Below, piece by piece: positions 1 through 39,068 of a stretch of DNA of 39,068 bases; position 1 is the first letter of the stretch, and every line of letters begins with the position of its first letter. Origin of the DNA: a virus. The notes below the pieces were generated by a model. The model was not told the origin of the DNA, did not search any database, and saw only the letters and a list, made by a program, of their open reading frames with translations. A program made the position numbers and the translations under genes. Location: IMG/VR virus record IMGVR_UViG_3300045977_000107, positions 1-39,068 of that record. One strand, written 5' to 3'.

Positions 1-205
1 TGTGCCGCTGGTGTTCGAGTAGTAGGCATTCCAGTCGATCCGCAGGCCCCACGCCGCCTGTCCCGCAGCCGTCAAATCCGTGAGGTTGTGACCATATCCC
101 CCATTCAGGATGAACATATTACGAAGAATCGAGAGTGAGCCAAAGTGACCGCTCGACACCGCCTGGTTGAATTCGATGCCATCGCCGCCGTTGTTGTAGA
201 AGATG
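1..205. repeat. Terminal overlap, left copy (circular closure)
   Basis: Bases 1-205 match 38864-39068 except for C at 78 versus T at 38941. The match lies in the middle of a beta-helix gene whose frame is continuous through the join. This is the signature of a circular or circularly permuted genome of about 38,863 bp assembled with overlapping ends. True terminal repeats made by packaging are less likely, since these would normally lie near the terminase genes. Confidence 0.9.
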
Positions 206-1167
206 TTTGAATCAATCGTATTTTGCTGGTTCGTTGAGGTGGTGCTCTCGTTGTGATAGCCATCACCGGTGTTGCCGTCAATCAGACAGCGAACGATTCT
301 CCTGTTTCCACCAGTACCAGAGTCGCAGAAGATTCCGTGGTCGCCGCATCCCGTGATCCGCGAATCCTCCAGGATGAAACCTATCCCGGCATGAAAACCA
401 TAGCTTGCACAGCTCGTGATCAGCGAACGCCGAATGGTTGCCGCTGGCCCAACAGTTCCTATAGAGATACCCCGCCAGAATTTGTTGGTCACGTCACCGA
501 TTATCATGTTGTCAATGTGTGATGGCGTTGTGCCTGACCCGGACCCGACCGCCAGACTCAAGGTCTTCGTAGCATTGGAATTCACCATCTTGAAACCGCG
601 CAGAACCTGATAGGTGCCACGAAAGAGGATCGCATTGCCGTTGTTGGTAAAGGTCAGAACTGGGCGCGTCGCAGCCCCAGGCGCGGCCTGGATCGTCAAA
701 GGCCCATCGGTCGTATCGCCGGTCACTCGCAGATCGAACGTGGCCCCTATCGTTTCCGTGTAGCCGCTCTCCATCTGGAGCGTCCACCCAGCCTTGGCGT
801 CTCCTGCTGAGCCGCCGTTGTCCACAAGCAGCTTGCTCGTCGCACTCGCCATCGAGGACCGCTTGCCGCCAATCGCCCACGTGCGGCCAGTCGTAGTTCC
901 CGTGGGGCTTGGCGTGACCGTGACCGTATCGGCACCATTGTCTACCGCTGTGATCTTGAAGAACTTGACGCCCGCTGATGTGACCAGATAGAGGACGTGC
1001 GATCCGTCAGTCGCAACGCCTGACAGGTCCGGTGAGCCGTCCAGCGTGACCACGGCACCGCTGTAGCTAGCGTTGGTGCCAGTTAGTGCGGTCGCCGGCC
1101 CGGCCCCGCTCGCGGCCGTGTCCGATCCTCCGGTTGTTGTGTTGAATAGGATCGTCGGAAAAGCCAT
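1..1167 (-). CDS. Right-handed beta-helix protein (N-terminal 389 codons; continues at 38863)
   Basis: The gene starts at the ATG at 1167 (protein begins MAFPTILFNTTTGG), three bases after the stop of the upstream gene. It reads off the window edge and continues without frame change at 38863 down to 38621, giving about 469 residues. Residues 1-100 form a small beta-rich N-terminal module (GSPDLSGVATDGSHVLYLVT region) that I infer anchors the protein to the particle. After that the pattern is parallel beta-helix: short Asn/Gly-rich turns such as DNMIIGDVTNKF, ITGCGDHGIF and DSNIFYNNGGDGIEF. Such folds occur in tailspikes, depolymerases and adhesins. No catalytic residues can be assigned. This is the third beta-helix gene of the late operon (others at 2391 and 4342) and could be a fibre, a decoration protein or a receptor binder. 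Confidence 0.85.
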   Translation of the reverse strand, partial: MAFPTILFNTTTGGSDTAASGAGPATALTGTNASYSGAVVTLDGSPDLSGVATDGSHVLYLVTSAGVKFFKITAVDNGADTVTVTPSPTGTTTGRTWAIGGKRSSMASATSKLLVDNGGSAGDAKAGWTLQMESGYTETIGATFDLRVTGDTTDGPLTIQAAPGAATRPVLTFTNNGNAILFRGTYQVLRGFKMVNSNATKTLSLAVGSGSGTTPSHIDNMIIGDVTNKFWRGISIGTVGPAATIRRSLITSCASYGFHAGIGFILEDSRITGCGDHGIFCDSGTGGNRRIVRCLIDGNTGDGYHNESTTSTNQQNTIDSNIFYNNGGDGIEFNQAVSSGHFGSLSILRNMFILNGGYGHNLTDLTAAGQAAWGLRIDWNAYYSNTSGT

Positions 1168-1170
1168 TGG

Positions 1171-1506
1171 TCAGGGTTCCACTGGTCGAACACACGCACT
1201 CAGGATCACCGGCCACTGGCCCGCCGCCTCGTTGCAGGTCGTGCCGGTCAGAGCACCCTCGATGAACTCGATGTAGCGCACCATGAAGGTGTTGTAAGCC
1301 AGCAAGTCATCGGGCGTGAGCAAGTGCGGCGGCGCATCCTGCCTCTGGTCCGTCCAGGTCGGATCATTGGTCAGATTCTCATAGATGTCATCGAACGCCT
1401 GTTGATCATCCTTGATCGCGAGATAAAGCTGGCGCAACTGCTCCGATCGCGGCCGGAATCGCTGGTCCGCGTATTGCTGAACCTGTTCATTGGTTGCCGC
1501 TGCCAT
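1171..1506 (-). CDS. Hypothetical late-operon protein, 111 aa
   Basis: It begins MAAATNEQVQQYADQ and is mainly helical and acidic for the first 90 residues, with a short C-terminal tail containing two Cys (TTCNEAAGQWP, SACVRP). I do not recognise the family. It lies in the late operon, 6 bases after the upstream gene and 3 bases before the beta-helix gene that crosses the window edge, so co-translation is likely. The N-terminal helices (FRPRSEQLRQLYLAIKDD) resemble small virion accessory or chaperone proteins. A dedicated assembly factor or base for the following beta-helix protein is possible but is inference from position only. Confidence 0.7.
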   Translation of the reverse strand: MAAATNEQVQQYADQRFRPRSEQLRQLYLAIKDDQQAFDDIYENLTNDPTWTDQRQDAPPHLLTPDDLLAYNTFMVRYIEFIEGALTGTTCNEAAGQWPVILSACVRPVEP

Positions 1507-1512
1507 CGGGAA

Positions 1513-1815
1513 TCATACCTCCACTTTCGCGTTTAGGAATGCCACGGCTTGAGCCACGGCCTCGATGCTCACCTCGTGTTCCTTCGCCACTACCCCCGCC
1601 GTGGAATTCGCCAGGTCCGCCACGAGCTCCTCGGCCAGAACACCATTCGACGCAACTCGCACTCCCTCGCCCCATTGCTCAGGCGCGTAAACCAATTCAG
1701 GGAAATCATCAAGCCGGAGTGAACCATCAAGGTGCGTGACTTGTGCAGTCCCAGTAGCTCGCAATGGAACCTTGGCCATCAGCAAACGAAGTCGTTCACG
1801 AAAACTATCGCTCAT
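1513..1815 (-). CDS. Small protein with HTH-like C-terminus, 100 aa
   Basis: It starts MSDSFRERLRLLMAK; the ATG overlaps the stop of the upstream gene by four bases (1812-1815). The C-terminal third (LADLANSTAGVVAKEHEVSIEAVAQAVAFL) has the helix-turn-helix periodicity of DUF433-type small proteins, with a conserved turn before a recognition-like helix. The middle contains a VTHLDGSLRLDDFPELVYAP segment I cannot place. Context is structural, so a DNA-binding role would be unexpected. It may simply be a short helical virion protein. The family assignment is weak. Confidence 0.65.
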   Translation of the reverse strand: MSDSFRERLRLLMAKVPLRATGTAQVTHLDGSLRLDDFPELVYAPEQWGEGVRVASNGVLAEELVADLANSTAGVVAKEHEVSIEAVAQAVAFLNAKVEV

Positions 1816-2213
1816 GTGTCGCTATTCCCGGCCGTCAATGTGAAGGTCGTGATCGTCACCGTTCCACCAATGGTGATCGCAGCGTCAAAACTGAGATCCC
1901 CGGAGCCCACACCCGCCGTCCCCTGGATCTTGGCCGTGCCACCCGAGGTCTTGATCCGGAAATGGCCTGGCGTACCGCTCGCATCCGCCGATGCGTCCTG
2001 CCAGGTTCCAGTCTTGGCCTTCGAGCCACCCGACGCCGCGGCCATCCAATCCGAGGGCAGGGTCATATCGGCCAGCAGCGTTCCGCTATCCGCCGTGCCC
2101 AGGTCCGCTGGCGGTGAGCCAGTCCGGACCTGGAAGAGTGCCGAAGTACCGACATGCGTCTCGATCGCGTCGAGCATCGCGTCCCGCAGGGCTGAAGCGA
2201 ATTCAAGAGCCAT
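1812..2213 (-). CDS. Beta-rich structural protein, 133 aa
   Basis: It begins MALEFASALRDAMLDAIETHVG, a short helix, followed by Gly/Thr/Ser-rich beta sequence with repeated GT and TITT patterns to the end (TVTITTFTLTAGNSDT). The layout of one amphipathic helix and then a beta domain is common in small virion proteins encoded between the capsid and tail genes. A good Shine-Dalgarno (AGGAGG) lies just upstream and overlaps the stop of the preceding 54-residue gene. It is followed by a 4-base overlap with the next gene. Role inferred from position: minor head or tail structural protein. Confidence 0.7.
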   Translation of the reverse strand: MALEFASALRDAMLDAIETHVGTSALFQVRTGSPPADLGTADSGTLLADMTLPSDWMAAASGGSKAKTGTWQDASADASGTPGHFRIKTSGGTAKIQGTAGVGSGDLSFDAAITIGGTVTITTFTLTAGNSDT

Positions 2214-2223
2214 GAATACCTCC

Positions 2224-2388
2224 TCATTCCGCGATGGCTTCAGATGTTGACGCGAACACGTTCACGTACTCATCCTCGGAAGTCGAAGCGAACGCCGAGG
2301 GCTTGATCAGGATGGGCTGTTCGCCACCCGTACCAGACCAGTAGTCAGGCGAGAAATAGGAGCCAGAAAAGTAGCTGCCAGGGAACAT
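2224..2388 (-). CDS. 54-aa YF-repeat/STSEDE peptide of the late operon
   Basis: A short gene (ATG at 2388, TGA at 2224) fills the space between the beta-helix gene at 2391 and the next gene. The N-terminus has tandem aromatic repeats (GSYFSGSYFSPDYW). Similar Tyr-Phe-Pro micro-proteins are common beside siphovirus structural genes. The C-terminal part carries STSEDEYVNVFASTSE, nearly the same as the C-terminus of the repeat protein at 37567-38157. Its stop is followed by AGGAGG, the ribosome binding site of the next gene. Likely a small virion or assembly protein; function unknown. Confidence 0.7.
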   Translation of the reverse strand: MFPGSYFSGSYFSPDYWSGTGGEQPILIKPSAFASTSEDEYVNVFASTSEAIAE

Positions 2389-2390
2389 GA

Positions 2391-4337
2391 TCAGCTCGGA
2401 AGATTAAGAGTCACCGCATTGCGGTTACCATTGCCGTCCACACTTGCCGTAATCCGAGTCGTGGCCGGATTGCCACCCGCCATGATCGAGATCGAGGGAC
2501 TCGTGGCACCGCTCAGGACACCCGCCGAGACCGCCAGGATCGGCGCCAGGGCCTGCCGGGCGTTGATGCCAGTCTCGACGACGATCTGATCCAAGCCGGC
2601 AGCGGCGAGCCCCAAGCCGTCAATCTTCTGAGGCGGACCTAACTTGATATGCGAATTCGCCGAAGGCGCGGTGCCGATAGCCGTGTAAGAGAGCGTGAGC
2701 GTGCCAGAGTCCCAATCCGTCACCATCGCCACCTCGGAAACGGCCGTACCATCCAGGAACTTGACGGGACGCGGAGGACTGGCAGGATCGAATCCGGCCG
2801 GCAGGCCCGTGGCGGATAGAACGCATGAAGTCGTGGTGCCGGATACCACGAGGGCGTCGAAGCCGGTCTCGGAGAATCCAGCAAACGCCCGCTGATCGGC
2901 CGGCATCGCACCGGCAAGGTGCGTGATCAGTGGCACGCCATCAACGCTAACGACATCGGCAGGGATGATGGGCGGCAGGTTGACATCGACGGGGTTCGTG
3001 ACCGATTCGGCAGTAACCTCGCCAGAGGCGGTCGTGGCCAGCTTGTTGGCCGGTGTGACCAAGATCGCCGCCGCCGCCGCCGTGGCAATCGCGGTCTGGT
3101 CGGCGGATTCCAAGCTGACATCACCAGAGGCGTTCGTGGCCAGCTTGTTTGCCGGTGTGAGCAAGATCGCCGCGGCGCTCGCAGTAGCCGCCTCGGCGGC
3201 GATCTGGTCAATCACGGCCTCGGAGAGAGCGACCACCGTCACCGCCGCTGAGATTGGTCCAGCCGCGTTCTGGGTGTTATAGGTCAGGCTCTCGAAATAC
3301 TGGGGATAGCCAGTCCCATAAGCATCGGACTCAGGATCAAGCCGGAAGTCGTTGGTCGCCGAGTCAATGTGGGGATCATCGACGAGATTGATGTCATACC
3401 AGTTTTCATCCTCGACGATGCCGACCCGCTTGTTGGTGACGCTCGGGCCATACTGGTTCCCAAAGCATCGGACGCGCAGAGTGCTGGGCGAGCCAGCGTA
3501 ATTGACGCCATTGGTCAACGTGCCGGAAAAGAGATTTCCGGTGACTGTCGTGAAACCAGTTCCAGCGCTCTGAGCCGCGATCAGAATGCCGTTCGTCGCT
3601 GACGAGCCGTGAATCGTGTTGTTGCGAATATCAGCGCGAGCGTCGGCCAGGCATGAGATGCCATTCGTGAGATAACCCTGAATGATATTGCCAGTAATCT
3701 GCCGAATGGATGTGCCACCCTGGGGTTGAACGCCAGCAACGCCTCCCACGATACGACATTCCGAGATATCACAATGGGCGTTCGCCAGTTCGACCACAAA
3801 AGCGGCTCCGGTATGAGCTTCCAGATAGCACCGGCGCACGCGGAACTGAATCGCGGAACTCTGGATCGAGATCGCTCTAGCACCAGAGTTATTGAAGGAA
3901 TTGACAACTCGACACGCAAGCACCTGATTCCCTTCAGTGTTGCTCGTCACGAGCGCGCTAGCGCGAGTCGTTGCCGTGAGACTGAGCTTCTGAAGGAGAA
4001 TGAACGTTCCCGTGATACTGATGCCTCCACTCGTGAAGGAAAGTAGTGGCATGGCTGGCGAGTTGTCCGAGTCGTCGAGCGTCAGATCATTGGGCGTGGC
4101 GTTGCAACCCCTGATCACGATGGGCGAACTATGCGTGCCGGCCGCGCCAGGCGTCAATGTGGTCGTCGTGAGGTTGAACGTGCCGCCGGCCGCGACCATC
4201 CAGAGCTGCATGCCCGGTGCGAGATTGGTCATCGCCTCAGTCGTGTTCCAGGCACCATTGGCCCCGGAGTTGGTGTTCGTCGTTCCGTCGCCGCCGCCTG
4301 CTGCGTCGGCCCGGCAATATCGAGTCGTCCAGGCCAT
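2391..4337 (-). CDS. Right-handed beta-helix virion protein, about 648 aa
   Basis: The chosen ATG at 4337 (MAWTTRYC) lies 4 bases after the previous stop; an in-frame ATG at 4358 would overlap the upstream gene and add 7 residues. Residues about 60-350 show parallel beta-helix coils with Asn/Gly turns (CRVVNSFNNSGARAISI, ITGNIIQGYLTNGIS, DIRNNTIHGSSATNG). A central segment has two near-identical units (ILLTPANKLATNASGDV and ILVTPANKLATTASGEV), an Ala-rich helical linker repeated in tandem. The C-terminus is beta-rich and ends ASVDGNGNRNAVTLNLPS. Probable trimeric fibre, spike or decoration protein with a helical linker. No enzymatic signature is visible. It is paired with the larger beta-helix gene immediately upstream in transcription. 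Confidence 0.82.
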   Translation of the reverse strand: MAWTTRYCRADAAGGGDGTTNTNSGANGAWNTTEAMTNLAPGMQLWMVAAGGTFNLTTTTLTPGAAGTHSSPIVIRGCNATPNDLTLDDSDNSPAMPLLSFTSGGISITGTFILLQKLSLTATTRASALVTSNTEGNQVLACRVVNSFNNSGARAISIQSSAIQFRVRRCYLEAHTGAAFVVELANAHCDISECRIVGGVAGVQPQGGTSIRQITGNIIQGYLTNGISCLADARADIRNNTIHGSSATNGILIAAQSAGTGFTTVTGNLFSGTLTNGVNYAGSPSTLRVRCFGNQYGPSVTNKRVGIVEDENWYDINLVDDPHIDSATNDFRLDPESDAYGTGYPQYFESLTYNTQNAAGPISAAVTVVALSEAVIDQIAAEAATASAAAILLTPANKLATNASGDVSLESADQTAIATAAAAAILVTPANKLATTASGEVTAESVTNPVDVNLPPIIPADVVSVDGVPLITHLAGAMPADQRAFAGFSETGFDALVVSGTTTSCVLSATGLPAGFDPASPPRPVKFLDGTAVSEVAMVTDWDSGTLTLSYTAIGTAPSANSHIKLGPPQKIDGLGLAAAGLDQIVVETGINARQALAPILAVSAGVLSGATSPSISIMAGGNPATTRITASVDGNGNRNAVTLNLPS

Positions 4338-4341
4338 CGCA

Positions 4342-6984
4342 TCACCAGTCCCATTCAACGGAGGAAACGGCCACAGCCGTGGGCGGAATCGGTGGCTCTT
4401 CGGGATCTTCGATCGTCACGCTCTTGGTCGCCACGACCTCGGTTCCGACCTTGGCCGTGATGACACGATCGCCAGCACTGCCGGCCTCGAACGTGAAAGT
4501 GCGAGCATCGCTCGCTGCCGACCAGGTAATCAACGTGGGCACGAACGTCCCAGCAGGCATACCGTTATCGGTCAGATCGACGGTGACCGACGCCGTGCCG
4601 CTCGGCGTGAGCGTGTAGGTACCAATCTCGTCAATCTCAAGCGACGACGGGCCGGTGAGCGTGAAGAAGACCGGCAGCCCCGAACGATAGTCGTAGTGCC
4701 CGTAGTAGCCGCCAGGAGTGAGGTCGATCGCAGGCAGGTTCGTGGGCGTGTAGGCTACCGCGAAGTTGCCGTAGGCGACCTGCGCATCGTACAGGTCGCT
4801 CCAGACGGTGATGCCGCGATTACGCAAAGCGTCAATGAATCCCGATTCGGTCGATGGCCCGCCCTCGGCGATCGAGTGATCAACAATGTCGTAGTCCCCA
4901 TCGACGAACGTGATGGGCTGAGCGAGCGACCCATCATCCTTGCCGAAAGCGCTTTGCCAACCAGCGAAGTTGTAAGTCGTGACCGTGGCCCCGATCGTCA
5001 CCCGGAATGGTGCCGCCAGATTCGAGTCATAGGCGTTGTAGTCACAGTCGAACCAGTCAATGTTCGTGAGTCCGGTATCCGTCGCGATCACCTGAAGGAC
5101 ATCCTGGGATTGCGTGTTCCGCAAGATGCAGTGATCAGCCGCGCACGCCCCGCTGAACACACCATAGCCGGCCTGGATGCCGGTGCCATGATTGATGACT
5201 GTGCAGTAACGACCGACCAGATAGGCGTATCTCGTGTAGTGCTCGGCAGCCGCGTAATTCGCGGAGTTGATGAGCTTCAAGCCAAACCCACCACCCGAGG
5301 CCGTCGCGGTATTGAGAGCCAGTGAGAACACGAAATTGATGCCAATGTCGATCGAGATGGCCGAATGCCCTGAGCCATCCAGGCCCCACGAGGAGAGCAC
5401 GCTATCGCTGGCAACGCACTTGTGAACCGACCCACCCATACGGTTGAAGGATGGATTGAAGGGATTAGACCAAAAGATGTTGTAGGCCATCATGCCGCCA
5501 CCACGCTGCTGAAAGGCGACGCCCGCCGACCGGATCGACCATGTGGCGAAGTTGATTACCTCCGGGCCGTTGTTCTGGAGGTAGACGTTATGATCGAACT
5601 GGGTACGCTCCGCGAACTCCGCGTCACGATACCCGCAGCGGTCGATCACGGTTTGCGAGACCAGGATGCCCCGCGTGCCGACGATGTAGAGCCCCTGGAC
5701 GTTCCCACCGCCTACCCTGTAATTGTCGCGCACAATGCAGCGATGGAGACCCGAGTCAAGACATTCATGCGCGTTCTGCGTTTCCCAGCCAACCTGAGAG
5801 CTATGAAAGAGACAGTTGGTGAGCCAGAAACCCTTGACGGTCTGGAAGAAGCGGATCGGAGCGATACCGGAACCTTCAGTGACAGGCCGCCACTCGATGT
5901 CCCGGATGATGAAGTTCTCCCAGTGCGTCGTGTAGCCGGCATGCCAGTTGATGACATTGGTGGAGTAGGAAATGATCGGCCGCGTGCCCGGATCAGCCCC
6001 CTGGCCATAATCGTGGTAGTAACTGCGCATGATGAGCGGCGTGCTAGGCACACCATCGAGCCCATAACGACCCGTAAGATTCGTGGAAACCAGGAACGTG
6101 TCGCCCCGCAGCAAGTTGATATGCGACCCTGATCGGAGCGGGATCGCCGTCCACGCGGCAGCCAGCGTGGCCTTGGGCGCGGTAATCACGGTGCCGGCGT
6201 TGGAGTCGCTGCCGTAGGTCGAGGACACATACATCTCGACGCCGCTCGCCGATAGCGCGTGCGAATCAGTAAAGAAGCCATCCGCCTTGCACCGCGACAA
6301 GTTCTCGACGGCTGCCCCGCTCGCCGATCCAGTACTGTTGCCAAACTCATCCGTCGCCAGGCCGGCTGGCGCCGTGAGCGTCACGGTGTCGCCGTACTGG
6401 ACGATGTTGGCAGCGGGGATCACGAAGTAGAGAATCCAGACGCGGGGTAGTGTCGGTGCCTGGGATGCGTTGATGAATGTGTGATGATTGATCGTGGTCG
6501 TCGTCGAGCCGGCCGCGATGCCCTGAACGAGCAGACCCAACGAGTCCTCCGCGCCAAAAAGCGTGCCTCCGATCGTATTGGCGTAGATCCGCCCCGTATG
6601 GCCAGCCGGGATCGGCGTCAGCCAGGTCAACTGCACGGCCTTGCCGGCCGTGACATTAACACCCTTGTGGTCAGCGGCGTTGCCGCCCCACTCGCCGGTG
6701 TTGTCATACGCCATCACCTCATCGCCCGAACCATCGGCGATCACGAGCCGATACCAGTACCGGCCGGCCGGGATCGTCGAGGTGGCGTCAGTGACCAGGA
6801 CAAATGGCGCGGCGTAATCGTCCCAGTTCACCGATAGCTGCCCGGCGGCCTCGCAAGTCGCACCGTTCGAAAGAGTCAAGCGCAAGCCGGCATGCCAGGG
6901 ATCGACATAGTTGGGCAACCCATGGCTGGCTGGCTGAGGCCGGACCTTGAACAGAGCGCGGATAACGCGACCGTTGGCGAGCAC
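4342..6984 (-). CDS. Large right-handed beta-helix protein with C-terminal Ig-like domain, about 880 aa
   Basis: The open frame extends to 7161, inside the capsid gene, so the real start is further down. No ATG with a Shine-Dalgarno exists between the capsid stop (7101) and the conserved sequence. I chose the GTG at 6984 (followed by LANGRVIRALFKV); TTG codons near 7015-7040 are alternatives. Residues about 1-240 form beta sandwich-like modules. A pectate-lyase-like beta-helix begins around MYVSSTYGSDSNAGT and runs about 400 residues, with repeated Asn, Cys and aromatic turns. The end is a bacterial Ig-like domain (GTYTLTPSGTASVTVDL to GDRVITAKVGTEVV) and an acidic proline linker. Probably a spike or adhesin that binds or cleaves surface glycans. 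Its place directly after the capsid gene is unusual. Confidence 0.8.
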   Translation of the reverse strand: MLANGRVIRALFKVRPQPASHGLPNYVDPWHAGLRLTLSNGATCEAAGQLSVNWDDYAAPFVLVTDATSTIPAGRYWYRLVIADGSGDEVMAYDNTGEWGGNAADHKGVNVTAGKAVQLTWLTPIPAGHTGRIYANTIGGTLFGAEDSLGLLVQGIAAGSTTTTINHHTFINASQAPTLPRVWILYFVIPAANIVQYGDTVTLTAPAGLATDEFGNSTGSASGAAVENLSRCKADGFFTDSHALSASGVEMYVSSTYGSDSNAGTVITAPKATLAAAWTAIPLRSGSHINLLRGDTFLVSTNLTGRYGLDGVPSTPLIMRSYYHDYGQGADPGTRPIISYSTNVINWHAGYTTHWENFIIRDIEWRPVTEGSGIAPIRFFQTVKGFWLTNCLFHSSQVGWETQNAHECLDSGLHRCIVRDNYRVGGGNVQGLYIVGTRGILVSQTVIDRCGYRDAEFAERTQFDHNVYLQNNGPEVINFATWSIRSAGVAFQQRGGGMMAYNIFWSNPFNPSFNRMGGSVHKCVASDSVLSSWGLDGSGHSAISIDIGINFVFSLALNTATASGGGFGLKLINSANYAAAEHYTRYAYLVGRYCTVINHGTGIQAGYGVFSGACAADHCILRNTQSQDVLQVIATDTGLTNIDWFDCDYNAYDSNLAAPFRVTIGATVTTYNFAGWQSAFGKDDGSLAQPITFVDGDYDIVDHSIAEGGPSTESGFIDALRNRGITVWSDLYDAQVAYGNFAVAYTPTNLPAIDLTPGGYYGHYDYRSGLPVFFTLTGPSSLEIDEIGTYTLTPSGTASVTVDLTDNGMPAGTFVPTLITWSAASDARTFTFEAGSAGDRVITAKVGTEVVATKSVTIEDPEEPPIPPTAVAVSSVEWDW

Positions 6985-7024
6985 CTTGGCGGAATGGAAT
7001 GCAAGTGTTGCCAAGAATTCAACA

Positions 7025-7097
7025 GGCTGCCCCAAAGCCCCTTCATTTAAGCATTCAGGGCAGCCCGCTCCCGATGGAGCACGTCTAATCGACGTGC
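7025..7097 (-). promoter_or_regulatory. Two RNA hairpins in the gap after the capsid gene
   Basis: Directly after the capsid stop the transcript can form a perfect 7-bp stem with a 5-base loop (7079-7097: GCACGTC, loop GATTA, GACGTGC). It is followed by an 8-bp stem with a 25-base loop (7025-7032 with 7058-7065: GGCTGCCC and GGGCAGCC). No T-run follows, so this is not a textbook terminator. This is one of the few sizeable gaps in the tightly packed late operon. It could attenuate or process the message to lower expression of the beta-helix genes relative to the capsid protein. Confidence 0.5.
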
Positions 7098-7100
7098 CTG

Positions 7101-8024
7101 CTACGTGGTCACAAGGAAGCTGCCGTAGTTCGGTCGCGTCACCGCCAACGCGAAGACGCAATGGGCGTGCAGGATGTACCCCTGAGCACTGGGGTCATAC
7201 CACACCTGCACCCGGAACCCGACCTCGGTCCCAGGCACCGTGTAGGTAGTCTCCTCGACATGCGGCGAGCCCGAGAACGGCGTCATCACGGGCTGCATCG
7301 AGATGGCATACCGATGGAACAGGAGCCCGGCATACGTTCCCGCCGCAGGCAACGGGAACTTCTGGTCGAACGCGAACTCAGCTCCAAGGCCGGAAATGAT
7401 CCGCGTTCGCTGCTGTGCCGCCTCCGCCGCGTTGATGCCAACGATCGACTCCTGAATCCAGGTCGTATCGGCCAGCATCGTGGCGTAGGGGATCGGATGC
7501 GTGATAAAGAACAGGTTCGCCGGGTCATTGGGCACACCGACTCCCATCAGGTTGCCCCACGCCGTCGAGACATTGGCCCGCGTAAACGTATCGGCACCAC
7601 CCGTGATCGAGGCGTGAACCGCGAAATTCGCCGCCGTCACCAGGGCTGTGACCGTCCCGTTCACCTTCCGCGCCAGTGTCTCCAGCATGGGCTGCAAGTA
7701 CATCTGCCGGAAATCGAGCGGCGACCTCACCCCGACGAAATCCTGGATACGCCGCGCGATCGAGAGGTTGTTGTTGACCGTCATCGGCACATTGGTATGT
7801 GTCGCGTCGGTAATCGCCACCGAACCAATGCCGATGTCCGTGACATCCGCCTCGGTGATGACGGGAATGTTGACGTTGATCACTTCCCCGATCGTGCCCT
7901 GAACAACTCGCGGCACGATCCAGATCCGAGACAGCATGGCGTGCGTGAACTCGGGCGGAGTCTGCACCTCGGCTATCGCCGGGAGCACAAGCTCCTGGAA
8001 TACTCCAGTCGTCGTATTGGCCAT
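7101..8024 (-). CDS. Major capsid protein (P22 coat/HK97-fold type), 307 aa
   Basis: It starts MANTTTGVFQELVLPAIAEVQ and has the features of P22-coat-like capsid proteins: an N-terminal helix; an early beta segment (GEVINVNIPVITEADVTDI); the NNNLSIARRIQDF segment; then a spine-like helix (RQMYLQPMLETLARKVNGTVTALV), an N-GV-P-DP-N-FFITHP segment and a C-terminal beta region. It is preceded by the coiled-coil scaffold gene and portal, the usual portal-scaffold-capsid order. Length fits a shell protein with little insertion. No N-terminal cleavage site or delta domain is evident and no classical prohead protease was found. Followed by two RNA hairpins. Confidence 0.85.
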   Translation of the reverse strand: MANTTTGVFQELVLPAIAEVQTPPEFTHAMLSRIWIVPRVVQGTIGEVINVNIPVITEADVTDIGIGSVAITDATHTNVPMTVNNNLSIARRIQDFVGVRSPLDFRQMYLQPMLETLARKVNGTVTALVTAANFAVHASITGGADTFTRANVSTAWGNLMGVGVPNDPANLFFITHPIPYATMLADTTWIQESIVGINAAEAAQQRTRIISGLGAEFAFDQKFPLPAAGTYAGLLFHRYAISMQPVMTPFSGSPHVEETTYTVPGTEVGFRVQVWYDPSAQGYILHAHCVFALAVTRPNYGSFLVTT

Positions 8025-8034
8025 CGATCTGGCC

Positions 8035-8670
8035 TCACTCCGTCAGAACGGCCGACCCATCGTTGCGCTTGAGGGCTGCGGCCAGATCTGGGCGTGTCTT
8101 CTGCCAGTTCGGTTCAACGACATCACGTCGCGTGTAGTAAACCTTGCCAGCAGCAGCGTCGGATGCGCTCCGACCAGAGCCAGCGGGAGGCACCGTTGCC
8201 CCCAGTGGACTCCTTGGCGTAGCCTGTTGACCCGCAGGCACGGGAGTAACGCCGAATGCCCAAGCCCGAGCCTCTTTAGCTTGGGTCAGATATTCAGCGA
8301 AGCTCTCGACTGTCGCCGGCTCCATGCCTGGCTTCAGCCCCGAGAGCTTGTACAGATCCTCAATCGAATCTGGCTTGGCACCCGCCCTGAGCGCGGCGGT
8401 CGTGAACGTGACTTGATGTCTCAACCCATTGTTCTCGGCTTCGAGCTCGGTCATCCGCGCCGCGTGCTCGTTCGGTGACGCCCTCAATTTCTCGATGGCC
8501 TGGTCCCGTTCCTTGGCCCAGCCTTCGGTCTCCTTGCGGAGCTTGTCCAGCTCTTCCGCCCTGGCTTTCAGAAGATGGCGAGCTTCCTTCAAGGCCCGCT
8601 GGAGGTTTCCCTTCTCGCCCTGAAGCTCGACGATTCGCTGATTCTGTGAGCTGATGAGTGCTTCCGACAT
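8035..8670 (-). CDS. Capsid scaffolding protein, 211 aa
   Basis: Residues 1-85 form a continuous coiled coil (SSQNQRIVELQGEKGNLQRALKEARHLL and on), followed by a helical segment, a proline/glycine-rich linker (about 140-170) and a basic C-terminal tail (VYYTRRDVVEPNWQKTRPDLAAALKRN). The pattern, with an acidic/helical body and a basic tail able to contact the inner capsid surface, is typical of scaffolding proteins. The gene sits between portal and major capsid genes as expected. The role is inferred from composition and synteny; there is no enzymatic motif. Confidence 0.78.
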   Translation of the reverse strand: MSEALISSQNQRIVELQGEKGNLQRALKEARHLLKARAEELDKLRKETEGWAKERDQAIEKLRASPNEHAARMTELEAENNGLRHQVTFTTAALRAGAKPDSIEDLYKLSGLKPGMEPATVESFAEYLTQAKEARAWAFGVTPVPAGQQATPRSPLGATVPPAGSGRSASDAAAGKVYYTRRDVVEPNWQKTRPDLAAALKRNDGSAVLTE

Positions 8671-8673
8671 GAT

Positions 8674-8979
8674 TCACTTCCAGTGCTTCGACTCGGCCTT
8701 GGTTTCGGGTTTCGCCGCCTCGGGCTCGACCTTGGCCTTCTTCGGCGTCGCCTTGGTGTCGATACCATCGCCCTTGGCGTTCACGCTGTAGATCTTGCCT
8801 TCAACCTCCACTGGCCCGCCCACGCTCTTCAGCATGGCGAGAGCTGCCGCCTTGGTCTCATCGCTAGGCTCAGCCTCCCATGTCTTGATGCGCCCCTTCA
8901 TCAGGTTCGTCGTCTCAACCGGCTCAGTCTTCGCTGGCTGCGACGGGCTGTCCGTTTCTTGCTCCGGTTGCTTCGCCAT
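8674..8979 (-). CDS. Lysine/glutamate-rich small head-region protein, 101 aa
   Basis: The frame is open further upstream, but ATG 8979 (MAKQPEQETDSPSQ) has a strong Shine-Dalgarno (AGGAGGAAGAGG) and is the likely start. The gene overlaps the 3' end of the portal gene by 56 bases in another frame. Both ends are low-complexity, charged and Pro-rich; the centre (TKAAALAMLKSVGGPVEVEGKIYSVN) is a compact helix-strand unit. No known family. It may be a minor scaffold component or internal head protein, as judged from its position between portal and scaffold. Confidence 0.7.
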   Translation of the reverse strand: MAKQPEQETDSPSQPAKTEPVETTNLMKGRIKTWEAEPSDETKAAALAMLKSVGGPVEVEGKIYSVNAKGDGIDTKATPKKAKVEPEAAKPETKAESKHWK

Positions 8980-10480
8980 CGTCCTCTTCCTCCTCAAGGT
9001 TCTCCTCGTCACTGCCACCACCCATTGCAGGCTGCACGTCGGCCATGATCTCATTCCAGAGCTTGCGCCGATCCGCGATGTTGCGGGCCAGTTGCTCGGC
9101 CTGGTCGAGCGTCAAGCCACGCCGCCGAGCCAGGATCTCGATGGGATCAGCCAAGCCCTGGTCAAGCTCCCACTGATCCGCGACATTACGTTCCGAGGTC
9201 GCGATCGAGGGCCGCGGCTCGGGCCAAACGCACACAAGCTGCGGATCTTCCGCCGCGGCACGGTAGGATTCGCCGCCATCGTAGAACACGCTCACCACCG
9301 CCAGGGACTTGGCTGCCAATTCCTTTTCGGTCTCCGCAAAATCCCCTTGCCGGGCTTGGGTGTACTCGATGAGCGGCACCTGCTTCTCAATGATGGCTGC
9401 TCCGCTGAAATCCGCCGCAGCATCGGATCGTACGATCGTGAGCGGGACTTCGAGCTCCTCAAGCGTGTTATCGGCGAATGTCTGGATGTCGAGCCAAGCG
9501 GCCTCCACACCGAGTTGAGCCTGCAGGTAGCCGATCTCCGGCTCGGATCGCATGTCGCCGACCCGCTGGCCCGGCATGTTCGGGAGGTGAATGAATCGCC
9601 CGACCTTGTGAAGCATCCGCGTCTCGGCGGGGAGGTTCTTTGCCCACGGCAATGGGTTGAGGAAGGCTTCAACGTGTTCGGCCAGGTCGCTCATCTCCCG
9701 ATCGATGGACTCGTTCGCCTCCCTCAAGGCCGAGCCGATGCCTCCCTCCCAGAACCGGCAGTCCGGTGGCTCGTTCCGCACGAACACGAAGGGCAGGACG
9801 CCGGGATAAGGAGTCGGCCCAGACTCCTCGGGAACCATCCGTTCCGCCCGACGCCCACCCGTCGTCCTTCCAGAGTTCCATGGTTCCGTCAGGTATGTCA
9901 CCCGCTCCCATGCCGACCACAGCCGATATCGCGTCATCATCTGGCCCAACGAGGCCCGAATCCGCTCGATCGTGCACACCGCCCAGGGATTCACCGGGTC
10001 GTTGTCGAACAAGAACACCTCGAACTCGTGAGCCTTCCAGAGCCAGTACCGCAGCGGCTTCTCAGGATCACCTGTCGCCTCGATCTGGAGAGCCGCGACA
10101 TCATTCAGCGTGGCCGCTCGATCCGCCGAGGCCATCCGAGAATTGATCTGCACGTCCTGGTAGATACCGTCAAGGAAGTCCTGAATTGTCTCGTCACCTT
10201 CCCATACCCGCGTCGGACCCGGCTTGTAGAGCGGCTTCGTGAGCCTGCGGATAACCGTTCTCGTCAACCGGCTATACCGCTTGGGTCGTGCGTCGAAGTC
10301 CGCCTGCTCCTCGTTGGGCCGCTTTTCCAGGTGCCGCTCGTTCTCCATCTGGTAGAAGTCTTCGTTCGCCTGCGCCTCGACAAGCCGGGCCATTGCAGCC
10401 GGTAGCCCCGCCTGGACTTCCTCAGCCAAGGTGGCCACAGGTGGTGTCATATCTTTGGGTGTGAATGCGTCGGCAGCCAT
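8924..10480 (-). CDS. Portal protein, 518 aa
   Basis: This is the ring-forming head-vertex protein through which DNA is packaged. Length and arrangement fit siphovirus portals: an N-terminal helical wing (YSRLTRTVIRRLTKPLYKP), a central clip/stem region, a long crown helix region (IPADVEILARRRGLTLDQAEQLARN-like: DPIEILARRRGLTLDQAEQL), and a disordered acidic C-terminus (GGGSDEENLEEEEDDGEAT). It lies between terminase/PEP-CTERM genes and scaffold/capsid genes. The C-terminal 56 bases overlap the next gene. No metal or nucleotide motif is expected. Confidence rests on synteny and fold-like pattern. Confidence 0.82.
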   Translation of the reverse strand: MAADAFTPKDMTPPVATLAEEVQAGLPAAMARLVEAQANEDFYQMENERHLEKRPNEEQADFDARPKRYSRLTRTVIRRLTKPLYKPGPTRVWEGDETIQDFLDGIYQDVQINSRMASADRAATLNDVAALQIEATGDPEKPLRYWLWKAHEFEVFLFDNDPVNPWAVCTIERIRASLGQMMTRYRLWSAWERVTYLTEPWNSGRTTGGRRAERMVPEESGPTPYPGVLPFVFVRNEPPDCRFWEGGIGSALREANESIDREMSDLAEHVEAFLNPLPWAKNLPAETRMLHKVGRFIHLPNMPGQRVGDMRSEPEIGYLQAQLGVEAAWLDIQTFADNTLEELEVPLTIVRSDAAADFSGAAIIEKQVPLIEYTQARQGDFAETEKELAAKSLAVVSVFYDGGESYRAAAEDPQLVCVWPEPRPSIATSERNVADQWELDQGLADPIEILARRRGLTLDQAEQLARNIADRRKLWNEIMADVQPAMGGGSDEENLEEEEDDGEATGARNGQPVAASED

Positions 10481-10483
10481 CGG

Positions 10484-10696
10484 TCAGACACCACTCCCCA
10501 GACTCGCCAGAAACCGGATCACGCCGATGACCACAACCGCCGCCACGCAGATCCAGAACAGCGTGACCACCCATTGCGGAATCGCGATCCCGAAGGCCGT
10601 CGCCGCCACGTACACGGCCGCCACAATGGCAATCACGATCACGAGCCAGATGGCCCAGCCCGCGAGAGTCCGAGGTGGCTGGAATCCGGTACTCAT
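10484..10696 (-). CDS. Two-helix membrane protein (holin-like candidate), 70 aa
   Basis: Begins MSTGFQPPRTLAGWAIW and contains two hydrophobic helices (about residues 12-34 and 41-63) joined by a short turn, with almost no other sequence. Size and topology suit a class II holin or a small inner-membrane accessory protein. It overlaps the preceding PEP-CTERM gene by four bases (ATGA), so the two are translationally coupled and may act together at the envelope. Another holin-like candidate lies at 13338. Family not recognised. Confidence 0.65.
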   Translation of the reverse strand: MSTGFQPPRTLAGWAIWLVIVIAIVAAVYVAATAFGIAIPQWVVTLFWICVAAVVVIGVIRFLASLGSGV

Positions 10697-11289
10697 GATC
10701 GAGCCCTCCTGATTCCAGCGACCGCAACGACCAAGACACCTCCCAGGCTGATCAGGACCAGCGAGCTTGGTTCAGGAATGGCGACGGACACGATCGACCC
10801 CGCAATGGAGGCGTTAGGGAAAGACGGCACGCCGAGGTTGACACGGCCCGCGATCCCTTGATCCGCCGACAGGATGCTGGCGGTGAAGACAAGCTCGGGC
10901 GCTCCCGCGTCGAGATCAAGGGACAGCGGTGGAGCAAAGAGCAAGAACGCACTGCTCCGCAGTTCACCAAGATCACCTGCCAGGATCGCGGTGAAAGACA
11001 CCGAGTCCACGTCGGGCGCGGTCTCGGAGAGCGTAAGCGTAAAGGTATCGGTGACAGTGACTGGCGCTCCTGGAGCGACCTGCACATCGAAGTTGCCGAA
11101 GCTGGCGAACGTCGGCGTGTCGATCGTGCCAGGGCCGAGACCGTTGAAGACGATCGTCACACCATCTTGCGAGTAAACATTAGTGCCAGTGCTAGCAAAG
11201 ACTCCGGTGATCTGACCAGTGATCAGGGTTGCCTGCACCGCGTGGCTTGAAATGGCCAGGATGAGTGCAACATACAGATATCGCTTCAT
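10693..11289 (-). CDS. PEP-CTERM sorting-signal protein, 198 aa (late operon)
   Basis: The start at 11289 (MKRYLYVALILA) is preferred because GAGG lies 8 bases upstream; an ATG two codons earlier is too close to it. Residues 1-20 form a Sec signal peptide ending near AVQA. The body is a beta-rich secreted domain (TVTDTFTLTLSETAPDVDSVSF). The end has the tripartite PEP-CTERM signal: IPEPSS, a transmembrane stretch (LVLISLGGVLVVAVAGI) and a basic RRARS tail. In bacteria such proteins are exported, processed by exosortase and linked to surface or extracellular polymer. Finding one between TerL and portal is highly unusual. No exosortase is encoded here, so the host enzyme would be needed. It could act in surface modification, superinfection exclusion or egress (inference). 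Confidence 0.85.
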   Translation of the reverse strand: MKRYLYVALILAISSHAVQATLITGQITGVFASTGTNVYSQDGVTIVFNGLGPGTIDTPTFASFGNFDVQVAPGAPVTVTDTFTLTLSETAPDVDSVSFTAILAGDLGELRSSAFLLFAPPLSLDLDAGAPELVFTASILSADQGIAGRVNLGVPSFPNASIAGSIVSVAIPEPSSLVLISLGGVLVVAVAGIRRARS

Positions 11290-11299
11290 GGCCATTTCC

Positions 11300-12820
11300 T
11301 CACGCTGCGAACAACATCCCCGCCATCATCACCACCGTGTCCGCCAGGTCCGGAGACCGCCCGATCCGCTCGACAAGCTTATCCTTGGGCTCGCATTCCA
11401 GCTTCCGTTCGCCGTGCACATAGCGAATCGCTTGGATCTCTTCCCGCAGCTCCTCCCAGTGCCCACCGATGACATGGGGTGGAATCGTCCAGGCCGTACT
11501 GGACGGCGGTCCCTCATTGACAACACCACGATCTGACCGCATCACGATCTGAGGCAGCGATCGAGGATCACGAATCACCGCCGCTGCTGGTGTGGCGTAC
11601 TGAATCGAGGGATCGAGCCTGGTCCGCAACGACCAGGCACACCGAGTACGCCGATTCGCCATTCGGTTGCCACCGGAACCAGCGCCGAAGTGAGGATACG
11701 CATCCTCGATCCCAACGGCCGACAGATGGTGCCCGAAGTCCGGCCCACACCACCCGCCGCCGTCGTACACAATCATGTCGTGCCTGATACCCCACTCCCC
11801 GGTAAGCTGCTTGGCCCGCACCGCGGCGGCAATCAAATCCGTGCCCGTCGATACCTCGCAGTGCAGGAGCCCGAGCTTGTCCCCCACCATCCAGACCGTT
11901 CGATCACGCCCCGTGCCCTTGGCGATGTCGATCGCCAAACACCGCTCACCACCGAAGGCGTCAGACCGCTTCGCCATGTAGCAGAGATCGAGCCAGGAGA
12001 GAGGGATAAGCTGGTCGTAATCGTCATCCGGGAACTGGGCGAGAACCCGCGTTTTCCAGAATAGGGACGCCTCGCCATACGTCCGACGCGCGTTCTCGAT
12101 CCAGGATCGATTGGCCAGCCCCGTTGGCAGCCCATTAATGATTACTTCCTCATCGGTTAGATGGGCGTGCGGCGAGTCGAAGGCCGAAAGCTGAATCAGC
12201 CGATAGCCGGGCGTACCACGACGAGCCATGTCCGCGATCGTGCGGAAGTGGCCAGTCGCCCGAATGGGGTTGCCGAGCATCAGGTACGACTTGGCACCAA
12301 GCGACTCCAGCGCATCCCATATTGGTTGCTCGATGCCTGACGACTCGTCCGTGATGACCAGCAATTCGCCCCCATCCGGACGATGCCCCTGAAGGTTCTC
12401 CAGCTTCCGAGCCGCGAAGCCGATGGCGTACCACTTCGGGCCGAGGACCAACATCTGCGGATTCGCACTGCCCTCCGTGATCCGGCCGAAGAGCTTGATC
12501 CGGCTCGTCTTCTTACCGTACTTGATGCCACCCCAGAGGGCGTTCACGAGCTGAGCGTTGCTCGATGATGTCGTGACCACCATCGAGTTCTTACGGGTAT
12601 AGAGCCACCCTTTGACGATGCTCGGAGCGAACCAGGTCTTGCCCATCGCGTTGGCCGTGGGCACGACTGTGTACTTATTCTCGACGACGGAGCGAGCGAT
12701 CTCCTCCTGCTTCGCCCAGAGCTTGGGACGGCCCAGAACCGCCTCATGGAAGAGCGCCAGATCACTCCGACACTCATCCAGGAGCCTCGCCAGTCGCCTG
12801 TCCCTCTTACTTCGCACCAT
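11300..12820 (-). CDS. terL: Terminase large subunit, 506 aa
   Basis: ATP-driven DNA packaging motor and nuclease. The start is ATG 12820 (MVRSKRDRR); a TTG one codon earlier is less likely. N-terminal ATPase: Walker A-like PTANAMGKT (54-62, with Ala/Met in place of the usual loop residues) and Walker B LLVITDES (153-160, D158-E159). C-terminal RNase H-like nuclease: first acidic residue D298 (CLAIDIAKG), second D353 (IVYDGGG), and D491/D494 near the end (DLADTVV). All catalytic positions appear intact. Preceded by TerS and an acidic mini-gene; followed by the PEP-CTERM gene after 10 bases. Confidence 0.93.
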   Translation of the reverse strand: MVRSKRDRRLARLLDECRSDLALFHEAVLGRPKLWAKQEEIARSVVENKYTVVPTANAMGKTWFAPSIVKGWLYTRKNSMVVTTSSSNAQLVNALWGGIKYGKKTSRIKLFGRITEGSANPQMLVLGPKWYAIGFAARKLENLQGHRPDGGELLVITDESSGIEQPIWDALESLGAKSYLMLGNPIRATGHFRTIADMARRGTPGYRLIQLSAFDSPHAHLTDEEVIINGLPTGLANRSWIENARRTYGEASLFWKTRVLAQFPDDDYDQLIPLSWLDLCYMAKRSDAFGGERCLAIDIAKGTGRDRTVWMVGDKLGLLHCEVSTGTDLIAAAVRAKQLTGEWGIRHDMIVYDGGGWCGPDFGHHLSAVGIEDAYPHFGAGSGGNRMANRRTRCAWSLRTRLDPSIQYATPAAAVIRDPRSLPQIVMRSDRGVVNEGPPSSTAWTIPPHVIGGHWEELREEIQAIRYVHGERKLECEPKDKLVERIGRSPDLADTVVMMAGMLFAA

Positions 12821-12823
12821 CAA

Positions 12824-12958
12824 TCAGTCCTGATCGGTCTCTTTGCTTTCGTCGTCGTCGTCCGACTCCTCCTCCTCTTCGTCCGGCTCTTCTTCCTCCT
12901 CAATCTCGAATCCCTTCTCTTCGTCCTCGTCCACATCCACGTCCGGTTCAGTTGTCAT
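12824..12958 (-). CDS. Highly acidic 44-aa peptide between terS and terL
   Basis: ATG 12958 overlaps the stop of TerS by 11 bases and its TGA lies 3 bases before the TerL start, so it fits tightly into the operon. 28 of 44 residues are Asp or Glu, with runs of five Glu and four Asp; the coding strand is nearly all purine. Almost no hydrophobic residues are present. It could neutralise basic surfaces, mimic DNA, or act as an acidic tether in the terminase complex. Alternatively it is a low-complexity linker gene. Real translation is supported only by the exact operon fit. Confidence 0.6.
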   Translation of the reverse strand: MTTEPDVDVDEDEEKGFEIEEEEEPDEEEEESDDDDESKETDQD

Positions 12959-13334
12959 GTGAGCCGTTCCCGATGGGTAGTGAGCCTTGCTTCATCGCCT
13001 GCTTTCGCGCCTCGCGGATCTCCTCGGCCATTGCGATCACGTCCACACTGACCGTCGTCTCGGCATGGGTCAGATCAACACCCCGCCGCAAAGCCGCCAG
13101 CTCGCGCTTGAGCTCGATGAGTTGCTGATCCTTCAGAATGCGATACGCCAGGTCAGAGTCGATCTCGGCCTCGGAGAGCACCCGTTTCACCAGCACCGCA
13201 CATTGCGAACGCTGGTATCGGGGATTGATAGCAGCAAGCTGCTTCTGCATCTCGCGAATCACCGAGACCGTCTTCACGCCCTGCCTACGGCCCACGGCCA
13301 GCTTGTTGCCCTTCTCGAACGGCTTGAATGGCAT
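12948..13334 (-). CDS. terS: Probable terminase small subunit, 128 aa
   Basis: Begins MPFKPFEKGNKLAVGRRQG, an N-terminal signature (F-x-KGN-x6-GRxxG) often seen in phage DNA-binding small terminases and related packaging proteins. The remainder is helical with charged heptads (ILKDQQLIELKRELAALRRG), compatible with an oligomerising core. Placement directly before TerL (with one acidic mini-gene between) supports the call. TerS recognises the packaging site and loads TerL. No independent HTH can be drawn with certainty. Confidence 0.72.
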   Translation of the reverse strand: MPFKPFEKGNKLAVGRRQGVKTVSVIREMQKQLAAINPRYQRSQCAVLVKRVLSEAEIDSDLAYRILKDQQLIELKRELAALRRGVDLTHAETTVSVDVIAMAEEIREARKQAMKQGSLPIGNGSHDN

Positions 13335-13337
13335 GGC

Positions 13338-13754
13338 TTATCCCTTCGCTTTCACGGTTTCACCGGGTTCTAATGACCCGCCCATTCGGGCGTCGATACG
13401 ACCCACCATGACGGCAAGCGTGTCGAGCCGAGCGGATTGCTCGGTCATGGCCTTGATGGCCTCGCGAGCCACGAGGACATTCTCGTTCGAGGTGCGTTGA
13501 AGAGCCTCGAACGCGGTCTTGTTGTCGGCTCGAATCTGCTCGATGATCTGCATGACGGCTCCGCGATTCTCCTTCTGCATGTCGCTGATGATCGTGCGAG
13601 CGGTGCCCACGTTCTCGACGAGCTGCTTGCGGATCTCCTCCAGCTTGGGCACCGCGGCTTCCAGGCTCTGTTTCATGAGCGAATACATGAACCACAGGGC
13701 AACGCCTCCAACTCCGGTGGCCGCGACGATCTCGGTGACCGTCTCTGGCGGCAT
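13338..13754 (-). CDS. Membrane-anchored coiled-coil protein (BhlA/UviB holin-like candidate), 138 aa
   Basis: A single N-terminal hydrophobic helix (EIVAATGVGGVALWFMYSLM, about 8-27) is followed by a long charged coiled coil (residues 30-120, e.g. PKLEEIRKQLVENVGTARTIISD). This resembles BhlA/UviB-type holin proteins: one N-terminal transmembrane helix and an amphipathic tail, although it is longer than usual. It lies between a papain-like protease gene and terS, consistent with a lysis module placed at the start of the late operon. It could instead be an envelope-associated assembly factor. Confidence 0.6.
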   Translation of the reverse strand: MPPETVTEIVAATGVGGVALWFMYSLMKQSLEAAVPKLEEIRKQLVENVGTARTIISDMQKENRGAVMQIIEQIRADNKTAFEALQRTSNENVLVAREAIKAMTEQSARLDTLAVMVGRIDARMGGSLEPGETVKAKG

Positions 13755-13757
13755 GCA

Positions 13758-14051
13758 TCACTCTTCCTCTCGCAAGGCTTGCAGGATCGGTGCACCAGGC
13801 TGCTCGGGCACGAACTCACCCGCCGCGGGATCGAAGATCAGATCCGGTCCCCATTGGCCCGGCTGACCGCCGCCGTCAATCGGCCGCACACTCAGCCGTA
13901 CTTCGATGAGCCGCTGGTCGTACTTCACCTCCCCTCCAGGCTCAATCTCTCGGATGGGTTGCTCCCGCCCATTGAAGTGCTCACGGATCTGCCAGCCGCC
14001 AGAGTCGTCGCTGTCCGTCATGGGTAGCAGGAGCTTGTAGACTATCTTCAT
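13758..14051 (-). CDS. Hypothetical late protein, 97 aa
   Basis: Begins MKIVYKLLLPMTDSDDSGGWQ; a beta-rich small domain with a conserved-looking central strand pair (GEVKYDQRLIEVRLSVRPIDGG) and an acidic C-terminus (ALREEE). No signal peptide or motif is recognised. It sits between the papain-like protease and the holin-like gene, so it may belong to the same lysis-associated block. Function unknown. Confidence 0.65.
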   Translation of the reverse strand: MKIVYKLLLPMTDSDDSGGWQIREHFNGREQPIREIEPGGEVKYDQRLIEVRLSVRPIDGGGQPGQWGPDLIFDPAAGEFVPEQPGAPILQALREEE

Positions 14052-14061
14052 GGGTGGTCCC

Positions 14062-14889
14062 TCACGCCACGGGTGGCTTATGTCTCGTCTTCACCGCCAC
14101 GGGAATCGACTCATCGGCCGGATCTTCGATCAGGCTCCGGATCGTGTAGGCATCGAAATGTGACTGCGACTCGATGTGCCGGCGGCTGATCCAGAAGTAG
14201 CCACCTTGGCCGAACTCCGGTCCCCATGAGTTCTGGCACTTGATGAGCCAGTTGCCACCGGTGCTGTGCTTGGCGCCGAGGCCAGCCACCACGGCATGGT
14301 TGCCGGCACCGAAACAGACACCACAGCAGCCCTCGATGCTGAAGTTGTCGAAGCCGGGCCCAACGCATACCGAGAAGTTCATCGGCTCGCGGAGCTGGGT
14401 TGCCGACATCATCTCATCGAAGGATCGGATGGGAGATCCCACCTCGATCCGGAACCGCAGGGCTTGCTTGTAGTCCTGCTTCGAGAGATGGTTGGGGTGG
14501 ATCGTGCCGTAGGGCACCATCTCGTCCGGCGGCGTGCCGTAGATTTTCATCAACGCCAGAGCCTGGCTGATCGCGGAGCCCTGATCGACGCCGCCGCAGA
14601 GAATGGCGTAGATGAACCAGGGAGATAGCACGGTATGTGGCTGACCCGTGATCCATCGTCCCCATTCAGCAGCCGTTGAGGCCGCGAAGCCATTACAGGC
14701 GCCCCATGGACCCTGATCCTTGACCTGGATCGGAGCGTTCTCAATCTCGAAGGGCAACCATTGCTCAGGCGGGACGAGTCGGGCCCGAGGTGCCGTACAC
14801 TTGAGGTGAAAGCCCTTGGGCGCCGCGACCGTGCCAAGCCGGCGTAGGTTCTTGAAACGGTCGATGAACTCGCCGGGCTCAACGGCCAT
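14062..14889 (-). CDS. Papain-family (C1) cysteine protease, 275 aa
   Basis: The start is ATG 14889 (MAVEPGEF), overlapping the upstream stop by 11 bases. The papain catalytic set is complete: oxyanion Gln59 and nucleophile Cys65 in KDQGPWGACNGFAA, His198 in GAGNHAVVAGLG, and Asn220 in KCQNSWGPEFGQGGYFWI. The usual CGSCW is changed to WGACN, so the first disulphide Cys is absent. The ~50-residue N-terminal stretch may serve as a short pro-region; there is no signal peptide. Papain-like enzymes are rare in phages. In this operon it follows an exported protein and precedes a holin-like protein, and no glycosidase, amidase or M15/M23 endolysin was found. It may therefore be a lysis enzyme cutting peptide or S-layer protein, or a capsid-maturation protease. 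These roles are inference. Confidence 0.88.
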   Translation of the reverse strand: MAVEPGEFIDRFKNLRRLGTVAAPKGFHLKCTAPRARLVPPEQWLPFEIENAPIQVKDQGPWGACNGFAASTAAEWGRWITGQPHTVLSPWFIYAILCGGVDQGSAISQALALMKIYGTPPDEMVPYGTIHPNHLSKQDYKQALRFRIEVGSPIRSFDEMMSATQLREPMNFSVCVGPGFDNFSIEGCCGVCFGAGNHAVVAGLGAKHSTGGNWLIKCQNSWGPEFGQGGYFWISRRHIESQSHFDAYTIRSLIEDPADESIPVAVKTRHKPPVA

Positions 14890-15397
14890 ACTTCGCCTCC
14901 TTGCAAGCCGCGATGATGTCCGACTCCATCGGACTCTCGATCGTCTTCGTGACCATGCCACTCTCGGCGACGAACACGAGCAGCGGGTAGCCGTGTTCGG
15001 CCACAAGGTTCGAGAGGTTGAGATCCCGGATCGCCTGCTGGTCGCTGCGGAGGACACGCCAGCCCATGCCGGACTCACGAGCGGCGGTACGGACAGCAGC
15101 GTCAGTCGTGAGGGCCATCTGGCCGGATGTGGCCTTCACGGCGTCCACGAGGTAGTACGCCCATGCCGCGGGCTCGACTGCCGGCTCGGGCTCCGAGGGT
15201 TCCGGCGTAGGGGTGGGGAGAGGTTGAGCGGCCGAGAACCGCCGGATCGGCACCGTGAAGGTGTGCCAGGCGTTCTGGCCGATGACGACCGTGGCCTTGG
15301 TCGGTTCGAGGTCGGCAAGGTCGAGTACGACGGGATCGTGAGCCTGAAAGAGCAGGAGCGTCGAGAAGATTGCAGGCCAACGATCCATCGCGGTCAT
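14879..15397 (-). CDS. Exported proline-rich protein with thioredoxin-like C-terminus, 172 aa
   Basis: First gene of the late operon. ATG 15397 or the ATG three codons later (15388, better spaced from GAGG) gives a short N-terminal hydrophobic segment (WPAIFSTLLLFQAH) that looks like a weak signal peptide or anchor. Residues about 60-76 form a Pro/Glu linker (PTPTPEPSEPEPAVEP). The C-terminal domain has a thioredoxin-fold-like pattern (YPLLVFVAESGMVTKTIESPMESDIIAACKE) but no CxxC. A spanin-like or periplasmic partner of the adjacent protease is possible. Family uncertain. Confidence 0.65.
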   Translation of the reverse strand: MTAMDRWPAIFSTLLLFQAHDPVVLDLADLEPTKATVVIGQNAWHTFTVPIRRFSAAQPLPTPTPEPSEPEPAVEPAAWAYYLVDAVKATSGQMALTTDAAVRTAARESGMGWRVLRSDQQAIRDLNLSNLVAEHGYPLLVFVAESGMVTKTIESPMESDIIAACKEAKYGR

Positions 15398-15426
15398 GCC
15401 TCGTGATCATCGAGTCATGACAGCGA

Positions 15427-15455
15427 AGCATAATCCTAGTATGGCGTTGTGTCTA
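15427..15455 (-). promoter_or_regulatory. Probable late promoter (leftward)
   Basis: On the minus strand TAGACA (15455-15450, 5/6 match to TTGACA) is followed after exactly 17 bases by TATGCT (15432-15427, 4/6 match). The predicted start is about 15420, roughly 23 bases before the first late gene. It is the only promoter-like sequence I see ahead of the ~27-kb leftward structural operon. Confidence 0.5.
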
Positions 15456-15461
15456 CCTTTT

Positions 15462-15485
15462 GGCACGGAATCGGGCACGGAATTC
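15462..15485 (+). repeat. Left pair of 12-bp tandem repeats flanking attP (arm-site candidate)
   Basis: Two consecutive 12-mers with the core GGCACGGAAT (starting 15462 and 15474). The same double unit recurs at 15660-15681, on the other side of the tRNA-like attP core. Paired repeats symmetrically placed about 100 bp from the core are characteristic of arm-type binding sites for the integrase N-terminal domain. Confidence 0.6.
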
Positions 15486-15529
15486 GTCGGACGAGGGTCG
15501 TCATGTCCGAAGAGTCGCATTGCCGAAAC

Positions 15530-15552
15530 GCGGGAAACACAGTATTTCCCGC
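15530..15552. other. Perfect 8-bp inverted repeat near attP
   Basis: GCGGGAAA (15530-15537) and TTTCCCGC (15545-15552) pair perfectly around a 7-base centre. It lies between the left arm repeats and the tRNA-like core. It could be a binding site for an excisionase or host bending factor, or a weak bidirectional terminator; no T-run follows. Confidence 0.45.
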
Positions 15553-15582
15553 TGTTCTTGGATGGGACGCTGGGCGTGAAAT

Positions 15583-15628
15583 CAGACTTCGGAACTGGCG
15601 GTTGGAGGTTCGAATCCTCCCGGGTGCA
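15583..15628 (+). other. attP: attP core: 3' half of a tRNA-Arg (UCG-like anticodon)
   Basis: The segment reads as the anticodon arm to acceptor end of a tRNA. It has an anticodon loop CTTCGGA, then a perfect T-arm (GGAGG at 15604-15608, TTCGAAT loop, CCTCC at 15616-15620), then CGGGTGCA. No 5' half with complementary GCACCCG lies upstream, so this is not an intact tRNA gene. Phages that integrate into a tRNA gene carry such a 3' copy to restore it. It is 60 bases from the integrase start and flanked by arm-type repeats. Confidence 0.82.
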
Positions 15629-15659
15629 TTGGGTTTTACGGAGATCCGCTCATCCCGCC

Positions 15660-15681
15660 GGCACGGAATCCGGCACGGAAT
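15660..15681 (+). repeat. Right pair of 12-bp tandem repeats flanking attP (arm-site candidate)
   Basis: Two consecutive units of GGCACGGAATCC/GGCACGGAAT directly before the integrase start. They match the left pair at 15462-15485 with one difference over 22 bases. The position overlaps where the integrase promoter should lie, so integrase binding could also repress its own gene. Confidence 0.6.
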
Positions 15682-15687
15682 CACCCG

Positions 15688-16833
15688 ATGGGACGTCGCC
15701 GAGGGGTGTGGTACAGGGCCGAGCGAGACGCCTGGTTTACGACCTGGCAGGGTCGTCAGATTCGGCTCGCCACCGGGAAGGCGTCCAGGAGGGCCGCAGA
15801 GCGACTCTGGCACGAGATGGAGCTTTCTACCACCCGAGCAGCCAGGATCGAATCTAGGGCCATTTCCGTGGCTGACGTGGCCAACCTGCGGGTTGCATGG
15901 CTGCGAAGGCACCGGGCGCCATCGACATCACGCAATGATGAATGGTACTTATCTTGGGCGGGTGGAGCATTGGGCCAGTACCCTGCCGCCGAGCTGGAGC
16001 CGCACCAGGTGGAAGCGTGGCTGAGTCGGCGGGAGACGTGGTCGGCTCAGACGCGCCGGAACGCGGCGGTATGCCTGAAGGCGGCGTTGGGGTGGGCCGT
16101 GAAGGCGGGACACATCCCGAGCCACCAACTGGCCCGGCTCGAACTGCCGGCTCCCCAGCGGCGGAAGCACCATGTCACCGCGGCGCGGTTCGCCGAGGTG
16201 GAGCCGTACATCCGGTCGGAGCCGTTCCGGCTGTTCTGCCGGCTGATGCTGGCGACGGGTGCTCGGCCTGGGGAGCTGATGCGGCTTGAAGCCGCCCACC
16301 TCGATCATGGGCGGATGGTGGGGACGTTGCCGGGTAAGACGACTCGGGCCACGGGGCGGGAAATTGTGGTGCGATTCCCGGCCGTGGAGTGGCCACCCAT
16401 TGCACAGCTTGCCGTCGAACATCCGCGAGGCCCGCTGCTGCGGATGGGGTGTGGCCGGCCGTGGACTCGGTCCAACCTCAACAACCAGATCCGGGCAGTG
16501 CGGAAGCGAGCCATGAAGGCGGGTGTGGATCTGACGTGGCTGACGATTTATGGGATGCGGCATGGGTTCGCCACGGAGAAGCTAGCGCGTGGGGTGCCGT
16601 TGCCGGTGGTATCGGCGTTGCTCAATCATGCGTCGAGTGATACGACGGCTCGGGTGTACGACCACGTACGGCACGAGGACGCGGCTCTGCGAATGGCTCT
16701 GGACGGAACGTCAGGAGCTGGGGGATTGCCGGCGGCTTCGAGCGATGCTCGATCACGCCGGGGGGTTGGTAGGCACGGCGTTCGAGGAAGTCGCGGATTG
16801 AGGAAGGGTCGACGGACCAGGTCGGGCGCTTAA
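15688..16833 (+). CDS. int: Tyrosine recombinase integrase, 381 aa
   Basis: Catalyses attP x attB recombination at a host tRNA-Arg. The first ~50 residues are basic (arm-binding-like), followed by a SAM-like core-binding domain (about 60-150) and the catalytic domain (165-335). Catalytic set: R193 (GARPGELMRL), K217 (GKTTRATG), R291 and H292 in YGMRHGFAT, H314 (LLNHASSDTT), Y324 (ARVYDH). The first box-II residue is Tyr288 rather than the common His, a tolerated variant. Residues 341-381 are basic, low-complexity and lie over the excisionase-like gene on the other strand, with a 212-bp convergent overlap. They are probably dispensable. It starts seven bases after the right arm repeats. Confidence 0.95.
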   Translation: MGRRRGVWYRAERDAWFTTWQGRQIRLATGKASRRAAERLWHEMELSTTRAARIESRAISVADVANLRVAWLRRHRAPSTSRNDEWYLSWAGGALGQYPAAELEPHQVEAWLSRRETWSAQTRRNAAVCLKAALGWAVKAGHIPSHQLARLELPAPQRRKHHVTAARFAEVEPYIRSEPFRLFCRLMLATGARPGELMRLEAAHLDHGRMVGTLPGKTTRATGREIVVRFPAVEWPPIAQLAVEHPRGPLLRMGCGRPWTRSNLNNQIRAVRKRAMKAGVDLTWLTIYGMRHGFATEKLARGVPLPVVSALLNHASSDTTARVYDHVRHEDAALRMALDGTSGAGGLPAASSDARSRRGVGRHGVRGSRGLRKGRRTRSGA

Positions 16834-16936
16834 GGCCGGCTCCGATGTTGGCGGCGCGAAGCTCTCCGGCTCGGATCAAGACCGAGACGTGATGGGCGGA
16901 GCAGCCGAGGATATGGGCGGCCTGGTTGGTGGTCAC
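16622..16936 (-). CDS. xis: Excisionase-like HTH protein, 104 aa
   Basis: The N-terminal 58 residues (MTTNQAAHILGCSAHHVSVLIRAGEL and following wing, ending SSIRDFLERRAYQ) form an AlpA/HTH_17-type winged helix typical of excisionases. The C-terminal ~45 residues are Pro/Arg-rich and lie antisense to the integrase tail. It is the last gene of the leftward early operon and overlaps the preceding gene by four bases. Expression from the early operon only, while Int reads from the other strand, would favour excision during induction. The two transcripts are mutually antisense. Confidence 0.8.
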   Translation of the reverse strand: MTTNQAAHILGCSAHHVSVLIRAGELRAANIGAGLKRPTWSVDPSSIRDFLERRAYQPPGVIEHRSKPPAIPQLLTFRPEPFAEPRPRAVRGRTPEPSYHSTHD

Positions 16937-17115
16937 GTGAAGAGCCTGGGGCCTTCAAGGACTTCGTCGCAGGCTTCCCGGAGCTGGCGTTCCAGGGCTT
17001 TGGCTTCGGTGAGCGCTTGAGCCTTTTCCGCCGATCCTGGCGTACCTTTGAAAAAGCGCTGTTGCGCCTTCAGGGTTTGGAGGGCAAGTCGCGCCAGCTG
17101 TTCTTTCGTGGTCAT
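16933..17115 (-). CDS. Small helical protein, 60 aa
   Basis: MTTKEQLARLALQTLKAQQRFFKG; almost wholly helical and charged, ending EVLEGPRLFT. Its stop overlaps the excisionase start (ATGA), so the two are co-translated. No family recognised. It may assist Xis or act as a small early regulator; this is position-based inference. Confidence 0.65.
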   Translation of the reverse strand: MTTKEQLARLALQTLKAQQRFFKGTPGSAEKAQALTEAKALERQLREACDEVLEGPRLFT

Positions 17116-17131
17116 GGCTTTTTAGGGTCTC

Positions 17132-17374
17132 TCAAGGTATCAGGCGGAAACGTAGCGGGCAGAGCTTGGGCGTGACCGTGGTGTAGCCGATGAGCTCGCC
17201 GGGCATGTTGGAGTCAAGGGAGTCGGGTTGTGGCTGATCATCAAGCGAGTGGAGTGGAAAGGCGTCATCATGAGCGCAGAAGTAGTCGGGCGTGGATAGG
17301 TGATGTGGGCGCCGGTTGATCATGATCAGGTATTCGCAGTTGTCGCACGACTCAGCAGCCATCACATCACACAT
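17132..17374 (-). CDS. Small Cys-containing early protein, 80 aa
   Basis: Starts MCDVMAAESCDNCEYL (ATG at 17374; a second ATG four codons later is possible). It has a CDNC pair, an FCAHDD motif and a late CPLRF Cys, consistent with a small zinc-binding knuckle. Gaps of 16 bases downstream and 37 bases upstream are wider than its neighbours. An AT-rich stretch with TAATAT just upstream (about 17412) could be a weak internal promoter. Function unknown. Confidence 0.6.
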   Translation of the reverse strand: MCDVMAAESCDNCEYLIMINRRPHHLSTPDYFCAHDDAFPLHSLDDQPQPDSLDSNMPGELIGYTTVTPKLCPLRFRLIP

Positions 17375-17411
17375 ATCAACGATGGTTCACTTGTGGATCA
17401 TGCACCTTATA

Positions 17412-17756
17412 TTAGGCGTGATCACTTAAAGACTCGTTATTCGCGTCGAGCCATGCCTGACAGATGGTGTGGAGGTCGTCTTCGTGGATGATGAGCAGGG
17501 CACCATGCTTTCCCTTCTCGCGGATGATGACGATGGGGGTTTGGCGGGTCTTGTCGGCTTTGGCTTTGGTGGCGCGCCAGAGGGTGCGGGCGGCGCAGCG
17601 GGCGCGGAGTTTGGATTCGATGAAGAGTTGATCATGGGTGGAGTCGGACTCGGAGCGGTCGTCACGGCCGGCTGAACCGGAGAGGACGTTGCGGCGGGCT
17701 CCGAAGATGGAAGCATTCTTACGTTCGCATGCTTTCCAGGTGTTACGGTGGGTCAT
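17412..17756 (-). CDS. PDDEXK-like nuclease / Holliday-junction resolvase-type protein, 114 aa
   Basis: ATG 17756 overlaps the upstream stop as TGATG and is preferred to one nine codons earlier. Motifs fit the small phage PDDEXK group: an N-terminal basic helix (WKACERKNASIFGARR), then D38-S-T-H41 leading to FIESK (E47-x-K49), and a strand-turn-strand TPIVIIREKGKHGALLIIHEDDL. In this family the acidic residue plus E-x-K coordinate metal and cut branched or damaged DNA. It lies with RecT-like, helicase and initiator genes, which supports a role in resolving replication or recombination intermediates. Confidence 0.68.
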   Translation of the reverse strand: MTHRNTWKACERKNASIFGARRNVLSGSAGRDDRSESDSTHDQLFIESKLRARCAARTLWRATKAKADKTRQTPIVIIREKGKHGALLIIHEDDLHTICQAWLDANNESLSDHA

Positions 17757-18241
17757 CAGAAAGGGATCTCTTGTGGTGTCCATACTTCGAATCGTGTAAC
17801 CGGCTGAGGTGATTCGGGTGTGGCTTGCTTGGCTTTGGCGTTTCTCATGGCTTCCAGTCTAGCAAGAGCTGGATTGTGTGCTCCTTCGCGATGAGTTGGC
17901 CGCACGCCGTAGTCCAATGGCCGCAATCTCCACATACCCTCATCCGCGAGGTCGTATAGTCGCCGCAGGATGATGGTGTTCTTGTCTTCGACGTGCGAGC
18001 CCTTGATGCACCTGCCCATCACGCAGCGATGGCAGATGCAGGAGAACGCGGTCGCCGCGAGTCTGGCGTCATCGGGCCGCACGTCCGCGTACCACCGCTG
18101 CGTCAGGCCCGTGCCCGAACACTCTGGGCAATCCCACGACTTGCCCTTGGCGAGCTTCCAATCGATCCCACCCGCCTTCTCATCCCGCGGCGGGGAATCC
18201 AAACAGGCATCGCTTTCGTCGCAGTAGGCGTTTCCGCTCAC
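17756..18241 (-). CDS. Zinc-binding early protein, 161 aa
   Basis: Central motifs WDCPECSGTGLTQRW and FSCICHRCVMGRCIKG give two CxxC pairs and additional Cys, a DnaJ-like or zinc-ribbon arrangement (residues about 37-80). The C-terminus ends with a WTPQEIPF tail. Overlaps the replication initiator gene by four bases and the next gene by one. Such zinc proteins often follow replication initiators in temperate phages, possibly as helicase-loading or DNA-binding partners; not proven here. Confidence 0.65.
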   Translation of the reverse strand: MSGNAYCDESDACLDSPPRDEKAGGIDWKLAKGKSWDCPECSGTGLTQRWYADVRPDDARLAATAFSCICHRCVMGRCIKGSHVEDKNTIILRRLYDLADEGMWRLRPLDYGVRPTHREGAHNPALARLEAMRNAKAKQATPESPQPVTRFEVWTPQEIPF

Positions 18242-19236
18242 GTTCGCCGCTCCCGAGGTCCGAACTGGAACGCGGCGACTTCCGCCAGGAAGGCTTTGAT
18301 CTCCTCGGGCGTGCGTTTCTCACGCCTGGGCTTGGGCGGCTCACCGTGGGGTCGGCCATTCGTGGCCGGCGGCGGGCGTCGGCTGACGTTCTGGACGAAC
18401 CGCAGGAACCGCCTGAGCGTCGGCGGCCCCTTCTCGTCGGTCGCCAGCTCGTCGAGAGCGATCCGCCAGTGCCGGCGGTCGGGAATCTCCTCCCACCAGG
18501 CCGCGAGCGCCCCGTTCCGTCCCCACGCCTCCCGGAGCTCCCGCGGGAAGGGCGCCGTGGTCGAGGTCCAGATCGCCGATGCTCGCTCGACCAGGGCTTG
18601 ATATTCCGGCGGTCCGGGAATGATCGAATTTGGGGGGTCGGGGGTGGTGGTCTTGTTTTCCTCCCTGCACCCTCCTTTCAAATCACCACCCCCCACATTT
18701 TCTAAACCATTCAATACAGTCTTAGGACTAGGTATAGGTCTAGGTATAGATATAGGAGGCGCACACTTGAATCCCTCTTGATTTACGACTTGATTTTGAC
18801 TTGATTTCTTGATTTCGGTTTTGGGCTCGATTTTGGGCTTCCGTCCGGCCCCCTTTCGGAAGCCTCCGTGCCCGCCGTTATGCCGGAAAAAAGTACGGAT
18901 GATCAGGTGCCCGGAATCGTCGAGATAGACCCACGATCCGGAGCCGGTCCGCTGGGTCACGGCCTGGAGGATCTCGATGTTGGCGACGAGTCGTTCCCTG
19001 GTGGTCTGGCAGAGGCCCGCGATGTGCTTCAGGCTGTCCTTGAACCGGAGCGAGGGCGTCCCCTCGATCGGCTCGGCCCGCCGCTCCTGGAATCGTTCCT
19101 TGGCCACGATGATCAGAGCCGTCCAGATGCCCCACGCCTCCCACCCGCCCTCCGAGTTGACCAGCTCCGAGAAGTCCTCATCCCGCATGACCGTGATCTC
19201 AAAGCACGCCTTCGGAATCCTCTGAACACGGTTCAT
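18238..19236 (-). CDS. Replication initiator / replisome-organiser-like protein, 332 aa
   Basis: ATG 19236 (MNRVQRIPKACFE) has AGGAGGGG seven bases upstream and is the clear start. Residues 1-115 form a winged-helix DNA-binding domain (DSLKHIAGLCQTTRERLVANIEIL recognition region). A Lys/Gly-rich hinge (GGFRKGAGRKPKIEPKTEIKK) and a Pro-Ile/Arg linker follow. The C-terminal helical domain (RELREAWGRNGALAAWWEEIPDRRHWRIAL) resembles the helicase-loader-contact part of phage O/DnaD-type initiators. The linker DNA contains two iteron sets (18723-18815), as in lambda O, so the gene probably carries its own origin. Confidence 0.72.
   Translation of the reverse strand: MNRVQRIPKACFEITVMRDEDFSELVNSEGGWEAWGIWTALIIVAKERFQERRAEPIEGTPSLRFKDSLKHIAGLCQTTRERLVANIEILQAVTQRTGSGSWVYLDDSGHLIIRTFFRHNGGHGGFRKGAGRKPKIEPKTEIKKSSQNQVVNQEGFKCAPPISIPRPIPSPKTVLNGLENVGGGDLKGGCREENKTTTPDPPNSIIPGPPEYQALVERASAIWTSTTAPFPRELREAWGRNGALAAWWEEIPDRRHWRIALDELATDEKGPPTLRRFLRFVQNVSRRPPPATNGRPHGEPPKPRREKRTPEEIKAFLAEVAAFQFGPRERRT
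18723..18815. other. Putative phage replication origin with two iteron arrays
   Basis: Within the initiator gene, six head-to-tail hexamers TAGGNN (18723-18758; the fifth is TAGATA) are followed by four copies of CTTGATTT (starting 18777, 18789, 18800 and 18808). Flanking sequence is AT-rich (TTTTGGGCTCGATTTTGGG) in an otherwise GC-rich genome. This resembles the lambda origin inside gene O: initiator-binding iterons next to an easily melted AT region. The hexamers encode the Pro-Ile/Ser/Arg linker of the protein. Confidence 0.62.
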
Positions 19237-19250
19237 CGTGCCCCTCCTAA

Positions 19251-19817
19251 TCACGTCCTGAGTGCCGCAATCAGAGCCTTCAGCCGCTCACCCTGGAAAT
19301 GCCGCAGGATCACGGCCGCGGCCTTCGCGGGATCGTCCGTGCGAATCTGAGCCATCGGCTTCACGATGCCTGCCTCGATCGCCGCCGCTCGCACCGAGGG
19401 ATACCCGCCCGCCTCCAGCTTCCGTGAGATCGCGGGATGGTCCCGTGCGAGACGAGCGGTGAGGTAGGTGGATGTCTCACCCCTCACAATTAAGGTTCGC
19501 TCCGAACCTTTTTCTTCCCCCTTCCGTGGTCGGCCCTGCTTTCCCAGCACAGCACCGATGGTGGTGCCCTTCCTGGCCGCTCGCACGGCCGCGATGGCGT
19601 CGGGATCGATCTTGGTTTCCTTGACCAGCAGCAGGTCGAGCGAGGGATAGCCCAGCAGCTTCCAGGCGGAATACTTCTCAATGCTGTTGATAAGACCTTG
19701 CAGTAGAGAGATATCGCGATTGACATCCTCGACTGACAATCGAGTCTGTAAAATAATAGCTTTCGCCCACGGGAGTGTTCCCGGCTCGGCGTCACGATCG
19801 CCGATGTCATCCAGCAT
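19251..19817 (-). CDS. Hypothetical early protein with N-terminal helical and C-terminal basic domain, 188 aa
   Basis: ATG 19817 (MLDDIGDRDAEPG) overlaps the helicase stop by 11 bases. The first 85 residues are helical (VNRDISLLQGLINSIEKYSAWKLLGYPSLDLLLV). The C-terminal part (TSTYLTARLARDHPAISRKLEAGGYPSVRAAAIEAGIV) looks like a small DNA-associated domain; similar two-part proteins of unknown function occur in mobile elements. It is followed by the replication initiator with a 14-base gap, so a replication or copy-control role is plausible but unproven. Confidence 0.62.
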   Translation of the reverse strand: MLDDIGDRDAEPGTLPWAKAIILQTRLSVEDVNRDISLLQGLINSIEKYSAWKLLGYPSLDLLLVKETKIDPDAIAAVRAARKGTTIGAVLGKQGRPRKGEEKGSERTLIVRGETSTYLTARLARDHPAISRKLEAGGYPSVRAAAIEAGIVKPMAQIRTDDPAKAAAVILRHFQGERLKALIAALRT

Positions 19818-21417
19818 GGAGGAACGCGAGCTGACGCCACGCATTTTCCAGTTCCTCCGTATCCATCTCGGTGATGCTTTTGCCTGTCTTCATCATCAAT
19901 TGACTTTGAGTCGTGCCGAACTCTTTCATTCTGGATGCGTCCATAGCACGACAGCGATCCGCGATCTGATTTCGCATTCGCTGCTGCTTCTCCTGCTCAC
20001 TGTAAAAAGGCGCGTCTGGAATGGGTGGGCGAGTAATCTTATCAATAACCTTTTGCAAATCAGGATCGCTCAGATTGATGCCATAGCGTGCCAGGATCTC
20101 CAGCATTTTGTTGACATCTTCATTGCCGGCCAGAGTATCTAGAGCGCCATGTCGGACGAGATCCGTCAGACTGCTGAGTGCCAGAATAGGAAGTCGTCCA
20201 CCCTCGCCACCTGTTCCGCCAGTCGTCTTATTTCCATATCCCACGAGTGAGGGTGTTTCTTCCCGGATCTTGTCGATGATGTATCGCATCTGATAATCAT
20301 CCGGCACGAAAGCCCAACATTGCCTCTTGCCCTTCATGGCTCGCCAGGCCCGGCCGAACATCTGCTCGATCCAGGGAATGGAACGAATCAGTGTGAGGCA
20401 GAGAATGTGCGTGATCTCGGGCTTATCGAGCCCTTCGTACGCCATCTGACAGGTCACAATGGCATCGAGGCTATTGCTTGATCGAAAACGCTTGACTTGC
20501 TCATGGGCCTCATCGTTATCGGTGATCGCCAGAGCCGCAGTGATTCCTACGGATGCCAATCTCTTGTGATAAAGCCTCGCCGATTTCTGTGAATCGGCAA
20601 CGATCAGCAGTTTTCGCCCATGTCTTTTCCAATGCGTAATACACTGATCAAACAATTGATCCGCGATCTCCGTTTGCAGTGCCACGAAGATCTTGTCCGT
20701 ATCGTGCTCATCCTGGAGTGAAAGCCGTGCTTCTTGCTCCTTGCCAACGGCATCAATCCATCGCACAGGGCCGTCATGATGATAGAACTCGATGGGAACG
20801 ATAGCACCTTCATCCAATGCCGTCTGACGATCATATCGGATGAAATGATCACATGATGTCTCGGGTGATACTTTGTATCCGCTTCCCGTACCTAGATAGT
20901 CGAGTCCATGGATGAGCATGCCGGGATCATTGAGCTCCAACGTCCCCGTCATGTCGAGCCAGATGTCGGACTTGACATCCCTCAATCGAGACACCGATTG
21001 AGCAAGCCGCCGCATCTCGCCCTTCCGGGTTTCTTTGACATGATGAGATTCATCGATCACAACGATGTAAGGCTCTCGTCGCAGCTCATGTTCCCATAGT
21101 GCCGTGTTCTCCATGAGTCCTTGGTGTGTCGTGACGAATCCCCGCGTTCCGCGTCTGGGATTGACATCGTTCCCACTCTCACGCACGAGAATCTCGAAGT
21201 TTTCGAACAGACTCTGTGCTGCCTGTTTGGCCAGTGATAATCTCGGGACGAACCAGCCAATCTTGTGAGTCGGGAAACGCTGAGCGATGATGCCAGGCAA
21301 CATACTCTTGCCGCCACCAGGGACAACCCATGACAGAATCCGAGTTGGAAGATCATTCCGGAACGTCTTTTCCATGAGTTCCGCCAATGTCGCCTGATGT
21401 TTTCTGTACGTTCGCAT
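19807..21417 (-). CDS. SF2 DEAD/DEAH-type helicase, 536 aa
   Basis: Motifs in order: Walker A VVPGGGKSM (G36-K37-S38), motif II IDESHH (122-126), motif III MTGT (156-159), and motif VI QMFGRAWRA (352-360). These match the phage/restriction-type SF2 helicase family (UvsW/type III-like). The C-terminal 150 residues are helical and family-specific. It starts directly after the HNH stop (TAAATG). With the RecT-like, HNH and PDDEXK genes around it, it probably drives strand separation or branch migration in phage replication and recombination. Confidence 0.88.
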   Translation of the reverse strand: MRTYRKHQATLAELMEKTFRNDLPTRILSWVVPGGGKSMLPGIIAQRFPTHKIGWFVPRLSLAKQAAQSLFENFEILVRESGNDVNPRRGTRGFVTTHQGLMENTALWEHELRREPYIVVIDESHHVKETRKGEMRRLAQSVSRLRDVKSDIWLDMTGTLELNDPGMLIHGLDYLGTGSGYKVSPETSCDHFIRYDRQTALDEGAIVPIEFYHHDGPVRWIDAVGKEQEARLSLQDEHDTDKIFVALQTEIADQLFDQCITHWKRHGRKLLIVADSQKSARLYHKRLASVGITAALAITDNDEAHEQVKRFRSSNSLDAIVTCQMAYEGLDKPEITHILCLTLIRSIPWIEQMFGRAWRAMKGKRQCWAFVPDDYQMRYIIDKIREETPSLVGYGNKTTGGTGGEGGRLPILALSSLTDLVRHGALDTLAGNEDVNKMLEILARYGINLSDPDLQKVIDKITRPPIPDAPFYSEQEKQQRMRNQIADRCRAMDASRMKEFGTTQSQLMMKTGKSITEMDTEELENAWRQLAFLHAG

Positions 21418-21624
21418 TTAGATCCGATTGCCTTTCTTGAGGTTGCACGCAGAGCAAAGTGCCTGCATTTCGTGAACGTTGGTCCGACCTGAAACAGACC
21501 ACGGAACCTTGTGGTCCGCATGCCAATCCTCACCGAGAGGATTACCACACAAGGGACACTTCCCATTTGCTTCCATCCATAAAGCAGCTCGCAGTTTCTT
21601 CGATGTAAGTCTGCGATTGTCCAT
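21418..21624 (-). CDS. HNH endonuclease, 68 aa
   Basis: ATG 21624 has GAAGG eight bases upstream. A GTG at 21684 would start inside a predicted RNA hairpin and is rejected. The domain is complete and minimal: zinc Cys pair CPLCG (23-27), catalytic DWHADHKVPWS (D33-H38), and LCSACNLKKG (C57, C60, N61). It nicks or cuts DNA with metal. It could be a homing-type nuclease or, in this context, part of the recombination/replication set next to the helicase. Confidence 0.85.
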   Translation of the reverse strand: MDNRRLTSKKLRAALWMEANGKCPLCGNPLGEDWHADHKVPWSVSGRTNVHEMQALCSACNLKKGNRI

Positions 21625-21649
21625 AGCCGTTGCCTTCGTCAAAGGAATT

Positions 21650-21707
21650 GGCCCCGCCGCGAGCCGGTCAACCGTGACGAGCACTCCCTGGAGGCTCGGG
21701 CGGGGCC
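21650..21707 (-). other. Long intergenic RNA hairpin upstream of the HNH gene
   Basis: GGCCCCGCC (21650-21658) pairs with GGCGGGGCC (21699-21707). An inner CGAGCC/GGCTCG stem adjoins with a single bulged base, making about 15 bp with a 27-base loop. It occupies the only larger gap between the RecT-like and HNH genes. No T-run follows, so a pause/processing element, regulatory leader or small structured RNA is more likely than a simple terminator. Confidence 0.5.
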
Positions 21708-21714
21708 TAGTACG

Positions 21715-22737
21715 CTACGATTCTTGCTGGATGGCCTCGCGTTCCTCGTCCGCCTCGAATTCCGCCAGGCCGAGCCGGCCCAGCTCATCGACGCAGCACT
21801 GGTCGAAGTAACGCCGCATCTCCTCGACCAGCTCCTCGCCATTGCGATGGAAGACGATCGCGAGGTACTTTGGGATCTGGCCTTGCTTGGGCTCGCTCTT
21901 CATGTCGGCCAAGAGGCATTGCTGCTCGGCCCACTTCATCAGGTGGCCGGTCATTCGGTACCAGTCGCAGGGCTCTCGAATGCCGTCGGGAATCTCGCCA
22001 TGCTGCCGCAGAATGACTTGATCGAGGAACTGGCGATTGGCTTTCTCAAGGAACGCCTTCATCCGTTCCGTGAATTGCCTCACCTGATCAGGATTGGCAT
22101 ATTGCCCGCGACCATAGCCCGACTTGTTTTGCGGCTTCTCCGGCTTCTGCGGCTTCTCCACGAGGATCTCGGGCCGGCTCTCGATTGGCGATCTTGTATC
22201 GCAAGGCTCGAAATCAACCACCTCCTCGGGTGTGTAGAAACCGACGATCGTGCCAGGGTCCACCATCCGCACGCCGCGGCTGATCAACCGAGCCCTGAGC
22301 ATCGCCGCCCGGTTCCGTTTCCAGTTGTCCTTCTCACCATATTTGCCAGCGGTGATGCCAGACTTCTGGAATTCCTCATAGGTCGCTTCGACCTTGATTC
22401 CCTTCGGGCAATGCTGTGGATGCGAGAAGATCGCCACCGCCGCTACATCGTCGTACTGGACCCACTCAATGTGACCGCCGCGAGCCTGGAACTCGGCTTG
22501 CATGTTATCGGCACGCATCGAGGGACGGCCCTCGATGATGTGGTAGCGTTTCAAGGCCTGCATCGGGTGCAAGCCCTCGGCTTGGCATAAGAGCAACAAG
22601 GCGGTTGCCTGCTGCGGTGTAGACACGCCCGCAAACATCGCGGACCTGGCGACAATCTCTCCCATCTGCACGAGGTCTTCGAGTGTAAATCGTGCCGCGG
22701 GAGGAGCGGCTTTCATCGGAAACTGTTCACCCTGCAT
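21715..22737 (-). CDS. RecT-like single-strand annealing protein, 340 aa
   Basis: Residues 15-185 carry the pattern of RecT/Bet-like phage recombinases: LCQAEGLHPMQALKRYHIIEGRPSMRADNM, then GGHIEWVQYDDVAAVAIFSHP, and the signature RARLISRGVRMVDPGTIVGFYTPEEV. A proline/lysine linker (about 195-215) leads to a C-terminal helical region (ERMKAFLEKANRQFLDQ) that may bind DNA or a partner. It anneals complementary single strands during recombination and replication. A Gp157-like gene precedes it, a common partner order. An associated exonuclease was not found. Confidence 0.75.
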   Translation of the reverse strand: MQGEQFPMKAAPPAARFTLEDLVQMGEIVARSAMFAGVSTPQQATALLLLCQAEGLHPMQALKRYHIIEGRPSMRADNMQAEFQARGGHIEWVQYDDVAAVAIFSHPQHCPKGIKVEATYEEFQKSGITAGKYGEKDNWKRNRAAMLRARLISRGVRMVDPGTIVGFYTPEEVVDFEPCDTRSPIESRPEILVEKPQKPEKPQNKSGYGRGQYANPDQVRQFTERMKAFLEKANRQFLDQVILRQHGEIPDGIREPCDWYRMTGHLMKWAEQQCLLADMKSEPKQGQIPKYLAIVFHRNGEELVEEMRRYFDQCCVDELGRLGLAEFEADEEREAIQQES

Positions 22738-22749
22738 GTCTGCCCTCCC

Positions 22750-23313
22750 TCAACGAATGCGTAGGTGGGTACCAACGTGGACATCGAAGCCCTCGGGCAA
22801 CGAGCCTGAGCGGTAAGCCTCGATTGCTGCTTGGCCATCAAGCTCGACGCGAACGCGCTTGAGCTCGGCTGGGATGGTCTCCGGCTCGCCCGGCCAGCGA
22901 ATCGTAGGCACGGAGTTGCGTTGCACGGATAGCTTGAAACGAGGGGTGGCAATCTTGGTTCGACCCAACGCTTCCATCATGGAATGCAAGTAAGTCCTGA
23001 GCCCTGCTCCACGGTTCTCGGCCGCGCGATGCAGGGACCGCAGTCGCTCGATCTCAGCCTTGAACGCTTCGGTCTCGGCCTCGGCCTCGCGGATCAAGAC
23101 GGCAACACCTTCGGCCTTGGACTCCAGGTTGAGTTCGAGGGCGTCAAGCATTCGCTCTAGATCAATCGGAAGCTCTCCGTCCAGGTTCTCAATCTCGCGG
23201 TCAATCGCATCGAACACCGCGGGCAGCTCGTAGAGCCTAAGCACCGATGTTCTCCTCTCCGTAAATCCGGCCTCGTATTCGGCTCGGCTCTCGATCACAT
23301 GATGTTCAGGCAT
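22750..23313 (-). CDS. Siphovirus Gp157-like protein, 187 aa
   Basis: ATG 23313 (MPEHHVIES). The sequence has the Gp157 layout: an N-terminal LYELPAVFDAIDREIENLDG helix, a long coiled coil (LEMLDALELNLESKAEGVAVLIREAEAETEAFKAEIERL-like, residues 45-95), then a C-terminal unit with IATPRFKLSVQRNS, IPAELKR and a final strand. Gp157 family proteins are found beside RecT/annealing genes and have been linked to phage resistance and recombination. The next gene is RecT-like, which supports the call. Confidence 0.82.
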   Translation of the reverse strand: MPEHHVIESRAEYEAGFTERRTSVLRLYELPAVFDAIDREIENLDGELPIDLERMLDALELNLESKAEGVAVLIREAEAETEAFKAEIERLRSLHRAAENRGAGLRTYLHSMMEALGRTKIATPRFKLSVQRNSVPTIRWPGEPETIPAELKRVRVELDGQAAIEAYRSGSLPEGFDVHVGTHLRIR

Positions 23314-23500
23314 TGACCACCACACCTTTCTGTTGCATGTAGGGACGCCGGGTCCGAGGTCCGAGAATGGCGTCGATTTCCTTGTCCGAGAGATGACCCA
23401 GCAGACCCTGGCACACCTTCGCGTCCTTGGCTTGGCGGATACGGATGATGTTCCGCTGGATCTCAAGATGATCCGCCTCAAGAAGTCCGGTCTCGCTCAT
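23306..23500 (-). CDS. Small early protein, 64 aa
   Basis: MSETGLLEADHLEIQRNIIRIRQ; helical, with the acidic DKEIDAILGPR motif and a short basic tail. It overlaps the Gp157-like gene by eight bases and the upstream gene by four (ATGA). No family recognised; likely an early accessory protein. Confidence 0.62.
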   Translation of the reverse strand: MSETGLLEADHLEIQRNIIRIRQAKDAKVCQGLLGHLSDKEIDAILGPRTRRPYMQQKGVVVNA

Positions 23501-23772
23501 AACTCGATCTCCTTATCAGTGACTTTGCCAAGCTGGCGCGGGAAACCGGCCTTGAGGAACTCCTTGAACGGCACGTCCACCTCAACGCGGTGTGGATTCC
23601 ACTCCAAGGGCATGCGGACAACGTCGAAGCCGCGAAGCAGCCAAACTTCGTCGCCGAAGCTGAGCGCGTCGATGTCGCAGGCCATCATCGCCGCCGCCAG
23701 GTTGACGCGATCCGCCTCATTGGAGGGCTCGCTCAACACCGGGCGAAGGTAATCGAATAAAGTCTTGCTCAT
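23497..23772 (-). CDS. Small early protein, 91 aa
   Basis: MSKTLFDYLRPVLSEPSNEADRVN; a compact mixed alpha/beta protein (FGDEVWLLRGFDVVRMPLEWNPHRVEVDVPF). AAGGAGGTG just before the ATG is a strong ribosome binding site. Its stop overlaps the next gene (ATGA). Function unknown. Confidence 0.65.
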   Translation of the reverse strand: MSKTLFDYLRPVLSEPSNEADRVNLAAAMMACDIDALSFGDEVWLLRGFDVVRMPLEWNPHRVEVDVPFKEFLKAGFPRQLGKVTDKEIEL

Positions 23773-23834
23773 CGGATCACCTCCTTGCGATCCCGCCGGT
23801 TGACTTTGCGTACCGACGCCTTCACAATTGCCAT
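23769..23834 (-). CDS. 21-aa basic micro-ORF (possible leader peptide)
   Basis: ATG 23834, MAIVKASVRKVNRRDRKEVIR, with AGGAGA eight bases upstream. The end of this frame overlaps the ATG of the following 91-aa gene by four bases and contains that gene's Shine-Dalgarno. It is strongly basic (about 9 of 21). Either a genuine micro-protein or a translational coupling leader. Length limits confidence. Confidence 0.45.
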   Translation of the reverse strand: MAIVKASVRKVNRRDRKEVIR

Positions 23835-23901
23835 GAATCGGTTCTCCTGTTGCGGGAGGATCTCACCAGCCGGGGGTCTCGCCAGAGGCCCTCGGCTTTT
23901 T

Positions 23902-24105
23902 TCACGCCTGCCGTATCGCGGCCTTGAATCCCGTTTCCGGCTCAAGCCGCTTCTCAATCCGTGCACACTCATCAGGCGTCAGTCCAAACGCGGCCCCGTT
24001 GACCGGATGACGGGCGGGCTTAATGCCCATCCGATGAATGAGATCAAGGACCGTATGCGGTCGAACATGTAGATCCCGAGCCAATTGGGCAGCCGTTTTG
24101 ACCAC
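23902..24105 (-). CDS. HTH protein at head of early operon, 67 aa (Cro-like candidate)
   Basis: MVKTAAQLARDLHVRPHTVLDLIHRMGIKP is a compact helix-turn-helix (helices about 3-11 and 16-25) with a wing-like continuation and a basic C-terminus. It is the first gene after the early promoter and is divergent from the XRE repressor, the position of Cro in lambda-like switches. The fold type (MerR/recombination-directionality-like rather than XRE) is uncertain. Confidence 0.68.
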   Translation of the reverse strand: MVKTAAQLARDLHVRPHTVLDLIHRMGIKPARHPVNGAAFGLTPDECARIEKRLEPETGFKAAIRQA

Positions 24106-24149
24106 TTGTGATCTCCGTAGAGCAATGCCGTCAGGCTATTCCGCATGAC

Positions 24150-24177
24150 ATATTAATGACGCAACGTCCTCAGTCAA
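24150..24177 (-). promoter_or_regulatory. Early leftward promoter
   Basis: On the minus strand TTGACT (24177-24172) and TAATAT (24155-24150) are separated by 16 bases. The predicted start is near 24143, about 38 bases before the HTH gene. The -35 box is overlapped by the inverted repeat at 24175-24194, so it is likely controlled by the divergent repressor. Confidence 0.6.
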
Positions 24178-24194
24178 GTATCTAGAGCTACTTG
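24175..24194. promoter_or_regulatory. Candidate repressor operator (perfect inverted repeat)
   Basis: CAAGTA and TACTTG flank an 8-base centre (TCTAGAGC). The dyad covers part of the early -35 box, so binding would block the early promoter. A second, imperfect dyad (GCAACC...GGTTTGC, 24210-24237) lies toward the repressor start. No further copies were searched for. Confidence 0.5.
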
Positions 24195-24217
24195 CCCTAT
24201 GAATCTTTTGCAACCTA

Positions 24218-24245
24218 TTGAATCTATTGGGTTTGCGGTTATGAA
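24218..24245 (+). promoter_or_regulatory. Weak repressor promoter giving a near-leaderless message
   Basis: TTGAAT (24218-24223) and TATGAA (24240-24245) are spaced by 16 bases; each box matches four of six consensus positions. The predicted start is only one or two bases before the repressor ATG at 24254, as in the leaderless lambda cI message. A weak promoter and no Shine-Dalgarno are consistent with this. Confidence 0.4.
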
Positions 24246-24253
24246 ATAACAGC

Positions 24254-24778
24254 ATGGGTTGGGCAGAGAAGCTGAAAGCCGCACGCGAAGCTCGACGCCT
24301 GAGTCAGGTCGAACTGGCCGGTCAGCTTGGCCTGTCGCAGTCTGCCGTGGCACGTTGGGAGAAGGCTCGGAACAAGCCCGACATCGTCTGGCTCGTTCAG
24401 CTCGCGAAGCTGCTCGCCTTCGACGTCGCCTGGCTGCTCAACGACGAGCGGCCCGATGATCCGCCAGACGTGCAAGAGCTGGCGGTGCGTGCCACCTTCG
24501 AGAAGGTGCTAGCGATGAATGGTCCGGATGAGACGCTAGGCATTCTGCTTCGTGGCACCAGAGAACCCGCGAAGGATCTGGGGAGCGTCAAGCTCCCGTC
24601 ACGAGTAGATCCGAGCCGCGGCCACGAAGTCTTCGCAGCAGACCGTGAGCCACTTCCCAGACAGCTTGCGAGGATCGGCCTCCCACTCGGCCAGCGGCAT
24701 CAGCAGAAGGTCAAGCTCGACGATCGTCCCACTCGAAGCAAGCCGATAACGCCCTCGAAGCTCAGACGCAAGAAATGA
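24254..24778 (+). CDS. XRE-family phage repressor (CI-like), 174 aa
   Basis: Residues 4-60 form a clear XRE/Cro-CI HTH: helix 2 LSQVELAGQLG and recognition helix LSQSAVARWEKARNKPD, followed by LVQLAKLLAFDVAWLL. There is a short C-terminal region and no LexA-like protease (no Ser/Lys dyad region). The last ~59 codons (24599-24778) lie antisense to a small minus-strand gene and read like a shadow, so the functional protein may be mainly residues 1-115. Divergent from the early operon with operator-like dyads between, so it probably maintains lysogeny. Confidence 0.8.
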   Translation: MGWAEKLKAAREARRLSQVELAGQLGLSQSAVARWEKARNKPDIVWLVQLAKLLAFDVAWLLNDERPDDPPDVQELAVRATFEKVLAMNGPDETLGILLRGTREPAKDLGSVKLPSRVDPSRGHEVFAADREPLPRQLARIGLPLGQRHQQKVKLDDRPTRSKPITPSKLRRKK

Positions 24779-24830
24779 TGAGGGCTCATCAGTCCGTGGT
24801 ATGTCCGCATCGGAGTGCCTGGCTTCCATT
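24599..24830 (-). CDS. Small protein convergent with the repressor, 76 aa
   Basis: ATG 24830 (MEARHSDADIPRTDE) has AGGAG at ideal spacing. The core (RGRYRLASSGTIVELDLLLMPLAEWEADPRKLSGKWLTV) has coding-like hydrophobic patterning and codon choice, better than the opposite frame. It overlaps the 3' end of the repressor by 180 bp on the other strand. Its leftward transcript would be antisense to repressor mRNA and might lower repressor level (inference). Function unknown. Confidence 0.6.
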
Positions 24831-25026
24831 GTCGGCTCCTGAATCCGATGGATGAGGGGAAAGCAGACCGGAAGCGAGAGGCACAATCTAGAAGGTCCGG
24901 CCGGCTCCGGACAAGCGTGCGGACACGTCAGTTCTTTTTGAACATTGGCCTTAAGACTGACCTGCCATCCTAAGCGCCGTGTTCCGGAAACGCATCACGG
25001 AATTCCGAGAGAGCATGGAATAATTC
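24831..25026. other. Intergenic control region with several dyads
   Basis: No protein gene is supported here. It holds GTCCGG-6-CCGGAC (24895-24912), GTTC-TTTTT-GAAC (near 24930), TTCCGGAA (24982-24989) and CGGAATTCCG (24998-25007), the last two just upstream of the strong rightward promoter. They may be operators for that promoter. A weak leftward promoter for the 76-aa gene (TTGTCC, 18 bases, TAGATT) is possible. Confidence 0.4.
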
Positions 25027-25054
25027 TTGACACACATAGAGAGGCTGCTATACT
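25027..25054 (+). promoter_or_regulatory. Strong rightward promoter of the small-gene operon
   Basis: TTGACA (25027-25032, perfect) and TATACT (25049-25054, 5/6) with a 16-base spacer, the best sigma70 match in the window. The predicted start is near 25061. It drives the run of small rightward genes ending in the PEP-CTERM gene. Confidence 0.78.
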
Positions 25055-25112
25055 ACCTTACATGACCCGAGCGATGGTGACTCGTGGGAGCAGGAGAGGA
25101 GCGGGAGCGGTG

Positions 25113-25313
25113 ATGACGACCGAACATCCAGCCAAGCCGGGAGCCAAGTTCCTTCATGCCCGTGTTATCAACCCGGACACCAAAGCCCCGGCAAGGTGTG
25201 AAGTGACAGCGGTTCGCCTCGACTGCGTCCACTACAAGCACGAGGGCGAGACACGCGGCCGGGCGTACTTTCCGATGGACCAGACACACAAGTATGTCAA
25301 GGTATGGTTGTGA
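25113..25313 (+). CDS. Small conserved-type phage protein, 66 aa
   Basis: The ATG at 25113 (MTTEHPAKPGAKF) is preceded by GGAG; an in-frame ATG at 25062 sits almost on the predicted transcription start and would give an 83-residue form. The pattern FLHARVINPDTKAPARCEVTAVRLDCVHYKHEG and the ending KYVKVWL recall short phage proteins of unknown function that form a small beta barrel. First gene of the rightward operon. Confidence 0.68.
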   Translation: MTTEHPAKPGAKFLHARVINPDTKAPARCEVTAVRLDCVHYKHEGETRGRAYFPMDQTHKYVKVWL

Positions 25314-25322
25314 CCACCACTC

Positions 25323-25562
25323 ATGAACGACCTCAACACACTCCACGCCGAGATCCTCCACCTCAAACGACAGCTCGCCACCCTTATCGACGCCTGCATC
25401 TGGGGCGAACCCTTCCTAGATGGCGAACACAAGCGCGTGCACCTCAACTGCCGCGTCGGCCTCGCCACCCGCACCCGCATGAGAAACCTCGCCGAAGCCA
25501 GAGACGCTGTACGCACCCTCGCCGGCCTCAACCACGTCTCAGGCGTTAGATCGACTGGTTGA
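25323..25562 (+). CDS. Small helical protein, 79 aa (C-terminus possibly frameshifted)
   Basis: MNDLNTLHAEILHLKRQLATLIDACIWGEPF; helical, Leu-rich start. The last residues (SGVRSTG) break the pattern, while the neighbouring frame continues plausibly (QALDRLVEEHRSKPAG) into a GAGCAAGCCCGC sequence identical to the left part of the downstream junction repeats. The native gene may have been longer and lost its end by a one-base shift. Confidence 0.55.
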   Translation: MNDLNTLHAEILHLKRQLATLIDACIWGEPFLDGEHKRVHLNCRVGLATRTRMRNLAEARDAVRTLAGLNHVSGVRSTG

Positions 25563-25708
25563 GGAGCACAGGAGCAAGCCCGCAGGGCATTGCGACCGAC
25601 GTTCAGGCTGTCATCGCCGAGCGGGATGAGGCGGTGGCTAAACTGACAGCGATCGAGGGCATACTCGAAGCCATTGTCGATGCCCGCCACGCGGGCAAGG
25701 GGGAGTGA
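25559..25708 (+). CDS. Small coiled-coil protein, about 49 aa (TTG start, possible remnant)
   Basis: The frame DVQAVIAERDEAVAKLTAIEGILEAIVDARHAGKGE is open to the TGA at 25706. It has no ATG. A TTG at 25559 overlaps the preceding stop as TTGA, which would allow coupling. It ends in the same ARHAGKGE tail as the next genes. It may be a short real gene or the 3' remnant of a longer one. Confidence 0.45.
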   Translation: MRSTGASPQGIATDVQAVIAERDEAVAKLTAIEGILEAIVDARHAGKGE

Positions 25709-25710
25709 TG
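25682..25710 (+). repeat. Gene-junction module, copy 1 (hairpin, Shine-Dalgarno, TGATG)
   Basis: GCCCGC-CAC-GCGGGC forms a perfect 6-bp stem with a 3-base loop, followed by AAGGGGGAG (Shine-Dalgarno) and TGATG, in which the stop of one gene and start of the next share a base. The stretch also encodes ARHAGKGE, the C-terminus of the upstream protein. Three similar copies follow at each later junction. Confidence 0.82.
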
Positions 25711-25905
25711 ACGGCAGAGAAGCCAACAATTGACGGCTACGATGTAACCGAGGACGGCGAGCGCTGGATTCTGTGTTGTCAGCGATGCCACAAGGCGTGG
25801 ACACTGCCGAAAGACGGTGGTGAGATGAGTGTTGGCAATAGTCTTTACCTGCTCAATCATGCCGCGAGCCACGAGCAAGCCCGCCACGCGGGCAAGGGGA
25901 AGTGA
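25708..25905 (+). CDS. Small protein with CxxC, 65 aa
   Basis: MTAEKPTIDGYDVTEDGERWIL then CCQRCHKAWTLPKD and a C-terminal LLNHAASHEQARHAGKGK. The CQRCHKAW motif with a later HAASH suggests a small zinc-binding module. Start by TGATG coupling; the final residues come from junction copy 2. Function unknown. Confidence 0.7.
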   Translation: MTAEKPTIDGYDVTEDGERWILCCQRCHKAWTLPKDGGEMSVGNSLYLLNHAASHEQARHAGKGK

Positions 25906-25907
25906 TG
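25879..25907 (+). repeat. Gene-junction module, copy 2
   Basis: Identical stem and CAC loop to copy 1, then AAGGGGAAG and TGATG. Encodes the ARHAGKGK tail of the 65-aa protein and supplies the start region of the next gene. Confidence 0.82.
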
Positions 25908-26156
25908 ACCGATACGAGACACACCGATTCGCCACCAGAGGGGCTTTACGACGATCGCAGCGAACTTTGGCGCTGCTGCACCAACATCATTAACGATCAA
26001 CAATCTAGCAACGACCTCAAGCAAATGGCGCTTGGTATTCGTCAGCAACTCCGGCTTGAGGCAGGGGTGAACGAACTGACCGAATTGTTCTATCAGGTCA
26101 GAGAAGAGCGAGACAGGCTACGCAGTCAAGCCCGCCTGGCGGGCAAGGGGGAGTGA
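25905..26156 (+). CDS. Small protein, 83 aa
   Basis: MTDTRHTDSPPEGLYDDRSELWRCC; the body is helical (NDLKQMALGIRQQLRLEAGVNELTELFYQVREERDRL) and the end is QARLAGKGE, encoded by junction copy 3. Coupled by TGATG at both ends. No known domain. Confidence 0.68.
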   Translation: MTDTRHTDSPPEGLYDDRSELWRCCTNIINDQQSSNDLKQMALGIRQQLRLEAGVNELTELFYQVREERDRLRSQARLAGKGE

Positions 26157-26158
26157 TG
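26130..26158 (+). repeat. Gene-junction module, copy 3
   Basis: GCCCGC-CTG-GCGGGC: the stem is kept and the loop differs from copies 1 and 2. AAGGGGGAG and TGATG follow. The conserved stem with a variable loop argues for selection on the RNA structure. Confidence 0.82.
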
Positions 26159-26386
26159 CGACTGCCAACCTCAGAAGTACGAAGGGCGTCAACACGCAGG
26201 GTCGTTAGTGTTGATCACGCAGTCCAAACATATCGCGTATGGCTAACGCTGGAATGCGGCCATGAAACAAGCATCACGATGACAGGAGCTAAATGGGACG
26301 CAGGCTATCGCGGTCCGCAGAAGGCTCGATGTCCGCGATGCTTTGATGAGACTGTCAAAGCCCGCCGCGCGGGCGAGGGGGAATGA
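26156..26386 (+). CDS. Small zinc-finger-like protein, 76 aa
   Basis: MRLPTSEVRRASTRRVVSVDHAV; contains LECGHETSITMTGAKWDAGYRGPQKARCPRCFDE, a Cys-x-His plus CPRC pattern consistent with a zinc knuckle or ribbon. Ends ARRAGEGE from junction copy 4. Possibly DNA- or RNA-binding; not proven. Confidence 0.68.
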   Translation: MRLPTSEVRRASTRRVVSVDHAVQTYRVWLTLECGHETSITMTGAKWDAGYRGPQKARCPRCFDETVKARRAGEGE

Positions 26387-26388
26387 TG
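26360..26388 (+). repeat. Gene-junction module, copy 4
   Basis: GCCCGC-CGC-GCGGGC, then GAGGGGGAA and TGATG. Same stem, third loop version. A decayed form can be seen at the next junction (GCCCCCCGCGAGAGCAGAGG near 26667) and another near 25577. Confidence 0.8.
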
Positions 26389-26697
26389 AACACAAATAGA
26401 TCACAAGCATGCGACAATGCCGCGTACGTTCTCAATCTTCTAGCCGGGCTGATTTTGACCGCCGCCGTGATCGTGGCCATGATCGGAATCATGCAGACAT
26501 TCCAGACAGGTTCGGCACCGCTCGTCTTCTACGCGAGTGCTGGTGCAATCCTCGTGGGTGCGTTGCCCTTCTGGCTTGGTGCTGTCTTCTTTGGTGCGAT
26601 GGCCGAGCTGCTACGCTCGAGCGATGCAACCTATCGCGTGCTCGACGGCATGCGAAGTCGCTCCACGAAGAAGCCCCCCGCGAGAGCAGAGGTATGA
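26386..26697 (+). CDS. Two-helix membrane protein, 103 aa
   Basis: MNTNRSQACDNAAYVLNLLAGLILTAAVIVAMIGIMQ followed by a second hydrophobic helix (PLVFYASAGAILVGALPFWLGAVFFGAMAELL). The C-terminus is short and basic. Expressed with the small soluble genes and followed by the PEP-CTERM gene. Superinfection exclusion, membrane association or sorting-partner roles are possible; family not recognised. Confidence 0.72.
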   Translation: MNTNRSQACDNAAYVLNLLAGLILTAAVIVAMIGIMQTFQTGSAPLVFYASAGAILVGALPFWLGAVFFGAMAELLRSSDATYRVLDGMRSRSTKKPPARAEV

Positions 26698-26867
26698 ATA
26701 CCCTGAAGTTCCGCACGCTCCGCGTTAGACCGCCCATCCACGCCTGGCTGGTCCGGCTGGCGGAACGCTGGAACCTGATGTATGGAGGCCAGCCGTCGCC
26801 AGGGAAGGCCCTCGAACAGCTCTACCGATGGCACGAGTATGGGATGCAAGACGAGAGGAAACGATGA
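26694..26867 (+). CDS. Small basic protein, 57 aa
   Basis: MNTLKFRTLRVRPPIHAWLVRLAERWNL; start overlaps the upstream stop (ATGA) and its own stop overlaps the PEP-CTERM ATG. Basic, aromatic-rich and helical (GKALEQLYRWHEYG). Probably coupled in translation to both neighbours. Function unknown. Confidence 0.66.
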   Translation: MNTLKFRTLRVRPPIHAWLVRLAERWNLMYGGQPSPGKALEQLYRWHEYGMQDERKR

Positions 26868-27442
26868 GAACCGCCGCCGCTGCCCTGATCCTGTTCGCGA
26901 CCAGCATTCCCGCCCATGCCACGTTCCTGATCGACAAGATCGATGTGAACAACCACCACTATCGGCAGGAAGCCGAGATCGCTATCACGTTCAACCAGTT
27001 GCCGGACTTCGTGACCGTTGATTCGAGAGGCCGAGCGGCGAACGCGCTCCAACTCTACTTCGTCCCCCGCGGAGGAACTAATGAGCCTTGGGAGATCCAC
27101 GTCGTCGGCCGGGTAAACGAAGGCGATATGCTCGGCTCAGTCCGATTCAGGAATGGACCGCAAGGCGCGGACTACACCGGTTCAGACCCCAATTTCCCCT
27201 CAGGCGGCTGGGGCTCAATCCGCGGCGAAGTGCCCTATCTCCTCCAGGATCGCACCTTGAGCTTTACGGCCACTTACGACATGATCGGCACACCCGACGC
27301 CTGGTGGTCGCTCAAGGCCGAGACGTTCGAGTTTGGTTCATTCCGTAGTCGCGTGGGCGTCGTCGCCCCGGAGCCTTCCAGCGCCCTCCTGCTGCTTCTT
27401 GGCGCTTTGCTCCTGGCATGGCACGCAATGCGGCGTACCTAG
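26864..27442 (+). CDS. PEP-CTERM sorting-signal protein, 192 aa (end of small-gene operon)
   Basis: Signal peptide MRTAAAALILFATSIPAHA; a mature beta-rich domain (ITFNQLPDFVTVDSRGRAANAL, FPSGGWGSIRGEVPYLLQD); then the PEP-CTERM signal: APEPSS, a hydrophobic helix (ALLLLLGALLLAWHA) and a basic end (MRRT). Like the late-operon protein at 10693 it would need the host exosortase. Its gene is expressed from the strong rightward promoter, possibly in the prophage state, suggesting surface or matrix modification of the lysogen. Its 3' end overlaps a minus-strand gene by 105 bp. Confidence 0.85.
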   Translation: MRTAAAALILFATSIPAHATFLIDKIDVNNHHYRQEAEIAITFNQLPDFVTVDSRGRAANALQLYFVPRGGTNEPWEIHVVGRVNEGDMLGSVRFRNGPQGADYTGSDPNFPSGGWGSIRGEVPYLLQDRTLSFTATYDMIGTPDAWWSLKAETFEFGSFRSRVGVVAPEPSSALLLLLGALLLAWHAMRRT

Positions 27443-27565
27443 CGGTACCCGCGGCTTCTGAGAGCGGGAAATAATCCGCCCACGAGACTGAGCCTTGAGC
27501 CACACCTCGGCGGATTCCATGTCCGGAAACTCGAATTGTCCTGCTCTGGTCGTTACACGAATCAT
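27338..27565 (-). CDS. Small protein at end of the late operon, 75 aa
   Basis: The ATG overlaps the preceding late gene stop (ATGA), so translation is coupled. Residues 1-45 (MIRVTTRAGQFEFPDMESAEVWLKAQ) have normal coding pattern. The remainder is polar low-complexity and antisense to the C-terminus of the PEP-CTERM gene (105-bp overlap). The real domain may be the first part only. Function unknown. Confidence 0.58.
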   Translation of the reverse strand: MIRVTTRAGQFEFPDMESAEVWLKAQSRGRIISRSQKPRVPLGTPHCVPCQEQSAKKQQEGAGRLRGDDAHATTE

Positions 27566-28119
27566 GGATCGGTAATCTCAACGTTACGCCAGAACGACTC
27601 CCAATTCGCGAGCGTTGGCGATTCGATGCAAGTGCACCCGCCCATGCCATCGGGCAGCCGAAGAGCAGTACGACTTAGACTTGATGTAACGCTTTCGATA
27701 TAGGCATCCGCGAGTCTGAATGGGCCACACTCTTTCGTGCTGAATCTCCATGTAATGATGATTTCCGTACCGACTTGGATATATCTCAGCCGAGGCTCAC
27801 CACTGTCGCAATCCAGCGTAAAACTGAAACTGCCAGAAGCATCATTGGCAACCTGATTACATGTTAATCCGGCGTTACTTGAGGCACCAAATGAGCCACT
27901 ATGATTCACGGCAGAGAAACTATAGGTGCATTGCAGGGATATATTATGACCAATGCCAGAATTGCTAATATGCTGATCGACGCATAGTCCAGTTTTTCCA
28001 GCATACCAATCAAAGGCAAGCGTCACAAAGTCGCCGACTGGTGTGCACTCCATGCAGTCCGAACATTCGTGTGGCTCTTCGCAGCATGGGCAACCAGGAT
28101 TGTGCTTCTTGAACGGCAT
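27562..28119 (-). CDS. Cys-rich N-terminal tail-region protein, 185 aa
   Basis: ATG 28119 (MPFKKHNPGCPCC) follows a TGATG stop/start overlap. It starts with a cluster of Cys (GCPCCEEPHECSDCMEC) likely to bind zinc. Then a beta-rich domain follows with further Cys (QCTYSFSAV, TCNQVAND, LDCDSGEPRLRYI) that looks like a disulphide-stabilised virion domain. It lies after the tail-tip genes in transcription order, so a tail fibre or tip component is likely. Family not recognised. Confidence 0.65.
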   Translation of the reverse strand: MPFKKHNPGCPCCEEPHECSDCMECTPVGDFVTLAFDWYAGKTGLCVDQHISNSGIGHNISLQCTYSFSAVNHSGSFGASSNAGLTCNQVANDASGSFSFTLDCDSGEPRLRYIQVGTEIIITWRFSTKECGPFRLADAYIESVTSSLSRTALRLPDGMGGCTCIESPTLANWESFWRNVEITDP

Positions 28120-28517
28120 CAGGGACATGCCTCGACATCGACCACCCACCGCCCGTCGATCTTCTTGACCTGAATCAGCGTATCGGCCGCCACCGCCGCC
28201 GGCATGACGTTGTAGACCGTGTCTGTTGTGGCCCCGGTTTCCCACCCGCCAGTCACATCATCCAGGAAGGTGCAGGTCGCAGAACCCGGTGCCAGATCGG
28301 TACCGTCCCAGGTCGCCGCATCGATCCCGCTACCACCCGTCACCGCGATACCAGTCTGAACCCCCACCTCCCCGCCACTGCCGAAGGTCAGGGTACCTTG
28401 GAGCTGGTGAGCCGTCTGTTGCAACTGAGCCATGCGCGTCTGGGCATCCTCCCAGAGCCGCCGTAGGGCTTCGAAGCGTTGCTCAAGAATGGTCAAACGG
28501 TGAGCGACTGGGTCCAT
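28119..28517 (-). CDS. Coiled-coil/beta tail-tip protein, 132 aa
   Basis: N-terminal coiled coil (MDPVAHRLTILEQRFEALRRLWEDAQTRMAQLQQ) followed by a Gly/Thr-rich beta domain (GTLTFGSGGEVGVQTGIAV) and a compact C-terminus (IQVKKIDGRWVVDVEACP). This is the layout of short trimeric tail fibre proteins. It directly follows the large tail-associated protein. Confidence 0.68.
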   Translation of the reverse strand: MDPVAHRLTILEQRFEALRRLWEDAQTRMAQLQQTAHQLQGTLTFGSGGEVGVQTGIAVTGGSGIDAATWDGTDLAPGSATCTFLDDVTGGWETGATTDTVYNVMPAAVAADTLIQVKKIDGRWVVDVEACP

Positions 28518-28526
28518 AATGGGCGG

Positions 28527-30905
28527 TCACATCGAAGGCGGACTGAAGTTGGGCGTGCCGAAGTTGGGCACCGCGATGTTCGGCACCCCGAAGTTGGGCG
28601 CGAGATTGCGACCCAGATAGATGCCAGGCGGCACGAGGAACACGCCGCTGTCGAGCCCGAAGAGCATCTGACCCCGCTGTGGCCTCTCGTACTCCGAGGA
28701 CGTAAACGGCGTTCGGCGTGTCGAGCAGTGCAGCTCCAGCCGGTACTTGGCTCCCTGACCGTCCTGCCACCTCAGTGCCGTCTCGACCACGGGCAGCGTC
28801 GTGGATTCATACCCCACCGTGTACGCCGAGCCGGCCAGCCTCACGCCCCGGCCGGGCGTCAAGAACGTAGCGTCGAAGTACAAGAGCGAAATCGTCGCGT
28901 CGATGGTCGTATCCTTCACGGCGTCGAGCATCTCCCGAGCGTAGGCCAGCATGTTGGCCTCGTTGGCCGGATCGCGCCATTCCGGGCAGGTAATCGTGAG
29001 CGTTCTGGCCAGTCCTTCGACCGTATAGGCGGAGCCCTCGTAATTCTTCGTCGGCCCCGCGGTATCAGCCGGCAGAGTAACCGTCAGGGCTCCAGTCGCC
29101 ACCGGGAGGAAGGCCCTCACGTCGGATGGGATGCCGTCCGTCGAAGCCCCGCCAATCTCCAGATTGGCCCGTGTGCCGTAGAACGTGACCGAGGGCCGCT
29201 CCAGAAGCAGCGTGCCCGTGTCATAATTGATCGAGACACCACAAGTCGAAGTGAAGTAGGGCGGGGAGCCGTCGGAGCTCCAGAGAATCTCCACGAGGGG
29301 TGTCGACGTCATGGCCATCGCGTTGCCATTGGCGTTGGTCAATGGAGCCGGGAAGGTTGCCTTGGGTCTCAGAGCGGCTCGGCAGTCGGCATCGGTCACG
29401 AGGTAGTTCCGCCAGACTTCCGCGGCCCCGCCCGCGATACCCTTGATCGTGTAGGTGTCGTAGTCCAAGGACGGCAATTCGCGGTCCATCGTAAGCGTCG
29501 AAGTCCCCGCTGCTGCCAGGGAGGTATTCGTGGTGATCTTGCGAATGACTCGATGGTTGATTCCCGTACCCGTCTCCTCCACGAGCAGAATCACACCTTG
29601 CCGGCCCGCGGAAGTTTGGTCCCAGTAGTTCGCCGCCCATGTCTTCAAGTTGTCGGTCGGATTGACCACAACGGTCGTACTGTCCGAGACTGTGCATGAC
29701 CCCACATCCGCCGCACCATCGACGCCCTCGGGATTCTCGAAGTAGGCCAGATTCCAGTTATCTTTAGCTTGCGTGTTCGTGTACGACCCGTAGGCGAAGT
29801 TCTCGGCCAGCCCCCCATCTGAGAGCGTGAACAGCTTCATCTCGGCATAGTCGGTCCCTCGCACCACGATCCGCGTCCAGCAGTCCTTGACCGATTCGGC
29901 GAACCGGATCGCCCCCGTGTCAATGATGCTCGCCGCCTGATCCAGAGTCAGCGTGGTGAAGTTGGGGTAGCCGTCCGTGTTCGTGCCAAACTTCCGTTGG
30001 TCGTAGAACCGCAGGATGCCGTCTCGAACGTCCAACATATGGTTGGGTGCCAGAGACCGGAGCGAGCCCTCGATGGCTCCCAGGGCTTTCTCCCCCCCCA
30101 CCGTGACCGTATGGGGTGGTACATGGGTCATACGGGCCAGATCGCCAACCGTCGAGCTGGGCAGGGGCGAGACGTAGACCGTGGGCGGGGAGGTGTAGCC
30201 GCTCCCCCCATTGGTCACCGTGAAGCCCGTAATGGCCCCGCCAGACACCGCGGCCGTCGCCGTGGCTCCCGTACCACCCCCGCCCCAGAGAACGACCGTG
30301 GGGGCTGCTGTGTAGCCCACACCGGCCTCCACGACCGCAATGCCCGAGACATTGCCGGTGATGACCGTCGCCTCGCCCGAACCGCCGAAGCCGAACGAGG
30401 AATAGTCGCCGATCCCGACGCTATCGAGGTCTTCGGCCAGCGTGGGATCGTTCAGGACCGCCAGGAGGATCTGGCCCGCCGTCCGTCCGGCTCGATCCCC
30501 CCGGTAATTGAGCCAGTCGTCGGGATCGGCGTTGAAGATGTGGTTGTCGCCGCCCGTGTTCGTGTTCGTGATCGGCACCGTATCGCCCTGAGCCCGCAAG
30601 CCCTCGGCCTGGTAGGTATGACCCCAACCGAAGGCCGTCCACGACCACGAGCGAGATTCGCACTTGCCCTTGAAGATCGAGACGAAGCCCGAGCCGATGT
30701 CATACTGAAGCTCGATGGGCTTGTTCAGAAAGGGATCAGGCGTAGCCCGCGGCACGATCGCCCCGCCCATCGCATGCCAGGACAGCCGCGGCACGCCTTC
30801 CCGCGAGTACGGCACCAATTCAAGGAACTGTACCGTCGGTTTCGGCAGCGTGTACTCAACGCTGTTGACCAGGAGCTTCCAGGCGGGATCGGTGGCACTC
30901 GGCAT
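28527..30905 (-). CDS. Tail-tip/baseplate-associated protein, 792 aa
   Basis: The start overlaps the tape-measure stop by one base (TGATG). Residues 1-170 resemble a tail hub N-terminal region (FVSIFKGKCESRSWSW, YQAEGLRAQGD). Residues about 184-246 hold two glycine-rich repeats (GIAVVEAGVGYTAAPTV and GFTVTNGGSGYTSPPTV), an inserted module common in phage tip proteins. A mixed alpha/beta C-terminal section follows. The extreme C-terminus has four pentapeptides based on PNFG (residues about 767-790). Gene order after the tape measure fits a Tal/Dit-type tip protein involved in host contact. Confidence 0.75.
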   Translation of the reverse strand: MPSATDPAWKLLVNSVEYTLPKPTVQFLELVPYSREGVPRLSWHAMGGAIVPRATPDPFLNKPIELQYDIGSGFVSIFKGKCESRSWSWTAFGWGHTYQAEGLRAQGDTVPITNTNTGGDNHIFNADPDDWLNYRGDRAGRTAGQILLAVLNDPTLAEDLDSVGIGDYSSFGFGGSGEATVITGNVSGIAVVEAGVGYTAAPTVVLWGGGGTGATATAAVSGGAITGFTVTNGGSGYTSPPTVYVSPLPSSTVGDLARMTHVPPHTVTVGGEKALGAIEGSLRSLAPNHMLDVRDGILRFYDQRKFGTNTDGYPNFTTLTLDQAASIIDTGAIRFAESVKDCWTRIVVRGTDYAEMKLFTLSDGGLAENFAYGSYTNTQAKDNWNLAYFENPEGVDGAADVGSCTVSDSTTVVVNPTDNLKTWAANYWDQTSAGRQGVILLVEETGTGINHRVIRKITTNTSLAAAGTSTLTMDRELPSLDYDTYTIKGIAGGAAEVWRNYLVTDADCRAALRPKATFPAPLTNANGNAMAMTSTPLVEILWSSDGSPPYFTSTCGVSINYDTGTLLLERPSVTFYGTRANLEIGGASTDGIPSDVRAFLPVATGALTVTLPADTAGPTKNYEGSAYTVEGLARTLTITCPEWRDPANEANMLAYAREMLDAVKDTTIDATISLLYFDATFLTPGRGVRLAGSAYTVGYESTTLPVVETALRWQDGQGAKYRLELHCSTRRTPFTSSEYERPQRGQMLFGLDSGVFLVPPGIYLGRNLAPNFGVPNIAVPNFGTPNFSPPSM

Positions 30906-32503
30906 CAGGGCCGCCCATTATTCTGCATTGTTGCGGGCGTGTTCATGTTTTCAGCCGCATGACGACTAATACGCTCTGTTTCCTTGGCATAATTGATCAA
31001 TGCCCGAAACTTGTCCGCTTGTAGAGCTTGAGTAATCGCCAATTGCCGTTCCGTGTCGGCCATTGCGCTCATGCGCGCGTATTCCTCCTTGGTCTTAGCA
31101 TTCTCGATCGCGTTCCGCTCCATTTTGTCGGCAAGGTTACGGTGGCGTTCCGCGCTAGCTTCCAACGTTGCCGCTTGCTGAGCTTCGTCTAGCGGAAGGC
31201 CACCCATTCCGACATTTCGCTGCGCCTGGAACTGTGCAAACTCTTTGATTTTTTGATCGAGAAGTTGCCCTTTCGGAACCGGGGGGACCGCCGCGCCAAA
31301 CTGCGCCCCACCACCGAACCGGCTCATCTGCTCGGGACCGAATGCGCCTGGACCTAATCCCAGCATGGCCGCACCCTGAGCCGCCATCATGTCCTCGCGT
31401 CCCATGCCCGCTATCTGCACGAATTGTCCGATCCCACCCCGCGCCAATTCGTTCAATACGGCCTGAGTGGCCGTGAAGACGTTCTCACCCCGTTCCATGC
31501 GAGCCGCGATCTTGGGGATCGCCTCGGCGATCTCCCGTTCGGTCGCGCCATTGGCCCGCAACATCTGCATAATGATTGGCATTGCCGCCAGCATTCGCCG
31601 ACCACGCTTGCCTGTAAGAGCGGCCCCGATCTGTCCTTGCCCTTCGGGGCTCACGCCCAATGCGCCGAGTCGTTGCCCGAATGCACCGCCTATCGCGCCT
31701 GCCTGCGCTTGTGTCTGCCCTGGTGCACCTGGCTGCACTTCTTGCATTGCCCTGCCAATCGATGCTGCTATGTTTCGGAAGACTTCTTTAGCCTTATCGA
31801 CAACCTCCTCCTCGTTCGCTCCGATCAGGGCGTTCACGAGCCCTTCGCTGATCTTCGGATCTCTGATCGTTCGCGCTCGCTGAACAATTCCCTCCAGAGC
31901 AACCGCACTTCCCGCTAACGCATCAGCGATGAGATTCGTAATGTTCTCTTGAATCTGCTTCTTGAGTTCTTCGTTCTGACGTCCCTCAAGCTCAGCAGCC
32001 ACAAACGCATCAATGATGCCCTTCCCGCCACCAGCACCGCCAATCGCCTGCTGAACCGCCGTCTTAATGCTGGCCTCGCTAGTATCCTCCAGACCAAGTA
32101 AGGATGCGATAAATCCCTTGCGTCTTTCCCGCATTGCCTGCTCAACCGGAGTGAGATTGCTCATCCAGTCGGTGATTTTGTCGAGATTGCCCAGAAGTTG
32201 CGAAGCCGCGACAGATGCTAGGCTGATCATGCCTGCCAATCCCGGACCTCCTCCCATGGCCAGTACCAGCCCTGGAATATTGTTCAGGACGCCCTTCAGC
32301 CCATATTGCGCATCTTCCACGGCCTGACTCAGCATGAGCATGCTCAGACCAAGATTGCGCGTTTGAGTAGCCGACCGCTCTTGCTGTGTGCCTACATCGG
32401 CTATATCTTTCCTCAGATCCCGGAATTCCTTGGACGCGCCGCGAACGTCGCCACGCCCCAACATTTCCAGGATCAATCGGACCCGTTCATCCTGCACCGC
32501 CAT
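30905..32503 (-). CDS. Tail tape measure protein, 532 aa
   Basis: Starts MAVQDERVRLILEMLGRGDVRGASKEFRDL with GAGGT six bases upstream of its ATG (the TMP Shine-Dalgarno overlaps the start of the divergent gene). Long helical coiled-coil segments, a hydrophobic stretch (about 51-110) and an Ala/Gly-rich middle are typical. By the usual ~0.15 nm per residue rule a tail of roughly 80 nm is expected (inference). It is short for the family. No lytic transglycosylase or peptidase domain is visible. Confidence 0.82.
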   Translation of the reverse strand: MAVQDERVRLILEMLGRGDVRGASKEFRDLRKDIADVGTQQERSATQTRNLGLSMLMLSQAVEDAQYGLKGVLNNIPGLVLAMGGGPGLAGMISLASVAASQLLGNLDKITDWMSNLTPVEQAMRERRKGFIASLLGLEDTSEASIKTAVQQAIGGAGGGKGIIDAFVAAELEGRQNEELKKQIQENITNLIADALAGSAVALEGIVQRARTIRDPKISEGLVNALIGANEEEVVDKAKEVFRNIAASIGRAMQEVQPGAPGQTQAQAGAIGGAFGQRLGALGVSPEGQGQIGAALTGKRGRRMLAAMPIIMQMLRANGATEREIAEAIPKIAARMERGENVFTATQAVLNELARGGIGQFVQIAGMGREDMMAAQGAAMLGLGPGAFGPEQMSRFGGGAQFGAAVPPVPKGQLLDQKIKEFAQFQAQRNVGMGGLPLDEAQQAATLEASAERHRNLADKMERNAIENAKTKEEYARMSAMADTERQLAITQALQADKFRALINYAKETERISRHAAENMNTPATMQNNGRP

Positions 32504-32514
32504 GCGAGTACCTC

Positions 32515-33039
32515 ATGAAACGCCTTACGCCTTGGATCGGATGGATCGCCGCGTTTGCCCTGGCCGGAAGCCGATGGTTACCACCTCAAGATATCGAAGC
32601 CCGTTCGCTCGTCATCCGCGATGCTAAGGGACAGAGACGAATCACCTTGGCGGCGGATGCGAATGGAAAAGCATCTTTGACGCTTAGCAATGGCAAGGGA
32701 TTAGACCGTATTGCACTCGTGGCCAAAGACGAATTTAGTTGGGTCAACTTCTTGGATTCCAAGGGACAATTTGCCTCCGGGATGATTGGCACTGGGAACG
32801 GCAAATCCTGGTATGAACAGCGCACAGCCGACAAGAAAAACAACTTCTTTTTCGACTTCAATGTGGCTCGCCTTTCATATGAGTGGGCCCACCAGGAACG
32901 AGGAGAGGAATTCCGACGCCAGGCGAAGCTAATCGGCGTGAACAATCTCCTGCCACGTACCCAACGAGTCATCGAAGAAATCGGCGGTCTCGATCAATTC
33001 ACCCAACCTCTTCCGAATCTCACGTCAGCGTCACCGTGA
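32515..33039 (+). CDS. Exported repeat protein inserted in the tail module (moron candidate), 174 aa
   Basis: The only rightward gene inside the leftward tail operon, between tail tube and tape measure. N-terminal signal/anchor MKRLTPWIGWIAAFALAGSRW; then a beta-repeat body (RSLVIRDAKGQRRITLAADANGKASLTLSNGKGLDRIALVAKD and on) resembling secreted bacterial proteins with LVIRD-G-RI-L repeats. No clear Shine-Dalgarno. The 3' end overlaps the tail tube gene by 20 bases. Its position and orientation match lambda-type morons expressed from the prophage, so a lysogenic-conversion or exclusion role is likely (inference). It occupies the usual site of tail-assembly chaperones, which were not found. 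Confidence 0.78.
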   Translation: MKRLTPWIGWIAAFALAGSRWLPPQDIEARSLVIRDAKGQRRITLAADANGKASLTLSNGKGLDRIALVAKDEFSWVNFLDSKGQFASGMIGTGNGKSWYEQRTADKKNNFFFDFNVARLSYEWAHQERGEEFRRQAKLIGVNNLLPRTQRVIEEIGGLDQFTQPLPNLTSASP

Positions 33040-34030
33040 GATCCACCGCGGCGGCAGCGTCCCAACGATTCGCCAGCGTCAAGGTCTGCATGTACTCGCT
33101 CTCGTTGGGCACTGCTCGAGACCATGGGCGGAGCAGGTTCTTCGTCTTGTAGTCCAGGAGCAAGGTCTTCACGCCGGTATCGAGCTTGATCAGGACCGTC
33201 TGTGCGGTCATGTTCCGCCACGAGGCTCGATCATCGGGCGTGGCCTTGTACCGCAGGTCGATCTCCGCTTGACACGAGCGGCCTACCCAGCGATAGGTCG
33301 AGAGGAACCTGGACGTGTAAAAGTTGGGCGCGAACGTGTTCCGGCCGCGCAGCCGAACGCCAGAACACGAGGTCTTGCGTTCCACTCCGCCCACCGAGAC
33401 CGAGCCCGTCCCCGTCGCCAGATGACTGAACAGCCACCAGTCGCAGGGATAGTCCGTCTCGGCAGGCGCAGGGAACTCAGTCGCGTCAGGATCGGTTGAG
33501 CTATCCCAGGGATTGCCCATCGCTCGGATGCCGGTCATGGTGCCCGAAAGGTTCCAGACCCGCCCATCCCCCGTCTCCGCGGCCGTCAGCTCCCAGTCGT
33601 CGCACTTGCACCCGCGGTAAACCTTGCGGTCGTAGCTGACGCCATCCTCCTTGAGCACTGCCTCGTAGAAGGACAGCGAGGCGTAATCGCCCACCGGCAT
33701 CACGACCGAGGCGTCCGTGGTCGTCCAGGGCGTGGTACGACCGGAGTTGATCCCGGTAATGGCCCACGGCAGGAGGATATCGGACCAGACTCCAGGAGCG
33801 AGCCGGAATGAGAACCCGCCCTTGACCGAGGTCGAATCCATCGCCGTGCATGACTCGATGGCCACACCGCCGCCATACATGACGGGGAGCTGCACTGGCT
33901 CGTCGATGACCGTGAACGCATTGTCACGATCGAGCCGGGCGTAGAACTTGTCGGTTCCGAGCACGGGCGTAGCCTTGGCCGTGCCGTAACTCGACTCGAT
34001 GCAGACCATCACGAAGCGTCGTGCAGCCAT
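33020..34030 (-). CDS. Major tail tube protein, 336 aa
   Basis: Starts MAARRFVMVCIESSYGTAKATP, a pattern of tail-tube (phage tail tube/MTP) proteins with the N-terminal YGTAKATPV turn. The body is beta-rich (GGGVAIESCTAMDSTSVKGGFSF, WELTAAETGDGRVWNLSGTMTG), ending in strands AAVDLTVTLT. Position between neck proteins and tape measure fits. ATG overlaps the previous stop as TAATG. Confidence 0.78.
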   Translation of the reverse strand: MAARRFVMVCIESSYGTAKATPVLGTDKFYARLDRDNAFTVIDEPVQLPVMYGGGVAIESCTAMDSTSVKGGFSFRLAPGVWSDILLPWAITGINSGRTTPWTTTDASVVMPVGDYASLSFYEAVLKEDGVSYDRKVYRGCKCDDWELTAAETGDGRVWNLSGTMTGIRAMGNPWDSSTDPDATEFPAPAETDYPCDWWLFSHLATGTGSVSVGGVERKTSCSGVRLRGRNTFAPNFYTSRFLSTYRWVGRSCQAEIDLRYKATPDDRASWRNMTAQTVLIKLDTGVKTLLLDYKTKNLLRPWSRAVPNESEYMQTLTLANRWDAAAAVDLTVTLT

Positions 34031-34257
34031 TACTCCTCCTTCTCCGAGAGGGATTCTTCCACAAGTTCGCCGCCGAAACGCTTCGACGCGGCCTCAAGCC
34101 GTTCCTCAGGGGAGCCCGAGTTGGGCCCGACATACTCTTCCAGCACTTCCACGAGAGTCGCCGGACCGAACCAGTGCCCGTCCTTGTCGATCCCGATGGG
34201 TACCTGCTGGCTGCCATGCCACCAGACACGAAGCACTTTCCGAGTTTGTTCTTTCAT
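34030..34257 (-). CDS. Small tail/neck protein, 75 aa
   Basis: MKEQTRKVLRVWWHGSQQVPIGIDKDGHW; a beta hairpin followed by an acidic helical end (ASKRFGGELVEESLSEKEE). Between the terminator-like protein and tail tube, so it may cap or start the tail. Family not recognised. Confidence 0.65.
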   Translation of the reverse strand: MKEQTRKVLRVWWHGSQQVPIGIDKDGHWFGPATLVEVLEEYVGPNSGSPEERLEAASKRFGGELVEESLSEKEE

Positions 34258-34760
34258 GGGTCGATCGTCCTCAGGTCAATCTTGATCTGCCCCGCTCCAA
34301 TCAACATCGGGCCGTCAAGGTCGTCCTCCACGAGACCGAAGGCCGCTTGTGTGAACTCCGGCTCGCCCGTATCGGCCCCCTCGGTGATCAGAGTTGACCG
34401 AACATGAATCCGCCGCTCTTCGCCAAGCTCCGTGTTCCGGCGCGGGTAGAGCGAGCGCCGGATCTGGTGGTAAAGGTCAAGCAGGTCGTCGGCCTTGGTC
34501 CCCTGCACCGCCATGCCGACGTGAATCAAGAGCGGACCAAGGAACCCCGACGGCCCATAGAACTCGTCGGGCCCCTCGCTGGGCACAAGTGAGATCATCG
34601 GACAAATGTTGGGCGCCGGCTCCAGCCGGTCATCGGGCGAGCCTTCCCAGACGCACCACTTCTTGACGATCTTCTTCAGTTGAGGATCGGCCTGAATCAA
34701 CGCGACCACCTTGCGGAACACCGCGGTATGGGGAGCCGTGGGAAGCCCGAGACCGTTCAT
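34254..34760 (-). CDS. Tail terminator/completion-like protein, 168 aa
   Basis: ATG 34760 overlaps the preceding stop (ATGA); the longer frame upstream is rejected. Helix-first fold (AVFRKVVALIQADPQLKKIVKKW), then beta (ICPMISLVPSEG, LLIHVGMAVQGTK) and a C-terminal ISL-like unit (IGAGQIKIDLRTIDP), matching the small alpha/beta tail terminator group. Position between a neck protein and the tail tube supports it. Confidence 0.68.
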   Translation of the reverse strand: MNGLGLPTAPHTAVFRKVVALIQADPQLKKIVKKWCVWEGSPDDRLEPAPNICPMISLVPSEGPDEFYGPSGFLGPLLIHVGMAVQGTKADDLLDLYHQIRRSLYPRRNTELGEERRIHVRSTLITEGADTGEPEFTQAAFGLVEDDLDGPMLIGAGQIKIDLRTIDP

Positions 34761-35383
34761 ACAGGCTTCTCCAGGAGGAGCTTGGTCCACTTGTTGACCG
34801 CTGCCCTGGCGCGTGTGACCCCCCATTGCCGGAGACCCGCCAGATCACGTTTCGGCAGCCGGTTGACGCCTCGGAAATGAGCGGATAGGAACGGGATACC
34901 CTTGGCCGTGAGTACCCGCAGCCAAGCTCCTGTGGCGTGATACCGGCCTTCGCTCAGCTTGCCGTGGGTGGTGAAGTAGTGGGTAATCACTCGGGAGGCT
35001 TCGAACCGAGGTGCCAGGGGTGGCCCGGTCAGTTCCCGGTAGACCTTGCCGGGCAGGTTCCCAAAGGCCAAGAATGCCCCTTTACCGGCCGCTCCGCGGA
35101 TCAGGCGGTTACGGCCACCCCACGCCCGCCGATCCACAGTGCCGAATCCTCGGAAGGCTGAGCGGGTTTTCGTGGCCGTTCTCGCTCCCGAGTTGCGGTA
35201 GCTGGTCGGCTGAAGCGGTATCCCATGCCGATCGAGACCCGCCAGCACGCCCTTACGGTTGTCCTCAACCAGCACTTTCTCCCATTCTTCGAGCAAGGCC
35301 GTAACCTCGGCATCCTTCAGCTCGGCTACCTTGTCGAGCCGCCGATTGATCCGCACGATCCCGCTGAAGTCGGTATTGGCCAT
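34757..35383 (-). CDS. Neck / gp10-like virion morphogenesis protein, 208 aa
   Basis: ATG 35383 follows a TGATG overlap with the previous gene. Helical N-terminus (RLDKVAELKDAEVTALLEEWEKVLVEDNRKG), a basic middle (GRNRLIRGAAGKGAFLAF) and a C-terminal helical unit (RDLAGLRQWGVTRARAAVNKW). This is the usual layout of head-tail joining proteins of the gp10/HK97 type. Confidence 0.68.
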   Translation of the reverse strand: MANTDFSGIVRINRRLDKVAELKDAEVTALLEEWEKVLVEDNRKGVLAGLDRHGIPLQPTSYRNSGARTATKTRSAFRGFGTVDRRAWGGRNRLIRGAAGKGAFLAFGNLPGKVYRELTGPPLAPRFEASRVITHYFTTHGKLSEGRYHATGAWLRVLTAKGIPFLSAHFRGVNRLPKRDLAGLRQWGVTRARAAVNKWTKLLLEKPV

Positions 35384-36216
35384 CACCGCCTCCCTCGCAA
35401 GCGAGCCAGGCCGGTCGGCCCGCCACGGCGTGAGAACTGCCTGAAGCCCGTCGATGTTCCCTGCCGTATGGCCGATTCGAGGGTCTCCCGACTTGCTCCC
35501 GGTCCCATTACCGCCGTGGCGAGCTGCCGTAACTGCCGCTGTTGCCGTTCCACCTCCGCCGCGTCCTCAGGCGTCAGCCCCCGAGGCCGCGTGATCAATT
35601 CGAGGATCTCCCGCGTGACCCGAGCATGGGGGGGAACTTCAGGCTGGGGGATGTTCTGAACCCCCCACTGGTCCATCACGTTCCCGATCGCCGCCAGCTC
35701 TGCCGGGGAGAAGCCTCGCACGTCACGTGCAGGCACGCGACGAAATCTACCCTCGAACCGTTGCGTGAACCCGATCGCGTGGCGTGCGAGGATCGCTCCC
35801 CAGTAGTACCGCGTGTGGAAGTCGTACCGCCAGTAGAACCAGACACCTCGGCCCGGGTAGACCTTCCACCGCAGATACGATCGCGTACGGCTCGATCCCT
35901 GCACGGGCGTCAGGGGTGGTGCGTTGGGCTGAGCCCTGCCCATCGGCGAGTAAGGTGGCTTGCCGGTCACGGGGTTGATATTCCGCCGTCGGGCCCGGCG
36001 AGTCGCTTCCGCGATCGGTGCCAATGGGTTGCCGAAGCGATCAAGCCCTCGGGCCCGTGAAGCATCCCAGATCTTCTCCGCCACCTTGCCGGCATGATCG
36101 AGGGCCCGCCGCTTGAGCCGTACGCCCGCCTTGACCCATCCGGGATGTTTCGTCGGGAGCACGGTGAGCGGCAGCCAGAACCCCCAGCCGCCGCCAGGTA
36201 GAAGCGGTATCGCCAT
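35383..36216 (-). CDS. Head-tail completion / virion morphogenesis-like protein, 277 aa
   Basis: Begins MAIPLLPGGGWGFWLPLTVLPT, basic and aromatic, with GLDRFGNPLAPIAEATRRARRRN and SYLRWKVYPGRGVWFYWRYDFHTRYYWG, resembling phage virion morphogenesis proteins. A helical region (GLTPEDAAEVERQQRQLRQL) follows. Gene order, after the zinc proteins and before a gp10-like protein, supports a neck role. No enzymatic motif. Confidence 0.68.
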   Translation of the reverse strand: MAIPLLPGGGWGFWLPLTVLPTKHPGWVKAGVRLKRRALDHAGKVAEKIWDASRARGLDRFGNPLAPIAEATRRARRRNINPVTGKPPYSPMGRAQPNAPPLTPVQGSSRTRSYLRWKVYPGRGVWFYWRYDFHTRYYWGAILARHAIGFTQRFEGRFRRVPARDVRGFSPAELAAIGNVMDQWGVQNIPQPEVPPHARVTREILELITRPRGLTPEDAAEVERQQRQLRQLATAVMGPGASRETLESAIRQGTSTGFRQFSRRGGPTGLARLRGRR

Positions 36217-36404
36217 CAGGGGTTATTCCTCTTTCTGCCCGGCTCCTTTTCATGCTGGCGACTGTTGGGCTCAGTCGCGAACCAGCAGGGATTGCACAAC
36301 CTAAGATTTGTACCTAGATCCCATCGAACGCAATCGCTCTCTAGATTCCATTGAATAAGCACGACGCCGCATTTTTGGCACGTGAAGTATTCCGTAGCTG
36401 TCAT
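36216..36404 (-). CDS. Zinc-ribbon mini-protein, copy B, 62 aa
   Basis: MTATEYFTCQKCGVVLIQW, then RWDLGTNLRLCNPCWFATEPN: two CxxC pairs about 28 residues apart, a zinc ribbon. It is clearly related to the preceding mini-protein (shared GTNxxLCxxCWFxTEP). Adjacent tandem copies in the late operon suggest recent duplication. Role unknown. Confidence 0.75.
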   Translation of the reverse strand: MTATEYFTCQKCGVVLIQWNLESDCVRWDLGTNLRLCNPCWFATEPNSRQHEKEPGRKRNNP

Positions 36405-36583
36405 GGGTTATCCTTCTTCTTGTATCTGAGGAAGTATGTACCGGGCTCGCTCTCTTCCGCCTTGCGGCGCGAAGGTTCAGTGATAAACCAGCACTTGTCA
36501 CACAACATCATGTTGGTTCCCGGATCATAGCGTGTCGCCTGACTCTGGCACTTAAAGCACTTGTGACCGTCCTTGACTCTCAT
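36401..36583 (-). CDS. Zinc-ribbon mini-protein, copy A, 60 aa
   Basis: ATG 36583 (MRVKDGHKCFKCQSQ) overlaps the stop of the preceding 47-aa gene by four bases; the longer frame upstream is rejected as a shadow. CFKC and LCDKCWF pairs form a ribbon. Shares DPGTNMMLCDKCWFITEP with the neighbouring copy. Ends FLRYKKKDNP. Confidence 0.75.
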   Translation of the reverse strand: MRVKDGHKCFKCQSQATRYDPGTNMMLCDKCWFITEPSRRKAEESEPGTYFLRYKKKDNP

Positions 36584-36723
36584 CGTTTGCCTCGCTTCTT
36601 GCGTGCCTGACGAGCGACTGAAAGCGCGATCGCGATCGCCTGCTTGCGTGGCTTGCCGTGTCTGATCTCGGCCTTGATGTTCTTGCTGACTGAAGCCTTG
36701 CTGTAGCCTTTTTTCAAGGGCAT
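36580..36723 (-). CDS. Small basic DUF6496-like phage protein, 47 aa
   Basis: ATG 36723 (MPLKKGYSKASVSKNIKAE) with the signature KP-KQAIAIALSVAR near its middle (HGKPRKQAIAIALSVARQA) and a basic tail (KKRGKR). Short proteins of this type are widespread in phages and act in an unknown way. Its stop overlaps the next gene start. Confidence 0.75.
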   Translation of the reverse strand: MPLKKGYSKASVSKNIKAEIRHGKPRKQAIAIALSVARQARKKRGKR

Positions 36724-36726
36724 TGT

Positions 36727-37566
36727 TCACCCCCTGAGCATCGGTACCTGGCTCATATCAATGACAACATCGCCCTGCTGATCGTCGTTGGTGTCGATCT
36801 CGGCCGTGATCGTCTTCGCCATGTCGTCCGCGGCCGCCCGATACTGATGGGCCAGTACCTGATAGCTCGTCTTGTCCCGCGATCCGACCTGGCATTCGAG
36901 CAGGAGCGAGATCGCGTAGAGAGCGTTGGCCCGCCGAATCGGCCGCGTCAGGAGCAGATGATCCGCATCCAGTTCGTCCTGGAGCCAGCTATTCCGCCCC
37001 AGGCCCAGCCCGGCCCCGACGTTGGGATCGAAGGAACCTGAGCCGCGTGGCGAATGCCGTTGGAGCAGCGCATCCCACCATTCCCTAGCTTCGTTCCTCT
37101 GCTCGGCCAAGTCCGACTGCATCCCCGGATTCGTAGCAATCAGGTCCGCGATCCACGGACAGACGTTGGCACAATCCTGGTAGCTGCAATAAGTGGGAAG
37201 CGGCTCGGTCGCGACCGTCGGCGCTCCGAGCACTTCCAGATAGCATTCGAAGGCGTCGTAGGTTTCGCCCACATCCGAGAGTGTGATGATGGGTCGGTAC
37301 ACCGTAGGCGTCAGATCCACCGGGCACGTGATGACGGCTCGAAGTGTTGCGGCCGGGGGATCGATCCATTCAACGAAGCTGTTCGGCAGCGATGCCGGAG
37401 CCTCAACATCGCCCGTGTAGATCTCAAGCGCCAGAGTCTCGGAGCCGTCGTAGACGTTCAGGATCGGATCATCGTGGAAATAGGAGCCGTCCGGCGCGTC
37501 AGCCTTGTACCGCAGCGTGATTCGCTTGCGAATGGTTCGCCCCTGCCTGACCTTCCAGCGTTCCAT
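36727..37566 (-). CDS. Head-tail connector-type protein, 279 aa
   Basis: N-terminal 110 residues are beta-rich (QGRTIRKRITLRYKADAPDGSYF, LEIYTGDVEAP). The C-terminal half is helical with CSYQDCANVCPWIADLIATNPGMQSDLAEQRNEAREWWDALL, and the RPIRRANALYAISLLLECQ helix resembles head-tail adaptor proteins. Fusion of a decoration-like N-domain and a connector-like C-domain is possible. Follows the repeat protein by one base. Confidence 0.65.
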   Translation of the reverse strand: MERWKVRQGRTIRKRITLRYKADAPDGSYFHDDPILNVYDGSETLALEIYTGDVEAPASLPNSFVEWIDPPAATLRAVITCPVDLTPTVYRPIITLSDVGETYDAFECYLEVLGAPTVATEPLPTYCSYQDCANVCPWIADLIATNPGMQSDLAEQRNEAREWWDALLQRHSPRGSGSFDPNVGAGLGLGRNSWLQDELDADHLLLTRPIRRANALYAISLLLECQVGSRDKTSYQVLAHQYRAAADDMAKTITAEIDTNDDQQGDVVIDMSQVPMLRG

Positions 37567-38157
37567 CTATTCATCCTCCGAGGTTGACGCGAGCGAGACG
37601 AACTCATCCTCCGAGGTCGAACCGAACTCCGTGGGCGATAGACCAAACTCGCCGATGATGCCAACGCCAGCCAGGGACACCGCTCCCAGAGACACCACGA
37701 GAACACCATCCGCACCTTGCGGTGTGAAGACTCCGAGGCTGCTCACTGTGACTACATCGAGCAGCGAAGCGAGATTCGCGTTCGAATCGAGCGGATCGAA
37801 TAGGCCCGCACCGCTGAGCGTGACCGCATCCAGAACCGTCGAGAGATTCGCACTCGATGCCGCCAGGAATGTTCCCGAGGCGCTCAGGGTTGTCGCACCG
37901 AGAACGCTCGTAAGCGTACCGCTTGCCCCGCCGGGAGCCGTCGCGGTCCCGCTCGCGGTCAGTGTCGTGTTGGCCAGTGCCGCCGTGAGCGTCCCGAAGT
38001 TGTCCTCGGGAAGCAGGTCGATCGTTCCCGTCGCGGAAACCGTCACATCGCCCAGCGTGGCCGCCAGCGTGCCACCTGGCGCCACCGCCGGAAACAACGC
38101 CGCCAACTCGCGTCGATAGGGTCGGAAGTCGAACGGGCGTCGATAAGCCCATGTCAC
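37567..38157 (-). CDS. Tandem-repeat structural protein, 196 aa
   Basis: After a basic start (MTWAYRRPFDFRPYRRELAAL), six repeats of about 18 residues at 24-26 residue intervals (29, 55, 80, 103, 127, 151) share GTLxxxLGxxTLSASGT, predicting a beta-roll or fibre. The C-terminus carries two STSEDE motifs (180-185 and 191-196) also seen in the 54-aa gene at 2224. A fibre or decoration role is likely. Confidence 0.75.
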   Translation of the reverse strand: MTWAYRRPFDFRPYRRELAALFPAVAPGGTLAATLGDVTVSATGTIDLLPEDNFGTLTAALANTTLTASGTATAPGGASGTLTSVLGATTLSASGTFLAASSANLSTVLDAVTLSGAGLFDPLDSNANLASLLDVVTVSSLGVFTPQGADGVLVVSLGAVSLAGVGIIGEFGLSPTEFGSTSEDEFVSLASTSEDE

Positions 38158-38618
38158 GCCAGTTCCTCAAAGTAGGCTGTCGCATTCACCGTCAATGGGT
38201 CCGCGGGAGCCGCTGGCAGATCGATCACGAGGTAGGTTGACGGCGCCGCGGTAAGTCGCATCTCCGGCGTCGGCATGAAGACCCACCCGCCCAAGACGTT
38301 GAACGAATCCTCGTGCAATGTGACCGCCGTGCCGCCGCTGATCTGAGTCGTGTTGTTGATCTCGGCCGTGACGCCCGAAGCGGAATCACCAGGGTTCACC
38401 GGCCGTGGTGTCGCAGCACTACCACCCGACCCGCTCGACGGTGATCCCGTGAAACGCCGTATCCGGATTCGCAGCTGTTCGCTGTCCGTATCGCTTGATT
38501 GCGACAGGAACACGGCATGGAGTCGAAACCCGGTCGTCGCCGGTGCCAGAAGCTCGAAGAGATCCTGAGCCGCGCTCACCGTGACCGCCGAGATCGAAAC
38601 GGAATACATTCGACCCAT
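38154..38618 (-). CDS. Common phage structural protein, 154 aa
   Basis: MGRMYSVSISAVTVSAAQDLFELLAP, followed by RLHAVFLSQSSDTDSEQLRIRI, a Gly/Ser loop, HEDSFNVLGGWVFMPTPEMRL and YLVIDLPAAPADPLTVNATAYFEEL. This motif order recurs in many siphovirus gene clusters of unassigned role. Likely a virion beta-sandwich protein. Overlaps the next gene by four bases. Confidence 0.72.
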   Translation of the reverse strand: MGRMYSVSISAVTVSAAQDLFELLAPATTGFRLHAVFLSQSSDTDSEQLRIRIRRFTGSPSSGSGGSAATPRPVNPGDSASGVTAEINNTTQISGGTAVTLHEDSFNVLGGWVFMPTPEMRLTAAPSTYLVIDLPAAPADPLTVNATAYFEELA

Positions 38619-38620
38619 GA

Positions 38621-39068
38621 TTACATCCTCAGAAGTGCGTTAGCACCTCGTACGTAAATCAGGGATGCCTCCCCGCCACCGAATGAGTCCGCCACCCATT
38701 CGCGATATGGGAAGCTCTCAGCCACACGTTCCGTCTCAGAGAGGTCTCGCAAGTCAGCGCCACCGCCTGCGGTGTTATTGAGATTGAAGTCGTCTGCTCC
38801 GGCATCCTCGAACGGGTTAGCCGAGAGCGTGATCTCGTTGTCACCCAGCGAGCCGCCATTGTGTGTGCCGCTGGTGTTCGAGTAGTAGGCATTCCAGTCG
38901 ATCCGCAGGCCCCACGCCGCCTGTCCCGCAGCCGTCAAATTCGTGAGGTTGTGACCATATCCCCCATTCAGGATGAACATATTACGAAGAATCGAGAGTG
39001 AGCCAAAGTGACCGCTCGACACCGCCTGGTTGAATTCGATGCCATCGCCGCCGTTGTTGTAGAAGATG
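38621..39068 (-). CDS. Beta-helix protein, C-terminal part (joined to 1-1167)
   Basis: Continuation of the beta-helix gene that starts at 1167. In the circle the coding is 1167..1 then 38863..38621, total about 469 residues; 38864-39068 duplicates 1-205. The C-terminal part (GLRIDWNAYYSNTSGTHNGG, SANPFEDAGADDFNLNNTAGG) ends the helix with a cap (LIYVRGANALLRM). Confidence 0.85.
   Translation of the reverse strand, partial: IFYNNGGDGIEFNQAVSSGHFGSLSILRNMFILNGGYGHNLTNLTAAGQAAWGLRIDWNAYYSNTSGTHNGGSLGDNEITLSANPFEDAGADDFNLNNTAGGGADLRDLSETERVAESFPYREWVADSFGGGEASLIYVRGANALLRM
38864..39068. repeat. Terminal overlap, right copy
   Basis: Copy of bases 1-205 with one difference (T at 38941 versus C at 78; Asn versus Asp codon in the beta-helix protein). 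Indicates circular closure and a polymorphic site or sequencing difference. Confidence 0.9.

Follow-up and report, generated by a model that had tools for sequence, protein, structure and literature searches.

Short repeats that border small genes are known from lambdoid phages, where they have been proposed for homologous recombination or cassette exchange. Short conserved boundary sequences have thus been put forward for lambdoid mosaicism, an idea cited in PMC3029335. In T4-like phages, promoter-early stem-loop (PeSL) cassettes have been described (Arbiol et al. 2010; Comeau et al. 2014; as cited in PMC4503421); they are repeated regulatory stem-loop elements between small genes and are linked to gene-module shuffling. 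In cluster K mycobacteriophages, Pope et al. (2011; PMC3203893) described start-associated sequences (SAS) and ESAS. Each genome carries 11-19 copies of the 13-bp SAS, GGGATAGGAGCCC, most of them at genes that are preceded by more than 50 bp of intergenic space, and the element can contain the upstream stop codon; the ESAS is located upstream of the SAS and consists of imperfect inverted-repeat arms of 17 bp with a spacer of 4-13 bp (PMC3203893). At the time of their description in 2011, these start-associated repeats had no known function. With regard to translation, one of the standard arrangements for termination-reinitiation is an overlap of -1 nt, TGATG (PMC10666635), and genes VII and IX of phage f1 provide a precedent for a hairpin that lies shortly before a coupled start (PMC12548453).

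We analyzed a virus record of 39,068 bases, the whole of which is referred to here as the window. Its ends are identical over 205 bp (1-205 and 38864-39068), and in view of this terminal repeat it probably represents the complete circular genome of an uncultured temperate phage. An HTH repressor is encoded in the window, as is a RecT-like protein (21715-22737), for which tblastn revealed matches to annotated RecT proteins, with Pfam RecT below the cut-off. The locus described here is a block of small genes behind a promoter-like site, in which two ORFs (25113-25313 and 25323-25562) are followed by P1 to P5 and then by P6 (Table 1). The G+C content was 53-55% in the stretches between modules 1 and 4 and 58% in P5, and that of the genome was 60%. 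Elsewhere in the window, two PEP-CTERM sorting motifs, which are unusual for a virus, were found at 10705-10782 on the minus strand and 27365-27436 on the plus strand, and the genes concerned hint at a host group such as planctomycetes. The end of a tail-protein gene (28545-28599) contained 15-bp repeats encoding a PNFG-type pentapeptide repeat (PNFGVPNIAVPNFGTPNF).

Table 1. Features of the small-gene block (positions in the window).
Feature	Positions	Strand	Description	Basis or search result
Promoter	25027..25054	+	TTGACA-N16-TATACT, promoter-like site	predicted
Small-gene block	25042..26736	+	region without blastn match in the relative	limits are blastn hit limits
ORF P1	25559..25708	+	49 aa; TTG start uncertain; ends DARHAGKGE (copy 1)	ORF list; no family match
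Module copy 1	25682..25710	+	GCCCGCCACGCGGGC hairpin, AAGGGGGAG Shine-Dalgarno, TGATG stop/start overlap	exact pattern match
ORF P2	25708..25905	+	65 aa; CxxC and paired His, zinc-finger-like; ends QARHAGKGK (copy 2)	
Module copy 2	25879..25907	+	loop CAC; Shine-Dalgarno AAGGGGAAG	pattern and repeat search
ORF P3	25905..26156	+	83 aa; ends QARLAGKGE (copy 3)	no homolog found
Module copy 3	26130..26158	+	loop CTG	pattern and repeat search
ORF P4	26156..26386	+	76 aa; ECGH...CPRC, zinc-ribbon-like; ends KARRAGEGE (copy 4)	no homolog found
Module copy 4	26360..26388	+	loop CGC; Shine-Dalgarno GAGGGGGAA	pattern and repeat search
ORF P5	26386..26697	+	103 aa; hydrophobic, membrane-like; final gene in the block, without module at its end	
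ORF P6	26694..26867	+	57 aa; coupled to P5 by ATGA	

A module of 29 bases, GCCCGCNNNGCGGGC-RAGGGGRAR-TGATG, was present in exactly four copies, which occupy four consecutive gene junctions of the 39-kb genome in the same register. A pattern search with GCCCGCNNNGCGGGCRAGGGGRARTGATG revealed four exact matches, all on the plus strand, and none elsewhere in the window, where the reversed control pattern also gave no match; the same four copies were recovered by an unbiased repeat search. Outside the four copies, no site in the window matched the bare GCCCGCNNNGCGGGC with fewer than two mismatches. The first-pass annotation had reported a hairpin, a Shine-Dalgarno (SD) sequence and TGATG at the junctions 25682, 25879, 26130 and 26360, with an invariant stem and a varying loop (CAC, CAC, CTG and CGC in copies 1 to 4), and both observations were confirmed for all four copies. 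It had also placed two decayed copies near 25577 and 26667. These were indistinguishable from chance: their alignment scores of 18 and 17 equal the best score usually obtained when the array sequence is shuffled, and locally shuffled segments matched these scores with p of about 0.03 each, uncorrected for the targeted search.

The edges of the module are sharp, with little similarity upstream beyond CAA-GCCC or downstream beyond ATG, and they coincide with functional edges, namely the stem base and the ATG. Among the 24 coding columns, all five variable columns fell outside the 12 stem columns (p of about 0.02), a value of little statistical weight with only four copies; the copies are paralogous, and their likeness may merely reflect recent copying, which would also yield identity. 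A match to CRISPR-DR28 (Rfam RF01356) reached 25.1 bits against a cut-off of 35 and was rejected; the spacing of 197-251 bp between the modules is occupied by ORFs. The record is a metagenome assembly, in which cassettes could in principle have been placed in the wrong order because of the near-identical 29-bp repeats, though each frame is intact.

In every copy, the in-frame TGA of the upstream ORF shares one base with the next ATG, and stop and start thus overlap between co-directed genes at all four junctions, as in termination-reinitiation. The last third of the module combines a strong SD (RAGGGGRAR) with this one-base overlap, which would allow a ribosome ending one gene to restart on the next. 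The hairpin alone was predicted to fold at -10.4 kcal/mol and spans -26 to -12 relative to the start, a position covered by the footprint of an initiating 30S subunit. When folded in context, the hairpin showed a pair probability of 0.79-0.98 in copy 1 and of 0.98 in every context in copy 2. In copy 3, the 5' arm and loop were predicted to pair with the SD in most contexts, replacing the hairpin, and in copy 4 competing folds were predicted that partly occlude the SD as well. According to these models, the hairpin or an SD-occluding fold would dominate or compete in each copy. The 25-mers at the four junctions folded at -11.8 to -12.8, and 1.65% of random 25-mers reached -10.4 or lower. The seven other TGATG junctions of the phage gave values of 0 to -7.1; their local structure is weaker, so the hairpin is special to this block, and because they lack such a hairpin, coupling does not need it. 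Since the stem never varies, it is uninformative for or against pairing.

The coupling geometry, which comprises the strong SD, TGATG, the stem at -26 to -12 and the sharp edges, is well supported, and on balance we favor the interpretation that the module is a translation-coupling adapter common to small early genes that follow one another in a temperate phage genome. In such an adapter, the GC hairpin would fill the area needed by the 30S subunit or, alternatively, its 5' arm would mask the SD, and free initiation would be poor in either case. A ribosome finishing the upstream gene would then open the hairpin or the SD-masking fold, as in the RNA-unfolding model of coupling. From this arrangement, we infer that the genes are coupled in vivo and that the hairpin is inhibitory. 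The anatomy of the junctions fits well with the translation coupling suggested in the first-pass annotation, but the hairpin is not predicted to be dominant in copies 3 and 4 in most contexts. The genes VII and IX of phage f1 are similar in that a hairpin before the coupled start would be opened by upstream translation (PMC12548453). However, f1-type coupled pairs are single native junctions, whereas the module is copied at successive junctions. The copies would most likely have spread from junction to junction by recombination or have been retained during cassette gain.

The upstream frame through the module reads A-R-x-A-G-K/E-G-E/K-stop, giving P1 to P4 their tails. When the bodies of the five proteins concerned were compared with one another without these tails, no similarity was found, in agreement with the earlier description of a common ARHAGKGE-like C-terminal tail on four unrelated small proteins. 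Judging from sequence features, both P2 and P4 resemble small proteins that bind zinc, and P5 looks like a membrane protein. P1, whose only start is TTG, may be a 3' gene remnant. Family searches with P1-P5 gave no assignment, with no significant family for P5, and no homolog of P3, P4 or P5 was found among phage records. P2 had no match in plasmid records, and its sole, distant phage match was a protein from a 595-kb phage that was 42% identical over residues 1-57. This homolog has its own lysine-rich tail (AAKKGN), and neither a hairpin nor TGATG follows its gene, which indicates that a gene of the P2 kind can exist without the module. The first-pass annotation had named homologous small genes of related phages without module and tail as grounds for refutation; the P2 homolog lacks the module, yet it is too distant to refute the proposal.

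That the tail is common to four unrelated small proteins might suggest that the peptide ARxAGKGE is itself selected, for example as a localization or stability tag, and the basic end of the distant P2 homolog is consistent with this explanation. However, tail residues 3, 6 and 8 change (H/L/R, K/E and E/K), whereas the four-fold degenerate sites in the stem codons do not. Moreover, the KGE or KGK ending follows from the SD, and unrelated phage proteins found via the SD-TGATG pattern have the same ends. Selection on the peptide is therefore very unlikely. Because the degenerate sites are constant while loop and tail codons change the amino acid, the comparison, which covers few sites, leans towards a constraint on the nucleic acid rather than on the peptide. 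Under the coupling interpretation, the shared tail would be a by-product of an RNA element read in the upstream frame.

Upon comparison with the start-associated sequences, we found both likeness and difference. The SAS and the module are both repeated SD-containing elements placed a few bases before the starts of unrelated small non-structural genes, here in four copies, and the ESAS adds an inverted repeat immediately upstream of the SAS, as the module has a hairpin before its SD. The resemblance to mycobacteriophage start-associated sequences pointed out in the first-pass annotation is thus apt in principle, but the sequence differs, and the fusion to the upstream stop, which had been set against it, is not by itself new because the SAS can include the upstream stop. 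In particular, the module lies entirely inside the upstream coding frame, always has TGATG, occurs in only four copies in one block, and has perfect 6-bp arms and a 3-base loop, which differ from those of the ESAS. The SAS consensus was found in the window only as one site with two mismatches (chance mean 1.18), away from the array. As consensus, arm length and copy number differ, the module does not belong to SAS or ESAS. Compared with the lambdoid boundary sequences, the module additionally carries the hairpin, the SD and the stop/start overlap. With PeSL cassettes it shares the repeated stem-loop between small genes; these, however, carry a promoter and a terminator-like stem-loop and are transcriptional, whereas the module has neither and looks translational. 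A terminator or PeSL interpretation was rejected, as no promoter-like or terminator-like site and no T-run was present in any module.

The 12 invariant stem bases with their variable 3-base center also resemble a dimer site, and the SAS/ESAS of mycobacteriophages have likewise been considered possible binding sites (PMC3203893). The inverted repeat could accordingly be recognized by a phage or host protein, either as RNA by a coordinated translational repressor or as DNA in the form of an operator or stoperator. However, neither the promoter nor any other site in the genome contains the palindrome, which sets it apart from operators and stoperators, and the constant tie to the SD and TGATG in one orientation would be unneeded for a DNA site. 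No RNA-binding protein was identified in support of the RNA form, and we regard a recognition site as quite unlikely.

In a search of 2.9 million viral contigs with three patterns, no true copy of the module was found in a second genome, and one scan of 84,980 prokaryotic species genomes likewise revealed no second genome. One viral-contig match to the module pattern was a chance match on inspection, and a single hairpin-SD-TGATG junction in an unrelated viral contig was about the chance expectation for the loose pattern. Six hits in species genomes looked, on inspection, like chance matches or like inverted repeats that do not lie within an intact upstream gene, and none formed a tail-SD-start array. 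Among phage and plasmid records, there was no DNA match to the window, and a portal search gave no match. The module is so far known from one genome.

Promoterless small genes that lie in the same orientation behind one promoter, with an inverted repeat after each, would also be expected of an integron-like cassette array with attC-type sites. However, the GTTRRRY core was found at none of the four junctions and only at 25545 and 26724, and its absence from the junctions refutes this interpretation. In addition, the repeat of 15 bp with a 3-base loop is far shorter than attC, and the tyrosine recombinase of the window (15688-16833), encoded about 9 kb from the array, is a generic match to phage integrases. 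An integron is thus extremely improbable.

Relatives were sought by RecT, terminase, capsid, tail protein and pooled small proteins, and only IMGVR_UViG_3300045977_000264 was found. Its capsid and terminase were 99% and 95% identical to those of the window, respectively, and blastn revealed that the two genomes were collinear after circular permutation. No module was present in the relative, even when three mismatches were allowed. A block of about 1.65 kb was missing, with its true edges just past the promoter and at the P6 start codon at about 26696; the promoter -35 (TTGACA) was kept and led straight to a P6 homolog that was 60% identical. Since the relative lacks the block between the promoter and P6, the modules mark an insertion/deletion hot spot, and they sit in an all-or-none accessory block that was gained or lost as a whole.

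Further differences were present between the two genomes. Although most late genes were 80-89% identical in DNA, the relative has largely unrelated genes in place of window positions 17756-22750 (helicase and RecT-like protein; early replication and recombination). The PEP-CTERM gene of the relative was split by two insertions. In one, the 3' end of this gene is present in two 65-bp copies (11432-11496 and 12341-12405) that are 88% identical and flank a DNA methyltransferase-like gene, and insertion with duplicated gene ends thus occurs in this lineage; the other (10908-11301) carries an 87-aa ORF. The relative also contained long arrays of GCCNN pentanucleotides (1-1400, 2020-2120 and the contig end, 39680-39825), several of which, together with GGCAAGGCAAGGTTCTCATCAATGCTCCCA on the minus strand, recur as a unit in front of genes or between them. 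The window lacks the start motif.

The presence or absence of the whole block between relatives is consistent with the module being a recombination seam first, that is, a short shared boundary for cassette exchange by the RecT-like annealing protein, with RNA features that merely keep frames and starts intact after exchange. The RecT-like gene of the window and the methyltransferase-like gene between copied gene ends in the relative point in the same direction, and the seam suggested in the first-pass annotation is plausible to this extent. However, no module is located at the outer edges of the block, which lie directly behind the promoter and at the start of P6. The comparison of small-gene content that had been recommended as a check revealed a difference in the whole block, but one whose edges lie outside the modules, in the one relative available. 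No related phage was found in which these modules enclose other small genes, and recombination alone would not demand that the module edges match functional edges. A seam as the primary role is possible but rather unlikely. With translation coupling as the favored role, we infer that recombination would have contributed to the spread of the copies.

The module is thus a tidy variant of a known theme, which works like SAS/ESAS, to which it does not belong as tested, and like the lambdoid boundary sequences. The adapter probably allows ribosomes to continue into each next gene and further small genes to be inserted. In a broader and, in our view, unlikely form, it would be a plug-in adapter that unites in 29 bp a protein end, an insulating hairpin, a ribosome entry site, a stop/start overlap and homology for RecT-like annealing; if this were true, any small gene ending in the module could join the operon and be translated. 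These findings touch on the question of how phages gain small accessory genes while keeping operon expression intact, and a compact repeat in a block that is missing from a close relative offers a small, clean system for separating coupling from cassette exchange.
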